From Streptomyces chromofuscus (GTDB taxonomy: Bacteria; Actinomycetota; Actinomycetes; Streptomycetales; Streptomycetaceae): a DNA stretch of 64,000 nt. This document shows positions 1-64,000 of this stretch, piece after piece (within the stretch, counting starts at the first letter, position 1; each line of letters starts with the position of its first letter). A program made the translations under genes and the position numbers. The stretch spans positions 2,542,001 to 2,606,000 of the forward strand of contig NZ_CP063374.1 of NCBI RefSeq assembly GCF_015160875.1, in the 5' to 3' direction. The notes beneath the pieces were generated by a model that was not told the origin of the DNA, made no database searches, and saw only the letters and a list, made by a program, of their open reading frames with translations.

Positions 1-1
1 T

Positions 2-1198
2 ACCTGGGAGGGCCTGGTCGCCGGACGATCCGGCGTCAAGCCCCTGGAGCAGGAGTGGGCCGCCGACCAGGCGGTCAGGATCGCCGCGCCGGTCGCGGTG
101 GAGCCTTCCGAGATCATCCCCCGGCCGCAGGCCCGCCGCCTCGACCGCTCGGCGCAGTTCGCGCTGATCGCCGCGCAGGAGGCCTGGGCCGACGCCGGTT
201 TCACCGCCAAGGCCGGTGAGGGCGCCGAGATCGACCCGGACCGGCTCGGCGCGGTCATCGCCTCCGGCATCGGCGGTGTCACGACCCTCCTCGACCAGTA
301 CGACGTGCTCAAGGAGAAGGGCGTACGCCGCGTCTCCCCGCACACCGTGCCCATGCTGATGCCGAACAGCCCCTCCGCGAACGTGGGTCTGGCGGTGGGC
401 GCCCGGGCGGGCGTGCACACCCCGGTCTCCGCGTGCGCGTCGGGCGCCGAGGCCATCGGCTACGCCATCGAGATGATCCGCTCGGGCCGCGCCGACGTCG
501 TCGTCGCCGGTGGCACGGAGGCGGCGATCCACCCGCTGCCGATCGCCGCGTTCGGCAACATGATGGCGATGTCCAAGAACAACGACGACCCGCAGGGCGC
601 CTCGCGTCCCTACGACGTCGACCGCGACGGCTTCGTGCTCGGCGAGGGCGCCGGTGTCATCGTCCTGGAGTCCGCGGAGCACGCCGCGAAGCGCGGGGCG
701 CGGGTGTACGCCGAGGCGGTCGGGCAGGGCATCTCCGCCGACAGCCACGACATCGTGCAGCCGGAGCCGGCAGGACGCGGCATCAGCCACGCCCTGCAGA
801 ACCTGCTGGAGCGGACCGACCTGGACCCGGCGGAGATCGTGCACGTCAACGCGCACGCTACGTCGACGCCGGCCGGTGACATCGCCGAGCTGAAGGCGCT
901 GCGGAAGGTGTTCGGCGACGACGCCGACCACATGGCGGTGTCCGCGACGAAGTCGATGACCGGGCACCTGCTGGGTGGTGCGGGCGGTGTCGAGACGGTC
1001 GCGACCGTGCTCGCGCTGTACCACCGGGTGGCTCCGCCGACCATCAACGTCGAGAACCTCGACCCCGAGGCCGAGGCGAACGCCGACGTGGTGCGGGGCG
1101 AGGCGCGCAAGCTGCCCGTCGAGGGCCGTATCGCCGCGCTCAACGACTCGTTCGGCTTCGGTGGGCACAACGTGGTGCTGGCGTTCCGGACGGTTTGA
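2..1198 (+). CDS. fabF: 3-oxoacyl-ACP synthase II (KAS II), 5' end cut off by the window
   Basis: Condensing enzyme of type II fatty-acid synthesis: it decarboxylates malonyl-ACP and joins it to an acyl-enzyme. The reading frame is open from base 2, so the true start lies upstream. The thiolase-fold Cys-His-His triad is visible: the nucleophile in SACASG (fragment residue 145), His in NAHATST (285) and His in TGHLLG (322). These are each 18 lower than C163/H303/H340 of E. coli FabF, so only about 18 residues are missing. The glycine-rich GFGGHN motif near the C-terminus is present. The gene ends just before a very strong hairpin, so it is probably the last gene of the fab operon. Confidence 0.96.
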   Translation, partial: TWEGLVAGRSGVKPLEQEWAADQAVRIAAPVAVEPSEIIPRPQARRLDRSAQFALIAAQEAWADAGFTAKAGEGAEIDPDRLGAVIASGIGGVTTLLDQYDVLKEKGVRRVSPHTVPMLMPNSPSANVGLAVGARAGVHTPVSACASGAEAIGYAIEMIRSGRADVVVAGGTEAAIHPLPIAAFGNMMAMSKNNDDPQGASRPYDVDRDGFVLGEGAGVIVLESAEHAAKRGARVYAEAVGQGISADSHDIVQPEPAGRGISHALQNLLERTDLDPAEIVHVNAHATSTPAGDIAELKALRKVFGDDADHMAVSATKSMTGHLLGGAGGVETVATVLALYHRVAPPTINVENLDPEAEANADVVRGEARKLPVEGRIAALNDSFGFGGHNVVLAFRTV

Positions 1199-1211
1199 TG
1201 CCGTTTGCCTT

Positions 1212-1256
1212 ACGGCGATGGCCCGAACCCCCTGAGGGGGTTCGGGCCATCGCCGT
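1212..1256. terminator. strong intrinsic terminator hairpin after fabF
   Basis: Perfect 21-bp inverted repeat (1212-1232 against 1236-1256) with a 3-nt TGA loop. It sits 13 bp after the fabF stop and 29 bp before the stop of the convergent DUF3145 gene. The short T tract and symmetric arms suggest it works in both directions. Confidence 0.9.
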
Positions 1257-1285
1257 TTCGGTGTGTGTCGTCGCCTCAGGAGCGG

Positions 1286-1780
1286 TCAGACGACCTGGTG
1301 GAGCCAGCGGACCGGGGCTCCCTCGCCCGCGTACCTGAACGGTTCCAGTTCGTCGTCCCACGGCTTGCCCAGGAGCTTGGCGATCTCGGCCTCCAGGTCC
1401 GTCTCGCCCTGCTGGGCGCGGACCAGGGCCGCGCGCAGGCGGTCCTCGGGGATCAGGATGTCGCCGTGGATGCCGGTGACGGCGTGGAAGATGCCGAGGT
1501 CGGGGGTGCAGCTGTAGCGCTCGCCCTCGGCGGTGGGGCAGGGTTCGGCGGTGACCTCGAAGCGGAGGAGGTGCCAGCCGCGCAGCGCGGAGGCCAGCTT
1601 CGACGCCGTGCCGGGCTCGCCCTGCCAGGAGAACTCCGACCGCCAGGTGCCGGGCGCGGCCGGCTGCCGGATCCAGTCGAGGTTGACGCGCGTGCCGAGC
1701 ACGCCGGCGACGGCCCACTCGACGTGCGGGCACAGCGCGCGCGGCGCGGAGTGCACGTACAGGACTCCACGTGTCGTCAC
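1286..1780 (-). CDS. DUF3145 family protein
   Basis: 164-residue soluble protein of the actinobacterial DUF3145 family, which has no established function. It begins MTTRGVLYVHSAPRALCPH and ends PVRWLHQVV. It has no signal peptide or membrane segment, and several conserved Trp and His residues. It is convergent with fabF across a shared hairpin terminator; from general knowledge of Streptomyces genomes this family often lies beside fabF. I assign the family from sequence character and context and propose no activity. Confidence 0.85.
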   Translation of the reverse strand: MTTRGVLYVHSAPRALCPHVEWAVAGVLGTRVNLDWIRQPAAPGTWRSEFSWQGEPGTASKLASALRGWHLLRFEVTAEPCPTAEGERYSCTPDLGIFHAVTGIHGDILIPEDRLRAALVRAQQGETDLEAEIAKLLGKPWDDELEPFRYAGEGAPVRWLHQVV

Positions 1781-2028
1781 CGGGACCTCCGGGCAGAGCG
1801 GGCGTGTTGCGGCTGGCTGGGCGGCGGTGGCCGGTCGGCCACACTGATGGCGAGGCTACCGTGCGGTGGCGCAAGGAGTGTGACGTACCGTCGGTCCCAG
1901 TGCCCGGAAACCGCCGCCATTCACCCAGGGGGACGCTTGTACGGGCGTGACCCGTTGCACAGCGCGCGGCCGGGAACCTTCACGCGTTGTATGGAGAGGG
2001 CCGACGAGAGCGAGGGGGCCGACAGACG

Positions 2029-2916
2029 ATGCGCAAGAGCGGACAGCGGGTGCGGACCGCGGTGGCCGTGCTCACGGCGGCCGTGTTCGGACTGACCGGA
2101 TGCGACGCCCTGGGCGGCGACGCGCCGGACGAGGCCGGCCTGGGCCGGCAGCGGGCCGAGGGTCCGGCGGTCTTGTGGGACCGCAGTCCCGCCTCGATCG
2201 TCGCCGTCGGTGACTCCATCACCCGCGGGTTCGACGCCTGCGGGGTGCTGGTGGACTGCCCGCAGGTGTCCTGGGCGACCGGCAGCAGCCCCGAGGTGAA
2301 CAGTCTCGCCGTGCGGCTGCTGGGCGCGCGGGCCACCACCCACAGCTGGAACGTCGCGGTGAGCGGGACGGCGATGGCGGACCTCCCGGCGCAGATGGAG
2401 CGTGCGGCGGCGCGTGGGCCGGAGCTCGTGACGGTGATGACGGGCGCGAACGACGCCTGCCGGTCCTCGGTCTCGGCGATGACGCCGGTGGACGACTTCC
2501 GGGCCGACTTCAAGGACGCGATGCGCACGCTGCGTCAGACCCTGCCCAAGGCTCAGGTGTACGTGGCGAGCATTCCGAACCTGATGCGGCTGTGGTCCGA
2601 GGGCCGTACGAACCCGCTGGGCAAGCAGGTGTGGAAGCTGGGGATCTGCCCGTCCATGCTGGGCGACGCCGACGCCCTGGACGCGGCGGCCAACCAGCGG
2701 CGCGCGACGGTGCAGCAGCGGGTGATGGACTACAACTCCGCACTGGCGGAGGTCTGCGGCGCGGACGAGTACTGCCGGTACGACGGCGGGGCGGTGTTCG
2801 ACTACCGCTTCGGCACGGCGCAGTTGAGCCCGTGGGACTGGTTCCATCCGAGCAAGAACGGTCAGGCACGGCTGGCGGAGATCGCCTTTCGGAGGATCAC
2901 CGCCGAAAAGCCTTAA
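2029..2916 (+). CDS. SGNH/GDSL-family hydrolase, lipoprotein
   Basis: 295-residue predicted lipoprotein esterase or lipase. A short basic N-terminus and hydrophobic stretch lead to a lipobox LTGC with the lipidated Cys at residue 25, so the enzyme should be anchored outside the membrane. SGNH blocks are visible: GDS with nucleophile Ser64, GAND (block III Asn), and a C-terminal DWFH with Asp270 and His273 completing the triad. I chose ATG 2029 because it puts a normal signal peptide first; the upstream in-frame ATG at 1987 would add 14 charged residues before it. The gene ends 10 bp before the aldose epimerase start, so the two are probably co-transcribed. The substrate is unknown. Confidence 0.88.
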   Translation: MRKSGQRVRTAVAVLTAAVFGLTGCDALGGDAPDEAGLGRQRAEGPAVLWDRSPASIVAVGDSITRGFDACGVLVDCPQVSWATGSSPEVNSLAVRLLGARATTHSWNVAVSGTAMADLPAQMERAAARGPELVTVMTGANDACRSSVSAMTPVDDFRADFKDAMRTLRQTLPKAQVYVASIPNLMRLWSEGRTNPLGKQVWKLGICPSMLGDADALDAAANQRRATVQQRVMDYNSALAEVCGADEYCRYDGGAVFDYRFGTAQLSPWDWFHPSKNGQARLAEIAFRRITAEKP

Positions 2917-2926
2917 GGTTCCGCTC

Positions 2927-3895
2927 ATGAGCGAACACTTCGGCACACTTCCCGACGGCACGGCCGTGCACCGCTGGACCCTCGAACGCGCCGGCGTCCG
3001 GGTGCGGATCCTCTCCTACGGCGGGATCGTACAGTCCGTCGAGGTGCCGGGACGGGACGGCCGGACCGAGGACGTGGTGCTGGGGTTCGCCGAACTGGAC
3101 GGGTATCTGACGCACCCGGAGCCGTACCTCGGCGCCCTGATCGGGCGGTACGCCAACCGGATCGCGGGCGGCCGCTTCCCGCTCGACGGGCGGACGTACG
3201 CGCTCGCGCCCAACGACGGGCCGAATTCGCTGCACGGCGGTGAGCGCGGCTTCGACAAGCGGGTCTGGGAGGTGACGCCGGTCGAGCACGGCGTCCGGCT
3301 CACCCGGGTCGGCCCGCACGGCGAGGAGGGCTTCCCGGGGCGGCTGGAGGTCTCGGCGACCTACCGTCTCGACCCGGGCGGCGCGCTGCGGATCGCGTAC
3401 GAGGCGGTCACCGACGCGCCGACCGTGGTCAACCTGACGAACCACTCGTACTGGAACCTGAGCGGTTCCGGCAACGCGGGCGGGCACGAGCTGCGGATCG
3501 CCGCCGGGCGGTACACGCCGGTGGACGACGTGCTGATCCCGACCGGGACCGCTCCCGTCGAGGGCACCCGGTTCGACTTCCGGACGGCCCGCAAGACCGG
3601 CTCCGGGTACGACCACAACTTCGTCCTCGACAAGGGCGTGACCGCGACGCCGGTCGAGGTCGCGGAGCTGTCCGACCCCGGGTCCGGGCGGGTGCTGACG
3701 GTGGCGACGACCGAGCCGGGGCTCCAGTTGTACACCGGCGAGCACCTGAGCGGGCCCTGGGCACCCGGGGACGGCATCGCGCTGGAGACGCAGCACTTCC
3801 CCGACTCGCCGAACCGGCCGGAGTTCCCGAGCACCGTGCTGCGGCCGGGCGAGGTGTTCCGCTCGGAGACGGTGTACGGCTTCTCGACGCGCTGA
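2927..3895 (+). CDS. galM: aldose 1-epimerase (galactose mutarotase family)
   Basis: 322-residue cytoplasmic enzyme interconverting alpha and beta anomers of hexoses. Family signatures are NDGPNSLHGG, the TNHSYWNL block with catalytic acid His173, and LETQHFPDSP with catalytic base Glu287. There is no signal peptide, unlike the second mutarotase near 35.4 kb, which has a Tat signal. It lies 10 bp after the SGNH lipoprotein and converges on the beta-glucosidase, so it could handle sugars released by that enzyme. The symbol reflects family resemblance; substrate preference is not visible. Confidence 0.9.
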   Translation: MSEHFGTLPDGTAVHRWTLERAGVRVRILSYGGIVQSVEVPGRDGRTEDVVLGFAELDGYLTHPEPYLGALIGRYANRIAGGRFPLDGRTYALAPNDGPNSLHGGERGFDKRVWEVTPVEHGVRLTRVGPHGEEGFPGRLEVSATYRLDPGGALRIAYEAVTDAPTVVNLTNHSYWNLSGSGNAGGHELRIAAGRYTPVDDVLIPTGTAPVEGTRFDFRTARKTGSGYDHNFVLDKGVTATPVEVAELSDPGSGRVLTVATTEPGLQLYTGEHLSGPWAPGDGIALETQHFPDSPNRPEFPSTVLRPGEVFRSETVYGFSTR

Positions 3896-3915
3896 GCCGT
3901 CACGGCGATCCCTTG

Positions 3916-3951
3916 AGCCCCGGCCCGGATGTCAGGTCCCGGACCGGGGCT
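3916..3951. terminator. bidirectional hairpin between convergent galM-like and GH3 genes
   Basis: 13-bp arms 3916-3928 and 3939-3951 with one mismatch and a 10-nt loop. The hairpin lies in the 81-bp gap between two convergent genes. Confidence 0.75.
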
Positions 3952-3976
3952 GCTCGGTGGGACGCATCGCCCTGGT

Positions 3977-6415
3977 TCAGACCGTAGTCGTCAACGTGAT
4001 CCTGCGGTCGGCGATCGAGCGACCCACCTGAATCTCGTACGAACCCTTCACAAACGACCACGAGTTGGTCATCTCGTCCCAGATTTCGAACGCCCGGCGC
4101 GGGAGTTCGACGACGGCCTCCGCGCTCTCCCCCGGCCCCGCCTCGACGCCCGCGAAGCCGGCCAGCCGGCGCGCCGGGCGCTCCGGGTCCGGCTCGGCCG
4201 GGGCGACGTAGAGCTGCACGACCTCGCGGCCGGGGCGCCCGCCGGTGTTGCGGACGCGCACCTTCACCGTCGTCCCGTCCGTCTCGACGGACTCGTAGGA
4301 CCAGTCGGTGTAGCCGAGGCCGTGGCCGAAGGGGTACGTCGGCCTTCTGCCCTCCTTCTCCCAGGCGCGGTAGCCGATGAAGACGCCCTCGCGGTAGGCC
4401 AGTTCGCCGTCGGCGGGGACGACCTGGGTGACCGGGGCGTCCGCCAGCGGGCCCCAGGTGGTCGGCAGGCGGCCGCCCGGCTCGTGCGTCCCCGTCAGCA
4501 CGTCGGCGAGGGCGGCGCCGCCCTCCTGGCCGGGGAACCAGGTCAGCAGTACCGCCGCGACCTCCTCGCGCCAGGGCAGCTCCACCGGGGAGCCGGCGTT
4601 GACGACCACGACCGTGTTCGGGTTGGCGGCGGCGACGGCGCGCACCAGGTCGTCCTGGCGGCCGGGCAGGCGCAGGTCGGTGCGGTCGAAACCCTCGGAC
4701 TCGACGCGTTCGGTGGTGGCGACCACGACGACGGCCGTGTCGGCGGCGCGGGCCGCCTCGACGGCCTCGGCGATCAGCTCGTCGGGGTCACGCTGCGGTC
4801 CCTGGTGGGCGAGCGCGAAGCCGACGACCCGCAGCGGGACGTCCTCGGGGAGGTCGACGACGTGGGTCAGGGAGACCTCGACCGGCTCACCCGCGGTGAG
4901 TGCGGCCCGGGCGCGGGGCACGGGGGCGCCGAGGAAGGACGCGAAGGGGTCGTCCTTGGCGGGGCGCTGGACGTCGTCGTAGTACGTGGTGCCGTCGACG
5001 GTGAGGGTGAAGGCACCCGTGCCCTTGATGCCGAAGGTGTGCGGGCCGGTGTCGCGGGGGGTGAAGGTGCCGGTCAGTTCGACGGTGTGCAGGCGGTCGT
5101 GATCGACGCCGTCGGGCAGGTCGTCGCCCAGCCACTGGATCTGGCCGTTCGGGACGGAGGCCGTGCCGATGATCGCGCCGTCCGCGTCGCGGCAGACCGC
5201 GCGCAGGACGAAGCCCCGGTCGGCGACGCCCGGTTCGGTGGTGGGGTCGGCGCCGACGGCGTAGGTGACGGAGCCCTCGGGGAGGGCGGCGGTGAGGCCG
5301 TCGAGCGGGGAGACGACGCGGTCGGGGAAGACGGTGGCCGAGCCGCCGCCGAGGACACGGGCGTCGCGGGCGGCGGCGCCGACGAGGGCGACCGTGCCCG
5401 GCCGCAGCGGCAGCGCGCCCTCGTTGCGGACCAGGACGAAGGAGCGGCGGGCGATCTCGCGGGCCAGGGCCGCGCCGTCGACCGGCGCGGGGAGCTCGGT
5501 GACGGCCGGCTCGGCGCCGTCCAGGACGCCGACGCGGGCGGCGAGGCGCAGGACGTTGCGCACGGCGTCGTCGACCCTGGCCTCGTCGGTCCTGCCGTCC
5601 CGTACGGCCTGCGCGAGGGCCTCGCCGTAGACGGTCCGCGGGCCGGGCATCGCCACGTCGAGACCGCCCTCGATGGCGCCGGTGGTGGAGCGGGCCGCGG
5701 TCCAGTCGGAGACGTTGACGCCGTCGAAGCCCCACTGGCCGCGCAGGATCTCGTTCACGAGGTGGTGGTGCTCGGTCATCGTCGTGCCGTTGACCGAGTT
5801 GTAGGCGGTCATGACGCCCCAGGGGCGGGCGTTCTCGACGATCGCCTCGAAGGGGGCGAGGTAGAGCTCGCGCAGCGCCCGTTCGGAGATCAGGTTGTTG
5901 ACCGTGAAGCGGTCGGTCTCCGCGTCGTTGGCGACGAAGTGCTTGACGGTGGTGGCGACGCCGCCGGACTGCACGCCCTGGACGTACCCCGCGCCGATCC
6001 GGCCGGTGAGGCAGGGGTCCTCGCTGTAGGCCTCGAAGTGGCGGCCGCCGAGCGGGGAGCGGTGCAGGTTGACCGTGGGCGCGAGCAGTACGTGGACGCC
6101 CTTGCGGCGGGCCTCCTGGGCGAGCAGGACGCCGGCGCGGCGGGCCAGGGCGGGGTCCCAGGTCGCGGCGAGGGCGGTGGGCGAGGGCAGGGCGACGGAG
6201 GGGTCCTCGGCGGTCCAGCGCACGCCGCGTACGCCGATCGGGCCGTCGGACATGACCAGGGAGCCGAGGCCGATCTCGGGGAGGGCGGGCAGGGTCCAGG
6301 TGTCCTGGCCGGCCAGGAGGCGGGTCTTGGCGTCCAGGTCCAGCGTGCGCAGGGCGGCCTCGACGGCCGCCTCGCGAACCCGGTCGGCCGGGGTGGTGCG
6401 CGGGGATCCCGCCAT
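3977..6415 (-). CDS. bglX: glycoside hydrolase family 3 beta-glucosidase with PA14 insert
   Basis: 812-residue exo-acting beta-glycosidase. The order is an N-terminal GH3 TIM barrel (about 20-330) with nucleophile Asp237 in NVSDW, the first part of the alpha/beta sandwich, a PA14-type carbohydrate-binding insert (about 398-525), the rest of the sandwich (GSPVELPW, LLTWFPGQEGG), and a C-terminal fibronectin-III-like domain. No signal peptide is seen, so it is probably intracellular and acts on imported oligosaccharides. Start 6415 is preferred over an ATG 15 codons upstream because GAGGAGA lies 7 nt before it. It is divergent from a TetR gene that is the likely regulator. The symbol indicates family only. 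Confidence 0.92.
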   Translation of the reverse strand: MAGSPRTTPADRVREAAVEAALRTLDLDAKTRLLAGQDTWTLPALPEIGLGSLVMSDGPIGVRGVRWTAEDPSVALPSPTALAATWDPALARRAGVLLAQEARRKGVHVLLAPTVNLHRSPLGGRHFEAYSEDPCLTGRIGAGYVQGVQSGGVATTVKHFVANDAETDRFTVNNLISERALRELYLAPFEAIVENARPWGVMTAYNSVNGTTMTEHHHLVNEILRGQWGFDGVNVSDWTAARSTTGAIEGGLDVAMPGPRTVYGEALAQAVRDGRTDEARVDDAVRNVLRLAARVGVLDGAEPAVTELPAPVDGAALAREIARRSFVLVRNEGALPLRPGTVALVGAAARDARVLGGGSATVFPDRVVSPLDGLTAALPEGSVTYAVGADPTTEPGVADRGFVLRAVCRDADGAIIGTASVPNGQIQWLGDDLPDGVDHDRLHTVELTGTFTPRDTGPHTFGIKGTGAFTLTVDGTTYYDDVQRPAKDDPFASFLGAPVPRARAALTAGEPVEVSLTHVVDLPEDVPLRVVGFALAHQGPQRDPDELIAEAVEAARAADTAVVVVATTERVESEGFDRTDLRLPGRQDDLVRAVAAANPNTVVVVNAGSPVELPWREEVAAVLLTWFPGQEGGAALADVLTGTHEPGGRLPTTWGPLADAPVTQVVPADGELAYREGVFIGYRAWEKEGRRPTYPFGHGLGYTDWSYESVETDGTTVKVRVRNTGGRPGREVVQLYVAPAEPDPERPARRLAGFAGVEAGPGESAEAVVELPRRAFEIWDEMTNSWSFVKGSYEIQVGRSIADRRITLTTTV

Positions 6416-6485
6416 GGGGTGTCTCCTCGTCGACGTCCGTACGGTGTCCCCATCGTGCATCGGCCACCTGGCGACCGGTAGGTTT

Positions 6486-6503
6486 CGTTATCTCTCCGTT
6501 ATC
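6486..6503. promoter_or_regulatory. direct repeat CGTTATC-N4-CGTTATC between the GH3 and TetR genes
   Basis: Two identical 7-bp blocks with an 11-bp period (one helical turn) lie in the 119-bp gap between the divergent beta-glucosidase and tetR-type genes. The AT-rich sequence stands out from its surroundings. It could be the TetR operator or overlapping promoter elements; this is inferred from position only. Confidence 0.4.
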
Positions 6504-6534
6504 CGCTGGTGGGCGGATGCCGTACGGTGACGCC

Positions 6535-7092
6535 ATGAGCGGGCGGGTCAGGAGCGAGGAGCGGCGGGCCGAGATAGTCCGGGCCGCCCTGGAGGTGATC
6601 GCCGAGCGCGGGTACCGGGGCGCGAGCCTGGCCGCGGTGGCCGAGCGGGTGGGGCTGACCCAGCAGGGGCTGCTGCACTACTTCCCGACCAAGGACGCGC
6701 TGCTGGTCGCCGTGCTCAAGGAACGGGACCAGTGGGACGCGATGCCGGACACCCGGTGGCGGGTCGACCTGCTCACGGCGCTGGTCGAGTACAACGCGAT
6801 GCGTCCCGGCGTCGTCCAGACCTTCTCCGCGCTGCTCGGCGAGAGCGTCACGGAGGGGCATCCGGCGCGGGACTACTTCACCGAGCGCTACCGGCGGGTC
6901 CGCGACAGCATGGCGGCCGTCCTGCGCACCGAGTACGGCGACCGCCTCCCGAACGGCCTCACACCGGAACGCACCGCGCCCCTGCTGGTGGCGGTGATGG
7001 ACGGGCTGCAGTACCAGTGGCTGCTGGACCCCGAGTCGGTGGACATGCCGGGTGCCTTCCGGGACTTCCTGACGCTGCTGGGCGAGAACTGA
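6535..7092 (+). CDS. TetR family transcriptional regulator
   Basis: 185 residues. The N-terminal TetR helix-turn-helix covers about residues 10-55 (EIVRAALEVIAERGYRGASL, then VAERVGLTQQGLLHYFPTKD). The rest is a helical ligand-binding and dimerisation domain. ATG 6535 is chosen because the six codons upstream (from a 6517 ATG) are not needed for the domain. It is divergent from the GH3 beta-glucosidase, which suggests local control of glucoside use. The ligand is unknown. Confidence 0.88.
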   Translation: MSGRVRSEERRAEIVRAALEVIAERGYRGASLAAVAERVGLTQQGLLHYFPTKDALLVAVLKERDQWDAMPDTRWRVDLLTALVEYNAMRPGVVQTFSALLGESVTEGHPARDYFTERYRRVRDSMAAVLRTEYGDRLPNGLTPERTAPLLVAVMDGLQYQWLLDPESVDMPGAFRDFLTLLGEN

Positions 7093-7150
7093 CCCCCGTC
7101 TGAGTACGGGTACTCAGGTGCTCGCCCGGCCCGCGCGCGACCATGCCCGT

Positions 7151-7414
7151 ATGAGGTGGAGGAACACGCTCGCGGTGCTCGGGCTGCTGCCCCTCAACAC
7201 CCTGCTGGTCGGGTACGGGTGGCTGGCGGCCGGCATGACGGCGTGGGCGGCGGGCTTCGGCCCGGAGCCGTACCGGCCGCCGATGGCGGAACTCGGCGCG
7301 GCCTGCGGCGGGGTGGCGCTGATCGGCGTCGTGCTGTGGTGGGCCGGACTGCGGCGGGCCGCGGCCTTCCAGGCGGTTCCGCTGCTCGCGCTCCTCGCGT
7401 TGATGCTCGGCTGA
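7151..7414 (+). CDS. small integral membrane protein
   Basis: 87 residues with two or three predicted membrane segments (about 6-32, 48-65, and a hydrophobic tail 72-86), beginning MRWRNTLAVLGLLPL. It lacks recognisable catalytic motifs. It starts 58 bp after the TetR gene on the same strand and may be co-transcribed. ATG 7151 is chosen because the upstream in-frame GTG at 7118 would add a charged leader. The function is unknown; I regard the gene as real because of its codon usage and membrane-protein composition. Confidence 0.65.
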   Translation: MRWRNTLAVLGLLPLNTLLVGYGWLAAGMTAWAAGFGPEPYRPPMAELGAACGGVALIGVVLWWAGLRRAAAFQAVPLLALLALMLG

Positions 7415-7524
7415 AACCCGCAGCCCTGGCATCCCCCGGGTCACACACCATGGCGCGGCCCACTTCCGTCACGGGATACTGCGGCCGTTCCCGCTCCCCA
7501 CTGCGACGGAAGGACCCAACTCCT

Positions 7525-8778
7525 GTGAAAGCTCTACGTGTTGGCACCGGTGCACTCGGGCTCGTCCTCATGGCCGGGCTCGCCGCCCCCGCCACCGCCA
7601 CCGCGTCGGCGGAACCCGTGGTCACCGTCGAGGAACAACGGCTGGAGCGGGCCGTGCCGCAGGAGATCCTGCGGCGGTCCGGATTCGACGCGGTGGCACC
7701 GGAGTTCGCCGAGGTGCTGGGCGCGGCCCGCTCCTACGCGCAGGCGCACAGGATCGTCGTACGGCAGGGCTCGGCGCTGTGGCGGCGGGCGGTGGACCGG
7801 GCGCAGGGGCGGGCGCCCGTCGAGGGGGACCTCAGCCGGGACGACGACCGTCCCCTGTACTGGGCGCGGTTGGGAATGACACGTGAACTGCGTTCCTGGC
7901 AACCGCAGTTCGGGCTCGACGAACGCGGCCGGGCCGCTCTGCTGGACGCGCTGGAGCGGACCTCGCGCGGGCAGGACGACATCCGCCACCCGGGCCGCGG
8001 CTCGGGCGTGAAGCGGATCCTGGTCACCGGGTTCGACCCGTTCACCCTGGACCGGGACGTGCGGATCTCCAACCCCTCCGGCGCCACCGCGCTCGCGCTC
8101 GACGGCACGGTGATCCGGACGGCGGACGGGCCGGCGCGGGTGGAGACCGCCGTGTTCCCGGTGCGGTGGCGGGACTTCGCGGACGGGACGGTGGAGCGGA
8201 CGCTGCGGCCGTACCTGCCGCGGGTCGACCTCTTCGCGACCGTCAGCCAGGGCCGGGTCGGGCGGTTCGACGTCGAGCGGACCAACGGGGCCTGGCGGGG
8301 CGGCTTCGCGGACAACGAGAACGTCGGCCGGACGGAGACCATCCCGGTCGCCGACCCGGCGTCGCAGCCGCAGTGGACGTCGACGACGCTGCCGTACGAG
8401 CGGATCGTGGCCGCCGGGACCGGCCGCTTCCCGGTGTACGACAACACCACCGTCACGGAGATCCCGGCGGGCGGCACCCAGGCCGTCGTCCGGCCGGACG
8501 GGCCGACGCCCGGGTCGACGGCACGCGCCGGGGGCGGCGGGGACTACCTCTCCAACGAGATCGCCTACCGGGCGACGCTGCTGCGCGACCGGCTGGGACT
8601 GCACGACACCCTGCCCGGCGGGCATGTGCACACGCCCGTCCTCCAGTTCGGCGCGGGCAACACCACCGAGGTCACCGACCCGGAGTTCGTCCGCAACCGG
8701 CTGGACATCATCGCGCAGGTGCGGGCCATCCTCACGGTCGCCGCGGAGGCCGGCGCGAGGCAGCGAACGGGAGACTGA
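7525..8778 (+). CDS. secreted pyroglutamyl-peptidase I-like (C15 fold) protein, catalytic Cys replaced by Ser
   Basis: 417 residues: a signal peptide (about 1-29, LVLMAGLAAPATATASA), an N-terminal helical region of unknown role (30-160), then a C15 domain starting VKRILVTGFDPF, the family signature. Two of the three expected catalytic positions are recognisable: Glu251 in DVERTN and His369 in GHVHTPV. The block that normally reads YVCN is DYLSNE, so Ser343 occupies the nucleophile position. Pyroglutamyl peptidases are normally cytosolic and about 215 residues, so the export signal and long N-terminal extension are unusual. It may be a serine-dependent variant or non-catalytic. GTG 7525 follows GGAAGGA at 9 nt. 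Confidence 0.8.
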   Translation: MKALRVGTGALGLVLMAGLAAPATATASAEPVVTVEEQRLERAVPQEILRRSGFDAVAPEFAEVLGAARSYAQAHRIVVRQGSALWRRAVDRAQGRAPVEGDLSRDDDRPLYWARLGMTRELRSWQPQFGLDERGRAALLDALERTSRGQDDIRHPGRGSGVKRILVTGFDPFTLDRDVRISNPSGATALALDGTVIRTADGPARVETAVFPVRWRDFADGTVERTLRPYLPRVDLFATVSQGRVGRFDVERTNGAWRGGFADNENVGRTETIPVADPASQPQWTSTTLPYERIVAAGTGRFPVYDNTTVTEIPAGGTQAVVRPDGPTPGSTARAGGGGDYLSNEIAYRATLLRDRLGLHDTLPGGHVHTPVLQFGAGNTTEVTDPEFVRNRLDIIAQVRAILTVAAEAGARQRTGD

Positions 8779-8888
8779 CGCCCGGGGCGCCCGGGGCGTC
8801 GCCGACGGGGACGGGAACGGGGCATCGTGTACGTGACGCCGGGGCGGTCACGCCAGGACGGTGATGACGGTGACGGCGGGTGTCCCGG

Positions 8889-9683
8889 TCATCGGGTGAT
8901 CTTCCGCTCCCCGGCGTCGTCCCCGGCGTCCAGGACGCTTTCCTCGCCGCGCAGTTCACGGGCCAGCAGCGTGGCGCCGGCGACCGCTCCCGGCATCAGG
9001 AGGACGGCGACGAAGGGGACGAGGAAGGCGAGGGCGAGGGGGGTGCCGAAGCCCCAGATCAGCGTCCTGCGGGAGCGCAGCAGGGGGAGCCGCTCACGGA
9101 GTTCCACGCCCCGGCGCTGCAGCGCGACGGAGGTGAGCTCCTGAGTGAGGAAGAACCCGGTGACGAAGAAGCCGAGCACCGGCACGACCGTCTGGCCGAC
9201 CACCGGGACGAAGCCGAGGGCGAAGAGCAGGACGCCCCACACGGCGGCGCGGGCCAGGATCCGCAGGCTGTCGCGGGCCGAGATCCACAGCTCCTGATGG
9301 AGAGGCAGATCGGAGACGGGCGCCGTGCCGTCCGGGGAGACGTCACGGTCGACCGACTCGGACAGGGCCTCGTAGAAGGGCTGGCCGATCAGCAGCGTCA
9401 CCGCCGTGAAGGTGAGGACGGCCAGGAGCAGCGCCAGGGCGAACAGGACGGCCGTGAGGAAGCCGCGGAACAGGCCGAGCCAGGGGCCCGACCAGTCGTC
9501 GGCGAAGGGGGTCGACCAGGCGACGAAGTCCTCGCCCCACACCGCCAGCGCCACCAGGGCGCCGGCGTAGAGAACGAGGGTGATCAGGCCCGGGAGCAGC
9601 CCGAAGCCGTACTGCTTGCCGTGCCGGGCCACCCAGCGCTGGCCCTTCAGGAGATAGCTGAAACCCACCCCGAGATCGCGCAT
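8889..9683 (-). CDS. EI24-domain (CysZ-like) integral membrane protein
   Basis: 264 residues with about five strongly hydrophobic segments, beginning MRDLGVGFSYLLKGQRWVARH. The pattern (GFGLLPGLITLVLYAG, GLFRGFLTAVLFALALLLAVL, FVPVVGQTVVPVLGFFVTGFFL) fits the EI24/CysZ family, whose best-studied member transports sulfate. Nothing here identifies the substrate, and no cysteine biosynthesis genes are nearby. It is divergent from the M14 peptidase gene. Confidence 0.75.
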   Translation of the reverse strand: MRDLGVGFSYLLKGQRWVARHGKQYGFGLLPGLITLVLYAGALVALAVWGEDFVAWSTPFADDWSGPWLGLFRGFLTAVLFALALLLAVLTFTAVTLLIGQPFYEALSESVDRDVSPDGTAPVSDLPLHQELWISARDSLRILARAAVWGVLLFALGFVPVVGQTVVPVLGFFVTGFFLTQELTSVALQRRGVELRERLPLLRSRRTLIWGFGTPLALAFLVPFVAVLLMPGAVAGATLLARELRGEESVLDAGDDAGERKITR

Positions 9684-9922
9684 GGGGGAACCCTATCGGG
9701 GCGTCCTCCGCGAGCGGTCACGCCGATGTAACGGCCCGTACGGCCCCCAGGGCCCCGTCGCGTGGATCACGCCGGCGACGCGATCCGCACCACAGGCCCC
9801 GGCCCCGCCGTGCGCCATACGGGGCATCGGCGGTCATCGGCGACACCAAGGCCCCCTTGTTGCGGTTGAGTCGAACAGGTACACCTCGCCGTACCGATCT
9901 CAGGAACCCGGAGGAGGTACGC

Positions 9923-12487
9923 GTGCGCTCCACGAGAACGACCTCTGCGAGACCCGTCCTGACGGCCGCCCTCACCCTCACCCTCGGCCTCACCACGGCC
10001 GCCTCTCTCCTGCCGGCCGCCCCCGCCCGGGCGGGCACGGACCCCGGCCCCGTCACCCGGGCCGAGGCGGAGGGCCCCGCTCTCGACCACCGCCCCGCCC
10101 GGTCCCCGGCGAGCACCACCCGCCGGGCGCTCACCGCGCCCGCCGCCGAACTCGCGGACGCCTCCCGCGGTTACCCGCGCGAGCAGCACCTCGCCGAGGA
10201 CCCCGTGAACCCGGCCGACAAGTCCCTGAAGCTGGGCCTCACCCCGTACCACGCCATCGCGCCGAAGCTGAACGCCCTGCAACGCCTCGGCGACCGGGTG
10301 AGCGTCGAGGTCGCGGGTCACTCGGCCGGCGGCCACCGGCTCCATCTCGTCACCGTCACCGCCCCGGAGACGGCCCGTCAGGCCGGCGAGCAGGCCCGGA
10401 TGCGCGAACTGGTGGAGAACGCGCCCGCGGTGGCCGCGCGGGACCCGCGGGTCAAGGCCGCCTACAAGACGCCCGTGTTCGTCAACAGCAACATCCACGG
10501 CAACGAGTGGGAGGGCACCGACGCCTCCCTGAAGCTCATCGAGCGCCTCGCCACCGCGAACGACGCCCGCACCAGGGACCTGCTCGCGCACAGCCGCCTG
10601 TACTTCAACATCACCGCCAACCCGGACGGCCGTATCGCCGGGACCCGGGCGAACGCGAGCGGGTTCGACCTCAACCGGGACTTCGTCACCGCCTCCCAGC
10701 CCGAGGCGCGGGCGATGCGGCAGATCGTGGTCGACAAGCAGCCGGCCGTCCTGCTCGACCTGCACGGCTACGTCAACGGCACGCTCATCGAGCCCACCAC
10801 CCCGCCGCACGGCGAGAACTACGAGTACGACCTCTTCCTGAAGCACACCTACGCCAACGCCCTCCGTATGGAGGCCGCCGTCAACGGCCTCGGACACACG
10901 CCCGGAAAGGACGGCGTCGAGCCCGCGCAGATCCCGTTCCGGGACCAGGAGGAGGGCTGGGACGACTGGCCGCCCATCTTCACTCCGCAGTACGCCGCCT
11001 TCCACGGCGCGGTCGCCGCGCACACCGTCGAGATCCCGCTCCGGGTGAACAACAGCGCCTACGACACCCTGCCGGAGGGCGAACTGCGCCGCCGGGCCGC
11101 GATCAACGTGGCCGTCGCGGGCGCCGCGATCGAGGCGACCCTGGACTACGTGCGCACCGAGCGCCGGTCACTGGTCGCCGACCAGATCGAGGTCTTCCGG
11201 CGCGGCGCCGCCGGGGAGGCGCAGGTGCCGGTGGCCGAGGAGACCGTCCCCGGCGTGCCCGGCATCGGCCCCGAGGACGTCTACACGACCACCTTCCCGC
11301 GCGCGTACGTCATTCCGGCGGGCGGCGCCCAGCGCTCCCCCACCGCCGCCGCCCGCCTGGTCGACCACCTGCTCGCCAACGACGTCCGCGTCGGCCGGGC
11401 GGTCCACGACGTCCGGCTCTCGGGCCGGTGGTACGCCAAGGGCTCGTACGTCGTCGACATGCGCCAGCCCAAGCGCGGGCTCGCGAACGTACTGCTGGCC
11501 GACGGGCGGGACATCAGCGACAAGGTGTCGGTGATGTACGACATCTCCGGCTGGAGCCTCGGCCGGCTCTGGGGCGCCACGGTCGAGCCGGTGCGTCAGC
11601 TGTCTCCCGTCCCGCTGAGCCCGGTGCGCGAGGCCGCGCCCGTGGCCCACGTGGCCCCGAGCGGCGACCTCCGGCTGCGCCTGGACGACCCGCGCGAGGT
11701 GGCGGCCGTCAACTCCCTGCTCGCCCAGGGCGTACCGGTCCGGCAGGCGGCCGACGGCAGCGCGCTCGTGCCGGGTTCGGCGCGGCGGCAGGCGACGGCC
11801 GCGGCCCGGACGTACGACGTCGCCTTCGACGCCGCCCGGCCGACCGGCGGCACCCCGCTGACACGGGTGCGGGTGGCCGCCGCCGTCACGTCGGGTGAGC
11901 TGTTCGCGCTGCGGGAGATGGGCTTCGAGGTGACGCCGGTGTCCACCGCGGTGCTGAACGCCGGCTTCGACTGGTCGGGGGTGGAGGTGCTGTTCGTGTC
12001 GGCGGGGCTGGCGTACGACGACCTGAACCCGGCCGCGCGCAGGGCACTCGACGACTTCCTCGACGGTCACGGGCTGGTGGGGCGCGGGGCGGCCGGGGCG
12101 GCGCTCAACGCCGACGCCGGGCTGCTGCCGGTCAAGCCCGTCGAGGGCAACGGGGACGCCAACGGGGTGGTGCGGGTGGTGAACGCGGGCGGCGGGATCA
12201 CCGCCGGCGCGCCGGAGCACTCCTTCGTGTACGCGCCCCTGTGGTTCACGGACCTCGGGCGCGGGGTGCGGGTGGAGCAGTCGTACGCCGTCGGCGATCC
12301 GCTGGTGTCCGGGCACTGGCGGGCGCTGCCGGACGGCACCGGCGGGCCCGCCGCCGCGGCCGGGCGGGCGTCGGTGGTCAGCGGCCCGCACGCGGTGCTC
12401 TTCGGCACGGAACCACTCTTCCGTGATCACCCCAAGGGGGTATTCGCTCAGGTGGGGCGGGCATTGTTCACCTTGGCGCCCAGGTAG
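9923..12487 (+). CDS. secreted M14 family zinc carboxypeptidase
   Basis: 854-residue exported metallopeptidase. The signal peptide (about 1-37, ending APARA) follows several Arg residues. The M14 domain (about 90-400) carries the zinc motif HGNE (His192, Glu195), the third zinc ligand His281 in LLDLHGY and catalytic Glu370 in HTVEIPLR. A DLNRD motif precedes the third ligand, as expected for substrate Arg binding. The C-terminal half (about 430-854) has no domain I can name; it looks like beta-rich accessory modules. GTG 9923 is chosen because GGAGGAGGT ends 4 nt before it. No downstream gene is obviously linked. Confidence 0.9.
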   Translation: MRSTRTTSARPVLTAALTLTLGLTTAASLLPAAPARAGTDPGPVTRAEAEGPALDHRPARSPASTTRRALTAPAAELADASRGYPREQHLAEDPVNPADKSLKLGLTPYHAIAPKLNALQRLGDRVSVEVAGHSAGGHRLHLVTVTAPETARQAGEQARMRELVENAPAVAARDPRVKAAYKTPVFVNSNIHGNEWEGTDASLKLIERLATANDARTRDLLAHSRLYFNITANPDGRIAGTRANASGFDLNRDFVTASQPEARAMRQIVVDKQPAVLLDLHGYVNGTLIEPTTPPHGENYEYDLFLKHTYANALRMEAAVNGLGHTPGKDGVEPAQIPFRDQEEGWDDWPPIFTPQYAAFHGAVAAHTVEIPLRVNNSAYDTLPEGELRRRAAINVAVAGAAIEATLDYVRTERRSLVADQIEVFRRGAAGEAQVPVAEETVPGVPGIGPEDVYTTTFPRAYVIPAGGAQRSPTAAARLVDHLLANDVRVGRAVHDVRLSGRWYAKGSYVVDMRQPKRGLANVLLADGRDISDKVSVMYDISGWSLGRLWGATVEPVRQLSPVPLSPVREAAPVAHVAPSGDLRLRLDDPREVAAVNSLLAQGVPVRQAADGSALVPGSARRQATAAARTYDVAFDAARPTGGTPLTRVRVAAAVTSGELFALREMGFEVTPVSTAVLNAGFDWSGVEVLFVSAGLAYDDLNPAARRALDDFLDGHGLVGRGAAGAALNADAGLLPVKPVEGNGDANGVVRVVNAGGGITAGAPEHSFVYAPLWFTDLGRGVRVEQSYAVGDPLVSGHWRALPDGTGGPAAAAGRASVVSGPHAVLFGTEPLFRDHPKGVFAQVGRALFTLAPR

Positions 12488-12560
12488 ACCACGGCCGTAC
12501 CACGGCTGGAGCACGGCACTCACGCGAACAGCGGACGGCCGAGGAGGCAGAGGAGATCGG

Positions 12561-13712
12561 ATGACGCAGGAAGTCCACGGCACCGTCGCCGACGGCTACG
12601 AGGAGGTGCGCACGGAGTTCGCCGCGTTCGTGGCGCGGGAGCGGGCGGACTACGAGGGACAGGTGTGCGCCTACGTGCGGGGGCGGCGGGTCGTCGACCT
12701 GTGGGCGGGTCCGGACGGCGTCTCGGCCGGGTCGCTGTACGGCGTCTTCTCGTCCACCAAGGGCGCCGCCCACCTCGTCGTCGCGCTCCTCGTCCAGGAC
12801 GGCACGCTCGAACTGGACCGCAAGGTGACGTACTACTGGCCGGAGTTCGCCGCCGAGGGCAAGGGCGCGCTGACCCTGCGCGAGCTGCTCACGCACCGGG
12901 CGGGGCTGATCGGGCTCGACTCCGGGTTCACCGAGGAGGAGCTGGCGGACGACCGGGTGATCTCCGAACGGCTCGCGGACCAGCGGCCGTTCTGGCGGCC
13001 CGGCTCGGCGTTCGGCTATCACGCACTGGTGCTCGGCGCGCTCGCCGGTGAGGTGGTGCGGCGGGCCACGGGCCGGACCCTCCAGGAGGTGTACGAGGAG
13101 CGGGTGCGCGCCCCCTACGGGCTGGACTTCTACCTCGGGCTGCCCGACGCCGAGGAGGTCCGCTTCCGGTCCGTGCAGCCGATGCTGCCGACGCCCGAGC
13201 AGCAGGCGGGCCTGGACGCCCGGCCGACGGGACCGCACACGCTCACTTCGATCGCGTTCAACGCGCACGTGGGCGGGGCGGGCGAGCTGGTGGACCACGC
13301 CAACTCCCGCCTGGTCCGCGCCAAGGGCCCGGCCTCGGCGGGCGGCGTGGCCGCCGCGCGCGGGCTCGCCGGGATGTACGCGGCGGCGATCAGCGAGGTG
13401 GCCGGCCGGCCGCCGCTGCTGAAGCCGGACACGGTCGCCGAGGTCGGTCAGATCCACTCCGTGGGGTACGACCTGGTGGCCCGGGCGCACAAGGTGTACG
13501 GGCTCGGCTTCCAGGCGACGGCCGAGAACTGGTATCCGTTCCTGGGCGCGGGCGCCTTCGGGCACAGCGGAGCGGGCGGCGCGCAGGCCTTCGCGGATCC
13601 GCGCAGCGGGCTGGCGTACGGGTACACGCGGCGGCGCTGCGCGTTCCCGGGCGGGGCGGCGCCGGAGAACGAGCGGTTCGTGCGGGCGGTGCACCGGGCC
13701 GCTCTGGCCTGA
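12561..13712 (+). CDS. serine hydrolase of the beta-lactamase/class C (EstB-like) family
   Basis: 383-residue cytoplasmic-looking enzyme of the penicillin-binding-protein fold. The SxxK nucleophile motif is S64-S-T-K67 in GVFSSTKGA. A Tyr-containing second motif sits in FGYHALVLG, and HSGAGG near the C-terminus replaces the KTG box. Such proteins are usually esterases or beta-lactamase-like hydrolases; the substrate is unknown. ATG 12561 is preceded by AGGAGATCGG. A clean hairpin follows the stop. Confidence 0.88.
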   Translation: MTQEVHGTVADGYEEVRTEFAAFVARERADYEGQVCAYVRGRRVVDLWAGPDGVSAGSLYGVFSSTKGAAHLVVALLVQDGTLELDRKVTYYWPEFAAEGKGALTLRELLTHRAGLIGLDSGFTEEELADDRVISERLADQRPFWRPGSAFGYHALVLGALAGEVVRRATGRTLQEVYEERVRAPYGLDFYLGLPDAEEVRFRSVQPMLPTPEQQAGLDARPTGPHTLTSIAFNAHVGGAGELVDHANSRLVRAKGPASAGGVAAARGLAGMYAAAISEVAGRPPLLKPDTVAEVGQIHSVGYDLVARAHKVYGLGFQATAENWYPFLGAGAFGHSGAGGAQAFADPRSGLAYGYTRRRCAFPGGAAPENERFVRAVHRAALA

Positions 13713-13720
13713 CGCACGGG

Positions 13721-13757
13721 CGAAGGCCGCACCCCACGTCCAGGGGTGCGGCCTTCG
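13721..13757. terminator. hairpin between convergent serine hydrolase and ohr
   Basis: Perfect 15-bp arms 13721-13735 and 13743-13757 with a 7-nt loop. It lies in the 64-bp gap between convergent genes and probably serves both. Confidence 0.85.
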
Positions 13758-13776
13758 TCGTACGCAACGAGTGCCG

Positions 13777-14196
13777 TCAGACGAGCGTCACGGTGATGTT
13801 GCCGCGGGTCGCCTTCGAGTAGGGGCAGACCTGGTGGGCCTTCTCGACGAGCGCCTTGGCGGTGGCCTCGTCGACGCCCGGTATGTCCGCCGAGATCTCG
13901 ACGACGATGCCGAAGCCGTCGTCGTTCCTGCCGATGCCGACCTTCGCGGTGACGGTCGAGCCGGAGACGTCGGCGTTCTGCTGCCGGGCGACGACGCCCA
14001 GGGCGCCCTGGAAGCAGGCGCTGTAAGCGGCGGCGAACAGCTGCTCCGGGTTGGTGCCGGCGCCGCTGCCGCCCATCTCCTTCGGCGGGTTGACGACGAC
14101 GTCGAGCTTGCCGTCGTCGGTGGCGACCCGGCCGTCACGGCCGTTCTCGGCGGTGGCGACGGCGGTGTAGAGGACGTCGGACTGCTGGATGGGCAT
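13777..14196 (-). CDS. ohr: organic hydroperoxide resistance protein (OsmC/Ohr family)
   Basis: 139-residue thiol peroxidase that reduces organic hydroperoxides to alcohols. The two redox cysteines are in place: peroxidatic Cys61 in SACFQ and resolving Cys124 in VCPYSKAT. The length equals the family norm, and NPPKEMGGSG matches Ohr rather than OsmC. Start 14196 is supported by GGAGGAG upstream; an ATG 9 codons earlier gives an unneeded leader. No ohrR is adjacent. The next gene upstream on the strand is a NADP-dependent oxidoreductase 94 bp away. Confidence 0.93.
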   Translation of the reverse strand: MPIQQSDVLYTAVATAENGRDGRVATDDGKLDVVVNPPKEMGGSGAGTNPEQLFAAAYSACFQGALGVVARQQNADVSGSTVTAKVGIGRNDDGFGIVVEISADIPGVDEATAKALVEKAHQVCPYSKATRGNITVTLV

Positions 14197-14290
14197 GCGG
14201 TTGTCTCCTCCTCGGTCCGCCACGACTCGCGCCCACGATCGACGGCGGCTTTCGGAAAGAAGTTACCGTGTGGCGGAAAACCGTGGAAGG

Positions 14291-15313
14291 TTACAGCTTG
14301 ACGAGCATCTTGCCGGTGTTGTCGCCGCGCAGGACGCCGAGGAAGGCCTCCAGGTTGTTCTCGATGCCCTCGACGACGGTCTCGCCGTACTTCAGGGCGC
14401 CCGAGGCGACCCAGGGACCGACCTCCTGGACGAACTGCGGCTGGAGGTCGTAGTGGTCGCCGACCAGGAAGCCCTCGATGCGGCCGCGGGTCTGGATGAG
14501 GCGGGCGAGGTTCCTCGGGCCGGGCGCGGGCTCGGTGTTGTTGTAGACGGAGATCATGCCGCACACGGCGATGCGGCCGCCCCGGTTGAGGGAGCCGATG
14601 GCCGCCTCCAGGTGGTCGCCCCCGACGTTGTCGAAGTAGACGTCGATCCCGTCCGGCGCGGCGGTGCGCAGCTGTTCGCTCACCGGCCCGGCCTTGTAGT
14701 TGAAGGCGGCGTCGAAGCCGTACTCCTCGACGAGCAGCCGGACCTTCTCGTCCGACCCGGCGGAGCCGACGACCCGGGAGGCGCCCTTGAGCTTCGCGAT
14801 CTGCCCCACCTGACTGCCGACGGCGCCGGCGGCCCCGGAGACGAACACCGCGTCGCCCTCCTTGAAGGCGGCGGTGCGCAGCAGGCCGGCGTAGGCGGTG
14901 AGCCCGGTCATGCCCAGGACGCCGAGGTACGTCGACAGGGGCGCGGCCTGCGGGTCGACCTTCACGGCATTCGCGGCGTCGACGGCGGCGTACTCGCGCC
15001 AGCCGAAGAAGTGCAGGACGTGGTCGCCCACCGACAGGCCCTCGGCGTGGGAGGCGACGACCTCGCCGACGGCGCCGCCCTGCATGACCTTGCCCAGCTC
15101 GTAAGGAGCGACGTAGGACTTGGCGGCGCTCATGCGCCCGCGCATGTAGGGGTCGACGGAGACGTACCGGTTCCGCACCAGCACCTGACCCTCGCCGGGC
15201 GTCGGCACCGGGGCCTCGACCAAGGCGAAGTTCTCGGGCTCGGGCCAGCCGACGGGGCGGCTGAGGAGGTGCCATTCGCGGTGGACGTCGGGCAGGGCGG
15301 GGGTGTCGGTCAT
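14291..15313 (-). CDS. NADP-dependent oxidoreductase, zinc-free MDR (curA/prostaglandin-reductase-like)
   Basis: 340-residue medium-chain reductase of the leukotriene B4 dehydrogenase/curcumin reductase type. There is an N-terminal GroES-like domain (about 1-130, YVSVDPYMRGRM) and a Rossmann domain with AAGAVGSQVGQIAK (about 150-170) for NADP. It lacks the zinc-binding cysteines of alcohol dehydrogenases. Typical substrates are alpha,beta-unsaturated ketones and aldehydes. It is divergent from a MarR gene across a 136-bp region with two palindromes, so MarR control in response to electrophiles is likely. Confidence 0.9.
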   Translation of the reverse strand: MTDTPALPDVHREWHLLSRPVGWPEPENFALVEAPVPTPGEGQVLVRNRYVSVDPYMRGRMSAAKSYVAPYELGKVMQGGAVGEVVASHAEGLSVGDHVLHFFGWREYAAVDAANAVKVDPQAAPLSTYLGVLGMTGLTAYAGLLRTAAFKEGDAVFVSGAAGAVGSQVGQIAKLKGASRVVGSAGSDEKVRLLVEEYGFDAAFNYKAGPVSEQLRTAAPDGIDVYFDNVGGDHLEAAIGSLNRGGRIAVCGMISVYNNTEPAPGPRNLARLIQTRGRIEGFLVGDHYDLQPQFVQEVGPWVASGALKYGETVVEGIENNLEAFLGVLRGDNTGKMLVKL

Positions 15314-15381
15314 GGGGCGCCTTTCCTCGTTCTCGGGCCGGGCGGGACGCGGATCGCGCCGGGCAGGATGCGGGCAGATAC

Positions 15382-15428
15382 TTCAGCACCTGAAACAACG
15401 ATGCGCTTGAACATTTCATGCTGTCAAG
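15382..15428. promoter_or_regulatory. candidate MarR operators between the reductase and marR genes
   Basis: Two inverted repeats lie in the AT-richer centre of the divergent intergenic region: TTCAG-N3-CTGAA at 15382-15394 and CTTGA-N13-TCAAG at 15406-15428. Placement between divergent MarR and reductase genes is the classic autoregulatory layout. Binding is inferred. Confidence 0.55.
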
Positions 15429-15449
15429 TAACGGGGTACCCTGGAGAGC

Positions 15450-15914
15450 ATGGCCACACCCCGTACCACCCGCCCTGACGCGCTGACCCTGGAGGTCGTC
15501 GACCTGATCGGCTCGGTCGTGGCCCGCTACCACGAGGAGTACGAGGAGGCGGCGGCGGAACACGCGCTGACCGGCGCCCAGGCGAGGCTGCTCAGCCTGC
15601 TCTCCCTCGAGCCGCTCCCCATGCGCAAGCTGGCCCACAAGCTCAAGTGCGAGCCGTCGAACGTCACGGGCATCGTCGACCGCCTGGAGTCCCGGGGCCT
15701 GGCCGAGCGCCGCCCGGACCCGGCCGACCGGCGGGTGAAGCTGGCGGCGGCGACGGACGAGGGCCGCCGGGTGGCCCGCAGCCTGCGCGAGTCCCTGCGC
15801 TTCGCCCGGGAGCCGCTGGCGGGGCTGAGCGAGCGGGAACGACTGACGCTGCGGGACCTGTTGCGGCGGATGGTGGACGTGGAGGGCGACGCGGAGGACC
15901 AGGGACCGCGGTGA
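15450..15914 (+). CDS. MarR family transcriptional regulator
   Basis: 154 residues with a winged helix-turn-helix (about 45-115): TGAQARLLSLLSLEPLPMRK, then CEPSNVTGIVDRLESRGL as recognition helix and DPADRRVKLAA as the wing. It is divergent from the NADP-dependent reductase, whose expression it probably controls together with its own. ATG 15450 follows GGAGAG. After it comes a long repeat-filled spacer. Confidence 0.9.
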   Translation: MATPRTTRPDALTLEVVDLIGSVVARYHEEYEEAAAEHALTGAQARLLSLLSLEPLPMRKLAHKLKCEPSNVTGIVDRLESRGLAERRPDPADRRVKLAAATDEGRRVARSLRESLRFAREPLAGLSERERLTLRDLLRRMVDVEGDAEDQGPR

Positions 15915-15941
15915 CGCCGTTACGAGCCGGAGGACACTCCC

Positions 15942-16105
15942 TGACCGCCCCTCCACACCGGGTCGAGCCGAACGACGGGCCGTGACCGCCCCTCCACACC
16001 GGGTCGAGCCGAACGACGGGCCGTGACCGCCCCTCCACACCGGGTCGAGCCGAACGACGGGCCGTGACCGCCCCTCCACACCGAGGCGGGCCGAACGACA
16101 GGCCC
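15942..16105. repeat. 41-bp tandem repeat, four copies
   Basis: Copies begin at 15942, 15983, 16024 and 16065. The first three are practically identical and the fourth diverges in its second half. Each contains TCGAGCCGAACGAC. The array fills the space between the convergent marR and glycosyltransferase genes. 41 is not a multiple of 3, so reading frames through it are accidental. Confidence 0.95.
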
Positions 16106-16140
16106 TGACCGGCCGCCCGGCCCGCCCGCACCGTTCATCC

Positions 16141-16316
16141 GCGACCCCCCTCCGGGCGCCCCGCGCGCAATGAGCCGCGCCCCCTCCGGGCGCCCCGCGC
16201 GCAGTGAGCCGCGCCCCCCTCCGGGCGCCCCGCGCGCAGTGAGCCGCGACCGCCCTCCCGCCGCCCCGCACACCGTCGGCCGCGACCACCTCCGGACCGC
16301 CCCGCACACCGTCAGC
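16141..16316. repeat. about 35-bp imperfect tandem repeat, five copies
   Basis: Units of 34-36 bp have the core CGGGCGCCCCGCGCGCAGTGAGCC. The first three are close and the last two (CGCCCCGCACACCGTCGGCC type) are diverged. The last copy runs into the stop codon of the glycosyltransferase at 16312, so the array touches coding sequence. Confidence 0.85.
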
Positions 16317-18495
16317 CGGTCACCAGTAGTTCCGTCCAGTCGCGGGCGACGCGGTGCAGGGAGAACTGTTCGCGCACCTGGGTGCGGGCCAGGTGACCGG
16401 CCTCTCGCCAGCCCTCCTCGTCCAGTTCGGCGAGGGCGTCCGCCATCTTCTCCGGGTCCTGGTGGATCCACCGCCGGTCGTAGATCTCGTCCGCGCCGGG
16501 CCACGGCAGCAGGGCGGGGACGGCGGCGGAGGCCATCCCCTCGGCCGGGGCGAGGTGGAAGCTCTCGTCGTCACTGGTCGACAGCACGTTCCCGACCCGC
16601 CGCAGCCAACCCGCCACGTCCGACCCGAACTCGTCGAAGACCACCGCCCCTTCGAGCAGCGGCGAGGTCTGCATCCGGCGCAGCACGGCGTCGTAGTGCG
16701 CGCGCTCCTCGGGCTTGTTCCAGATCCACCAGTACTCCCAGGGCGGCTTGGACTTCACCGACAGGTGCCAACGGCGGTCCCGGGCGCGCAGCGCCTGAAG
16801 GACGTCGAGGCCCAGGTCGAGGCGTTTGCGGCTGGGCGCGATGCCGATCATGCCGAGGCGGAAGCGGGCGCCGGGCGCCTTGGGACGGTCGAGCTGGTCG
16901 GTGTCCACCCAGTTCGGGATGACGGTGACCTTGGACTCCGGCCAGCCGGTGTGCGCCAGGGTGCGGCGGGCGTAGTAGGAGCTGACGCAGATCACCCGGT
17001 CGACGGCGTCGATGTCGACCTGCGCGGGCCAGTCGGCGTCCAGTTCGAACCGGTGCAGCCGCACGATCAGCCGGCTGCCCTGCCGCTTGTGACGGCTGTA
17101 CCAGACGGCGGCCGGACCGCACCACTCGACGACCACGACGTCGGCCCAGCCGGCGAGTTCCCGGCTCGCGGCCGGATCGTGGCGGGCCAGCGCCGGCCAG
17201 GCGTCGACGCGCACGTCGAGCCCGGGCAGCGTGCGGAAGTGGTCGAGGAGCCGGGAGAGGAACTTCAGGTCGTGGCCCGCGACGCCGACCCGCAGGGGCC
17301 GCGACCGGGCGGCCACGGCGGCCGGCGCCTGCGGGAAGGCCCGGCCGAGCTGGGCGCGCCAGCGGTCGGCCGCCGCCTGGAGCGTGTACCGCGCGGCGGC
17401 GTCCCGGCAGCGGTCGGCGGCCAGGCGCCGCGCCTGGGGCTCGCGCACGGCTCGGGCGATCACCTCGGCGGCGTCGTCGAGTCCGGCGCGCCCGGGCACG
17501 AACAGCGGGTAGTCGCCGCCCAGCAGTGCCTCGTGGGCGGGGGTGCGGTTGAGGACGACGGGCAGTCCCAGGGCGCCGAACTCCAGTACCTTCGTGGACA
17601 GTTCGAGGCTGGCGTCGAGCTCGGGCGCGCGCCAGCCCAGGCCGAGGTCGCAGTCGGCGGCGATGCGCATGGCCTCCTCGCGGGGCTGCCCGCCGTGGTG
17701 CTCGACGCCCGGGGTGACGGCCAGCGCACGGGCCATGGCGGCGTGGAAGTCCGGGTGGGCGGGATCGTCGTGGATCTTGTCGCCGACGGTGTGCAGCTCC
17801 GCCCGGACGCCCTGTTCGGCGAGCGCGGCCGGCAGCCGGGTCATGGGCAGGGTGTTCCACAGGGGGGCGAACTTGCCGGTGTACACGAGCCGTACGGGGT
17901 CGTGCGGGCGTTCGCGCCCGGGCAGCGGGAAGTCCGGCTCGGGTACGGCGGGCGGGCTGAGCACGCACTTGCCGCACGCCTCGGGCACCCACGTCTCCAG
18001 CAGGCAGCGCAGGTCCTCGGTCTGGCACAGCAGCCGCCGGGAGGCCTCGGCGATGCGGGTGAGCTCCGCGCGGGCCCCCTCGGTCATCTCGGTGGCCGAC
18101 TGCGGGATGTCGGTGAGGTAGGCCCAGATCCGTCCCTCGAAGTCGCCGTCGGAGACCACCCGCCCGACCAGTCGGCGGCCGCGCAGCACCAGCAGGTCGC
18201 AGGGCTCGTCCGCGTCGAGCCCGGCGAGGACCTGGGAGGCCTGCACGGGGGACAGCGTCCGGTCGGACAGCCCGGGCAACAGCCGCTCCTCGTGGGGGCG
18301 GACCACGGTGACCCCGGGCAGTCCCGCCAGCGGGTCGGTCAACCGCCCGGTGAGCACGGGGGCCTTCAGCACGAGCCGGGTCCGGCAGCCGGCCCGCGAC
18401 AGTGCCTGCACCGTCGACTGGGCCCAGACGGCGGAGCCGTCGATGAGGTTGAGGTCGACGTCGCCGTAGACGAGCGCGTTCAGTGTCCGGCTCAT
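16312..18495 (-). CDS. double glycosyltransferase (two GT-B/GT4-like halves)
   Basis: 727 residues made of two glycosyltransferase-like halves. The N-terminal half (about 1-360) begins MSRTLNALVYGDVDLNL and contains LVYTGKFAPLWNT and the nucleotide-sugar site region DLGLGWRAPELDASLELSTK. The C-terminal half (about 370-727) restarts with LRVGVAGHDLKFL and carries VICVSSYYARRTL, VIPNWVDTDQL and a final APAEGMASAAVPALLPW block. The fusion could perform two successive transfers. ATG 18495 overlaps the previous stop (ATGA) and has AAGGAG 6 nt upstream, so it is translationally coupled and ends the four-gene wecB operon. The acceptor is unknown. Confidence 0.82.
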   Translation of the reverse strand: MSRTLNALVYGDVDLNLIDGSAVWAQSTVQALSRAGCRTRLVLKAPVLTGRLTDPLAGLPGVTVVRPHEERLLPGLSDRTLSPVQASQVLAGLDADEPCDLLVLRGRRLVGRVVSDGDFEGRIWAYLTDIPQSATEMTEGARAELTRIAEASRRLLCQTEDLRCLLETWVPEACGKCVLSPPAVPEPDFPLPGRERPHDPVRLVYTGKFAPLWNTLPMTRLPAALAEQGVRAELHTVGDKIHDDPAHPDFHAAMARALAVTPGVEHHGGQPREEAMRIAADCDLGLGWRAPELDASLELSTKVLEFGALGLPVVLNRTPAHEALLGGDYPLFVPGRAGLDDAAEVIARAVREPQARRLAADRCRDAAARYTLQAAADRWRAQLGRAFPQAPAAVAARSRPLRVGVAGHDLKFLSRLLDHFRTLPGLDVRVDAWPALARHDPAASRELAGWADVVVVEWCGPAAVWYSRHKRQGSRLIVRLHRFELDADWPAQVDIDAVDRVICVSSYYARRTLAHTGWPESKVTVIPNWVDTDQLDRPKAPGARFRLGMIGIAPSRKRLDLGLDVLQALRARDRRWHLSVKSKPPWEYWWIWNKPEERAHYDAVLRRMQTSPLLEGAVVFDEFGSDVAGWLRRVGNVLSTSDDESFHLAPAEGMASAAVPALLPWPGADEIYDRRWIHQDPEKMADALAELDEEGWREAGHLARTQVREQFSLHRVARDWTELLVTG

Positions 18496-20300
18496 GTCGG
18501 CTCCTTCCCGCACCAGGCGAACAGACGGTGTCCCTGCCGCGCCCAGGTCTCCGGCGGCGTTCCGGACGCCAGCAGCGACCGGCGCACCAGGAGCGGGCGC
18601 AGTTCGGGGACGAAGGTGTAGTCGTCGGCGGCGGGCGTGCTGCCCACCGCGTCGGCGCAGGAGTACTCCTGCGCGCACATCAGGTCCAGCAGCAGTGTGT
18701 CCGGGCGGTCCTCGGTGAGGTCGGTCCAGTCGGCGACCCAGGGGGCGAGGGGTTCGCCGGTGCGTACGGTCACGCCGGCGGCGGTGAGTTCGTCGAGCCC
18801 GGTGGGATCGGGTACGACCACCTCGGCGGGCCGGTGCCGCTGGCTCAGCACCTGGGCGGCGAGCCGGGCGACGTCGGCCCGGTCCCGCGGGGCGGCCAGC
18901 ACGCAGACGCGGCGCTGGTCCAGCGGGTCGGGGCCGCCGATCCGGCGGGCCAGCTGCGACAGCCGCACCCGGGTGCTGTCCGCCCGGAACACCTCGCGCA
19001 GCCGCCGCCGTCCGGCCGCCGCCGGGTCCAGGCTCGCCAGCCGCACTCCGGCGTCCGCGTCGAGGACGGCGTCCCAGTCGAGCCGGGTCAGGCCGGGGGC
19101 CGCGGAGGCCGGGGCGTCCCGCCACAGGACGCAGGGGCGGCCCGCGGCCCGGGTCTCGGTGAGCAGTTCGGCCAGTCTTCGGTCGAGGTCGGGGGCGAGC
19201 CCGGTGCCGGTGAGCGACCAGGGGCCGTGGCCCGTGCAGGCGCTGAGCTGGACGAGAAGGGCGTCCGGGTCGGTGCGCTGCACGACGAGCCGGCCGTCGT
19301 GCGGCAGCACCCGGTTGACCACCGCGTCCGCCGCGAGGTCCGCGGCGGTGGCGTCGGTGAGCACACCGGCGATCACCAGCCGGTCCCGGGGCGTGGCGGC
19401 GAACGCGCGGTGGGCCAGGTGCATCCGCCCGTCGGGCACCGCCCGGCGCACGCCCGCCTGCGCGACCGCCCGTGACGTCGTCGCCGTGGAGCGCGACTTC
19501 ATCCGCCTCCGCCACAGCCCGTACAGCTCACGCGGCAGTCGCGGCGCTTCGCGCCGGGGCGAGCGGGCCGCCGACACCAGGGCCCGTCCCACCCGCAGCG
19601 AGGTGGAGCCCTCCAGCATGGCCACCCGGGCCTGGAGCAGGCCGACCCGCTGCCGGGCGCCGTGCAGGGCTGCCGCCAGCTGTTCCTTCTCCCGTACGGC
19701 GGCGGCGAGGCGCTCGGCGAGGCCGTCCTCGTGGACGGGGCCGCGAGCGCGTTCGGCCTCCTCGGCGTCACGCTCGAGGTCCAGCACGCGGGCCCGCAGG
19801 GAGCGCGAGACCAGGTCGGCGAGGACGTACTCGTCGGCGATCCGCAGCGCGGTGGCGAAGCCCTCCGCCGGGACGGGCCGGCCGAACCAGTCGTGCAGCG
19901 GCAGCAGTACGTCGGTGCGGACGAACACCGCGCCGGCGTGCAGGTGCGTGTAGTCGAGCGGCGCGGCGCGCAGCACCTGGCAGCGGTGGGCCACCAGGGC
20001 GTCGAGGAGCCGGTGGTAGGGGATGTCGGGTCCGCGGTGGCCGAAGAGGATCACGCCGCGGCCGCCGGGGCGCATGCGCCGCAGGACGGCGAGACAGTCG
20101 GTCTCGGTGCCGTGCAGCGCCGGGTCGGGGCCGTACGACACGAGCACCAGCTCGCTCTCGCCGATGTCCCGTTCGCCGTGGTGCAGGGCGACCTCGCCGG
20201 GCAGATGGAGGTAGGGCTCCAGGTCGAGCCCGCCGTCGGTGGCGTCCACGACGGTGGTGACGCCGTCCAGGTGGGGGTGGAGCAGATCGGTCAGGCGCAT
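18492..20300 (-). CDS. glycan-locus protein with central coiled coil, possible glycosyl/methyltransferase-like
   Basis: 602 residues. The N-terminal part (about 1-180) resembles a degenerate SAM-methyltransferase or Rossmann domain (VVDATDGGLDLEPYLHLPGE, RMRPGGRGVILFGHRG). Residues about 200-270 are rich in Glu, Arg, Ala and Leu and should form a coiled coil (LERDAEEAERARG, AAVREKEQLAAALHGARQR). The C-terminal part (about 310-602) has alternating hydrophobic strands that could be a glycosyltransferase-like fold, with no catalytic motif I can assign. ATG 20300 overlaps the stop of the methyltransferase by one base (TGATG). Its position between methyltransferase and double glycosyltransferase suggests a scaffold or chain-length role in glycan assembly; that is inference. 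Confidence 0.7.
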   Translation of the reverse strand: MRLTDLLHPHLDGVTTVVDATDGGLDLEPYLHLPGEVALHHGERDIGESELVLVSYGPDPALHGTETDCLAVLRRMRPGGRGVILFGHRGPDIPYHRLLDALVAHRCQVLRAAPLDYTHLHAGAVFVRTDVLLPLHDWFGRPVPAEGFATALRIADEYVLADLVSRSLRARVLDLERDAEEAERARGPVHEDGLAERLAAAVREKEQLAAALHGARQRVGLLQARVAMLEGSTSLRVGRALVSAARSPRREAPRLPRELYGLWRRRMKSRSTATTSRAVAQAGVRRAVPDGRMHLAHRAFAATPRDRLVIAGVLTDATAADLAADAVVNRVLPHDGRLVVQRTDPDALLVQLSACTGHGPWSLTGTGLAPDLDRRLAELLTETRAAGRPCVLWRDAPASAAPGLTRLDWDAVLDADAGVRLASLDPAAAGRRRLREVFRADSTRVRLSQLARRIGGPDPLDQRRVCVLAAPRDRADVARLAAQVLSQRHRPAEVVVPDPTGLDELTAAGVTVRTGEPLAPWVADWTDLTEDRPDTLLLDLMCAQEYSCADAVGSTPAADDYTFVPELRPLLVRRSLLASGTPPETWARQGHRLFAWCGKEPT

Positions 20301-20956
20301 CAGCGGGTCCTCGTGAAGACGTGGAAGCCGACCTCGTTCTCGCGGAAGCGGTACGGGGCGAACAGGGTGTGCCGCAGGCCGAGGGGTTCGAGCAGCGCGG
20401 CGTACTCGGCGGCCGGGCGGTGCAGGATGTAGTCGCCGCGCGGCCGGCGGGCGCCGGTGTTCTCGTCGGTGACGATCAGCCGTCCGGTGATCCGCACCAG
20501 CGAGGCCAGGTTGCGCAGCCCGGCCGCCCACTCCGCGTCGTCGAGGACGTGGAAGAGGACGTCGACGCAGAGCACGACGTCGTACGGCCAGGGAACGGCC
20601 CACTCGTCCAGGCAGGCGACGGCGTAGCGGGGGCCGCCGCCCCGGGCGCGGGCGTGCGCCACGGCCTCCTCGCTCGCGTCGAAGGCGTCGACGCGGTGGC
20701 CGCAGCGTGCCAGGGCGCGGGCGAAGTGGCCCTTGCCGCAGCCCGCGTCGAGCACGAACAGCGGGGCGGACGGGTCGGTCAGGTCGCCGATCAGCGGCAG
20801 CAGGGTGCCGAGGCGCAGCGCGTAGAAGATCTCGTTGCCCGCGCGGTCCAGGCCGATGTGGCCGCCGGACGCGAGGTCGTCGTGCTCGCGGTGGCGGGTG
20901 TCCCAGTAGACGCGGGTGGCCTTGGTGTCCCAGCGGACGCGGGTGGACTCATGCAT
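20300..20956 (-). CDS. class I SAM-dependent methyltransferase
   Basis: 218 residues with a clear SAM-binding motif I, VLDAGCGKGHFARAL (about 68-82), then the acidic motif II FDASEEAVAHAR and VVLCVDVLFHVLDD (post-II). Methylation of a sugar hydroxyl or amino group in the surface glycan is likely from context. Its start overlaps the end of wecB by 8 bp and its stop overlaps the next start, so the four minus-strand genes form one coupled operon. Confidence 0.88.
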   Translation of the reverse strand: MHESTRVRWDTKATRVYWDTRHREHDDLASGGHIGLDRAGNEIFYALRLGTLLPLIGDLTDPSAPLFVLDAGCGKGHFARALARCGHRVDAFDASEEAVAHARARGGGPRYAVACLDEWAVPWPYDVVLCVDVLFHVLDDAEWAAGLRNLASLVRITGRLIVTDENTGARRPRGDYILHRPAAEYAALLEPLGLRHTLFAPYRFRENEVGFHVFTRTR

Positions 20957-22037
20957 GGTGGTCCAGCCAGCGGGTGACCTCGGCGGCGATCCGGGCCCCG
21001 GCCCGTCCGTCCCACAGCGGCGGGCCCTCGTCGGGCGCCGGTTGTCCGCCGTCCAGCACCTTGCGCAGCGCGGGGACGAGTTCGTCGGGCCCGACGAGCC
21101 GGTTGGTGCCGTGGGTGACGGTGACCGGGCGCTCGGTGGTGGTGCGCAGGGTCAGGCACGGCACGCCCAGGACGGTGGTCTCCTCCTGGACGCCGCCCGA
21201 GTCGGTGATCACGGCCGCCGCGCCGCGCACCAGACTCATGAACTCGACGTATCCCAGCGGGTCGACGACGTGGACGCCGGGTGCGCCGTCCAGGCCCGCG
21301 GCGCCCAGTGCCGCCCGGCCGCGCGGGTGCAGCGGCACGACCAGGTCGAGGAGCCGGGCCGCCTCGGTCAGGGCGCGGGCGGCGGCCCCGGCGGCCTCGG
21401 GGTCGTCGACGTTGGCGGGGCGGTGCAGGGTGACCACGCCGTAGCGCTCGGGCAGTCCGTGCGCGGCACGGGCGGCGTCCGGGTCGAAGTGGTTCAGGTG
21501 GGTGAGCAGGGTGTCGATCATGGGGTTGCCGACGAGGTGGACCCGGGCGGGGTCGACGCCCTCGCGGGCGAGGTGGCCCACCGCCTCGGGGCTGGTGGCG
21601 AACAGCAGCTCGGCCAGCTGGTCGACCAGCCGCCGGTTGACCTCCTCCGGCATCGCCATGTCGAAGCTGCGCAGGCCCGCCTCCACATGGGCGAGGGGGA
21701 TGCCCAGCTTGGCGGCGACCAGGGCGGCCGCCAGCGTCGAGTTGACGTCCCCGTAGACCATGACGAGGGCGGGGTCCCGCGCGGTGAGCTCACCCTCCAG
21801 GGCGACGAGCAGGTCGGCGGTCTGCCGGGCGTGGCTGCCGGAGCCGACGCCGAGATCGGTGTCCGGCTCGGGCAGGGAGAGTTGCCGGAAGAAGATGTCC
21901 GACATCCGTTCGTCGTAATGCTGGCCGGTGTGCACCAGCACCTGGTCGCAGCCCGCCGTGCGCAGTGCGGCGACGACCGGGGCGGCCTTGACGAAGTTCG
22001 GTCGGGTGCCGACGACGTGGAGTATGCGGCCGTTCAT
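20949..22037 (-). CDS. wecB: UDP-N-acetylglucosamine 2-epimerase (non-hydrolysing)
   Basis: 362-residue enzyme converting UDP-GlcNAc to UDP-ManNAc. The family motifs are present in order: GTRPNFVKAAPV (N-terminus), HTGQHYDERMSD, YGDVNSTLAAAL, HVEAGLRSFD, and TDSGGVQEET in the C-terminal half. It is the first gene of the minus-strand glycan operon and lies only 38 bp from the divergent GT4 gene. Together with the wecC-like dehydrogenase at 23.6 kb it would supply UDP-ManNAc and its uronic acid for a surface polymer. Confidence 0.93.
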   Translation of the reverse strand: MNGRILHVVGTRPNFVKAAPVVAALRTAGCDQVLVHTGQHYDERMSDIFFRQLSLPEPDTDLGVGSGSHARQTADLLVALEGELTARDPALVMVYGDVNSTLAAALVAAKLGIPLAHVEAGLRSFDMAMPEEVNRRLVDQLAELLFATSPEAVGHLAREGVDPARVHLVGNPMIDTLLTHLNHFDPDAARAAHGLPERYGVVTLHRPANVDDPEAAGAAARALTEAARLLDLVVPLHPRGRAALGAAGLDGAPGVHVVDPLGYVEFMSLVRGAAAVITDSGGVQEETTVLGVPCLTLRTTTERPVTVTHGTNRLVGPDELVPALRKVLDGGQPAPDEGPPLWDGRAGARIAAEVTRWLDHHA

Positions 22038-22075
22038 GTCGTACTTTCTCCGCTCTCGCCGCCTAACGTGACGGC

Positions 22076-23524
22076 ATGTCGCGTCATATCCCCCGTGCGC
22101 TCAGTCTGGCCGCATCCGTGGCGTGGGGCGAGCTGCGTCATGACCCCCTCCGGGCGGCACTGCTGGGGGTACGGCTGCTGCCGCCGCCCGTGCGGCGCCG
22201 GGTCCGGCCGCTGGAAACGCGGCTCGCCGACCGGGCCCGGACGGCCGGGCCGGCCGCTGCTCCATCCGGGGTACGGGTGCCTCCGCCGCCCGTCCGCAGG
22301 GTGCGGCCGGTGCCGGGGCGGGTGCTCCATCTGGTGACCAACGGGCTGCCGTTCAAGCACGCCGGTTACACCGTGCGCACGCAGCAGATCGCCGAGGCGC
22401 AGCGCGCCGCCGGGCTCGATCCGCACGTGGTGACGCGGATCGGGTTCCCGGTGGCGCAGGGGGTGCTGAACGCCGGTCCGGTGCAGACGGTGGGCGGGGT
22501 GCCGCAGCACCGGCTGCTGCCGCCGTGGCTGCCGTACGGGCAGGCGGCGTTGCTGGCCCGCAACGCGGAGCTGGCCGGCCGGCTGGTCCAGCGGCTGCGG
22601 CCCGCGGTGCTGCACCCGGCCACCGACCACGGCAACGGGCGGGTGGCGCTGGCCCTGCGCGCGGCGTACGGGCTGCCGGTGGTCTACGAGGTGCGCGGCT
22701 TCCTGGAGGACACCTGGCTGACCCAGGCGCCGGGGCGGAGTCCGGCCGACCCGACGTACCGGGCCCGGCGTGAACTGGAGACGCACTGCATGCGCGAGGC
22801 GGACCTGGTGCTGACGCTGGGCGCGGCGATGAAGGCGGAGATCGTGGCACGCGGGGTGCCCGAGGAGCGGGTGCTGATCGTGCCGAACGCGGTGGACGCG
22901 GAGTTCCTCGCCCCGCTGCCCGACGGGGCCCCGCTGCGGGCCCGGCTCGGCATCGCGCCGGACGACTTCGTGGTCGGCACGGTCAGCAGCCTTACTCCAC
23001 ACGAGGGAATCGGCACATTGCTCCATGCGGGTGCCGAGCTGAGGCGTCGCGGAGTGCCGCTGCGGCTGCTGATCGTGGGGGAAGGACCGGAGCGCGCGGC
23101 GCTGCTGCGGCTGGCCGGGCGGCTGGGTCTGGACGACGGGACCGCCGTGTTCACCGGCCGGGTGCCCTACTCCCAAGTCCGCGGTTTTCACGCCGTGTTG
23201 GACCTGTTCGCGGTGCCGCGCACGGACGAGCGCGTGTGCCGGCTGGTGACGCCGCTGAAGCCGGTCGAGGCGATGGCGAGCGGACTGCCGGTGGCCGCCA
23301 GCGATCTCCCCGCGCTGCGGGAGCTCGTCAAGCCGGGAGTGACCGGACAGCTCGTTCCGCCGTCCTCCGAGCAGGCTTGGGCAGATGCGATCGAATTCCT
23401 TCTTTACAGTCGAAAGCGGTCCGAATGGGGTACGGCCGCTCGCGAGATCGTGACGCGCGACCGCACCTGGACGCGGGTCGCCATGACGACCCGGGAGGCG
23501 TACCGCGCCCTCGGCTGTCTGTGA
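22076..23524 (+). CDS. GT4-family glycosyltransferase
   Basis: 482 residues. After an Arg/Pro-rich leader (1-75), the GT-B fold begins at RVLHLVTNGLPFKHAGYTVR. The C-terminal donor domain has GTVSSLTPHEGIGTLLHAG, LLIVGEGPER and LFAVPRTDERVCRLVTPLKPVEAMASGLPV, the usual GT4 EX7E region. It has a long basic leader and no transmembrane helix. It shares a 38-bp divergent promoter space with wecB, so the two strands of the glycan locus are probably expressed together. Confidence 0.9.
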   Translation: MSRHIPRALSLAASVAWGELRHDPLRAALLGVRLLPPPVRRRVRPLETRLADRARTAGPAAAPSGVRVPPPPVRRVRPVPGRVLHLVTNGLPFKHAGYTVRTQQIAEAQRAAGLDPHVVTRIGFPVAQGVLNAGPVQTVGGVPQHRLLPPWLPYGQAALLARNAELAGRLVQRLRPAVLHPATDHGNGRVALALRAAYGLPVVYEVRGFLEDTWLTQAPGRSPADPTYRARRELETHCMREADLVLTLGAAMKAEIVARGVPEERVLIVPNAVDAEFLAPLPDGAPLRARLGIAPDDFVVGTVSSLTPHEGIGTLLHAGAELRRRGVPLRLLIVGEGPERAALLRLAGRLGLDDGTAVFTGRVPYSQVRGFHAVLDLFAVPRTDERVCRLVTPLKPVEAMASGLPVAASDLPALRELVKPGVTGQLVPPSSEQAWADAIEFLLYSRKRSEWGTAAREIVTRDRTWTRVAMTTREAYRALGCL

Positions 23525-23586
23525 GGAGCGGGCCGGACCGAGCACAACTTCACATCCGTGTCCGCCAACGGGACGGGAGCACCCCT

Positions 23587-24915
23587 ATGCAGGCCGACCA
23601 GTCCGCACCGCTCGGGGACGAGAGCGCACAGCTCGGGGAATCGCACATGACCGGCACCGCCGAACTCGCGGTGATCGGACTCGGTTACGTCGGGCTGCCG
23701 CTCGCACGGGAGGCGGCGACGGTCGGCCTGAAGGTGGTGGGCCTCGACCGGGACCCCCGGGTCGTCGCCGGGCTCAACGCCGGACGCTCCCACGTCGACG
23801 ACGTGTCCGACGAGGACGTCCACCGGATGCTGGCGGCCGGCTTCCTCGCGTACACCGACGACGCGTGCCTCGCCCGCGCGCAGACCGTGGTGATCTGCGT
23901 GCCGACCCCGCTCAACGGGGACGGCGGGCCCGACCTGAGCGCGGTCACCGCCGCCGTCCGCGCGGTGGCGGGCCGGCTGCGGCGCGGACAGCTCGTCGTG
24001 CTGGAGTCCACCACCTACCCGGGCACCACCGAGGAGGTCGTACGGCCGCTGCTGGAGCAGGAATCCGGGCTGCGGGCCGGGGAGGACTTCGCCCTCGCCT
24101 TCTCGCCGGAACGCATCGACCCCGGCAACACCGGGCACGGGCTGCGCGACACCCCGAAGGTCGTCGGCGGCTGCACCCCCGCGTGCGCCGCCCGGGCGGT
24201 CGCCTTCTACGGCAAGCTCGTCGACACGGTCGTCCAGGCGAAGGGCACCCGCGAGGCCGAGATGGCCAAGCTGCTGGAGAACACCTACCGGCACGTCAAC
24301 ATCGCCCTCGTCAACGAACTCGCCGTCATCAGCCACGAGCTGGGCGTCGACCTGTGGGACGCGATCCGCTGCGCGAGCACGAAGCCGTTCGGCTTCCAGG
24401 CGTTCCGGCCGGGCGCCGGGGTCGGCGGGCACTGCATACCCATCGACCCGAACTACCTGTCGTACAAGGTGCGTGCGTCGCTCGGCTACGAGTTCCGGTT
24501 CGTCGAGCTGGCCCAGGAGATCAACCGGCGGATGCCGGAGTACGTCGTACGCCGCGCCCAGGACCTCCTCAACACCTCCGGCCGGCCGCTGCGCGGCTCC
24601 CGGGTGCTGCTGCTCGGGGTGACCTACAAGCCCGACGTCGCCGACCAGCGGGAGAGCCCGGCCGTGCCGGTGGCCCGGCTGCTGCGGCAGCGCGAGGCCG
24701 AGGTCACCTTCCACGACCCGCACGTCACCGAGTGGCGCGTCGACGACGTGCCGGTGCCCCGCGTCGACGACCCGAGGGCCGCCGTGACCGACCAGGACCT
24801 GACGATCCTGCTCCAGGACCACTCGTCCTACGACCTGCCCGCCCTCGCCGACGCGGCCCGCCTGTTCTTCGACACCCGGGGGCGGATCTTCCGGCCCGGG
24901 GTCGAGGTGCTGTGA
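23587..24915 (+). CDS. wecC: UDP-N-acetyl-D-mannosaminuronate-type nucleotide sugar dehydrogenase
   Basis: 442-residue NAD-dependent dehydrogenase that oxidises C6 of a UDP-sugar in two steps. The Rossmann motif is VIGLGYVGLPLA (about 25-36). The catalytic thiol is Cys283 in GGHCIPIDPNY, preceded by the LLENTYRHVNIALVNE helix. A C-terminal UDP-binding domain follows (LLLGVTYKPDVADQRESP). With wecB in the same locus UDP-ManNAc is the most likely substrate, but UDP-GlcNAc/GalNAc dehydrogenases are close relatives. ATG 23587 has GGGAG 7-8 nt upstream; an alternative ATG at 23647 also precedes the Rossmann motif. Confidence 0.88.
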   Translation: MQADQSAPLGDESAQLGESHMTGTAELAVIGLGYVGLPLAREAATVGLKVVGLDRDPRVVAGLNAGRSHVDDVSDEDVHRMLAAGFLAYTDDACLARAQTVVICVPTPLNGDGGPDLSAVTAAVRAVAGRLRRGQLVVLESTTYPGTTEEVVRPLLEQESGLRAGEDFALAFSPERIDPGNTGHGLRDTPKVVGGCTPACAARAVAFYGKLVDTVVQAKGTREAEMAKLLENTYRHVNIALVNELAVISHELGVDLWDAIRCASTKPFGFQAFRPGAGVGGHCIPIDPNYLSYKVRASLGYEFRFVELAQEINRRMPEYVVRRAQDLLNTSGRPLRGSRVLLLGVTYKPDVADQRESPAVPVARLLRQREAEVTFHDPHVTEWRVDDVPVPRVDDPRAAVTDQDLTILLQDHSSYDLPALADAARLFFDTRGRIFRPGVEVL

Positions 24916-24949
24916 CGGTGCGGGCGCGGAGCCGAAAGGTGCCTGTCTG

Positions 24950-26119
24950 ATGCGGATACTCGTGGTCACCGTCGTCCACCATCCCGAGGACGCGCGGATA
25001 CTGCACCGGGAGATCGCCGCCCTTGCCGAGCGCGGTCACCGGATCGTGTACGCCGCCCCGTTCGGCGCGCGCGGGGTGGTACCGCGCCCGGGCGTCGAGG
25101 GCGTGGACCTGCCCCGGGCCGCCGGCCGGGAGCGCCGGGCGGCTCTGCGCGCGGCGCGCGCCCTGCTCGCCGAGCGGGGACCGGAGGCGGACGTGGTGCT
25201 GCTGCACGACCCGGAACTGCTGCTCGCCCTGCCGGGCACCCTGCGCGGGTGGCGGCGGGCCGGCCGGGCCCCGGTGACCGTGTGGGACGTGCACGAGGAC
25301 ACGGCGGCGGCGCTGTCGATGAAGCGCTGGGTGCCGGCGGCGCTGCGGCCGCCGCTGAAGGTGGCGGTGCGGGCGGCGGAACGCCTGGCCGAGCGGCACG
25401 TGCGGCTGCTGCTCGCCGAGGACGCCTACCGGGCGCGGTTCCGCCGGCCCCATCCCGTCGTGCCGAACCTGCCGACCGTGCCGCCCGGGCCGGCCCAGCC
25501 GCCCGGCACGGACCGGGTCGTCTACCTGGGGCACCTGTCCCGGGCGCGCGGCGCGCTCGACCTCGTCGAAACGGCGCGGCTGCTGGGGCCGGACGTGCGG
25601 GTCGAGGTGATCGGCGCGGCCGACCCCGACGTGCGCGGCCCGCTCACCGAGGCCGACCGCGACGGCGTCCTGGCCTGGCACGGCTACCTGCCCAACGACC
25701 GTGCGCTCGCGCTGCTGTCCGGGGCGCTGGCCGGACTGTCCCTGCTGCACGACCAGCCCAACTACCGCCACTCGCAGCCCACCAAGGTCGTCGAATACAT
25801 GGCCCACGGCATCCCCGTCGTCACCACGCCGAACCCCCTGGCGGCCGGCCTGGTGACCCGGCACCGCTGCGGTCTCGTCGTCCCGTACGAGGACCCGGCG
25901 GCGGCCGCGGATGCGGTGCGCCGGCTGCGCGCCGACGCGGCGCTGCGCCTGGGCACGGCCGAACGCGGCCGGGCCGCGGCGCTGGCCGAGCTCGACTGGG
26001 CGGAGCGATCGGCCGAGTTCACGGACCGGCTGGAGACCTGGGTGAAGGAGGCCTCCGGCGGGCCGGGCGGACACGGCCCGGGCCGCGTGCCGGACGCCGC
26101 TGGAACCCGACGACGCTGA
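24950..26119 (+). CDS. GT4-family glycosyltransferase
   Basis: 389 residues, GT-B fold. The N-terminus reads MRILVVTVVHHPEDARILHR. The donor half has VVYLGHLSRARGALDLVE, VEVIGAADP and SQPTKVVEYMAHGIPVVTTPNP, the conserved region binding the nucleotide sugar. It lies 34 bp after the wecC-like gene, in the same direction, and is the last gene before the 139-bp repeat array. The C-terminal 25 residues (Gly/Pro/Arg-rich) are less constrained. The transferred sugar is unknown. Confidence 0.9.
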   Translation: MRILVVTVVHHPEDARILHREIAALAERGHRIVYAAPFGARGVVPRPGVEGVDLPRAAGRERRAALRAARALLAERGPEADVVLLHDPELLLALPGTLRGWRRAGRAPVTVWDVHEDTAAALSMKRWVPAALRPPLKVAVRAAERLAERHVRLLLAEDAYRARFRRPHPVVPNLPTVPPGPAQPPGTDRVVYLGHLSRARGALDLVETARLLGPDVRVEVIGAADPDVRGPLTEADRDGVLAWHGYLPNDRALALLSGALAGLSLLHDQPNYRHSQPTKVVEYMAHGIPVVTTPNPLAAGLVTRHRCGLVVPYEDPAAAADAVRRLRADAALRLGTAERGRAAALAELDWAERSAEFTDRLETWVKEASGGPGGHGPGRVPDAAGTRRR

Positions 26120-26141
26120 CCGGCGGCGCGGCGGACGCGGG

Positions 26142-26770
26142 ATGCGCGTGCCGGACCCGCGTCCGCGGCGCGAGCCGAACGGCAGGCACCGGCGCCTGAC
26201 GCCCGGTGAGCGAGGCCCCGTGCGTGCAGCCGCAAGGCGGAAGGGGAAGCCGGCGCGGGGCACCGGCGGCGACGCGGCGGGTACGCATGCCGGACCCGCG
26301 TCCACGGCGCGAGCCGAACGGCAGGCGCCGGGGCCTGACGCCCGGTGAGCGAGGCCCCGTGCGTGCAGCCGCAAGGCGGAAGGGGAAGCCGGCGCGGGGC
26401 ACCGGCGGCGACGCGGCGGGTACGCATGCCGGACCCGCGTCCCCGGCGCGAGCCGAACGGCAGGCACCGGCGCCTGACGCCCGGTGAGCGGGGCCCCGTG
26501 CGTGCAGCCGCAAGGCGGAAGGGGAAGCCGGCGCGGGGCACCGGCGGCGACGCGGCGGGTACGCATGCCGGACCCGCGTCCACGGCGCGAGCCGAACGGC
26601 AGGCGCCGGGGCCTGACGCCCGGTGAGCGAGGCCCCGTGCGTGCAGCCGCAAGGCGGAAGGGGAAGCCGGCGCGGGGCACCGGCGGCGACGCGGCGGGTA
26701 CGCATGCCGGACCCGCGTCCCCGGCGCGAGCCGAACGGCAGGCGCCGGGGCCTGACCTCCGGATCAGGCC
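26142..26770. repeat. 139-bp tandem repeat array, about 4.5 copies with 278-bp higher-order pattern
   Basis: The anchor ATGCCGGACCC recurs at 26287, 26426, 26565 and 26704 (exact period 139), with a diverged first copy from 26142. Small variants alternate between neighbouring copies (CGTCCACGG against CGTCCCCGG; CAGGCACCGGCGCC against CAGGCGCCGGGGCC), so copies two apart match best. Each unit can form hairpins such as CGGGGCCT-N15-AGGCCCCG. 139 is not divisible by 3 and frames change in every copy, so it is not coding. A decayed copy continues to about 26880. Confidence 0.95.
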
Positions 26771-26885
26771 GCAGGAAGCCGACGGTGCTGATCGGCGCCG
26801 GCGAGCAGGGCCCCGTGCGTGCAGACGCGGCAGATGCGCGTGCCGGACCGCGCGTCCGCGGCGCGAGCCGAGCGGCAGCGCCAGT

Positions 26886-27004
26886 GCCGCGGCAGGCAAC
26901 GTGTGCCCGGCAAGGAGCGGCGTCCGGTGCGTGCTCTGGGGTCCCCCCGGCCGGAGGCTGGGCGTGCCGGGCGTCGCGACGGGGTGAACGTTGCCTGTCG
27001 CGGC
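26886..27004. repeat. 17-bp inverted repeat enclosing 85 bp, beyond the 139-bp array
   Basis: The left arm 26886-26902 pairs with 26988-27004 with one mismatch. The right arm ends one base before the stop codon of the minus-strand gene at 27006. It might act as a terminator or be a small mobile-element scar; no target-site duplication is visible. Confidence 0.6.
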
Positions 27005-27005
27005 G

Positions 27006-27800
27006 CTAGGTGCACCACCACAGGAAGCGGTCGCACGTCTCGGAGGGGGACGGCTCAGGAGTGGGCGGCGGAGGCGTCGGGTCCGCCGTCGGCGTCGGCG
27101 TCGGGTCCGCCGCGGGCGGGGCCGCCGGTGTGGAGACCGAGGGGTCGGGGGCCGTGTCCGACGGGGACGACGCGTCCGCCTCGGACGGGCTCGCCGACTC
27201 CTTGCCGTCCTTGTCGTCCTCGTCCTTGCCGGACGTCGACGGGGACGGGGAGGACGAGGCGTCCGGGGAGGCCGTGCCCGTGCCCGGGGCGGCACCGCCG
27301 GTGGCGCCGCTCAGCGGGTCCGTCGTCTCCTCCGACTCGGCCGACGCGCCGCCGTCCGCCGAGGGGTCCCCGGCCGCCGCCGGGTTCTGGTCCGACCCCG
27401 GTCCGTCCAGGCCGAGTTCGGCGAGGCTCAGGGCGCCGGCGGCCAGCACGAAGCCGACCGCGACGAGCAGGGCGCGGCGGCGCCGCCTGCGGTGCGCGGC
27501 GGCCTTGCGGTCCCGGCGGCTCACGCCGGTCTGCCGGCGCCGGGACCCGGCCCGGGACTCGTCGTCGTCGGCGGTATCCGCGGCGTCCTCGTCGTACGGC
27601 TCGCCGGGGTCGGCCGGCCGGATCACCGTGACGACGTCCGTACGCACGTCGGTCCGCACATCCGTGCGCACGTCCGTGCGGACGACGGTGTGCACGACTG
27701 TCTCCTCCGCGTACGGAGGGAGCTGGTCGGCCGGTGCGCCGCATCCCGGGCAGGCGAGGGCGCCATTCAGGTGCCGTCGGCACGGGTGGCAGTAGTCCAT
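27006..27800 (-). CDS. zinc-ribbon membrane protein with Pro/Ser-rich extracellular tail
   Basis: 264 residues. The N-terminus has two cysteine pairs, CHPC (4-7) and CPGC, which look like a zinc ribbon. A VRTD repeat occurs four times in a row (about 41-55). A basic stretch RRDRKAAAHRRRRRR (about 94-109) precedes a single membrane helix ALLVAVGFVLAAGALSLAELG. The outside tail of about 130 residues is low-complexity Ser/Pro/Thr/Asp, ending CDRFLWWCT with two cysteines. The topology would place the ribbon in the cytoplasm. I do not recognise a characterised family; such proteins are often annotated only as hypothetical in Streptomyces. Confidence 0.75.
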   Translation of the reverse strand: MDYCHPCRRHLNGALACPGCGAPADQLPPYAEETVVHTVVRTDVRTDVRTDVRTDVVTVIRPADPGEPYDEDAADTADDDESRAGSRRRQTGVSRRDRKAAAHRRRRRRALLVAVGFVLAAGALSLAELGLDGPGSDQNPAAAGDPSADGGASAESEETTDPLSGATGGAAPGTGTASPDASSSPSPSTSGKDEDDKDGKESASPSEADASSPSDTAPDPSVSTPAAPPAADPTPTPTADPTPPPPTPEPSPSETCDRFLWWCT

Positions 27801-27960
27801 GACGCGGGAAGGTTAAGTTTTTGATCGGTAACGTTCATAGTCGTCGCTGTGAATGTTCTGTGCGGAACAACTTCTTCCGGCGCGTCGACTTGAGGGCAAC
27901 CCGTGCGGATCATCGCGAAACGGCCGTCGAAAGTCTCGAAACCGTTATCGGCGGGACCCA

Positions 27961-27990
27961 TTGACACCCCTGCCGTCGCCTCCTTACTGT
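27961..27990 (+). promoter_or_regulatory. sigma-70 (HrdB-type) promoter of the dehydratase operon
   Basis: A perfect -35 box TTGACA at 27961-27966 and -10-like TACTGT at 27985-27990 are separated by 18 bp. This predicts initiation near 27997, about 60 bp before the GTG at 28057. Confidence 0.7.
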
Positions 27991-27995
27991 CACGC

Positions 27996-28028
27996 CAACA
28001 TTTCGAACGTGTGACGAAATTTCGAACA
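27996..28028 (+). promoter_or_regulatory. tandem operator for a repressor, probably the IclR at 62.5 kb
   Basis: Two copies of an ATTTCGAAC-containing site start at 27996 and 28015, 19 bp apart, exactly over and just after the predicted transcription start. The second matches CGAAATnnCGAACA completely. The same motif recurs at 30307 and twice at 63382-63418 upstream of iclR. The position fits repression. Confidence 0.65.
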
Positions 28029-28056
28029 GAGCCGACGTTCACGAGGGGCAACTGCC

Positions 28057-29223
28057 GTGCGCATCACCGGAATCAGCACGCACGTGGTCGGGACGCCGTG
28101 GCGCAACCTGACGTACGTCCAGGTGCACACCGACGAGGGGATCACTGGAGTCGGGGAGACCCGGATGCTGGGCCACACCGACGCCCTCCTCGGCTACCTG
28201 AAGGAGGCCGAGGCCAACCACATTCTCGGTTCCGACCCGTTCGCCGTGGAAGACCTGGTCCGCCGCATGAAGTACGGCGACTACGGGCGCGCCGGCGAGA
28301 TCGTGATGTCGGGCATCGCGGTGGTCGAGATGGCCTGCTGGGACATCAAGGGCAAGGCGCTCGGCGTGCCGGTGTGGCAGCTGCTGGGCGGCAGGGTCAC
28401 CGACAAGGTCAAGGCGTACGCCAACGGCTGGTACACCACGGAGCGCACGCCCGAGGCGTATCACAAGGCCGCCCAGGAGGTCATGGCCCGCGGCTACCGG
28501 GCGCTGAAGATCGACCCCTTCGGCACCGGTCACTTCGAGCTGGACCACCGGCAGACCCTGTACGCCGTCTCCCTCATCGAGGCGGTCCGCGACGCCATCG
28601 GCCCCGAGGCCGAGCTGATGCTGGAGATGCACGGCCGCTTCTCCCCCGCCACCGCCGTCCGGCTCGCCCACGAGCTGGCGCCGTTCAAGCCGGCCTGGCT
28701 GGAGGAGCCGGTCCCGCCGGAGAACCTCAAGGCGCTGAAGAAGGTCGCCGAGAAGGTGGACATGCCGGTCGCCACCGGTGAGCGCATCCACGACCGGATC
28801 GAGTTCCGCGAGCTGTTCGAGGATCAGTCCGTCGACATCATCCAGCCGGACGTCGGCCACATCGGCGGCATCTGGGAGACGCGCAAGCTGGCCGCCACCG
28901 CCGAGACCCACTACATGCTGGTCGCGCCGCACAACGTGGGCGGCCCCGTGCTGACCGCCGCCTCGCTCCAGGTCGGCTTCACCTCCCCCAACTTCAAGAT
29001 CCTCGAACACTTCAACGACTTCGCCGACGCGGAGATCAAGAAGGTCGTCAGGGGCGCGCCCCAGGTGAACCCCGAGGACGGGTGCTTCCACCTGTCCGAC
29101 GCCCCCGGCCTCGGCGTCGAGCTGGACACCGACGCCGCCGCCGAGTTCCCGCAGCAGCAGGCCCGCTTCGACCTGTGGGCCGAGGGCTGGGAGCAGCGCA
29201 AGCCGAAGGCGACGCAGCCGTGA
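28057..29223 (+). CDS. enolase-superfamily sugar-acid dehydratase (galactonate dehydratase-like)
   Basis: 388 residues of the mandelate racemase/muconate lactonising group. An N-terminal capping domain (1-120) is followed by a TIM barrel. Candidate metal ligands are Glu190 (MLEMHG), Glu216 (WLEEP) and Glu242 (TGER), with His192 and His292 (APHN) as acid and base. As I recall it, E. coli galactonate dehydratase uses Asp183/Glu209/Glu235 with His185/His285; every position here is offset by exactly seven, with Glu replacing Asp183. This supports dehydration of a six-carbon or related aldonate to a 2-keto-3-deoxy acid. GTG 28057 begins an operon whose next gene overlaps by GTGA. The exact substrate is unknown. 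Confidence 0.83.
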   Translation: MRITGISTHVVGTPWRNLTYVQVHTDEGITGVGETRMLGHTDALLGYLKEAEANHILGSDPFAVEDLVRRMKYGDYGRAGEIVMSGIAVVEMACWDIKGKALGVPVWQLLGGRVTDKVKAYANGWYTTERTPEAYHKAAQEVMARGYRALKIDPFGTGHFELDHRQTLYAVSLIEAVRDAIGPEAELMLEMHGRFSPATAVRLAHELAPFKPAWLEEPVPPENLKALKKVAEKVDMPVATGERIHDRIEFRELFEDQSVDIIQPDVGHIGGIWETRKLAATAETHYMLVAPHNVGGPVLTAASLQVGFTSPNFKILEHFNDFADAEIKKVVRGAPQVNPEDGCFHLSDAPGLGVELDTDAAAEFPQQQARFDLWAEGWEQRKPKATQP

Positions 29224-30224
29224 GCACCGCCGTCGTCGTCGACGCCCCCGGCGAGCACCGGCTCGTCGCGCACACGCCCCGCCCGCCCGGCCCCGGCGAG
29301 GCGCAGGTCCGGGTGCACGCGGTCGGCATCTGCGGCAGCGACCGCGAGGTCTACCAGGGCAACCGGCCCGAGGGGTACGTCCGTTATCCCCTCACCCCCG
29401 GCCACGAGTGGTCCGGGACGGTGGCGGAGGCCGGCCCCGGGGTGCCCGCCTCACTGGTCGGCCGCAAGGTCGTCGGCGAGGGCTTCCGCAACTGCCAGGT
29501 GTGCGACCGCTGCCACGCGGGCGACACCACGCTGTGCACGGACGGGTACGAGGAGACCGGGTTCACCCAGCCCGGCGCGATGGCCGCCACCCTCACCCTT
29601 CCGGCCCGTCTGCTGCACGTCCTCCCGGACGACGCCGACCTGACGGCGGCGGCGCTGCTGGAGCCCGCCGCCTGCGTCGCCGCAGCGGCCCTCAAGGCCG
29701 GCGCGAAGCCGGGCGAGCGCGTGGCCGTGGTGGGCACCGGCACCCTCGGCATGTTCGCCGTGCAGTTCCTGCGGGCCACCTCCCCGGCCGAACTGCTGGT
29801 CGTCGGCACCCGCCCCGACCGCGCGGCCATGGCGCGGGGCTTCGGCGCCACCGACTTCCGCACCAAGGACCAGGAGCTGCCCGGCGGCTTCGACGTGGTG
29901 ATCGAGACGGCCGGGTCCGCCGACGCCGCCCGGGGCGCCGCCGCGCTGCTGCGGCGCGGCGGGCGGCTGGTGCTGACGGGCATTCCGGCGCCGGGCGCCG
30001 ACGGGCTGGACCCGACGGACCTGGTCGTCCGGCAGCTGGAGGTGCACACCGTCTTCGGGGCGCCGCCCGACGCCTGGGCGCACGCGGTGCGGGTGTTCGG
30101 CGCCGGGCTGCTCGATCCGGTGCCGATGGTCACCCACGAGCTGCCGCTGACCGAGTTCTCGCAGGCCATCGAGCTGGTCGGGGCCGGTGATCCGAAGGTC
30201 GGCAAGGTGCTGCTCCGCCCCTAG
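29220..30224 (+). CDS. zinc-dependent alcohol/sugar dehydrogenase (MDR family)
   Basis: 334 residues. Catalytic-zinc residues are Cys38 (GICGSD) and His62-Glu63 (GHEW). The structural-zinc lobe NCQVCDRCHAGDTTLC contributes Cys92, Cys95, Cys98 and Cys106. A Rossmann motif VVGTGTLGMFAVQ covers about residues 169-181. The GTG start overlaps the dehydratase stop (GTGA), so the pair is translationally coupled. In a route with dehydratase and lactonase it would oxidise the sugar or a sugar acid; it could equally act on a downstream intermediate. A symmetric hairpin follows. Confidence 0.9.
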   Translation: MSTAVVVDAPGEHRLVAHTPRPPGPGEAQVRVHAVGICGSDREVYQGNRPEGYVRYPLTPGHEWSGTVAEAGPGVPASLVGRKVVGEGFRNCQVCDRCHAGDTTLCTDGYEETGFTQPGAMAATLTLPARLLHVLPDDADLTAAALLEPAACVAAAALKAGAKPGERVAVVGTGTLGMFAVQFLRATSPAELLVVGTRPDRAAMARGFGATDFRTKDQELPGGFDVVIETAGSADAARGAAALLRRGGRLVLTGIPAPGADGLDPTDLVVRQLEVHTVFGAPPDAWAHAVRVFGAGLLDPVPMVTHELPLTEFSQAIELVGAGDPKVGKVLLRP

Positions 30225-30227
30225 TCG

Positions 30228-30270
30228 TACGCCGGTACGGGGGCGACCTGACGGCCGCCGTACCGGCGTA
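30228..30270. terminator. hairpin after the dehydrogenase gene
   Basis: Perfect 13-bp arms 30228-30240 and 30258-30270 with a 17-nt loop. There is no T tract. It is a plausible terminator or attenuator before the next transcription unit. Confidence 0.65.
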
Positions 30271-30306
30271 CCCGGCCTTCGCGTCCCCACCGCCGCGAAC
30301 CTCGTC

Positions 30307-30320
30307 CGAAATACCGAACA
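30307..30320 (+). promoter_or_regulatory. IclR-type operator copy before the TIM-barrel gene
   Basis: CGAAATACCGAACA matches all 12 fixed bases of the motif found at 28015. It lies 14 bp upstream of the GTG at 30334. Confidence 0.55.
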
Positions 30321-30333
30321 CTAAGGACAGCTT

Positions 30334-31302
30334 GTGACCGACGCTTCCGCCACGGCAGCCCGCAGACCCGGTGAGCAGGCGCTCACCGCCTTGGGCCTGG
30401 GCGCGCCCGCCCTCGACCCCGCCGACGCCTCACCGCACACCTTCCCCGGCGGTGGCCGCTGGCGCACCGAGATCCCCTCGTGCGAGGGTCCCGAGGCGCT
30501 GGCGGTCGTCCTCAAGGAGGCCTCGCGCCTCGACGTGCCGATCCACCGGATCAGCCAGGGCAGCGGGGTGTGGATGCTGACCGACGCCGAGATCACCGAG
30601 ATGGTGGAGGCGACCGGCGAACGTGACATCGAACTCTGCCTGTTCACCGGCCCGCGCGGCACCTGGGACATCGGCGCCTCGACGCGTACCGACTCCCGGG
30701 GCGCCGGGCTGCGGGCGCGCGGCCACGACGCCGTCGCCGGCTGTGTCGAGGACGCCGTACGGGCCACGGAGCTGGGCGTGAAGTGCCTGCTCGTCGCCGA
30801 CGAGGGCGTGCTGTGGACGCTGCACCGGGCGCGGGCGCGGGGCATCCTCCCGGCCGACACCACGCTGAAGGTGTCGGCGCTCATCGGGCCGGTGAACCCG
30901 GCGAGTTACGCGGTGTACGAGCACCTCGGCGCCGACTCGGTCAACGTGCCCAGCGATCTGACGCTCGATCACCTGACGGAGATCCGCCGCGTGTCCGCCG
31001 CTCCCATGGACATGTACATCGAGGCCCCCGACGACCTCGGGGGTTATGTGCGGATGTACGAGGTCGCCGAGCTGATCCGGCGCGGCGCACCGCTCTATCT
31101 GAAGTTCGGCCTGTCCAAGGCACCCGGGATCTACCCGTACGGGCACCACCTGCGGGAGCTGACCCTGGCCACCGCCAGGGAACGGGTGCGGCGCGGCCGG
31201 CTCGCCCTCGATCTGCTGGTCCGCCACGGAGCGGAGGGCGACATGGCGCCGCTCGGCTCCCGGCTCCCGGGCGAACTGCGCCGATTCGACACCTCGTCAT
31301 AA
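30334..31302 (+). CDS. uncharacterised TIM-barrel-like protein in the sugar locus (U32-like)
   Basis: 322 residues, no signal peptide. Alternating beta-strand and helix elements suggest a TIM barrel: [91 protein letters not shown] and [10 protein letters not shown]. The general look recalls the U32 peptidase-like family, but I am not certain of membership. It lies between the dehydratase/dehydrogenase pair and the sugar importer, with a copy of the shared operator in front, so a catabolic enzyme such as an aldolase or isomerase is a fair inference. GTG 30334 follows AAGGACAG. Confidence 0.72.
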
Positions 31303-31399
31303 CGTTCCGGAAAACCGGCTTCTCACAACAAGACACAGTCGCGCACAATCCCACACACCCTGTCTCGGTTCCTCCCCGCACACATCAAGGATGATGATC

Positions 31400-32512
31400 A
31401 TGCGTAACCGCAGAGCCGCACTCTCCGCCATATCCGCAGCCGCCTGTCTCGCCCTCACCCTCACCGCCTGCGGCCAGAGCGGCGAGGGCGGCAGCAAGGA
31501 GGACTCGGGCAGCTCCGAGGGCGCCACCATCGGCATCGCGATGCCGACCAAGTCCTCCGAGCGGTGGATCGCCGACGGCAACAACGTCGTCAAGGACCTG
31601 GAGTCCAAGGGCTACAAGACCAAGCTCGTGTACGGCGAGGACGACCCCGACCAGCAGGTCTCCCAGGTCGAGAACCTGATCACGCAGGGCGTCAAGGCGC
31701 TGATCGTCGCGGCCATCGACAACAAGTCGATGAACAACGTCCTGCAGCAGGCCAAGGACGCCAACATCCCGGTGATCAGCTACGACCGCCTGATCCTCGG
31801 CACGGAGAACGTCGACTACTACGCCTCCTTCGACAACGAGAAGGTCGGCGAGCTCCAGGGCACCTACATCGTCGACAAGCTCGGCCTGAAGGACGGCAGC
31901 AAGAAGGGCCCCTTCAACATCGAGTTGTTCGCCGGCTCCAACGACGACAACAACACCCGCTACTTCTTCCAGGGCGCGATGAACGTCCTGCAGCCCTACA
32001 TCGACAAGAAGCAGCTGGTGGTCCGCTCCGGGCAGACCGAGCTGACCCAGGTCACCACCCTGCGCTGGGACGGCGGCACCGCGCAGAAGCGCATGGACGA
32101 CATCCTGACCTCGGCGTACAAGTCCGAGCGGGTGGACGCCGTGCTCTCGCCGTACGACGGCATCTCCATCGGCATCCTGTCCGCGCTGAAGTCCGACGAC
32201 TACGGCTCCAAGAGCAAGCCGCTGCCGATCGTCACCGGCCAGGACGCCGAGGTCGCCTCGGTGAAGTCGATCATCGCCGACGAGCAGTCGATGACCGTCT
32301 ACAAGGACACCCGCGAGCTCGCCAAGGTGGCCTCGAACATGGTGGACGCGCTGCTCAACGACAAGAAGCCCGAGGTCAACGACGAGAAGACCTACGACAA
32401 CGGCTCGAAGGTCGTCCCGGCCTACCTGCTCGAGCCGGTCAGCGTCGACAAGACCAACTACAAGGAGACGGTGGTCGACTCCGGATACATCAAGGAAAGC
32501 GACCTCAACTAA
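31400..32512 (+). CDS. chvE: ChvE-type multiple-sugar ABC transporter substrate-binding lipoprotein
   Basis: 370-residue periplasmic-binding-protein fold, lipid-anchored through Cys24 in LTLTACGQ. The mature part begins [14 protein letters not shown] and has the [19 protein letters not shown] and VISYDRLI strands typical of xylose/arabinose/galactose binders of the ChvE type. ATG 31400 is preferred over the ATGs at 31391 and 31394 because AAGGA ends 8 nt before it. It is followed by ATPase and permease genes in the same operon. The sugar is not determined by sequence; ChvE relatives bind L-arabinose, D-galactose, D-glucose or D-xylose. Confidence 0.9.
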
Positions 32513-32544
32513 CCGCCGGCTCACTCTGATTGGAAGGCACGACC

Positions 32545-34095
32545 ATGGCGGGACCCGTCCTGGAAATGCGCTCGATCGTCAAGACCTTTCCCGGCGTCAA
32601 GGCGCTGTCGGACGTCACGCTGACCGTCCGGCAGGGCGAGGTCCACGCCATCTGCGGGGAGAACGGCGCCGGCAAGTCGACCCTGATGAAGGTCCTCTCC
32701 GGCGTCCACCCGCACGGCACCTACCAGGGGGACATCCTCTTCGAGGGAGAGGTCTGCGAGTTCAAGGACATCCGCGCGAGCGAGCAGCGCGGCATCGTCA
32801 TCATCCACCAGGAGCTGGCGCTGTCGCCGTACCTCTCCCTCGCGGAGAACATCTTCCTCGGCAACGAGCACGCCAAGGGTGGTTTCATCGACTGGCGGCA
32901 GACCCTGCAGCACGCCACCGAGCTGCTGCGGCGGGTCGGTCTGTCCGACCACCCGGACACCCGCGTCGCCGACATCGGCGTGGGCAAGCAGCAGCTCGTG
33001 GAGATCGCGAAGGCCCTGTCGAAGAAGGTGAAGCTGCTCATCCTCGACGAGCCGACCGCGGCCCTGAACGACGAGGACAGCGGCAAACTCCTGGATCTGA
33101 TCCTGGAGTTGAAGAAGCAGGGCATCACCTCGATCATCATCTCCCACAAGCTCAACGAGATCCGCAAGGTCGCCGACTCGGTGACGATCCTGCGCGACGG
33201 GCGCACCATCGAGACGCTCGATGTGAAGGCCCCGGAGACCACCGAGGACCGGATCATCAGCGGCATGGTCGGCCGCGACCTGGAGCACCGCTTCCCGGAG
33301 CGCACCCCGCACGAGCCCGAGAAGGGCGCGGCTCCCGCGCTGGAGATCCGCAACTGGACGGTGCACCACCCGATCGACCAGCAGCGCAAGGTGGTCGACG
33401 ACGTGTCACTGTCCGTGCGGCGCGGGGAGATCGTGGGGATCGCGGGCCTGATGGGCGCCGGCCGCACCGAGCTCGCGATGAGCGTCTTCGGGCGGACGTA
33501 CGGCCGTTACCACGGCGGTACGGTCCTCAAGGACGGCAGGGAGATCCGTACCAAGACCGTCCCCGAGGCGGTCAAGAACGGCATCGCGTACGTCACCGAG
33601 GACCGCAAGCACTACGGCCTCAATCTCATCGACACCATCAACCGGAACATCTCGCTCAGCGCGCTGGGCAAGGTGGCCAACCGTGGTGTGGTCGACGAGC
33701 ACGAGGAACGGCAGGTCGCCGAGGGCTTCCGCAAGTCCATGAACATCAAGGCGCCGACCGTCTTCGAGCCGGTGGGCAAGCTGTCCGGTGGCAACCAGCA
33801 GAAGGTCGTCCTCAGCAAGTGGATCTTCGCGGGTCCGGACGTGCTCGTCCTGGACGAGCCGACGCGCGGCATCGACGTCGGCGCCAAGTACGAGATCTAC
33901 ACGGTCATCGACCAACTGGCCGCCCAGGGCAAGGCGGTCGTCTTCATCTCCTCCGAGCTGCCGGAGCTGCTCGGCATGTGCGACCGCATCTACACGATGG
34001 CCGCGGGCCGGCTGACCGGTGAGTTCTCGCGGGTCGAGGCCTCACAGGAATCGCTGATGCGTCAGATGACGAAGGACAAAGAGGTAACGCGATGA
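32545..34095 (+). CDS. gguA: sugar ABC transporter ATPase with two nucleotide-binding domains (MmsA/GguA type)
   Basis: 516 residues. The first ABC domain has Walker [10 protein letters not shown] (38-46), a degenerate signature region and Walker [12 protein letters not shown]. The second has the diverged P-loop GLMGAGRTE and signature LSGGNQQKV with DEPTRGID. The two-domain layout with a weak second P-loop is usual for monosaccharide importers. ATG 32545 has GGAAGG 7 nt upstream. Its stop overlaps the permease start by ATGA. Confidence 0.94.
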
Positions 34096-35336
34096 GCACG
34101 GATGTGACCGCCAAGACCCCGGCCCCCGCGCCGCCGGGCAAGGGCGGAGCGGGCGCGGGTGACGGTCTGCTCCAGATGGTGCTGGACGGGATGCGCCGCA
34201 ACATGCGGCAGTACGGCATGCTGATCGCCCTCGGCCTGATCGTGGTGCTGTTCGCCGTGTGGACCGACGGCGACCTGCTGCTGCCGCGCAACGTCTCCAA
34301 CCTGGTGCTGCAGAACAGCTACATCCTGATCCTGGCGATCGGCATGATGCTGGTCATCATCGCGGGCCACATCGACCTGTCGGTCGGCTCGTTGACGGCG
34401 TTCGTCGGCTCGATGGCGGCCGTGTTCATGGTGAAGAACGACATGCCATGGCCGCTCGCGGTGATCCTCTGCCTCGCCATGGGCGCGGTGGCCGGGGCCG
34501 CGCAAGGCTTCTTCATCGCGTACGGCGGCATACCGTCGTTCATCGTGACCCTCGCGGGCATGCTGATCTTCCGCGGTCTGACCGAGATCTTCCTCGAGGG
34601 CCAGACCCTCGGCCCGTTCCCGGAGGGCCTGCAGAAGGTCGCCAACGGCTTCCTGCCCGAGGTCGGCCCCAACACCAACTACCACAACCTCACCCTGCTG
34701 CTCGGCTTCGCGATGATCGCGTTCGTGGTCTTCCAGGAGTTCCGCGACCGCCGCCGGCAGCAGGAGTTCCACCTCGACGTCCCGCCCTTCAACCTCTTCC
34801 TGCTGAAGCTGGTCGCGCTCGGCGCCGCCATCCTCACGCTGACGCTGCTGCTGGCCAGCTACAAGGGCGCCCCGATCGTGCTGCTGATCCTGGGCGTGCT
34901 GCTCGTCGGCTTCGGTTACGTGATGCGCAACGCCATCATCGGCCGGCACATCTACGCCATCGGCGGCAACCTCCCCGCCGCCAAGCTGTCCGGCGTCAAG
35001 GACAAGAAGGTCACCTTCCTGGTCTTCCTGAACATGGGCATGCTTGCGGCCCTGGCGGGTCTGGTCTTCGCCGCCCGCTTCAACGCGGCCTCGCCCAAGG
35101 CCGGCCTCAACTTCGAGCTGGAGGCGATCGCGGCCTCGTTCATCGGCGGTGCGTCGATGAGCGGCGGTGTCGGCACCGTGCTCGGCGCGATCATCGGCGG
35201 TCTGGTCCTGGGCGTGTTGAACAACGGTATGAACCTCGTCGGCATCGGCACCGACTGGCAGCAGGTCATCAAGGGCCTGGTGCTCCTGGCGGCGGTCGGC
35301 TTCGACGTGTGGAACAAGCGCAAGGTCGGTTCATAG
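34092..35336 (+). CDS. gguB: sugar ABC transporter permease (GguB/XylH type)
   Basis: 414 residues with about ten membrane segments in the BPD-transp-2 fold. Typical motifs are [23 protein letters not shown] with HIDLSVGSL, and near the end [22 protein letters not shown]. The ATGA overlap with the ATPase gene couples their synthesis. It is followed by a strong hairpin and then by an aldose epimerase. Confidence 0.94.
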
Positions 35337-35343
35337 GTCACTC

Positions 35344-35367
35344 GGGCCCCGCCGCGAGGCGGGGCCC
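35344..35367. terminator. hairpin between permease and aldose epimerase
   Basis: Perfect 10-bp arms 35344-35353 and 35358-35367 close on a GCGA (GNRA) tetraloop, 7 bp after the permease stop. Because the epimerase follows within 22 bp it may reduce rather than stop transcription, or protect the upstream mRNA. Confidence 0.75.
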
Positions 35368-35388
35368 CTTCCCCTGCAGGAGCCGCAC

Positions 35389-36534
35389 ATGGACATGAGC
35401 AGACGCACGGTCATCGCCGGAGCCGCCGCCGCGGGCATCACCGCGGCGAGCATCGGCGGCGCGCACGCGACGGGAGGCGGGAAGCCGGTGAAGTCGCTGT
35501 TCGGGAAGCTCGCCGACGGCACCAAGGTGTACAGCTGGGCCCTGGAGAACGGCGGCACCCGGCTGAAGGTCCTCTCCTACGGCGGGATCGTGCAGTCCCT
35601 GGAGATCCCCGACCGGCGCGGGCGCCACGCCAACGTCTCCCTCGGGTTCGACACGATCGAGGACTACGTCGCGAGCAGCCCCTACTTCGGCGCCCTGATC
35701 GGCCGTTACGGCAACCGCATCGGCAACGGCCGCTTCACCTTGGACGGCGAAACCCACCAGCTCTCCGTCAACGACGGCGACAACAGCCTGCACGGCGGCG
35801 CCCAGGGCTTCGACAAGCACGTGTGGGACGTCGAGCCGTTCACCAGGGGCACGGACGTCGGGCTGCACCTGTACTACACGAGCGTCGACGGCGAGATGGG
35901 CTACCCGGGCACGCTGCGGACCAAGGTCACCTACACCCTCACCCGGCACGGCGACTGGCGCGTCGACTACGAGGCCACCACCGACAAGGCCACCGTCGTC
36001 AACCTCACCAGCCACGTCTACTGGAACCTGGCCGGCGAGTCCAGCGGCACGATCTACGACCACGAACTGTCCATCGCCGCCTCCCGCTACACCCCGGTCG
36101 ACGCCGGGCTGATCCCCACGGGCGAACTGGCGCGGGTCGCGGGCACCCCCTTCGACTTCCGCCGGACCAAGACCGTCGGCGAGGACATCCGCGTACCGCA
36201 CCAGCAACTGCTGTACGGCAAGGGCATCGACCACAACTGGGTCCTCGACAAGGGCCTCACCGCACGCCCCGAGCACATCGCCACGCTCCGGGACCCCTCG
36301 TCCGGCCGCACCCTGAGGATCGCGACGACCGAGCCGGGCCTGCAGTTCTACTCCGGCAACTTCCTCGACGGCACCCTCGTCGGCTCCGGCGGCACCGTCT
36401 ACCGGCAGGGCGACGGGCTGTGCCTGGAGACGCAGCACTTCCCGGACTCGCCGAACAAGCCGTCGTTCCCCTCGACCGTGCTGCGTCCGGGGCAGACCTA
36501 CCGCACGACGACGGTCCACTCGTTCAGCGCGTGA
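35389..36534 (+). CDS. Tat-exported aldose 1-epimerase
   Basis: 381 residues. A twin-arginine signal SRRTVIAG (from residue 4) is followed by an alanine-rich stretch ending AHA, so the enzyme is exported folded. The mature part is a complete mutarotase with NDGDNSLHGG, LTSHVYWNL (catalytic His) and LETQHFPDSP (catalytic Glu). Placed after a sugar importer, it probably supplies the anomer the binding protein prefers. It differs from the cytoplasmic paralogue at 2.9 kb. AGGAG precedes the ATG. Confidence 0.92.
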   Translation: MDMSRRTVIAGAAAAGITAASIGGAHATGGGKPVKSLFGKLADGTKVYSWALENGGTRLKVLSYGGIVQSLEIPDRRGRHANVSLGFDTIEDYVASSPYFGALIGRYGNRIGNGRFTLDGETHQLSVNDGDNSLHGGAQGFDKHVWDVEPFTRGTDVGLHLYYTSVDGEMGYPGTLRTKVTYTLTRHGDWRVDYEATTDKATVVNLTSHVYWNLAGESSGTIYDHELSIAASRYTPVDAGLIPTGELARVAGTPFDFRRTKTVGEDIRVPHQQLLYGKGIDHNWVLDKGLTARPEHIATLRDPSSGRTLRIATTEPGLQFYSGNFLDGTLVGSGGTVYRQGDGLCLETQHFPDSPNKPSFPSTVLRPGQTYRTTTVHSFSA

Positions 36535-36591
36535 CGCCTCCACACTTCCGTCACACGCGTTGAACGGGGCCACCGCGGCCTCCGTATGTAA

Positions 36592-36623
36592 GGGCGGCCC
36601 GCGCTCCCCCGCGCGGGCCGCCC
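36592..36623. terminator. strong hairpin at the end of the sugar operon
   Basis: Perfect 13-bp G/C arms 36592-36604 and 36611-36623 with a 6-nt TCCCCC loop, 57 bp after the epimerase stop. Confidence 0.85.
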
Positions 36624-36675
36624 GAGACGACGGACCCGGAGCTGACCACCGGGACCGCCCCAAACGGAGGTCTCC

Positions 36676-38451
36676 TTGGCTGACAACGTCACCTCGCTGT
36701 TCCGCAGCACTGCGGCGCACAGCCCGTCGATGGCGGCGTTGACGCGGGAGAGCGACGGGTCGGGGCCGGTGGACTTCTGCATTCCCTGCAACCCGTACTT
36801 CCCCACCCCGGCGATGTTCGACGAGATGGCCGGCAAGCTGCGCGACATCATCACGTACTACCCCAGCGGCGCCGACACCATCACCGCCGAGCTGTGCAGC
36901 CTGCTCCAGCTTCCGCCGCAGTGCGTGGCGATGGGCAACGGCTCGACCGAGCTGATCACCTGGATCGACCACCTCCTCGTGCGGGAGTCCCTCGCCGTCC
37001 CCGTCCCCACCTTCGGCCGCTGGACCGACCAGCCCATGGAGACCGGCAAGCGGGTCGACATGTTCCCGCTCCAGGAGTCCAGCGGCTTCGCCCTGGACCT
37101 CGCGCAGTACGCCGAGTTCATCCGGGTCCGCGGCACCCGGGTCGCCGTGATCTGCAACCCCAACAACCCCGACGGCGGCTTCCTCCACCGGCACGCGGTG
37201 GTGCAGTTCATGGACGCGATGGCGGACCGGGACCTGGTCGTCGTCGACGAGTCCTTCCTGGAGTTCGCCGACGCCGAGGTCGAGCCGAGCGTCGTGCAGG
37301 AGGCGATGATCCGCCCCAACGTCGTCGTGCTGCGCAGCCTCGGCAAGAACTTCGGCCTGCACGGCATCCGCTTCGGCTACCTGGTCGCCAACCCGGCGCT
37401 CGCGGGACGGATCCGCTCCATGCTGCCCAAGTGGAACCTCAACTCCTTCGCCGAGCACGTGGTGTTCATGCTGAGGGAGCACGGCCAGGAGTACGCGCAG
37501 AGCCTTCAGCAGGTCCGCCGGGACCGGCTGGACATGGCCGGCCGGCTGTCCGCGCTGCCCGGGCTGACGGTCTATCCCTCCCAGGGCAACTTCCTCTTCG
37601 TGCGTCTGCCCGTCGGCGCCGAGGGCACCGTGGTGCGGGACCGGCTGCTCACCGAGCACCGGGTCCTGGTCCGCGAGTGCGGCAACAAGATCGGATCCTC
37701 CAGCCGCTTCCTGCGTCTCGTGGTGCGCCCCCAGGTGGATGTGCGTCGCCTGGTGTCCGGCCTGGAACAGGTGCTCTACGGGACCAGGAGGGGAGCCGCC
37801 GTGCCCGAGCTGGGCACCGGGACCAGCTACAGCTCGGGCACGGCGGCGGTGGACCGGCTGGTCAGTGCCACCAACGGGGCCGGCATGCAGGGCCTTGCCG
37901 CTCAGGCCGTCGCTGCCGCCGCTCCCGTCGGTGCGGTCGGCCCCGGCGCGTCGGGGCCGGCAGCCGCCCCGGCCGCCGGCGTCGACGCCGGCATGCCGAT
38001 GCCGATGCCAATGCCGATGCCGGCGGCGGCCCAGGCGTTCCCGCCGCAGCCACAGCCACAGCCACAGGTGCAGGTGCAGGTTCAACAGGTGCCGCGGCAG
38101 GTTCCCCAGCAGATCCCGCAGCAGATCCCGCAGCCGGGGATGCCCGCCGCGATGCCTCAGCCCGGGATTCACCAACCGGAGTTGCTCCAGCCCGGGCTGG
38201 GGCAACCCGCGCTGCCGCAGCCCGCGCTGCCGCAGCCGGCCGTTGCCCGGGCGGTCCCCCAGCCGACGCCCGTCCCCGGTCCCACCCCGCCCGGTGTCCC
38301 CGCGCGCGGCGGCCTCACCGCGGCGCAGGTCCGGGGCACCACGGGCCCGGGCGCCCCGGTCCCCCCGGGCGGTCTGTCCCCGGCCTCCGCGACCGGCTGG
38401 CCGGGTGCGACCAGCTGGCCGAACGCGGCGGGGATGGGGCAGGCGGGGTAG
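36676..38451 (+). CDS. PLP-dependent class I/II aminotransferase (HisC/CobD-like) with long Gln/Pro-rich tail
   Basis: 591 residues. The first about 375 form a fold-type I aminotransferase: DFCIPCNPYFPTP near the N-terminus, CNPNNPDGGFLHR, DESFLEFAD, and the PLP lysine Lys224 in SLGKNFGLHGIR. The remaining about 215 residues are low complexity. MP repeats five times in a row, and PQ, VQ and QQIPQ runs plus GMP/PQP blocks make it look disordered. HisC and CobD relatives are about 350-370 residues, so the tail is an addition. It starts at TTG 36676, 5 nt after GGAGG. The substrate is unknown; a histidinol-phosphate or threonine-phosphate-like amine is possible. Confidence 0.82.
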   Translation: MADNVTSLFRSTAAHSPSMAALTRESDGSGPVDFCIPCNPYFPTPAMFDEMAGKLRDIITYYPSGADTITAELCSLLQLPPQCVAMGNGSTELITWIDHLLVRESLAVPVPTFGRWTDQPMETGKRVDMFPLQESSGFALDLAQYAEFIRVRGTRVAVICNPNNPDGGFLHRHAVVQFMDAMADRDLVVVDESFLEFADAEVEPSVVQEAMIRPNVVVLRSLGKNFGLHGIRFGYLVANPALAGRIRSMLPKWNLNSFAEHVVFMLREHGQEYAQSLQQVRRDRLDMAGRLSALPGLTVYPSQGNFLFVRLPVGAEGTVVRDRLLTEHRVLVRECGNKIGSSSRFLRLVVRPQVDVRRLVSGLEQVLYGTRRGAAVPELGTGTSYSSGTAAVDRLVSATNGAGMQGLAAQAVAAAAPVGAVGPGASGPAAAPAAGVDAGMPMPMPMPMPAAAQAFPPQPQPQPQVQVQVQQVPRQVPQQIPQQIPQPGMPAAMPQPGIHQPELLQPGLGQPALPQPALPQPAVARAVPQPTPVPGPTPPGVPARGGLTAAQVRGTTGPGAPVPPGGLSPASATGWPGATSWPNAAGMGQAG

Positions 38452-38475
38452 CGCCTGCTCGCCGCGGGAGGTGGT

Positions 38476-38532
38476 GTGTGCGGGCGACTGCGGGTCCGTT
38501 GTGGCCGGTCGCGCAGTTCCCCGCGCCCCTGG
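38476..38532. repeat. dispersed Streptomyces intergenic repeat
   Basis: GCGACTGCGGGTCCGTTGTG followed by GGCCGGTCGCGCAGTTCC and CCGCGCCCCTG is a motif I recognise as recurring between genes across Streptomyces genomes. It lies in the 176-bp gap after the aminotransferase. Its function is not established. Confidence 0.65.
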
Positions 38533-38627
38533 GTCGGCCACCTGAGTCAAGGGCGCTGTGCCAGGATGCGCTCACAGGCTCTCGCTCACAGGACTCAACG
38601 AGCCTGCTGCAGCGGATGCGAGGAGTC

Positions 38628-39176
38628 ATGAGCACCAGCGAGCCGTACGGGCGCGGCCCCGGCCGGCCCTCTCCCCCGGGGCCTGGGCCGGCCTCATCTC
38701 CCGTGTCTTCCCGATCCCACGTCGCCGAGGTGCGCGAAACCGTGCTCGTGCCGCTCCTCGCGCCGGCCTTGGCCGGATGCTCGTTCGCGGGTCAGGGCAC
38801 GCCGTGCGCCCAGGCCGACGCGGACTCGGCGGTCTCCCTCGTGTGGCGGCCGTCCGACTTCGGCGGCCGGGACGCGGCGACGATCGAGCTGTGCGTGGAC
38901 GACACCTGCGAGGAGCGGGCGTCGGGCGATCCCGAGGACCCGTTCGGCTCGGTCTCGGTCCGCCTGCCCGACGACATCGGCGCGTCCACCGTGCCGGTGC
39001 GGCTCACCGTGACGTCCGCGAAGATCGGCGATCCCGTGATCACGGACAGCACCCGGGCCAGGCTGACCGAGCAGCACCCCAACGGCACGTCCTGCCCGCC
39101 CACCGTCTGGACGGCGGCCTTCCGCGCCGACCCGGGCAAGGGACTGACCTCCCCGAAGGGCATGACACTCCAGTAG
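38628..39176 (+). CDS. hypothetical, possibly lipoprotein or secreted
   Basis: 182 residues. After a Pro/Ser/Gly-rich leader (1-34) comes a hydrophobic stretch VLVPLLAPALAGCSF that contains a lipobox-like LAGC. The remainder is hydrophilic with beta-strand character (AATIELCVDDTCEERA, FGSVSVRLPDDIGASTVPVR) and four cysteines, two close together. The leader is long for a lipoprotein; a GTG start near 38730 would shorten it but removes positive charge. ATG 38628 has AGGAG 3 nt upstream. I do not recognise a family. It lies before the sigma-factor gene, separated by 283 bp. Confidence 0.6.
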   Translation: MSTSEPYGRGPGRPSPPGPGPASSPVSSRSHVAEVRETVLVPLLAPALAGCSFAGQGTPCAQADADSAVSLVWRPSDFGGRDAATIELCVDDTCEERASGDPEDPFGSVSVRLPDDIGASTVPVRLTVTSAKIGDPVITDSTRARLTEQHPNGTSCPPTVWTAAFRADPGKGLTSPKGMTLQ

Positions 39177-39459
39177 TGGGCCCCTGCTCGGCCTGGATGC
39201 CCACCGGCTCACCCCGCGCGGCGCGCGTCGGCTCTCCGTCACCCTCTCCTTCAGGTGGGCACAGACAGAGTGCCCCACCGCCGCCGCCCACAGCGCGCAC
39301 AGGACGACGTACGCCATCGTGCCCACGCCCGGCAGGACGCTCGGCCCGTGAGAACGGCGCCCGAAGCGATGCACGGTCGCTGCGGGTTGAAGGCCTCCCG
39401 GCACGGGCTTCACGGTGAACGCCGGGACGCGGAAGCACCGCGGCCGAGGGAGCAGGCCC

Positions 39460-40029
39460 ATGCACGCACAGCGGATCGTCGACGACGACCTCGCCACCCG
39501 GTTCGCCGGCGGGGACGAGGAGTGCCTGGCGGTGGTGTACCGGCGGTTCCGGCCCCTGGTGCACGCGCTGGCCAGTCGCTCGCTCGCGGACCGGGGCGAG
39601 GCCGAGGACGTCACCCAGGCGGTGTTCCTGGCGGCGTGGAGCGGACGGGACGGCTTCGCCCCCGAGCGGGGCGCGCTGTCCGCCTGGCTGATGGGCATCA
39701 CCCGGCGCAAGGTCGCCGACGCCCTCGCGGCCAGGTACCGGCGTACCGAGCTGGCCGAGGCCGCCGCGTCCATGGTCCTCGCCCGCGCCGCGCGGTCGGC
39801 GGCGGACCCGGAAGCCACCATCGACCGGCTGCTGGTGACCACGGAACTGGCGAAGCTCTCCCGGGCGCAGCGCCGGGTGCTGAGCCTGGCCTTCTACGGC
39901 GACCTGTCCCACGCGCAGATCGCCGACCTCACCGGCTGGCCCCTGGGCACCGTCAAGAGTCACGCGCGCCGCGGGCTGCACCGCCTCGCCCACTGCCTGC
40001 GGGAGGAGACGGGCACTGCGAACGCGTGA
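39460..40029 (+). CDS. litS: ECF-type RNA polymerase sigma factor (LitS-like)
   Basis: 189 residues. Sigma region 2 (about 15-85) has FAGGDEECLAVVYRRFRPLV and EDVTQAVFLAAW. Region 4 (about 125-180) has LSRAQRRVLSLAFYGDLSHAQ and the recognition helix GWPLGTVKSHARRGLHRL. No anti-sigma gene is adjacent. It sits directly before crtY. In S. coelicolor light-induced carotenoid production needs the MerR protein LitR and the ECF factor LitS, and a litR-like gene is present at 56.3 kb, so this is the obvious LitS candidate. The assignment is by context. ATG 39460 follows GAGGGAG; GTG 39415 is an alternative. Confidence 0.82.
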   Translation: MHAQRIVDDDLATRFAGGDEECLAVVYRRFRPLVHALASRSLADRGEAEDVTQAVFLAAWSGRDGFAPERGALSAWLMGITRRKVADALAARYRRTELAEAAASMVLARAARSAADPEATIDRLLVTTELAKLSRAQRRVLSLAFYGDLSHAQIADLTGWPLGTVKSHARRGLHRLAHCLREETGTANA

Positions 40030-40143
40030 ACTCCGTCCGCAGGCGCATCCAGGAGCGGGCCCGGCGAGGAAGCACCAGCATCATGAGTACGCGTCCCCGG
40101 GGCAGCGCCGTCCGGGGACCGGCACGGCCACGAGGGAGCCTGG

Positions 40144-41367
40144 GTGCGGGACGCAGACGTAGTCGTCATCGGTGGCGGCGCCGCGGGGCTGTCCCTGGCA
40201 CGGCGGCTGACCGGGCCCCGGACGCGGTCCCGCCGACCCCTGACGGTCGCCCTGGTCGACGCCCCGCCGGGCGAACTGCGCGCGGCGCCCCGGACCTGGT
40301 GCTTCTGGGAGGCGCCGGGCGGTGAGTACGACGCCGTCGTGCGCGCCCACTGGGGCCGCCTGCGGATCACGGGCCGGGACGGCCGGACGGTGGTGGGCAA
40401 TCCGGGTCCGCTGCGCTACAAGATGATCCGGTCCCCGGACTTCGAGCGGTGGGCGGGCGCGGAGCTGGACCGGGCCGGATGCCTGCGGCACGAAGCCGTC
40501 GTCGAGAGCGTGCGGGACGTGCCCGGGGGCGCCGAGGTGCGCGGGCACGACGCCCGGGGCGCGTCCGTGCGGCTGCTGGCGCGCTGGGTGTTCGACTCCC
40601 GGCCGCCGGGCCGGCCGGGACCGGCCCGGACCACGCTCCTGCAGCACTTCCGGGGCTGGTTCGTGCGCACCGCCCGCCCGGCCTTCGACCCGGGCGTCGC
40701 CGACCTGATGGACTTCCGCACCCCCCAGCCGCGGCACGGGCTGGCCTTCGGCTACGTCCTGCCGCTCGGGCGGCACGAGGCGCTGGTCGAGTACACGGAG
40801 TTCTCCGGCGCGGTCCTCGACGACGACGCCTACGACCGGGCGCTCGGGCACTACGCCGCCGAGGTGCTCGGACTCGGGGACTTGGAGGTCACGGCGGTGG
40901 AACAGGGGGTGATCGCGATGACCGACGCCCGGTTCCCGCGCCGCACGGGCAGGTCCGTCTTCCCCGTCGGAGTGGCGGGCGGGGCGACGCGGCCCGCGAC
41001 CGGCTACTCGTTCGCCGCCACCCAGCGTCACACGCGGGCGATCGCGGCGGCGCTCGCCCGGGGCCGTACGCCGCTGGTCCCCGCCCCGCACGGGGCGCGC
41101 TCCCTCGCCATGGACGCCGTGCTGCTGCGCGCCCTGGACACCGGACGGGTCGACGGGGCCGACCTGTTCACCGGGCTGTTCGAGAAGGTGCCGGCCCAGC
41201 GCCTGCTGCGTTTCCTCGACGGCCGGACCACCGCGCTGGAGGACGTCGCGGTCGGGCTGCGCACCCCCGTGCGGCCGATGCTGCGCACCGCCCTGGAACT
41301 GCCCTTCCTTCCCCGGCGCCCGGCCGGACCACGACCCGTTCCCGCCCGGCGCCCGGCCGGACCATGA
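40144..41367 (+). CDS. crtY: lycopene beta-cyclase
   Basis: 407-residue FAD enzyme that cyclises the ends of lycopene to give beta-carotene. The N-terminal dinucleotide fold is VVIGGGAAGLSLARRL (6-21). The cyclase features are VFDSRPPGRPG, LLQHFRGWFV, and PVGVAGGATRPATGYSFAATQRH near residue 290. GTG 40144 has GAGGGAG upstream. It is the first biosynthetic gene of the crtY-T-U unit and is read after the sigma gene with a 114-bp gap. The last 15 residues, PRRPAGPRPVPARRPAGP, come from a short DNA duplication. Confidence 0.93.
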   Translation: MRDADVVVIGGGAAGLSLARRLTGPRTRSRRPLTVALVDAPPGELRAAPRTWCFWEAPGGEYDAVVRAHWGRLRITGRDGRTVVGNPGPLRYKMIRSPDFERWAGAELDRAGCLRHEAVVESVRDVPGGAEVRGHDARGASVRLLARWVFDSRPPGRPGPARTTLLQHFRGWFVRTARPAFDPGVADLMDFRTPQPRHGLAFGYVLPLGRHEALVEYTEFSGAVLDDDAYDRALGHYAAEVLGLGDLEVTAVEQGVIAMTDARFPRRTGRSVFPVGVAGGATRPATGYSFAATQRHTRAIAAALARGRTPLVPAPHGARSLAMDAVLLRALDTGRVDGADLFTGLFEKVPAQRLLRFLDGRTTALEDVAVGLRTPVRPMLRTALELPFLPRRPAGPRPVPARRPAGP

Positions 41368-41402
41368 CCCGGCCCTCCGCGGCCGTACCGAGGAGCACGT
41401 TG

Positions 41403-42179
41403 ATGTCACTGCTGCGCGACGCCGCACTGTCGGCCGCGTTCGACCACGCGGCGCCGTCCTACGACCGGATGGTCGCCGCCAACCCCGGCTACCACAGCCA
41501 GTTGCGCCGCTCCGCCCGGCGGCTGGCGCTGCCCGACGGCGGCAGTGGCCTGCGGCTGCTCGACGTGGGCTGCGGCACCGGCGCCTCCACGGCCGCCCTG
41601 CTCGCCGCCGCGCCGCGCGCGCGGATCACCGCGGTGGACGCGTCGGCGGGGATGCTCGCCAGGGCGCGGACCAAGCGCTGGCCGACCCGCGTCCGCTTCG
41701 TGCACGCCCCCGCGGAGAAGCTGGCCACTGCCGGGGTCGACGGGCCGTTCGACGCCGTGTTCGCCGCCTACCTGTTCCGCAACGTCGCCGACCCGGACCG
41801 GGTCCTGTCGAACGTGCGGGACGTGCTCGTCCCGGGCGGGCGGCTCGCGGTGCACGAATACACCCTCACCGGCCGGGCGCAGCACCGCGCGGTGTGGACG
41901 GCGGTGTGCAAGGGCCTGGTCCTTCCGGTGTCCCGGCGCACCGGGGACGACAGGCTGTACGAGCACCTGTGGCGCAGCGTCGTCGAATTCGACACGGCGG
42001 GTGCGTTCGCGGCGCGGCTGGCGCGGGCCGGGTTCGCGGACGTGCGGACGCTGCCGCTGACGGGCTGGCAGACGGGGATCACCCACACGTTCGTGGCGCG
42101 GCTGCCGGCCACGCGAGCGGCGTCGGCCGTGCGGCGCACGGGCGGGGCCCACGGCGGGGACCGCGGGAGGTCCTCGTGA
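41403..42179 (+). CDS. crtT: carotenoid-cluster SAM-dependent methyltransferase
   Basis: 258 residues with SAM motif I LLDVGCGTGASTAAL (about 46-60), AVDASAGMLARA and FAAYLFRNVADPD. The UbiE-like fold matches crtT genes of Streptomyces carotenoid clusters, whose exact role in isorenieratene synthesis is unclear. ATG 41403 has GAGGAG about 8 nt upstream and is preferred over ATG 41364, which overlaps the crtY stop but lacks a binding site. Its stop overlaps the crtU GTG (GTGA). Confidence 0.87.
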   Translation: MSLLRDAALSAAFDHAAPSYDRMVAANPGYHSQLRRSARRLALPDGGSGLRLLDVGCGTGASTAALLAAAPRARITAVDASAGMLARARTKRWPTRVRFVHAPAEKLATAGVDGPFDAVFAAYLFRNVADPDRVLSNVRDVLVPGGRLAVHEYTLTGRAQHRAVWTAVCKGLVLPVSRRTGDDRLYEHLWRSVVEFDTAGAFAARLARAGFADVRTLPLTGWQTGITHTFVARLPATRAASAVRRTGGAHGGDRGRSS

Positions 42180-43753
42180 ACGAGAGCCGCCGACGGGACC
42201 GCGGGAGGGGCCTGGTGAGCGAAGGGTACGGAAGGGACCGCAAGGCGCGCCTGCTGACGGACCGTACGGGCGTGCCGCGCCTGGAGGGCGCCGGTCCGGC
42301 GGTCGCCGTCGTCGGCGGTGGCATCGCCGGGCTCGCGGCGGCCACGGTGCTGACCGAGCGCGGGGTGCGGGTGACCCTGCTGGAGCGGGAGTCCGACCTC
42401 GGCGGGCGGCTGGCGGGGTGGCAGGTGCAGCTGGCCGACGGGTCGTCGGCCACCATGACCCGCGGCTTCCACGCGTTCTTCCGGCAGTACTACAACCTGC
42501 GGGCGCTGTTGCGGCGGACCGACCCGGGCCTGCACGGGCTGACCGCCCTGCCCGACTATCCGCTGCGCAACAGCGCCGGGATGCTCGACAGCTTCGCCCG
42601 CGTGCCGCGCACTCCCCCGCTGAACGCCCTGGGCTTCGTCGCGCTCAGCCCGACGTTCGGCCGGCGGGACCTGCTGGCCATGAACCCGCGCTCCGCGCTG
42701 CCGCTGCTGGACGTCCGCGTTCCGGGGATCCACCAGCGGCTGGACGGGATCAGCGCGCACGACTTCCTGTCCCGCATCGGGTTTCCCGCGGCGGCCCGGC
42801 ATCTCGCCTTCGAGGTCTTCTCGCGCAGCTTCTTCGCCGATCCCCGGGAGCTGTCCGCGGCGGAACTGGCGCTCATGTTCCACGTCTACTTCCTCGGCTC
42901 CAGCGAGGGGCTGCTGTTCGACGTGCCGCGGGAGCCCTTCCCCCAGGCACTGTGGGAGCCCCTCGGGGACTACCTCCAGGAACGCGGGGCGACGGTCCGC
43001 ACGGCCAGCCCGGTGGAGTCGGTGGCCCCGAACCCGGACGGCACGGTGGGCGTGGAGGCGGCGGGCAGGACCCGGACCTACGACGCCGTGGTGCTGGCGA
43101 CGGACGTGCCGGGCCTGCGGCAGGTCGCGGCCGCGTCGCCGGACCTGGTCGACCGGACCTGGCGCGAGAACGTCGCCGGGCTGCGCACCGCCCCGCCGTT
43201 CCTGGTGTCCCGGCTGTGGCTGGACCGGCCGGTGCACCCCGACCGCCCGGCGTTCCTGGGCACCAGCGGGTACGACGCGCTGGACAACATCAGTGTCCTG
43301 AACCGCTGGGAGGGCGAGGCCCACCGCTGGTCGCTGCGCACCGGCGGCTGCGTGGTCGAACTGCACGCCTACGCCGTCCCGCCGGGCGCCGACCGCAAGG
43401 AGGTGCAGGAGCGGCTGGTGAGCCAGTTGCACCGGGTGTATCCGGAGACCCGCGACGCGGGGGTGGTCGACTGCCGCCACGAGTGGCGGGAGGACTGTCC
43501 GCTGTTCGAGGTGGGCGGCTACGACCGCCGCCCGCGCGTGCGGACGGCGGACCCGGCGGTCGTCGTGGCCGGTGACATGGTCGCCACCGGTCTGCCGGTC
43601 GCGCTCATGGAGCGCGCCGCGACCAGCGGATTCCTGGCCGCCAACGTCCTGTTGCGCCGGTGGGGGGTGCGGGCCGAGCCCTTGCGGACGGTGCCGGAGC
43701 GCGGCCGGTCGGCGGTGCTGCGGGCCCTGACGGCCCTGCTCGCGGAGAAATGA
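42176..43753 (+). CDS. crtU: beta-carotene desaturase/methyltransferase (isorenieratene synthase)
   Basis: 525 residues. This FAD-linked enzyme turns the beta-ionone rings of beta-carotene into aromatic phi rings, giving isorenieratene. The N-terminal fold is AVVGGGIAGLAAATVLTERG, followed by RGFHAFFRQYYNLRALLRR, typical for CrtU. The C-terminal FAD motif is VVVAGDMVATGLPVALMERAATSG. Two in-frame GTG starts, 42176 (GTGA overlap with crtT) and 42215, each carry an almost identical upstream ribosome-binding region; see findings. It converges on the MMPL gene 30 bp away. Confidence 0.92.
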   Translation: MNESRRRDRGRGLVSEGYGRDRKARLLTDRTGVPRLEGAGPAVAVVGGGIAGLAAATVLTERGVRVTLLERESDLGGRLAGWQVQLADGSSATMTRGFHAFFRQYYNLRALLRRTDPGLHGLTALPDYPLRNSAGMLDSFARVPRTPPLNALGFVALSPTFGRRDLLAMNPRSALPLLDVRVPGIHQRLDGISAHDFLSRIGFPAAARHLAFEVFSRSFFADPRELSAAELALMFHVYFLGSSEGLLFDVPREPFPQALWEPLGDYLQERGATVRTASPVESVAPNPDGTVGVEAAGRTRTYDAVVLATDVPGLRQVAAASPDLVDRTWRENVAGLRTAPPFLVSRLWLDRPVHPDRPAFLGTSGYDALDNISVLNRWEGEAHRWSLRTGGCVVELHAYAVPPGADRKEVQERLVSQLHRVYPETRDAGVVDCRHEWREDCPLFEVGGYDRRPRVRTADPAVVVAGDMVATGLPVALMERAATSGFLAANVLLRRWGVRAEPLRTVPERGRSAVLRALTALLAEK

Positions 43754-43783
43754 CCCGCGAGCGGGGCCGGCCGCGCGGGGCGG

Positions 43784-45853
43784 CTACCGCTTGCGTCCGA
43801 GCCGCCCCGGCCACCACACCGGGGCCCCGATGTCCCGTACCAGGGCGGGCACCAGCAGGGACCGCACCACCAGGGTGTCCAGCAGGACGCCGAAGGCCAC
43901 GATGAAGGCGATCTGCGCGAGGAAGGCCAGCGGGATGACGCCGAGCGCGGCGAAGGTCGCCGCGAGCACGACGCCGGCGGAGGTGATGACGCCGCCCGTG
44001 GTGACCAGTCCGCGCAGTATGCCCTCGCGCACGCCGTGGCGCAGCGACTCCTCCCGTACCCGGGACATGAGGAAGATGTTGTAGTCCACGCCCAGCGCCA
44101 CGAGGAACACGAAGCCGTACAGCGGCACCGAGGGATCGGTGCCGGTGAAGCCGAACACGTGCGTGAACACCAGGGACGCGATCCCCAGGGTGGCGAGGAA
44201 GTTGAGCGCCACGGTGGCCACGAGCAGGGCGGGCGCGAGCAGGGACCGCAGCAGCCCGACGAGGACCAGGAAGATCACCGCGAGGACGACGGGCACGATG
44301 AGGGTGCGGTCGCGTTCGGCCGTGCGCAGCGTGTCGTACTGCTGGGCGGTGTAGCCGCCGACGAGCGCGTCCGCGTCCGGCCCGGCCCGCACGGCGGTCC
44401 GTAGGCGGGCGACGGTGTCCTTGGCCGCGTCGCTGTCCGCGGCCGACTCCAGGGTGACGTCCACCCGCGCCCGCCCGTCGACCACGAACGGCTCCTCGCC
44501 CGGACGTCCGGACCGTGTCACGGGTGCCACCGCGGCGACCCCCTCGGTGGTCCTGGCCGCCGCGACGACCCGGTCCAGCCGCCCGGCGTCGGCGATCACT
44601 ACCGTGGGGTTGCCCGCGCCGCCGGGGAAGTGCTCGCCGAGGGTGCGCTGCGCGGCGACGGACGGGGCGTCGTCCACGAAGATCTCGTCCAGCGGGACGC
44701 CCTTGGACGTGAGGGTCGGTGCCAGGGCGGCGCAGGCCAGCAGCGCGGCCAGCGCGATGGCCCAGACCTTGCGGGGCGCCCGGTCGACGAGGTCCGCGAT
44801 CCTGCGCCACACGCCGGTCGAGGCGTCCGCCGACCCGCCGGGCCGGGGCTTGGCGGGCCAGTACGCGGCCCGGCCGAGCAGGACGAGGGCGGCCGGCAGG
44901 AACGTGAGGGCGCTGAGCACGGCGCACACGATGCCGATGGCGCCGACCGGTCCGAGGGCCCGGTTGTTCGTCAGGTCGCTCAGCAGCAGGGCCAGCAGAC
45001 CCAGCGCGACCGTCGCGGCGCTGGCGACGATGGCGCCCCAGGACTGCCGCAGCGCGGCCCGCACGGCCGCGAACCGGTCGTCGTGCAGGCCGAGTTCCTC
45101 CCGGTAGCGGGCGGTCAGCAGCAGCGCGTAGTCGGTGGCCGCGCCGATCACCAGGATGGACAGGATGCCCTGGACCTGGCCGTCGACGCGCACGACGTCG
45201 TGGTCGGCGAGCGCGTACACGACCGCGCAGGCCAGCCCGAGGGAGAACACCGAGCCGAGGATCACTACCAGGGGCAGCAGCAGGCTGCGGTAGACCAGCA
45301 GCAGGATCACCAGGACGGTGATCAGGGCCACCAACAGCAGCAGCCCGTCGATCCCGGCGAAGGCGTCGGAGAGGTCCGCCCGGGTGGCGGCGGGGCCGGC
45401 CAGCCCCACCGTGGTCCCCGGTACCCGCTCGGCCGCGGCCCGGATCCGGTCCAGTGCCGCGGGCAGCTCCTCGCCGAGGTCGGGGCGGAGCTGGACGACG
45501 CCCTGGAGGGCGGCGCCGTCCCGCGAGACCAGCGCGGGTGAGAGCCGTCCGGTGACGCCCGGCGTGCCGGCCAGCGAGGCGAGCGCCCGGGTGGCCGCGG
45601 GCTGTGCGCCGCTCGCCTCGCCCCGCGTGGTCCAGACGACGATCGCGGGCAGCGTCTCCGCCCGGCTGAAGGCGCGTTGCTCCGCGACGACCTTGGTGGA
45701 CTCGGCGCTGCGCGGCAGGAAGGCCGCCTGGTCGTTGGTGGCGACCTCGCCGAGCCGGCCGGCGAACGGGCCGAGGGCGCCGCCGATGCCGAGCCAGGCG
45801 ATCAGCAGGAGGACGGGGACGAGCCGGCGCGCTCGTCGGGGGGTGACGGACAT
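43784..45853 (-). CDS. MMPL family (RND-type) exporter
   Basis: 689 residues with two repeated halves, each with one N-terminal helix, a large external domain and a five-helix block. The first helix is LVPVLLLIAWLGIGGALGPF. The conserved cores are SILVIGAATDYALLLTARYREEL and LYGFVFLVALGVDYNIFLMSRVREE, containing the GxxxDY motif of proton-driven MMPL pumps. Start 45853 is preferred over an ATG 13 codons upstream because GGAG precedes it by 5 nt. It lies downstream of a MarR gene on the same strand with a perfect palindromic operator between. Lipids or drugs are typical cargo; beside crtU, carotenoid or membrane-lipid traffic is possible but unproven. Confidence 0.92.
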   Translation of the reverse strand: MSVTPRRARRLVPVLLLIAWLGIGGALGPFAGRLGEVATNDQAAFLPRSAESTKVVAEQRAFSRAETLPAIVVWTTRGEASGAQPAATRALASLAGTPGVTGRLSPALVSRDGAALQGVVQLRPDLGEELPAALDRIRAAAERVPGTTVGLAGPAATRADLSDAFAGIDGLLLLVALITVLVILLLVYRSLLLPLVVILGSVFSLGLACAVVYALADHDVVRVDGQVQGILSILVIGAATDYALLLTARYREELGLHDDRFAAVRAALRQSWGAIVASAATVALGLLALLLSDLTNNRALGPVGAIGIVCAVLSALTFLPAALVLLGRAAYWPAKPRPGGSADASTGVWRRIADLVDRAPRKVWAIALAALLACAALAPTLTSKGVPLDEIFVDDAPSVAAQRTLGEHFPGGAGNPTVVIADAGRLDRVVAAARTTEGVAAVAPVTRSGRPGEEPFVVDGRARVDVTLESAADSDAAKDTVARLRTAVRAGPDADALVGGYTAQQYDTLRTAERDRTLIVPVVLAVIFLVLVGLLRSLLAPALLVATVALNFLATLGIASLVFTHVFGFTGTDPSVPLYGFVFLVALGVDYNIFLMSRVREESLRHGVREGILRGLVTTGGVITSAGVVLAATFAALGVIPLAFLAQIAFIVAFGVLLDTLVVRSLLVPALVRDIGAPVWWPGRLGRKR

Positions 45854-45901
45854 GGTTCTCCGGTTCTCCAGGCATGGCGGCAACATGCTCAATAAAAAAG
45901 A

Positions 45902-45918
45902 ATCTCAATGATTGAGAT
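45902..45918. promoter_or_regulatory. perfect MarR-type operator upstream of the MMPL exporter
   Basis: ATCTCAATGATTGAGAT is a perfect 8-bp inverted repeat around one base, in an AT-rich island (45890-45923) that is striking in this GC-rich DNA. It lies 49 bp before the exporter start and 77 bp after the MarR stop. The shape is typical for MarR dimers. Confidence 0.82.
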
Positions 45919-45994
45919 AAATTCGAGCCGCGGTGATCGTAGGTGACACCCCTCGTTCCCGGTACGGCGGCCCCTCGGATGCGCCCGGAACCCG

Positions 45995-46510
45995 TCAGTT
46001 CCTCTCCGTGGCCAGTTCCTCGTTGAGGACGGCCAGGAAGCGGCGCACCACGGACAGCTCGTCGTCGCTGAAGTGCTCCATGGCGGACCGCGTGGCGTCG
46101 GCCAGCGGACGGAAGTGGGTGCGGGCCGCGGCGCGGGCGTCGTCCACGTAGTACAGGTGCACGACGCGGCGATCGCTGCTCTCGCGGACCCGGCGGATGT
46201 GCCCGGCGCGCTCCAGCCGGTCCACGCACGCGGTGACCGCTCCCGAGGTCAGTCCGAGGCTCTCGCGCAGCCGGCCCGGCGTCATGGGCTCCTCGGCGTC
46301 CAGGATCGCCGCCAGTGCCTGCACGTCCGTGGCGTGCAGGCCCCGCTCCCCCGCGAAGCGCTGGGTCACGCGGCCGATCTCGCCGTGCATCCGGCGCAGC
46401 GCCACTGCCAGGGCGCGCAGGTCGGCGTCCCGGCCGCCGCTCGGGGCCCGGCCCCCGGACGGCCCGACGGTCCCGCCCGACCCGCTGTGCTCCACGTCTG
46501 CTCCGGCCAC
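45995..46510 (-). CDS. MarR family regulator of the MMPL exporter
   Basis: 171 residues: a flexible Gly/Ser-rich start (1-28), then a MarR fold. The helix-turn-helix is MTPGRLRESLGLTSGAVTAC with VDRLERAGHIRRVRESSDRR as helix and wing (about 75-115). The gene lies upstream of the MMPL exporter on the same strand, 141 bp away, with the palindrome between, so control of the exporter is likely. The region before its own start lacks a copy of that palindrome. Confidence 0.88.
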   Translation of the reverse strand: MAGADVEHSGSGGTVGPSGGRAPSGGRDADLRALAVALRRMHGEIGRVTQRFAGERGLHATDVQALAAILDAEEPMTPGRLRESLGLTSGAVTACVDRLERAGHIRRVRESSDRRVVHLYYVDDARAAARTHFRPLADATRSAMEHFSDDELSVVRRFLAVLNEELATERN

Positions 46511-46658
46511 CTGATCAGCGTAGAGGAAGCAGCGCCGCGGTCCGGGGTACCCGGTGGGCGCCGGCCTCCGCCCGGCCCCGCCACGGCCCGGGACACCTCC
46601 ACGACCCGGGACTCCGCAGGCCGTGAGCCCTCACCACCCGGACGGCACCCCCGTCACC

Positions 46659-46691
46659 GCATCCGAACGGGTCGCAAGTGCGGAAGGTACC
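46659..46691 (+). promoter_or_regulatory. upstream element shared with crtE
   Basis: This 33-bp segment matches 51386-51418 upstream of crtE at 24 positions, including GCATCCG, GGTC and GCGGAAGG at identical spacing. It ends 28 bp before the start of the DUF2867-type gene. It is a candidate LitS promoter or LitR site. Confidence 0.45.
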
Positions 46692-46719
46692 CCAGATGCG
46701 CCGACACCAAGGAACGACC

Positions 46720-48282
46720 ATGCGCCAGAACGCCACCGCGCCGGGACCGCACAGCCTCGTCACCGGCGCCACGGGTTACATCGGCGGCCGGCTCGTCCCC
46801 GAACTGCTGGACGCGGGACATCGGGTGCGCTGTCTGACGCGTTCACCGGACAAGCTGCGCGACCACGCGTGGGCGGGCGATGTCGAGGTGGCGCGCGGCG
46901 ACGTCACCGACGCCGCGTCCGTCGCCGAGGCGATGCGCGGCATCGACGTCGCCTACTACCTGGTGCACTCCCTGGGCACGGGCCGCGACTTCGAGGCGTC
47001 CGACCGGCGGGCGGCGCGCGTCTTCGCCGAGCAGGCCCGCGCCGCCGGGGTGCGCCGCATCGTCTACCTCGGCGGCCTGAAACCCGCGGGCGTCCCCGAC
47101 CACGCCCTGTCACCCCACCTGCGCTCCCGCGACGAGGTCGGGCGCATCTTCCTCGACTCGGGCGTGCCGACGACCGTGCTGCGGGCCGCCGTCATCATCG
47201 GCTCCGGCTCCGCCTCGTTCGAGATGCTGCGCTACCTCACCGAGCGGCTGCCGGTGATGGTCACACCCAGCTGGGTGCACACCCGCATCCAGCCCATCGC
47301 GGTGCGGGACGTGCTGCGGCTGCTGGTCGGCAGCGCCGGCATGCCGGCCTCGGTGAACCGCTCGTTCGACATCGGCGGCCCGGAGATCCTGACGTACCGC
47401 GACATGATGCTCCGGTACGCGGCGGTCGCGGACCTGCCCCGCCGGCTGATCTTCCCCGTGCCGGTGCTGACGCCGCGGCTGTCCAGCTACTGGGTCGGAC
47501 TGGTGACGCCCGTTCCGCCGTCCATCGCCCGCCCGCTGACCGAGTCCCTGCGCCACGAGGTCGTCTGCCACGAGCACGACATCGCCCGGTACGTGCCCGA
47601 TCCGCCCGGCGGGTCGATCGGCTTCGACGAGGCGGTACGGCTGGCGCTGCAACGCGTCCGGGACGCCCAGGTCACCACGCGCTGGTCCTCCTCGGCGCTG
47701 CCCGGCGCGCCCAGCGATCCCCTGCCCACGGACCCCGACTGGGCGGGCGGCAGCCTGTACGAGGACAGGCGGGCGGTGGCCGTGGGCGCCTCGCGCGACG
47801 CGCTGTGGCGGATCATCGAGGGCATCGGCGGCGACAACGGCTGGTACTCCCTCCCGGTGGCCTGGTCGGTACGCGGCTGGCTGGACCGGCTGATCGGCGG
47901 GGCGGGGCTGCGCCGCGGACGCCGGGACGCGGACCGGCTGCGGGTGGGCGACGCCGTCGACTTCTGGCGCGTGGAGGACATCGAGCCGGGGCACATGCTG
48001 CGGCTGCGGGCCGAGATGCGGCTGCCCGGCCTGGCCTGGCTGGAGCTGTACGCCGAGCCGCTGGGCTCCGGCCGCGCCCGCTACCGTCAGCGCGCCCTGT
48101 TCCACCCGCACGGGCTGCTCGGACACCTGTACTGGTGGGGCGTCTCCCCCTTCCACGCGGCCGTCTTCGGCGGCATGGCCCGCAACATCGCCCGCGCGGC
48201 GGCGACGGCCGAGTCCCCGGCCGTGCGCGACCCGGCGGTCCCGCACGCGACCGCCGCCCGGGGCGGCGAGGCGACCTCATGA
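46720..48282 (+). CDS. NAD(P)-binding SDR/NmrA-like protein with C-terminal DUF2867 domain
   Basis: 520 residues. The N-terminal atypical short-chain dehydrogenase domain has SLVTGATGYIGGRLVPELLD (about 12-31) and DVAYYLVHSLG (about 78-88). The C-terminal third (about 360-500) fits DUF2867, a SRPBCC-like domain: GGSLYEDRRAVAVGASRDAL, NGWYSLPVAWSVRGWLDRL and FHPHGLLGHLYWWGVSPFH. From general knowledge this fusion is common in carotenoid and photolyase neighbourhoods, where its reaction is unknown. ATG 46720 follows AAGGA by 7 nt. A motif shared with the crtE upstream region precedes it. Confidence 0.85.
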   Translation: MRQNATAPGPHSLVTGATGYIGGRLVPELLDAGHRVRCLTRSPDKLRDHAWAGDVEVARGDVTDAASVAEAMRGIDVAYYLVHSLGTGRDFEASDRRAARVFAEQARAAGVRRIVYLGGLKPAGVPDHALSPHLRSRDEVGRIFLDSGVPTTVLRAAVIIGSGSASFEMLRYLTERLPVMVTPSWVHTRIQPIAVRDVLRLLVGSAGMPASVNRSFDIGGPEILTYRDMMLRYAAVADLPRRLIFPVPVLTPRLSSYWVGLVTPVPPSIARPLTESLRHEVVCHEHDIARYVPDPPGGSIGFDEAVRLALQRVRDAQVTTRWSSSALPGAPSDPLPTDPDWAGGSLYEDRRAVAVGASRDALWRIIEGIGGDNGWYSLPVAWSVRGWLDRLIGGAGLRRGRRDADRLRVGDAVDFWRVEDIEPGHMLRLRAEMRLPGLAWLELYAEPLGSGRARYRQRALFHPHGLLGHLYWWGVSPFHAAVFGGMARNIARAAATAESPAVRDPAVPHATAARGGEATS

Positions 48283-48481
48283 CCCCGGCCCACCCACGGG
48301 GCACCCGGTATGCGGCCCACCCGCGGGACGGCGAGACCCCGCGGAACGGCGCAACCCCGGCCCACCCCCGGTCCGCCGCGCCGCGCACCCCGTGCCCGCC
48401 GTCGTCCCGGGCGCCTGCGCCCCCTGAGCGGGTCCGCCGGCCGCGCACCGCGTCCACCGCTCACTCAACTGGAGCACGCCC

Positions 48482-49855
48482 ATGAACGTGTCCGTCGTCC
48501 TGTTCACCGCCGACCTGCGGCTGCACGACCACCCGCCGCTGCGCGCCGCCCTCGACGGCTCCCGGCATGTGGTCCCCCTGTTCGTCCGCGACAGGGGCGT
48601 GACGGACACCGGTTTCGCGGTGCCGAACCGGATGGCCTTCCTGGTCGACTGCCTGGGCGACCTGGACGCCGGGCTGCGGGCCCGGGGCGGTCGGCTGGTG
48701 GTCCGTTACGGCGACGTCGTGGACGAGGTCTGCAAGGTGGCCGCCGAGGCCGACGCCGACGAGGTGCACATGTCGTCCGACGTCAGCGCCTACGCCCACC
48801 GCCGCGAGCAGCGCCTGCGCACCGCGCTGGAGGCCGACGGCAGACGGCTGCACGTGCACGACACGGTCACCACGGCCGTGGCCCCCGGCGCGCTCACCCC
48901 GTCCGGCGCGGACCACTTCTCCGTCTTCACGCCCTACTTCCGCCGGTGGTCGCAGGAGAAACTGCGCCGGCCCCTCGACGCACCGCGCTCGGTGGGCGTC
49001 CCCGACACCGTCGGATCCGAGCCGCTGCCCTCCCGCCGCGCCCTCACGGACGTCTCCCCCGGACTGGCGCGCGGCGGCGAGACGGACGGCCGCACGCAGC
49101 TGACGGCGTGGCTGAACCGGCGCGTGGGCGCCTACGAGGACCGCCAGGACGACCTGGCCGGCGACACCACCTCCCGGCTCTCGCCGCACCTGCACTTCGG
49201 CACCCTCTCCCCCGTCGAGATCGTCCACCGGGCCCGCCGGGTCGGCGGCCCGGGGGCCGACGCCTTCGTGCGGCAGCTCGCCTGGCGGGACTTCCACCGC
49301 CAGGTCCTGGCCGCCCGGCCCGACGCCGCCACCGCCGACTACCGCGGCCGCGACGACCGCTGGCGCCGCGAACCGGAGGCCCGCCGCGACATCGAGGCGT
49401 GGCGCGAGGGCCGTACCGGCTACCCCGTCGTCGACGCCGCGATGCGCCAGCTGCGACACGAGGGCTGGATGCACAACCGCGGCCGGCTGCTGACGGCGTC
49501 CTTCCTGGCGAAGACGCTGTACGTCGACTGGCGCGTCGGCGCCGACCACTTCCTGTCCCTGCTCGTCGACGGGGACCTCGCCAACAACCAGCTCAACTGG
49601 CAGTGGGTGGCCGGGACCGGCACCGACACCCGGCCCCACCGCGTCCTCAACCCGGTCCTCCAGGCCAGGCGGTACGACCCCGACGGGGCGTACGTGCGGC
49701 GCTGGGTGCCCGAGCTGGCGGGGGTCGAGGGTCCCGCCGTGCACGAGCCGTGGAAGCTGCGCGGGCCCGAGCGTGCCGCGCTCGACTACCCGGAACCCCT
49801 GATCGACCTCCGCGAGGGCCTCGACCGGTTCAAGAGGGCCCGCGACCGCGGCTGA
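48482..49855 (+). CDS. phrB: deoxyribodipyrimidine photolyase (CPD photolyase, class I)
   Basis: 457 residues. It repairs cyclobutane pyrimidine dimers using blue light. The N-terminal antenna-binding alpha/beta domain (1-130) begins VSVVLFTADLRLHDHPPL. The FAD domain has SRLSPHLHFGTLSPVE, FVRQLAWRDFHRQVL, TGYPVVDAAMRQLRHEGWMHNR and DGDLANNQLNWQWVAGTGTD, including the conserved Trp residues. ATG 48482 has TGGAG 8 nt upstream. It is followed after 10 bp by the second photolyase-type gene. Its presence in a light-controlled carotenoid cluster is common. Confidence 0.95.
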   Translation: MNVSVVLFTADLRLHDHPPLRAALDGSRHVVPLFVRDRGVTDTGFAVPNRMAFLVDCLGDLDAGLRARGGRLVVRYGDVVDEVCKVAAEADADEVHMSSDVSAYAHRREQRLRTALEADGRRLHVHDTVTTAVAPGALTPSGADHFSVFTPYFRRWSQEKLRRPLDAPRSVGVPDTVGSEPLPSRRALTDVSPGLARGGETDGRTQLTAWLNRRVGAYEDRQDDLAGDTTSRLSPHLHFGTLSPVEIVHRARRVGGPGADAFVRQLAWRDFHRQVLAARPDAATADYRGRDDRWRREPEARRDIEAWREGRTGYPVVDAAMRQLRHEGWMHNRGRLLTASFLAKTLYVDWRVGADHFLSLLVDGDLANNQLNWQWVAGTGTDTRPHRVLNPVLQARRYDPDGAYVRRWVPELAGVEGPAVHEPWKLRGPERAALDYPEPLIDLREGLDRFKRARDRG

Positions 49856-49865
49856 GAGGACGACC

Positions 49866-51371
49866 GTGGCGACCGCGCACTGGCTGTTCGGGGACCAGCT
49901 CGGCCCCCGCTTCCTCACGCCCGGGGACGGCGGGCCGGACCGCTCGGCGCCGGTCGTGATGATCGAGGCGCGTTCCGTCTTCCGGCGCCGCCGCTTCCAC
50001 CGGGCCAAGGCGCACCTGGTGCTGTCCGCGATGCGGCACCGGGCCGCCGAACTCGGCGACCGGGTCCGCTACGTGCGCGCCGAGACCTATCGCGAGGGTC
50101 TGCGCGAGGCCGTCGGCGACGGCGAGGTGACCGTCTTCCACCCCACCTCGCGGGCCGCCCTGCGCCTGGTCTCGTCCCTCGACCGGGTCTCGGTCCTGCC
50201 GGCCCGCGGCTTCCTGGTGCCGCACGAGGACTTCCGCGCCTGGGCGGGGGGCCGAGGGCGGGGACGGCTGTTGCAGGAGGACTTCTACCACTGGGTGCGG
50301 CGCGCGCACGGCCTGCTGCTCGACGGCGACCGGCCGGCGGGCGGCCGGTGGAACCACGACCACGACAACCGGCTGCCGCCGCCGCGCGGGGCCCGCACTC
50401 TGGACTCGCCCGCCCCCTACCGGCCCCGCGAGGACGGGATCGACGACGAGGTACGGCGTGACCTGGACCGCTGGGAGCGCGAGGAGGGCATCCGCTTCGT
50501 CGGCCGCGACGGCCCGCGGCTGTTCCCCGCCTCCCGCCGCGAGGCGCTCGCGGCGCTCCACCGGTTCGTCGACCACCGCCTGGGCGGTTTCGGGCCGTAC
50601 GAGGACGCGATGCTCGCCGGGGACCCGGTGCTGAACCACAGCCTGCTGTCCTCGTCGCTGAACCTCGGCCTGCTCGACCCCGCCGAGTGCGTCGACCTGG
50701 CCGAGGCGGCCTGGCGGGCGGGGCGGGCGCCGGTCAACAGCGTGGAGGGGTTCGTCCGGCAGATCGCGGGCTGGCGGGAGTACGTGTGGCACCTGTACTG
50801 GTACTTCGGTGAGGACTACCGCCACCACAACGCGCTCGGGCACCACGCGCCGCTGCCCGAGTGGTTCCTCGACCTCGACGCCGACGCCGTCACCGCCCGC
50901 TGCCTGTCCACCGCCCTCGCGCAGGTCCGCGACACCGGCTGGACCCACCACATCCAGCGGCTGATGGTGCTCGGCAGCCACGCGCTGCAACGCGGCTGGG
51001 ACCCCCGCGCGGTGACCGACTGGTTCCACCGCTGCTTCGTCGACGGCTACGACTGGGTGATGCTGCCCAACGTCGTGGGCATGTCACAGTACGCCGACGG
51101 CGGGCGGATGACGACCAAGCCCTACACCTCCGGCGGGGCGTACGTGCACCGGATGAGCGATCTGTGCGGCGGCTGCGCCTACCGGCCCACCGAACGCGTC
51201 GGCGAACGCGCCTGCCCGTACACCGCCGGCTACTGGGCCTTCCTGCACCGGCACCGCGCCCGACTGGTGGACAACCCCCGGATGCGGCAGGCCGTACGGG
51301 GCCTGGACCGGCTCCCCGACGTGGACGCCGTGGTCCGCCAGGAGCGACAGCGAGGCGACGCCCCTCCGTGA
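49866..51371 (+). CDS. FeS-BCP-type (6-4) photolyase/cryptochrome homologue
   Basis: 501 residues of the prokaryotic photolyase-related branch that carries FAD plus a [4Fe-4S] cluster. The start is WLFGDQLGPRFL. The FAD domain includes FVRQIAGWREYVWHLYWYF, HHIQRLMVLGSHALQRGWDP and MLPNVVGMSQYADGGRMTTK. Cys346, Cys434, Cys437 and Cys450 match the four cluster ligands of Agrobacterium PhrB as I recall them (350, 438, 441, 454) with a constant shift of four. It should repair (6-4) photoproducts or act as a cryptochrome. GTG 49866 has AGAGGA 6 nt upstream and lies 10 bp after phrB. Confidence 0.92.
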   Translation: MATAHWLFGDQLGPRFLTPGDGGPDRSAPVVMIEARSVFRRRRFHRAKAHLVLSAMRHRAAELGDRVRYVRAETYREGLREAVGDGEVTVFHPTSRAALRLVSSLDRVSVLPARGFLVPHEDFRAWAGGRGRGRLLQEDFYHWVRRAHGLLLDGDRPAGGRWNHDHDNRLPPPRGARTLDSPAPYRPREDGIDDEVRRDLDRWEREEGIRFVGRDGPRLFPASRREALAALHRFVDHRLGGFGPYEDAMLAGDPVLNHSLLSSSLNLGLLDPAECVDLAEAAWRAGRAPVNSVEGFVRQIAGWREYVWHLYWYFGEDYRHHNALGHHAPLPEWFLDLDADAVTARCLSTALAQVRDTGWTHHIQRLMVLGSHALQRGWDPRAVTDWFHRCFVDGYDWVMLPNVVGMSQYADGGRMTTKPYTSGGAYVHRMSDLCGGCAYRPTERVGERACPYTAGYWAFLHRHRARLVDNPRMRQAVRGLDRLPDVDAVVRQERQRGDAPP

Positions 51372-51385
51372 CACACCCTTTTGGC

Positions 51386-51418
51386 GCATCCGTTCCGGTC
51401 CGCGGCGCGGAAGGCATG
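51386..51418 (+). promoter_or_regulatory. crtE upstream element shared with the DUF2867-type gene
   Basis: It matches 46659-46691 at 24 of 33 positions with conserved blocks GCATCCG, GGTC and GCGGAAGG in the same spacing. It ends 35 bp before the crtE ATG. It is possibly the light-regulated promoter or activator site of crtEIB. Confidence 0.45.
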
Positions 51419-51453
51419 GACACAGTGCCGTGCCACCGAGGAGAGGACCCGGC

Positions 51454-52770
51454 ATGCGTGCCAGCCACCCCACGGACCGCCGCGCCGAAACGGCGGACCC
51501 AGCCCCGCACCGGTCACCGGGGGCGCCCGACCTGCCCCACCTGCAGGCGCCCCCGGACCCGGCGGGGGCCGAGAGCCTCGCCGTGGACGGGCTCCGGGTG
51601 GACGCCGTCGACCGGGACGTCAGGGCCGCCGTCGACCGGGTGCTCGGGCACGCCCTGGCCGACAACCTCACCCGGGCCGCCACCGCGGACCCCCTGTTCG
51701 CCCGCGACGTGGCCCGGCGCGTCGCCCACTTCACCCTGGACGGCGGCAGGCGGTTCCGCTCCCGGATCGTGTGGTGGACGATGCGCGCCTGCGGCGGCCG
51801 GGACGACGCCGCCGCGAGGGCGGCGCTGCGGGTCGGGGCGGCCCTGGAGCTCATCCAGACCTGCGCGCTGGCCCACGACGACGTCATGGACGGCGCGCGC
51901 GTGCGCCGCGGCCGGCCCGCCCTGCACGTCTCCGTCGCCGCCCAGTACCGGGGTGCCGCGCCGGACGGACGGGCCGAACGGCTCGGGGAGGCCACCGCGA
52001 TACTCGCCGGGGACCTGGCGCTGGCCTGGGCGGACGACCTGATCGCCGACACCGAGGTGCCGGAGCGCAGCGCACGGCGGGTGCGGGAGCTGTGGCGGGA
52101 CATGCGCACCGAGATGGTGGCCGGACAGTACCTGGACGTCCAGGGGCAGGCCACCCGCTCGCACGACGTGCCCCGGGCGCTGCGGGCCGCCACCCTCAAA
52201 AGCGCCCTGTACTCGGTCGAGCGGCCGATGGCGCTGGGCGCCGCGCTGGCCGGAGCGGACGCGGCCACCACGACGGCGCTGTCGTCCGCCGGGCGGTGCG
52301 TCGGGCTGGCGTTCCAGCTGCGCGACGACCTCGAGGACGTGTTCGCCGATCCCGGCCGCACCGGCAAGCCGGCGGGCGGCGACCTGCGCAACGGCAAACC
52401 GACCTACGTCTTCACCGTGGCCCGGGCGTGGGCGGAAGCGGCCGGCGACGTGGAGGCGCTCGCCGTGCTGGACGGCACGCACGGCCGGGCCGATCTGCCG
52501 GAGTCCGGCCTCGCCTCGCTACGGCGGGTCCTCGTCTCCACCGGCGCGCGCGACGCCGTGGAGGAGAAGATCGACCGGCTGGTGGGGTGCGGCGTCCGTC
52601 ATCTGCGCGACGCCCGCCTGGACGGCGCGGGCGCCGCCGAGCTGGAACGGCTGCTGCTCGCCGTGGCGGGCGTGCACCCGGCGCGTCCGGCCGGCGCGAC
52701 ACGACCACCGGACGACGCCGGACCGCCCGCTCTCGCGCACGCCGCCGAGGCCGAGGGGGCGGGCCGATGA
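51454..52770 (+). CDS. crtE: geranylgeranyl diphosphate synthase
   Basis: 438-residue trans-prenyltransferase making the C20 precursor of carotenoids. The first aspartate-rich motif is DDVMD in [20 protein letters not shown] and the second is DDLED in FQLRDDLEDVFAD. GRPALH and GGDLRNGKPTYVF are also typical. It is longer than the usual 350-380 residues because of an extra N-terminal stretch (about 50) and an Ala/Pro-rich C-terminus. ATG 51454 has GAGGAGAGGA upstream. It opens the crtE-I-B-Rieske operon, whose genes all overlap by ATGA. Confidence 0.93.
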   Translation: MRASHPTDRRAETADPAPHRSPGAPDLPHLQAPPDPAGAESLAVDGLRVDAVDRDVRAAVDRVLGHALADNLTRAATADPLFARDVARRVAHFTLDGGRRFRSRIVWWTMRACGGRDDAAARAALRVGAALELIQTCALAHDDVMDGARVRRGRPALHVSVAAQYRGAAPDGRAERLGEATAILAGDLALAWADDLIADTEVPERSARRVRELWRDMRTEMVAGQYLDVQGQATRSHDVPRALRAATLKSALYSVERPMALGAALAGADAATTTALSSAGRCVGLAFQLRDDLEDVFADPGRTGKPAGGDLRNGKPTYVFTVARAWAEAAGDVEALAVLDGTHGRADLPESGLASLRRVLVSTGARDAVEEKIDRLVGCGVRHLRDARLDGAGAAELERLLLAVAGVHPARPAGATRPPDDAGPPALAHAAEAEGAGR

Positions 52771-54314
52771 CGCGGACGCTGCCCGGCCCGACCGACCACG
52801 TGGTGGTCGTCGGCGCCGGTCTCTCGGGCCTGTCGGCCGCCCTGCACCTGCTGGGCGCCGGCCGCCGTGTCACCGTCGTCGAGCGCGACGCGCTGCCGGG
52901 CGGACGCGCCGGGCGTCTGACCCGCGCGGGCTACCGCATCGACACGGGGCCCACGGTGCTGACGATGCCGCATCTGGCGGACGAGGCCTTCGCGGCGGTC
53001 GGGGAGCGCCTCGCCGACCGGGTCGAGCTGATCGGGCTGCGACCCGCCTACCGGGCGCTCTTCGCCGACGGCAGCGCACTGGACGTGCACACGGACGGCG
53101 AGGCCATGGAGGCGGAGGTCGAGCGGTTCGCGGGCGCGGCGGAGGCCGCCGGGTACCGGCGGCTGCGCGACTGGCTGGAGCGGCTGCACCGGGTCCAGAT
53201 GCGCCGGTTCATCGACCGCAACTTCGACTCGCCCCTGGATCTGGTCACCTGGGACCTGGCGCGCCTCGCCGCCCTGGGCGGCTTCGGCCGGCTGGACCCG
53301 GCCATCGGCCGTCATCTGCGGGACGAGCGGCTGCGCCGGGTGTTCTCCTTCCAGGCCCTGTACGCCGGCGTCCCGCCGCGGCGCGCCCTCGCCGCCTACG
53401 CGGTGATCGCCTACATGGACACCGTGGCCGGGGTCTACTTCCCGCGCGGCGGCATGCACGCGCTGCCGCAGGCCATGGCGGACGCCGCGGCGACGGCGGG
53501 CGCCGAGTTCCGCTACGGGCAGGAGGTCGTCCGGCTGGAGCGCCGGGGCAGCCGGGTCACCGCGGTGGTGACCGCCGAGGAGCGCATCCCCTGCGACGCG
53601 GTCGTCCTCACCCCCGACCTGCCCGTGGCCTACCGGCTGCTGGGGCGGGCCCCGCGCCGCCCGGCCCGGCTGACGCACGCGCCGTCGGCCGTCGTGCTGC
53701 ACGCGGGCACCGACCGCACCTGGCCGCAACTCGCCCACCACACCCTGTCCTTCGGCGCGCGGTGGCACGGCACCTTCGACGAACTCACCCGCACCGGCGA
53801 CCTGATGTCCGACCCGTCCCTGCTGATCACCCGGCCCACCGCCACCGACCCGGGCCTTGCCCCGCCCGGTCGTCACCTGCACTACGTCCTCGCCCCCTGC
53901 CCCAACACCGACATCGGGCCGGGCGCGGCCGACTGGCGTGACCTCGCGCCCCGTTACCGCGACCGCGTCCTCACCGAACTCGAACGCCGGGGGCTGGCCG
54001 GCCTGGGCGCCGCCATCGAGGAGGAGTGCCTGGTCACGCCCGCCGACTGGCAGGCGCAGGGCCACGCGGCGGGGACCCCGTTCTCCGCCGCCCACACCTT
54101 CCGCCAGACCGGCCCGTTCCGGCCCCGCAACCTGGTGCGCGGCACGGACAACGCCGTGCTCGCCGGGTGCGGCACCACACCCGGTGTCGGCGTCCCGACC
54201 GTGCTGCTGTCCGGCAAGCTCGCCGCCGCCCGCGTCACCGGGCCGACGACGCCGGCCCCGCGCTCCCGCCCCCGAACCGACGGCACGACGACGCCCGAAG
54301 GGATCCCGTCATGA
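52767..54314 (+). CDS. crtI: phytoene desaturase
   Basis: 515-residue FAD enzyme that introduces four double bases of unsaturation steps, turning phytoene into lycopene. The dinucleotide motif is [21 protein letters not shown] (about 12-32), then [36 protein letters not shown] and the C-terminal bacterial-type carotenoid dehydrogenase region [20 protein letters not shown] are present. ATGA overlaps with crtE at the start and with crtB at the end. Confidence 0.94.
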
Positions 54315-55315
54315 CCAGCCGAGAGCTGGACGCGGCCGGCATCTGCGACCCGGACCTCCGCGCCGCCTACGCCCGGTGCCGCGTGCTGAACGCGCGGCAC
54401 GGCAAGACGTACTTCCTCGCCACCCGGCTGCTGCCCCCGGAACGCCGGCCGGCCGTGCACGCCCTGTACGGGTTCGCCCGCTGGGCGGACGACATCGTCG
54501 ACTCCCTGGGCTGCGGCCACACCCGCGGCGACCGCGCACGGCAACTGGCCCTGCTGGAGGCCCGGCTGGCCCGCGGCCTGAAGGAGGGGCACAGCACCGA
54601 GCCCGTCGTGCACGCCCTCGCGGACACCGCCCGCCGCCACGCCATCGACCACCGGCACTTCACGGACTTCATGGCCGCCATGCGCAGCGACCTGGACGTC
54701 ACGGACTACGCCACCTACGCCGACCTGCGCGCCTACATGCACGGCTCGGCCGCGGTGATCGGGCTTCAGATGCTGCCCGTCCTCGGCACCGTGGTGCCGC
54801 GCGCCGAGGCCGCCCCGCACGCCGCGGCGCTCGGCGTGGCCTTCCAGCTCACCAACTTCCTGCGCGACGTCGGCGAGGACCTCGACCGCGGACGCGTCTA
54901 CCTCCCCGCCGACCTGCTCGCCGCGCACGGCGCCGACCGCGAGCTGCTGCTGTGGAGCAGGCGCACCGGCCGCGGCGACCGGCGGATCACGGAGGCGCTG
55001 CGGGCCGCCGAGGACCTGACCCGCGGCGTCTACCGCGAGGCCGCGCCGGGTATCGCGATGCTCGAACCGCTCGCCCGTCCCTGCATCCGCACCGCGTACG
55101 TGCTGTACGGAGGGATCCTGGACGCCATCGCCGAGGACGGGTACGCGGTGGTCCACCGCCGTGCGGTGGTTCCGCTGCGGCGGCGGCTCACGGTGGCCGG
55201 GGACGGGCTCCTGCGCGTGCTGCGGGCCCGGACGGCCGCGGGCGCCGCTCCCCCGCGTCCCGAGCCGGCGGCGCCGTGTCCGCCGGCCGCCGTCGTCCCC
55301 GAGGAGGCCGGATGA
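54311..55315 (+). CDS. crtB: phytoene synthase
   Basis: 334-residue head-to-head prenyltransferase joining two GGPP molecules to phytoene. Aspartate-rich motifs are present in DDIVD ([10 protein letters not shown]) and DVGEDLDRG ([16 protein letters not shown]). [20 protein letters not shown] is typical of the N-terminus. The Ala/Pro-rich last 35 residues are variable. It overlaps crtI and the Rieske gene by ATGA. Confidence 0.95.
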
Positions 55316-56319
55316 GCGCCGACCGCCGGGGCCGGTTCCCGCTGAGGCTGCGCAGGAAGCCGGTGGCCTGGACCCGGCAGCGGCCCACCTGGCGCGAGGC
55401 CCGACCCGCCGTGATCGCCGCCGCGCTGAAACGGGCCCAGGCGCGGCCGTCGGGCAACTGGTACGTCGTCGGCGCCACCGGCGACGTGCCCCGTGACCGG
55501 CCGCTGGCCCGGACGGTGGCGGGCCGGGAAGTGGTCGTGTGGCGCGACCGCGAGGGCCGGCTGGTCGCCGGGCCCGGCAGCTGCCCGCACCTCGGGGCGC
55601 CGCTCGCCGACAGCCCGGTGCGCTGCGGCACCCTGATCTGCCACTGGCACGGCCTGTCCCTGGACGGCCGGCCGGCGGCGGGCTGGGAGCCTTTGCCCGC
55701 GCACGACGACGGCGTCCTCGTGTGGGTCCGCCTGGACGACGTCGGCGGCGAGGCGCCGCGTGCGGCCCCCGTGGTGCCCGCCCGGCCCGCTCTTGCCGGC
55801 GCCCTGCACTCCGTGTACACGGGCATCGGCATCTGCGAGCCCGAGGACGTGGTCGCCAACCGCCTCGACCCGTGGCACGGCGCCTGGTTCCACCCGTACT
55901 CCTTCGTGGACCTCACCGTCGTCGACGCGCCGGGCGTCGCCGCCGCGGGCGACGGCGACGGTTTCGCCGTCGACGTGTCGTTCAAGGTGGCCGGGCGGCT
56001 GGTGGTGCCGGTGCGGGCCGTCTTCACGGCGCCCGAGCCGCGCACCGTGGTGATGCGCATCGAGGAGGGGGAGGGCGTCGGCTCCGTCGTCGAGACCCAT
56101 GCCACGCCGCTCGGCCCGGACGACCGGGGCAGGCCGCGCACCGCCGTGATCGAGGCGGTCGTCGCGGCCTCCGACCGCCGGGGGTTCGCCGTGGCGCGCG
56201 CCATGGCGCCCGTGCTGCGTCCGCTGGTCCGCGCCGCCGCCGGGCGTCTGTGGCGCGACGACCTGGCCTACGCCGAGCGCCGCCGGCTGCTGCGGTCCAC
56301 CGGACGTTTTCCCGGCTGA
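55312..56319 (+). CDS. Rieske [2Fe-2S] protein at the crtV position (DUF5914-like)
   Basis: 335 residues. The Rieske domain (about 60-140) has the Cys-X-His and Cys-X2-His ligands in CPHLGAPL and CHWHGLSL. The C-terminal part (about 160-335) has [13 protein letters not shown] and a hydrophobic beta core, resembling the DUF5914 domain fused to Rieske modules in actinobacterial crt clusters. It may oxidise a carotenoid, but the reaction is unknown. The N-terminus is basic and soluble. Overlap by ATGA with crtB places it in the operon. In some Streptomyces clusters the fourth gene is named crtV; I leave the symbol empty because I cannot confirm homology. Confidence 0.82.
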
Positions 56320-56347
56320 CCCGGCACCACGGCCGTAGAGTTGCCGC

Positions 56348-57328
56348 ATGGCACAGGAGGTGGAGCCGGTCCCCGAGGTGGGCCTGACGACCGGCGCGCT
56401 GGCCCGCCGGCTCGGCGTCTCGCCCACGACCCTGCGCTCCTGGGACCGCCGGTACGGCATAGGCACGGCGGTGCGGACCGAGGGGCGGCACCGTCGGTGG
56501 TCGCCGGAGGACGTCGCCGTGCTGGAGGCGATGTGCCGGCTGACGTCCGCGGGGGTGCCGCCCGCCGAGGCCGCGCGGGCCGCGCGCGGCGGCGCCGACG
56601 TGTCGGGGGCCGCCAACGGCGAACCGGAGGCCGACGGCCGCTCGCGTGCCGCCGGTGCCCTGCCGCTGGGCGACGTGCGGCAGGAGTGCCGGGGCCTGGC
56701 CCGGGCCGCCGTGCGGCTGGACGCCCCGGCGGTGGACGAACTCCTGACCGCGGCCGTCGACCGGCACGGCGTCGTCGGCGCCTGGCAGGACGTCATGATG
56801 CCGGTACTGCACGCCGTGGGCCGCAAGTGGGAGACGTCGGGCGACCGTTACGTCGAAGTCGAGCACCTGCTGTCCTGGCACGTCTCGACCGCGCTGCGCC
56901 GGGCCACGCGGCGGGTCGACTCCCCCGCCGCGCCGCCGGAGCCGGCTCCCGCGCCCGCCCCCGGCCCGGTCGTCCTGGCCTGCGTGCCGGGGGAACAGCA
57001 CACGCTGGCGCTCGAAGCCCTCACCGCCGCCCTGAGCGAACGGGACGTGCCCGCGCGGATGTTCGGGGCGGCCGTACCGGCGGAGGCGCTCACCGCGGCG
57101 GTACGCCGGCTCGGCCCCACCGTCGTCGTGCTGTGGGCGCAGGCCCGGAGCACGGCGAGCGCTCCCCTCGCGGCCCACATCGCCGGCACCGGCTGGGGAG
57201 CCCGGGGCGCCCGCCGCCGTCCGCTGGTCGTCCTCGCCGGCACGGGGTGGGCCGGCTCCGCGTCGCCGGGGATGCCACGCCCCGGCGGCCTGCAGGAGGC
57301 GCTGGAGCTGGTGTCCGGGGTGTACTAG
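56348..57328 (+). CDS. litR: LitR/CarH-type MerR regulator with B12-binding domain
   Basis: 326 residues. The N-terminal MerR helix-turn-helix is LTTGALARRLGVSPTTLRSW (about 14-33), with the wing DRRYGIGTAVRTEGRHRRWS. The middle four-helix B12-binding cap (about 105-190) has Trp161 followed by Glu172-His173. The C-terminal Rossmann B12 domain begins at VVLACVPGEQHTLALEAL. Glu216-X-His218 is the ExH motif whose His binds cobalt in CarH. Adenosyl-B12 photolysis releases such repressors from DNA. It lies 28 bp after the Rieske gene. It probably controls the sigma gene and crt operons. The cap motif is Trp-X10-Glu-His, one residue longer than in CarH as I recall. Confidence 0.9.
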   Translation: MAQEVEPVPEVGLTTGALARRLGVSPTTLRSWDRRYGIGTAVRTEGRHRRWSPEDVAVLEAMCRLTSAGVPPAEAARAARGGADVSGAANGEPEADGRSRAAGALPLGDVRQECRGLARAAVRLDAPAVDELLTAAVDRHGVVGAWQDVMMPVLHAVGRKWETSGDRYVEVEHLLSWHVSTALRRATRRVDSPAAPPEPAPAPAPGPVVLACVPGEQHTLALEALTAALSERDVPARMFGAAVPAEALTAAVRRLGPTVVVLWAQARSTASAPLAAHIAGTGWGARGARRRPLVVLAGTGWAGSASPGMPRPGGLQEALELVSGVY

Positions 57329-57345
57329 CCAGGGCCGCCGCAGGG

Positions 57346-57807
57346 TCAGGACGGGTTCTCCCAGGACGCCGGCTCCGCCGCCAGTTCCCGCACCGGCTCC
57401 GGCAGCGCGTTCGCCGCGATGTCCGCGACTGTGACCCCTTCGAGGATCTTCCGTACGTTCGCCCGCAGCGCGATCCACAGCGGCAGCAGCGGCTCCGCCG
57501 AACCCTGGTAGGTCAGCCCGGTCGGGCGTTCGCCGCGCACCGAGACGATCGGGCCGTCGACGGTGCGGATGATGTCGGCGACCGTGATCCGGGACGCCTC
57601 GCGCGCCAGCCGGTAGCCGCCGCTGCCGCCGCGCCGGCTGTCGACGATCCCGCCGCGCCGCAGATCGCCGAGGATCCCCTCCAGAAACTTGTGCGGGATG
57701 TCCTGCGCGGCGGCGATGGCCTCCGCCTTCACCGGTTCGCCGCCCTGCCGTACGGCGAGTTCGAGTACCGCCCGTACCGCGTAGTCCGCCCGTGCCGAGA
57801 TCCTCAT
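57346..57807 (-). CDS. Rrf2 family transcriptional regulator without Fe-S cysteines
   Basis: 153 residues. The winged helix-turn-helix is ISARADYAVRAVLELAVRQG followed by AIAAAQDIPHKFLEGILGDL and the wing GIVDSRRGGSGGYRLARE. There is no cysteine anywhere, so it cannot ligate an Fe-S cluster as IscR and NsrR do; it may resemble CymR-type members that sense through a partner. It is convergent with litR (17 bp between stops) and divergent from the metallopeptidase trio, which it might control. Confidence 0.88.
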   Translation of the reverse strand: MRISARADYAVRAVLELAVRQGGEPVKAEAIAAAQDIPHKFLEGILGDLRRGGIVDSRRGGSGGYRLAREASRITVADIIRTVDGPIVSVRGERPTGLTYQGSAEPLLPLWIALRANVRKILEGVTVADIAANALPEPVRELAAEPASWENPS

Positions 57808-57932
57808 ACGCCCATTGTGGGCCGACCGGAAACGGGCTGTGCCCCGGCGTCGCCTCCGGGGAGCGTGTCGCGGGCGCCGGGGTCGGCCCGTCCACGGGTC
57901 TGCACGACGTCCGGCAGGACCCGGTCGTTCCT

Positions 57933-57987
57933 CGTTGAACAACGGTCGTCGGATCACCTGACGCGGACACTTTCGGCCGCGTAGTCT
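57933..57987 (+). promoter_or_regulatory. palindrome and promoter-like boxes before the metallopeptidase trio
   Basis: CGTTGAACAACG (57933-57944) is a perfect short palindrome in the divergent region between rrf2 and the trio. Downstream, CTGACG (57958-57963) and TAGTCT (57982-57987) with an 18-bp spacer resemble -35 and -10 boxes. A role for the palindrome as a regulator site is guesswork. Confidence 0.4.
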
Positions 57988-58023
57988 CGAACAGCCCGCC
58001 GTGCGGCGGTGGAAGGGGTGGCG

Positions 58024-58599
58024 ATGGACTTCTCGGCGCTGCGGCCGCGGCGGCGCGGTTCCGCCATGCGCGCGCTGGAGGCCGAGCTGGGCGCCGCCCT
58101 GCGCGCCCTCCCCGCTCCCCCGGCCGACGTGCGGGATCTGTGCCGCGCGCTGTGCCGGGCGATGAGCGCGCGGCGCGGCGGACGGCCCCTGGAACTGCGC
58201 TTCGAGCGGTTCCCCGACGAGATCGAAGTGACCGGTCTGTGGGTCGAGTTCCAGGACTTCGACCTCGTGATCGTCGAGGAACGCGCCGAGGCCGTACAGC
58301 AACTGGTCATCCTCGGACACGAGTTGTGGCACATGCACGTCGGGCACGAGCACCGGCACGGCGCCCGTCCGGCCGCCACGCACGCCCTCGCGGACGCACC
58401 GGGCTGGAAGGGCATCGCGGTGGCGGTGGCCGCCCGCAACGGCTCGCGGCGGCGCGAGGAGGCCGAGGCCGACGACTTCGGACACCGGCTCGCCGCGCTG
58501 TTCCGGCCCGTGCTCACGGGGGACCGCGGCACCGACGCCTCGCTCGACCCGGTGCAGCGGTCGATGGGCTACCGCGGACGCAGAGGAGCCGCGCAGTGA
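58024..58599 (+). CDS. ImmA/IrrE-like HExxH metallopeptidase (toxin-component-like)
   Basis: 191 residues, cytoplasmic. The zinc motif HELWH spans His99-Glu100-His103 in ILGHELWHMHVGH, followed by REEAEADDF (about 144-151), which supplies the third ligand in this family. From general knowledge such genes in Streptomyces usually follow an XRE-type regulator gene and precede a MAB_1171c-like membrane protein gene; the XRE gene is not present here. ATG 58024 has GAAGGGG 5 nt upstream and is preferred over GTG 58009. Its stop overlaps the next GTG (GTGA). The substrate is unknown. Confidence 0.82.
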   Translation: MDFSALRPRRRGSAMRALEAELGAALRALPAPPADVRDLCRALCRAMSARRGGRPLELRFERFPDEIEVTGLWVEFQDFDLVIVEERAEAVQQLVILGHELWHMHVGHEHRHGARPAATHALADAPGWKGIAVAVAARNGSRRREEAEADDFGHRLAALFRPVLTGDRGTDASLDPVQRSMGYRGRRGAAQ

Positions 58600-59828
58600 T
58601 CGGTGCCGTGCTCGCGATGGACCCTTCCGATCTGCTCAGCAGGATCTACATCTCGTTCTGGATCCCGACCGCGGTTCTGACCGCGGCCCTGCTGATCAAG
58701 CTGCCCACCATCATCCGGCTGTGGCGAGACCCGCTGCTGCGCGCAGTCGGCGGACTTCTGCTGCTCGCCTGCGCGGTCTTCGTCTTCGTCGCGCCGTCCA
58801 CCATCGCCTGGACCAACCGCGTCACAGGCGTCCCCAACATCTCGGCACCCTGGTGCTACTCGCTGCTCACCGCGTTCTGCGCGGCCTGTCTGCTTCTGAT
58901 CATCACCTGGCGCAACGGACCGGCCCGGGGCTCCGCCGAGACCCGCCGCGCCATGCGCTGGGTGATCAGTACCTACTCGGCGGTGATCGTCGCCCTCTGG
59001 GTGCTGTTCTTCCTCGCCGAGGCACCTGAGGAGCGGCTGCGGGACCTCGACACGTACTACGCCACCACCCCGTTCATGCGCGAGGAGATCCTGCTCTACC
59101 TGCTCGCCCACTCCGTGGCCGTGCTGATCACGTCCAAACTGATCTGGGAGTGGGTGCGCACCGACGGGCTGGACGCCTGGCTGCGTTGGGGGCTGAAACT
59201 CCTGGGCGTCGGCTACGGGCTCAACCTGATCTTCGACGCCTCCAAGCTCACCGCCGTCGTGGCCCGCTGGACCGGGCACGACCTCGACTGGCTCAGCACC
59301 CACCTGGCACCGCCGGTCGCCGCACTTTCCGCGATTCTGATCGCGGTCGGCTTCATCCTGCCGCACGCGGGCCAGTACCTTCACGACCGCTGGCGGGTGC
59401 GGCTCGCCCATCGCGAACTGCGGCCCCTGTACGTGCTGATGCGGGGCGTCAGCGGCTCCGGTGTCCCAGTTGTGCTGCGCGCCACCCCTGAGCTGCGGCT
59501 GATCCGCCGCGAAACGTTCATCCGCGACACTCTCCTGCCGCTGTCCCGGCATTTCGACGAGGAGCTGGGCCGGCGGTCGTACGAGGCGGCGCTCGCGCTC
59601 GGCCATTCGCCGGAGCAGGCCAAGGCGCTGGCCGCCGCCGTCGCCATCCAGGACGCCGTCGAACGCAAGCGGCGCTCGCCCGCCAGGGACGGCACCGCCA
59701 ATACCGACACCACGGATTTGCTCCGGGAGATCGGGGCCGTGTCCCGAGCCCTCCGACGTCCCGATGTCCTCGACGCGGTCCGCGCACGGGCCGCCGCATC
59801 CTCAGAGAGCGTGTCCGTACATGAGTGA
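58596..59828 (+). CDS. seven-TM MAB_1171c-like putative transporter (DUF6545-type tail)
   Basis: 410 residues. Seven membrane helices lie between about residues 12 and 265 (for example YISFWIPTAVLTAALLIKL, GGLLLLACAVFVFVAP, SAVIVALWVLFFLA and VAALSAILIAVGFILP). A cytoplasmic helical tail of about 145 residues follows. The layout matches MAB_1171c-like proteins annotated as putative transporters, with no proven activity. GTG 58596 overlaps the peptidase stop, and its own stop overlaps the next ATG by 8 bp, so all three genes are translationally coupled. Confidence 0.8.
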   Translation: MIGAVLAMDPSDLLSRIYISFWIPTAVLTAALLIKLPTIIRLWRDPLLRAVGGLLLLACAVFVFVAPSTIAWTNRVTGVPNISAPWCYSLLTAFCAACLLLIITWRNGPARGSAETRRAMRWVISTYSAVIVALWVLFFLAEAPEERLRDLDTYYATTPFMREEILLYLLAHSVAVLITSKLIWEWVRTDGLDAWLRWGLKLLGVGYGLNLIFDASKLTAVVARWTGHDLDWLSTHLAPPVAALSAILIAVGFILPHAGQYLHDRWRVRLAHRELRPLYVLMRGVSGSGVPVVLRATPELRLIRRETFIRDTLLPLSRHFDEELGRRSYEAALALGHSPEQAKALAAAVAIQDAVERKRRSPARDGTANTDTTDLLREIGAVSRALRRPDVLDAVRARAAASSESVSVHE

Positions 59829-61212
59829 ACCCACCACCGCCGTCGTCCTCGGCGGTTCCCTCGCCGGCATGCTCGCGGCCAGAGCGCTGGCGGACGTCGC
59901 CGATCGGGTCGTTGTGGTCGAGCGCGACGTCCTGCCCACCGGGCCGGCCCCGCGCAAGGGGCTGCCTCAGGCACGGCACGTGCACCAGTTGTGGTCGGGC
60001 GGTGCACGGGCGCTGGAGCAGTTGCTGCCGGGCGTCACCGGAATGCTCGTGGACGCGGGCGCGCACCGGCAGAAGGTCACGACCGACATGGTCGTGCTGT
60101 CCCCGCAGGGCTGGTTCCGACGCTGGGACGAGTCCCACTTCATGCTGCTGTGCAGTCGGGACCTGCTGGACGCGACGGTACGGGCCGAGGCGCTCGCCCA
60201 TCCTCACATCGAACTGGCCGACGGCACCGAGGCGCTGGCGCTGCTCGGCACGGACACAGCGATCACCGGGGTGCGCCTGCGCGGCTCCGACGGAGCCGAG
60301 CGGAGCCTGACTGCCGATCTGGTCGTCGACGCCACCGGCCGCGGCTCGCGGACGCCACAGCGGCTGCGGGAGTTCGGACTTCCCGAGCCCGAGAGGCGTG
60401 AGGTGGACTCCGGTCTGGCCTACGCCAGCCGGATATACCGGGCGCCCGAGGCAGCGCGGGACGGCTTCCCCGTGGTCAGCATCCAGCCGGACCCGCGGAC
60501 CGGGCAGCCGGGGCGCGGGGGTGTGCTGCTGCCGATCGAGGGCGGCCAGTGGCTTGTCACGCTGTACGGCACCCAGGGCGGCGAGCCCTCCACCGACGCC
60601 GCCGACTTCGAGCGCTACGCCCGTGAGGAACTGCGGCACCCGGTCCTGGCCGACCTCTGCGGTCAGGCGGAACCGCTTGGCGAGCCGTCCTTCACCCGGA
60701 CGACGGTCAACCGGCGGCACTACTACGAGCGAATGCGCGTGTGGCCGGAAGGGCTGGTCGTACTGGGCGACGCGCTCGCCGCCTTCAATCCGGTGTACGG
60801 GCACGGCATGTCCGTGGCAGCGCAGAGCGCGGTGGCGCTGAGAGCCGCCGTAAGACGTCGCGGGTGGGGCTCGCGAGCACTGGCCAGGCTTGCCCAGCGG
60901 GCGGTCGCCCGGCCGGTCGGCGCGGCGTGGGAACTGGCCATCGGGCAGGACGTGTTCTACCCGGGGGCCACACAGAACGGGCCGACGCTGCGGGAACGGG
61001 CGGTGGCGGCGTACGTGGACCGTCTGATGCACACCGCCACCGGCAACGGCCGCGTGGCCAAAAGGGTGACCGACGTGACGTCCCTCGAGCGGGGCGCCGA
61101 AATGCTGCTGACGCCGGGGATGCTGCTGGCGGCCATGGTCGGGCCGCTGAAACCGGCGCTGGGTCGGCCGCCCCTGACGGCCGAGGAGCGCAAGGCAGCT
61201 GGACTGTCCTAG
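59821..61212 (+). CDS. FAD-dependent monooxygenase-like oxidoreductase
   Basis: 463 residues of the group A flavoprotein/squalene-epoxidase-like class. The N-terminal FAD motif is VVLGGSLAGMLAARALAD (GxSxxG variant, about 7-24), the DATGRGSRTP region covers about 175-185, and the second FAD motif GDALAAFNPVYGHGMSVAA covers about 318-336. The PLPTGPAPRKGLPQARHVHQL region is typical of geranylgeranyl-reductase/epoxidase-like actinobacterial proteins. ATG 59821 overlaps the membrane-protein gene end. It is the last gene of the trio. Proximity to crt genes allows a lipid or carotenoid substrate, but there is no direct evidence. Confidence 0.88.
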   Translation: MSEPTTAVVLGGSLAGMLAARALADVADRVVVVERDVLPTGPAPRKGLPQARHVHQLWSGGARALEQLLPGVTGMLVDAGAHRQKVTTDMVVLSPQGWFRRWDESHFMLLCSRDLLDATVRAEALAHPHIELADGTEALALLGTDTAITGVRLRGSDGAERSLTADLVVDATGRGSRTPQRLREFGLPEPERREVDSGLAYASRIYRAPEAARDGFPVVSIQPDPRTGQPGRGGVLLPIEGGQWLVTLYGTQGGEPSTDAADFERYAREELRHPVLADLCGQAEPLGEPSFTRTTVNRRHYYERMRVWPEGLVVLGDALAAFNPVYGHGMSVAAQSAVALRAAVRRRGWGSRALARLAQRAVARPVGAAWELAIGQDVFYPGATQNGPTLRERAVAAYVDRLMHTATGNGRVAKRVTDVTSLERGAEMLLTPGMLLAAMVGPLKPALGRPPLTAEERKAAGLS

Positions 61213-61273
61213 CCGCAAGGCGGCGGGACCGTGGCATTGGCCGAAGGCGTCGGACCGGCTTCGTCGCCGATCG

Positions 61274-61568
61274 CCGTCTTCGCGGAGGCGGCGAGGGAAC
61301 GTTGTAGCGCGGCAGGTGCCGGGCGAGCGCGCCCAGGGCCGGCGCGGCCTCCTCCCGCTGCCGGCCCACGTCCATCAGCGCCAGGACCAGGAAGGCGGTC
61401 TGCCGGCCCGCTGGACTACCGCCCGCCGCCGGCGCTCGCCGGTGAGGCCGCTCTCCAATGTCGTGCGGGAGAGCGGTACGGCTTCCTCGCCCCTGCCGGT
61501 CGCGTCGTTCGCACTGGCGGCCCTCAGGGTCTGCGGAGCGCCCGTTCCCAGTCCGGTGTGGTGGTCAT
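61274..61568 (-). pseudogene. degraded ORF remnant, minus strand
   Basis: Starting at ATG 61568 the minus strand reads MTTTPDWERALR, then needs one frameshift to continue (NDATGRGEEAVPLSRTTLES) and a second to reach SPAGRQTAFLVLALMDVGRQ and APALGALARHLPRYNVPS. Codon usage in each piece looks like coding DNA. It resembles the C-terminal part of a helical regulator or repeat protein, but I cannot name it. The 419-bp space from 61213 to 61631 otherwise holds only the hairpin at 61588. Confidence 0.35.
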
Positions 61569-61587
61569 CGCCACGGCTTCACGGAGG

Positions 61588-61616
61588 GGCCCGCCCGCAC
61601 CAAGGGCGGGCGGGCC
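61588..61616. terminator. hairpin after the lactonase gene
   Basis: Perfect 11-bp arms 61588-61598 and 61606-61616 with a 7-nt loop lie 15 bp beyond the stop of the minus-strand SMP-30 gene. Confidence 0.8.
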
Positions 61617-61631
61617 GCCCGCGACCCGTCC

Positions 61632-62477
61632 CTACCCCGCGAACGCCGGTTGCGCCAGGCCCTTTCCGGCGTCCCGGACCACCAGCAGCGAGCCCGACAG
61701 CGGCGTCGGCGCCGTCAGGCCGACGCGCGCCGTGGTGATGTACAGGTCCGTCAGGCCGGCGCCGCCGAAGGCGCACGCCGTGGGGCGGGGCACCGGGAGC
61801 GGGAGGACCCGGTCCAGTGCGCCGTCCGGCGTGTAGCGGCGCACCGCGCCTCCGTCCCACAGCGCCACCCACACACAGCCGTCGGCGTCGACCGTGAGGC
61901 CGTCGGGGAAGCCGGCGCCCTCCTCGATCTCCGCCAGGGTGCGGCGGCCGGTCACGCGGCCGTCGGCGTGGTCGAAGACGTCGACGCGGCGGGTCGGGGA
62001 GTCGATGTAGTACATCAGGCGGCCGTCGGGGCTCCAGCCGATGCCGTTGCTCACCGACACGTCGTCCAGGACCACCTCCACCGAACCGTCGGGCGCGACG
62101 CGGGACAGCGTGCCGCCGCCCGGCGCCTCGTCGTAGCGCATGGTGCCCGCCCACAGCGCGCCGTCCGGCGCCACGGCGGCGTCGTTGGCGCGCCGGCCGG
62201 GGACCGGGTCGTGGTGCAGCACGCGGTAGGTGCCGTCCGGGTCCAGCAGGCCCACACCGTCCCGCAGGTTGAGGACCAGGCCGCCGTTCGCGCGGGGCTT
62301 GGCCGCGCCCACGTGCTGGTGCGTGGTGCGGGTCGTGCGCCGACCCGTGGCGGGTTCGTACGTGTGCAGCCGGGAGTTCAGGATGTCGATCCAGATCAGC
62401 CGCCCGGTCGCCGCGTCCCACGTCGGCCCCTCGCCCAGCGCCGCCTCGGCGCGCACCGCCACCTCGAGCGCCGTCAT
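61632..62477 (-). CDS. SMP-30/gluconolactonase family sugar lactonase
   Basis: 281-residue six-bladed beta-propeller that hydrolyses aldonolactones. Calcium-site residues of the family are visible: Glu in LGEGPTWD (about residue 16), Asn in RRANDAAV, Asn in VSNGIGWS and Asp in FPDGLTVDADG. No signal peptide, so cytoplasmic. It overlaps iclR by ATGA and is in the same minus-strand operon. The sugar dehydrogenase and dehydratase that would work with it are at 28-30 kb, linked by shared operator motifs. The lactone could derive from L-arabinose, D-galactose or a similar sugar. Confidence 0.9.
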   Translation of the reverse strand: MTALEVAVRAEAALGEGPTWDAATGRLIWIDILNSRLHTYEPATGRRTTRTTHQHVGAAKPRANGGLVLNLRDGVGLLDPDGTYRVLHHDPVPGRRANDAAVAPDGALWAGTMRYDEAPGGGTLSRVAPDGSVEVVLDDVSVSNGIGWSPDGRLMYYIDSPTRRVDVFDHADGRVTGRRTLAEIEEGAGFPDGLTVDADGCVWVALWDGGAVRRYTPDGALDRVLPLPVPRPTACAFGGAGLTDLYITTARVGLTAPTPLSGSLLVVRDAGKGLAQPAFAG

Positions 62478-63247
62478 GCCGCGCTCCGGTGGCCCAGCCG
62501 CTCGGACAGTTCCGCCGCGCCCTTCGCGGCGAGCTGCTCCAGCTCGGCGCGGCGCTCGTCGCTCCAGCGGATCATGGGAACGGAGATGGAGAGGGCGGCC
62601 ACCACCTGCCCGGTGCGGTCACGGACCGGCGCGGCGACGCAGGAGACGTCCGGGTTGGACTCGCGGCTCTCCACCGCGATGCCCCGCTGCCGGATGCCCG
62701 CGAGCGCCGCGCGCAGGGCCATGGGCTCGGTGATGCTGTTCGGCGTCATCGCGGCCAGCTCCGCGCCGTCGGGGATGCGGGCCGTGAGCTCGGGATCGGG
62801 CAGGGAGGCCAGCAGCATCTTGCCGACGGACGTGCAGTGGGCGGGCAGGCGGCGGCCGGCCGCGGAGACCATGCGCACCGCGTGCGTGGAGTCCACCTTG
62901 GCGATGTAGATGACGTCCGTGCCCTCCAGGATCGCGACGTGCACCGTCTCGTCGCAGGTCTCGGCGACGGACCGGGCGACCTGCTGGCCCTCGGCGGCGA
63001 GGTCCAGCTGCTCGGCGTAGCGGCTGCCGAGCTGGTAGGGGCGCACGCCGAGCCGGTAGCGGCCGGGCTGGCCGGGGACCTGGACGATGTACGACCGGGC
63101 GGCGAGCGTGGTGACCAGCTCGTGCACGGTGGTGCGCGGCAGCTGGAGCTTGCGCACGATGTCGGGGGCGGAGAGCGTGCCGTCCCCGTCGAGGAAGAGC
63201 TCCAGGATGTCGAGAGCCCGGGTCACGGCTGGTACGAGGCGTCCCAC
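62474..63247 (-). CDS. IclR family transcriptional regulator
   Basis: 257 residues. The N-terminal winged helix-turn-helix has AVTRALDILELFLDGDGTLS, then APDIVRKLQLPRTTVHELVT (about 27-46). The C-terminal effector domain has VHVAILEGTDVIYIAKVDS and LPAHCTSVGKMLLASLPD, with CVAAPVRDRTGQVVAALSIS near the end. GTG 63247 is chosen because GGGAGGGG lies about 6 nt upstream and the domain starts at once; the frame stays open further upstream through repeats. It is the first gene of the operon with the lactonase. Motif copies at 63382-63418 suggest autoregulation and control of the 28-36 kb genes. Confidence 0.92.
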   Translation of the reverse strand: MGRLVPAVTRALDILELFLDGDGTLSAPDIVRKLQLPRTTVHELVTTLAARSYIVQVPGQPGRYRLGVRPYQLGSRYAEQLDLAAEGQQVARSVAETCDETVHVAILEGTDVIYIAKVDSTHAVRMVSAAGRRLPAHCTSVGKMLLASLPDPELTARIPDGAELAAMTPNSITEPMALRAALAGIRQRGIAVESRESNPDVSCVAAPVRDRTGQVVAALSISVPMIRWSDERRAELEQLAAKGAAELSERLGHRSAA

Positions 63248-63381
63248 GACCGGCCCCTCCCTTGCGTTCTGAGACTTGCGTCTGCGGCTGACGTCGGTGA
63301 CTTGTGCCCGACGGCTTGTTTCCGGCCGTGTGCTGTGGTGGCTTGGGCGACGAGGCGTCCGGACGTCGACCCGAGCCCTCG

Positions 63382-63418
63382 TGTTCGAGATTTCAACACG
63401 CGGTCGGAATGGCGAACA
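63382..63418. promoter_or_regulatory. paired IclR-type operators upstream of iclR
   Basis: 63382-63395 read on the minus strand is TGAAATCTCGAACA, and 63405-63418 on the plus strand is CGGAATGGCGAACA. Each matches 11 of 12 fixed bases of CGAAATnnCGAACA, in opposite orientation. They lie 135-171 bp before the iclR start. The interval 63248-63640 holds no other recognisable feature. Confidence 0.6.
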
Positions 63419-63534
63419 CAGGCTACTCATGGAGGGTTTACCCGGGCAATGGCCTTGCACGTGCCGGACGAGGCTTCCTCCGGGGCCGGGGTGACCCGAG
63501 CCGCGGGGGCGCGGGGCATCCGGCGCATGCCCGC

Positions 63535-64000
63535 CGCCGCGGGATGCCCGGCGGATGCTCGCCGCCCGCAGGTCGTCGCGGCGGGTGCGCCGGGCACATA
63601 CCCCGCCGCCGCGCGACATCCCGCACATACCCCGCCGCCGCGCGACATCCCGCGCATGCCCGCCGCACGCGCGACGCCCCGCAGGTCGTCGCGGCGGGTG
63701 CGCCGGGCGCACACCCCGCCGCCGCGCGACATCCCGCACATACCCACCGCACGCGCGACGCCCCGCAGGTCGTCGCGGCGGGTGCGCCGGGCGCACACCC
63801 CGCCGCCGCGCGACATCCCGCACATACCCACCGCACGCGCGACGCCCCGCAGGTCGTCGCGGCGGGTGCGCCGGGCGCACACCCCGCCGCCGCGCGACAT
63901 CCCGCACATACCCACCGCACGCGCGACGCCCCGCAGGTCGTCGCGGCGGTGCGCCGGGCGCACACCCCGCCGCCGCGCGACATCCCGCACATACCCACCG
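63535..64000. repeat. 84-bp tandem repeat array running out of the window
   Basis: The anchor CGACATCCCGC occurs at 63643, 63727, 63811 and 63895 (period 84) and 63978 (period 83, one G lost). A 29-bp sub-repeat lies before the first full unit (63614 to 63643), and a diverged unit begins near 63535. Each unit contains the hairpin GTGCGC-CGG-GCGCAC. 84 is a multiple of 3, so long minus-strand frames exist, but the 83-bp copy breaks them and there is no initiation signal. The array continues past base 64000. Confidence 0.93.

Follow-up and report, generated by a model that had tools for sequence, protein, structure and literature searches.

The gene at the centre of this study, here called U32L for the distant relation of its product to the U32 family, is on the evidence of sequence and gene context a member of a sugar regulon and makes a strong candidate for the enzyme that acts on a 2-keto-3-deoxy acid, the step still missing. 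As its specific function we tentatively put forward, at slightly less than even odds, 2-keto-3-deoxy-L-arabonate (L-KDP) dehydratase of a non-phosphorylative L-arabinose regulon. In the proposed route ChvE-GguAB would import the sugar, taken here as L-arabinose, the zinc dehydrogenase would produce the lactone by oxidation, the SMP-30 lactonase would open its ring and the MR/MLE dehydratase would form L-KDP. U32L, acting in the cytosol and probably via its invariant charged residues, would then remove a second water to give α-ketoglutarate semialdehyde (KGSA), which an aldehyde dehydrogenase would convert to α-ketoglutarate. An IclR protein bound to the shared operator would switch the regulon. 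An importer, a dehydrogenase, a lactonase and a sugar-acid dehydratase are all encoded in the window, by which we mean the whole analysed stretch of 64,000 nucleotides. The earlier note, made from the DNA letters, held that the pathway lacks a 2-keto-3-deoxy-acid aldolase; the gap it pointed to is real, while for the enzyme filling it a 2-keto-3-deoxy-pentonate dehydratase is somewhat likelier than an aldolase, because KGSA dehydrogenase (KGSADH)-like genes lie near some relatives and several features described below point to a pentose.

The source genome is a single contig of 7.48 Mb whose nearest named relatives are Streptomyces. On the plus strand, the genes follow each other in the order dehydratase, zinc dehydrogenase, U32L, ChvE, GguA, GguB and GalM-like epimerase (Table 1), so that U32L stands between the dehydrogenase and the importer as the earlier note had stated; all three importer proteins score above their NCBIfam cut-offs. 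The genes for the IclR regulator and the SMP-30 lactonase are located at the far end of the window from the U32L operon. In the best 80 of 486 candidate loci, with record titles naming Streptomyces in 79 cases and “Actinobacteria bacterium OV320” in one, U32L relatives have 91–97% identity and the order dehydratase-dehydrogenase-U32L is kept in 79, the exception being L098, which starts at U32L. The window also contains two tandem arrays, one at 26137–26756 between a glycosyltransferase-like region and the operon (139-bp unit, 4.5 copies, 96% match) and one at 63629–64000 upstream of the IclR gene and reaching the window end (84-bp unit, 4.4 copies, 98% match).

Table 1 Features of the proposed U32L regulon, with positions in the window
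Feature	Position	Strand	Basis or remark
Operator copy before dehydratase	28004..28027	+	no mismatch
MR/MLE-family sugar-acid dehydratase	28057..29223	+	nearest NCBIfam model galactonate dehydratase, 300.4 bits, below cut-off 311
Zinc-dependent dehydrogenase, probable sugar 1-dehydrogenase (role inferred)	29220..30224	+	family models
Conserved hairpin in the dehydrogenase/U32L gap, invariant loop CCTGAC	30227..30271	+	28-sequence alignment
Operator copy before U32L	30296..30319	+	no mismatch
U32L (gene under study, distant U32-family relative)	30334..31302	+	ORF, GTG start, 322 aa
ChvE sugar-binding lipoprotein	31391..32512	+	NF040907, 540.8 bits, cut-off 460
GguA ATPase	32530..34095	+	NF040905, 879.1 bits, cut-off 810
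GguB permease	34092..35336	+	NF040906, 574.8 bits, cut-off 450
Aldose 1-epimerase (GalM-like)	35389..36534	+	PF01263, E=3.4e-92
SMP-30/gluconolactonase-type lactonase	61632..62477	-	PF08450, E=9e-84
IclR-family regulator, presumed to act on the operator	62474..63247	-	PF01614 and PF09339 above cut-off
Weaker operator copy before IclR regulator	63383..63406	-	2 mismatches

The operator has the common form CGAACNNNNNNCGANATNNCGAAC, a 24-letter pattern with 15 fixed positions. In the entire 7.48-Mb genome it occurs without mismatch only twice, namely before the dehydratase and before U32L, never with one mismatch and nine times with two mismatches. The claim of the earlier note that U32L has its own perfect copy of the regulon motif was thus confirmed. 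The perfect match is partly circular since the pattern was drawn from these sites and a few relatives; the uniqueness and the conservation of the operator are not circular. The flanks of eight of the nine two-mismatch sites, those outside the window, were viewed by eye: six are inside open reading frames, the other two (L188, L190) lie upstream of one at a distance of up to about 110 bp, and none of the eight precedes a recognised sugar gene as far as called reading frames can be judged by eye. Across related loci, sites with at most one mismatch between 250 bp before and 30 bp after the start codon were found before the dehydratase in all 85 loci and before U32L in 83 of 86 (exceptions L040, L125 and L128), the loci being close relatives and the counts non-independent. 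By the same scan no site precedes the dehydrogenase (0/85), the binding protein (0/83), the ATPase (0/82), the permease (0/82) or GalM (0/79). A stricter motif count (80/86 and 46/87) missed sites, and the figures given here come from the 24-letter pattern. Of the 159 sites with no more than one mismatch in the 80 Streptomyces-type loci, 158 are those of the dehydratase or U32L. U32L shares its operator with a sugar-acid dehydratase, as expected of a member of the proposed oxidative L-arabinose regulon.

The regulator and the lactonase are linked to U32L in more distant loci as well. IclR relatives share the stretch with U32L in L159 (81%), L125 (78%), L128 (72%), L123 (66%) and L160 from Thermomicrobium roseum (57%), and SMP-30 relatives do so in L125, L128 and L159; L163 has an SMP-30 protein by Pfam. 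The sites on the IclR side in L184 and L185 have three mismatches. For 9 of the 22 pairs predicted in the hairpin between the dehydrogenase and U32L, one or more sequences differ on both sides and still pair, at a small covariation term of −0.77. The hairpin is possibly a terminator or a processing site for the upstream transcript; a separate operator for U32L would then make sense.

Matches to U32L were found in 124 of the 297 genomes of the family, and a full-length or nearly full-length orthologue in 112. Left out of the orthologue counts were ten genomes with distant matches of 33–42% (G008, G016, G028, G070, G106, G117, G124, G171, G189, G235) and two with fragments (G219, G253). In G253 the U32L-like sequence (L129) lies in three separate pieces and is probably a decayed copy. 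The dehydratase (E≤1e-140) is present in all 112 genomes with U32L, in 111 of them as the true orthologue, and in 113 genomes overall, so that co-occurrence with the dehydratase, which had been proposed as a check on the gene's role, turned out to be very strong. The dehydratase counted for G015 is a 59% homologue encoded far away, and there U32L stands behind its own operator without an adjoining dehydratase; G261 has the dehydratase and no U32L.

In a tree of 43 rows, the window's protein belongs to a sugar-acid clade of 31 rows with a support of 100/99. Outside this clade stand a group whose members mostly lie in NRPS-containing clusters, the divergent L180 and L181 from another family, and a further group made up of an Enterobacter plasmid relative and two genomes of the window's family. 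Within the clade the partner enzymes of U32L are swapped. The adjoining dehydratase is of the MR/MLE type in 18 members (17 labelled in the tree and L138, which is G044) and of the unrelated IlvD/EDD type in five (L112, L164, L174, L178, L179); neither was seen within the available stretch in eight (L111, L123, L162, L163, L172, L176, L177, L182). The IlvD/EDD protein of L174 passes the dihydroxy-acid-dehydratase subfamily model (891 bits, cut-off 539), and its nearest equivalog model is L-arabinonate dehydratase with 857 bits, under the cut-off of 882. Likewise, the dehydrogenase is either zinc-dependent or of the SDR type, the putative lactonase has either the SMP-30 or the MBL fold, and the types of the ABC importers differ as judged by eye. 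That U32L stays while its partners change is expected of an enzyme acting on their common product, a 2-keto-3-deoxy acid.

More distant relatives occur in other settings. In L113–L119, at about 6–7 kb in each, relatives of about 35–40% identity are encoded in biosynthetic-type clusters with several common gene families; in L115, genes for an ATP-grasp protein, a branched-chain aminotransferase and an asparagine synthase accompany one for an adenylation-domain protein that additionally carries a beta-lactamase domain. A 33% relative is located on a plasmid of Enterobacter chuandaensis (L161:8914-9849) near genes whose annotations name an aminotransferase, an NAD(P)-dependent oxidoreductase, iron-containing redox enzymes and a nucleotidyltransferase. 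No relative turned up when viral contigs were scanned.

At E≤1 the only Pfam match of U32L is PF01136 (Peptidase_U32) with 16.9 bits and E=0.0041; since this is under the cut-off of 22.4 bits, we regard U32L as a distant relative of the U32 family and not as a filed member. The same family is matched at E≤0.1 by 25 of the 29 sequences of the U32L alignment (best value 9.5e-10); the relative L166 passes the cut-off with 34.4 bits, and L160 has no match at 1e-5. NCBIfam gave no match at E≤1, and neither PF00701 (DHDPS) nor PF01557 (FAH) was matched in Pfam at E≤1; no sugar-acid aldolase or dehydratase family of Pfam or NCBIfam was matched. The view of the earlier note that this is an enzyme of no nameable sugar aldolase family thus holds for the aldolases, while the distant U32 relation had escaped it. 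Searches of solved structures by sequence, with U32L as well as with the alignment profile, returned matches at chance level only.

The residues invariant throughout the 29 sugar-type sequences include E46, R72, S74, Q75, E100, R143, D156, K179, S181, N188, N204, D208, D226, Y228, E230, R240 and K257, and in a wider set of 18 sequences E46, R72, R143, D156, K179, S181, N188, D208, D226, R240 and K257 are still invariant. No cysteine or histidine is invariant in either set. The AlphaFold model, built from 64 near-identical sequences, is poor (mean pLDDT 52, pTM 0.52), with strands and helices alternating, and too poor to place the two invariant lysines K179 and K257. With this weak model Foldseek retrieved a mix of mostly barrel enzymes, 5d88 (MK0906) at rank 21, which we do not use as proof. 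The TIM-barrel-like pattern described earlier is accordingly backed by the U32 relation and by the order of strands and helices in a low-confidence model, and by nothing beyond these.

The sugar of the regulon is probably L-arabinose, to which neighbouring genes and the distribution of an isomerase point. L173 adjoins araB (776 bits, cut-off 583) and a gene for L-ribulose-5-phosphate 4-epimerase (340 bits, cut-off 251), and L175 adjoins a GH127 beta-L-arabinofuranosidase. In L184 an operator with one mismatch precedes a GH43 gene, divergent from a gene pair with ArfA (721 bits, cut-off 625) as its second member, and in L185 a one-mismatch operator is located directly upstream of the probable start of a gene encoding alpha-L-arabinofuranosidase domains. 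The glycosidases just named were not found nearby in any of the 80 Streptomyces-type loci, whose operator sites are nearly all at the dehydratase or U32L, which limits the glycosidase link to a few lineages. L-arabinose isomerase (PF02610) shows an inverse distribution to U32L: across the whole family it is encoded in 8 of 112 genomes with U32L versus 104 of 185 without, within genus g1 in 8 of 104 versus 16 of 49 (Fisher p=2e-4, phylogeny ignored), and among the 35 g7 genomes in the matches listed in 0 of 5 versus 23 of 30 (p=0.002, phylogeny ignored). In these counts the 12 genomes with distant or fragmentary matches are taken as lacking U32L, though G117 has a sugar-type relative of 42%. 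A control with rhamnose isomerase was uninformative, as the gene was found in 0 of 80 genomes.

Published proteome data also bear on the sugar. In the part available to us, PMC12772271 reports for Streptomyces sp. SirexAA-E a higher abundance on xylose over glucose of SACTE_1895 (galactonate dehydratase, 1.53-fold), SACTE_1896 (dehydrogenase, 1.77-fold), SACTE_1898 (binding protein, 2.67-fold), SACTE_1899 (ATPase, 1.79-fold), SACTE_1900 (permease, 2.34-fold) and SACTE_1901 (alpha-N-arabinofuranosidase, 2.74-fold). From names and order, SACTE_1895–1901 would be the same operon with an arabinofuranosidase at its end. SACTE_1897, by order U32L, is absent from the induced proteins in the available tables of PMC12772271. 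As the carbon sources compared with glucose in the accessible part of that study were xylose, xylobiose and xylan, D-xylose stays a possible sugar. Galactose was dropped as the main sugar and is kept as an alternative because L128 adjoins galT and galK.

KGSADH-like genes, candidates for the next enzyme of a route over KGSA, occur within the cluster or close to it in L128, L184, L185, L186, L163, L172, L173 and L174. The aldehyde dehydrogenase type of L128, L184, L185 and L186 is a putative KGSADH; the L128-type protein has only weak NCBIfam matches, below the cut-off. In L172, L173 and L174 the nearest model is the KGSA dehydrogenase GucD (450–544 bits, under the cut-off of 770), and for the aldehyde dehydrogenase of L162 the nearest model is a different one. 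In L128 and L186 a perfect operator lies in the gap that separates the KGSADH-like gene from the dehydratase, and operators with one mismatch precede the likely start of the KGSADH-like gene in L184 and L185; the scores of the latter (28.6 and 30.1) exceed those of all 40 sampled native sites of the KGSADH-like gene (maximum 20.8). Such neighbours favour a route over KGSA and hence a dehydratase. Among the matches listed, the gene type of L128, L184, L185 and L186 is near the operon in 4 of the 112 genomes with U32L (G018, G029, G110, G257). We had further predicted that in genomes with U32L the common chromosomal KGSADH-like gene would be preceded by the U32L operator. This prediction failed in the 20 genomes inspected: the best operator scores upstream of the gene average 6.9 in 20 genomes with U32L and 14.1 in 20 genomes without. 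If KGSADH has entered the regulon, it has thus done so in some lineages and not in general. A different, related motif is present there in both groups, and a three-mismatch site before the KGSADH-like gene of the source genome was dropped as support. This chromosomal gene has a recurring near-palindromic site of its own resembling GTTCAGNATANCGAAC, seen in the upstream stretches L194–L233 of genomes with and without U32L; at the site in the source genome (G000:C1:1931481-1931504) the divergent gene looks IclR-like by eye.

The known families for the dehydration of 2-keto-3-deoxy-pentonates (KDP) have to be considered alongside U32L. In the accessible part of PMC7374468 all D-KdpDs are annotated as FAH and all L-KdpDs as DHDPS, and according to the available part of PMC6336799 enzymes of the FAH/MhpD type act on L-KDP too. 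The source genome has six DHDPS-family matches, and the family is present in all 24 genomes or records searched, in two of them (G327, G321) within about 10 kb of U32L. With the FAH protein of L174 as query (E≤1e-40), no FAH-type KDP dehydratase was matched in the source genome; at the same threshold this protein has matches in 9 of the 297 genomes, four of them with U32L. FAH-type genes adjoin U32L in 3 of the 31 clade members, namely L163, L172 and L174, which thus already encode a putative KDP dehydratase. A further KDP dehydratase in these loci would appear superfluous, except if it acts on the other isomer. An FAH enzyme for the D isomer and U32L for the L isomer may fit, or U32L may do something else; the activity of FAH-type enzymes on L-KDP described in part in PMC6336799 weakens the explanation by isomers for the three loci.

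These loci are one reason to weigh other functions against the L-KDP dehydratase. An aldolase is the main alternative: it would cleave L-KDP into pyruvate plus glycolaldehyde, or 2-keto-3-deoxygalactonate into pyruvate plus glyceraldehyde, and thereby close the same pathway gap. A putative KDP dehydratase is already encoded in L163, L172 and L174, which speaks for this alternative. Its Schiff-base or metal mechanism could use the invariant K179 and K257 together with the invariant Asp and Glu residues, galactonate dehydratase is the nearest model of the window's dehydratase, and the aminotransferase a few genes from the U32L relatives in the biosynthetic-type clusters of L161 and L115 would fit the synthesis of a hydroxy-keto acid. 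We nevertheless consider this function less likely than a dehydratase, as U32L matches no aldolase family and the KGSADH-like genes next to it in several lineages call for a dehydratase. About as probable as the aldolase, in our judgement, is a role of U32L at another step of the same pathway, such as that of an epimerase, an isomerase or an extra lactonase, with a DHDPS-family enzyme from outside the regulon handling the 2-keto-3-deoxy acid. One of the six DHDPS-family matches in the source genome lies about 8 kb from the KGSADH-like gene, and L174 keeps U32L despite having a dehydrogenase, an L-arabinonate-type dehydratase, an FAH gene and a KGSADH-like gene. However, no operator with up to two mismatches was found near any DHDPS gene of the source genome. 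A lactonase role was dropped; genes of the SMP-30 or MBL-fold type can serve that step, and U32L has no invariant histidine as required for the usual metal lactonases.

The relation to the U32 family, and the public label “U32 family peptidase” on relatives in two further phyla (Thermomicrobium, Enterobacter), could suggest a peptidase or an Fe-S-containing, prephenate-dependent hydroxylase like the characterised U32 proteins. We regard this as highly improbable. According to the available part of PMC10470549, four conserved cysteines coordinate the [4Fe-4S] cluster in UbiU and UbiV, and TrhP needs E162, C170 and C177 as stated in the accessible part of PMC6599085. The lack of invariant cysteines and histidines in the sugar-type and wider sequences argues against both the [4Fe-4S] chemistry of UbiU/UbiV and the TrhP-type cysteines, and the context of the regulon is sugar catabolism. 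A hydroxylase role like that of UbiU, UbiV, RlhA and TrhP was dropped, no alignment column of the 29 or the 18 sequences having an invariant cysteine.

If the preferred assignment as L-KDP dehydratase is correct, its implications would go beyond this operon. U32L is present in nearly four in ten of the sampled family genomes (112/297), so that a major soil genus would handle arabinose, an abundant sugar of plant cell walls, by an unrecognised oxidative route. We also speculate, with more hesitation than for the assignment itself, that U32L represents a third, structurally unrelated class of L-KDP dehydratase and the first sugar-acid lyase of the U32 superfamily, and that the label “U32 peptidase” hides keto-acid lyases which also serve natural-product clusters. 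Among the open-access matches listed, none of the titles and abstract openings ties a U32 protein to sugar acids. The enzyme class would then be one not known for sugar acids, and a misleading annotation as “U32 family peptidase” could be corrected.

Compared with known systems, the proposed pathway resembles the non-phosphorylative L-arabinose (Weimberg-type) pathway in having a dehydrogenase, a lactonase and an aldonate dehydratase and, in some lineages, KGSADH-like neighbours and arabinofuranosidases. It differs in the MR/MLE type of the dehydratase in 18 of the 31 clade members and in the U32-like enzyme that would catalyse the next step. The KDP dehydratases of the DHDPS and FAH families share with U32L the proposed reaction and the place in the pathway, but U32L matches neither family; 2-keto-3-deoxy-sugar-acid aldolases would occupy the same gap, and U32L is without a match to any of their families. 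To the U32 family, comprising UbiU/UbiV, RlhA, TrhP and the structure 5d88, the sequence relation of U32L is detectable and 5d88 is among the Foldseek matches. In contrast to the characterised U32 proteins, U32L has no invariant cysteine, and its setting is operons for sugar acids and not the hydroxylation of RNA or quinones.
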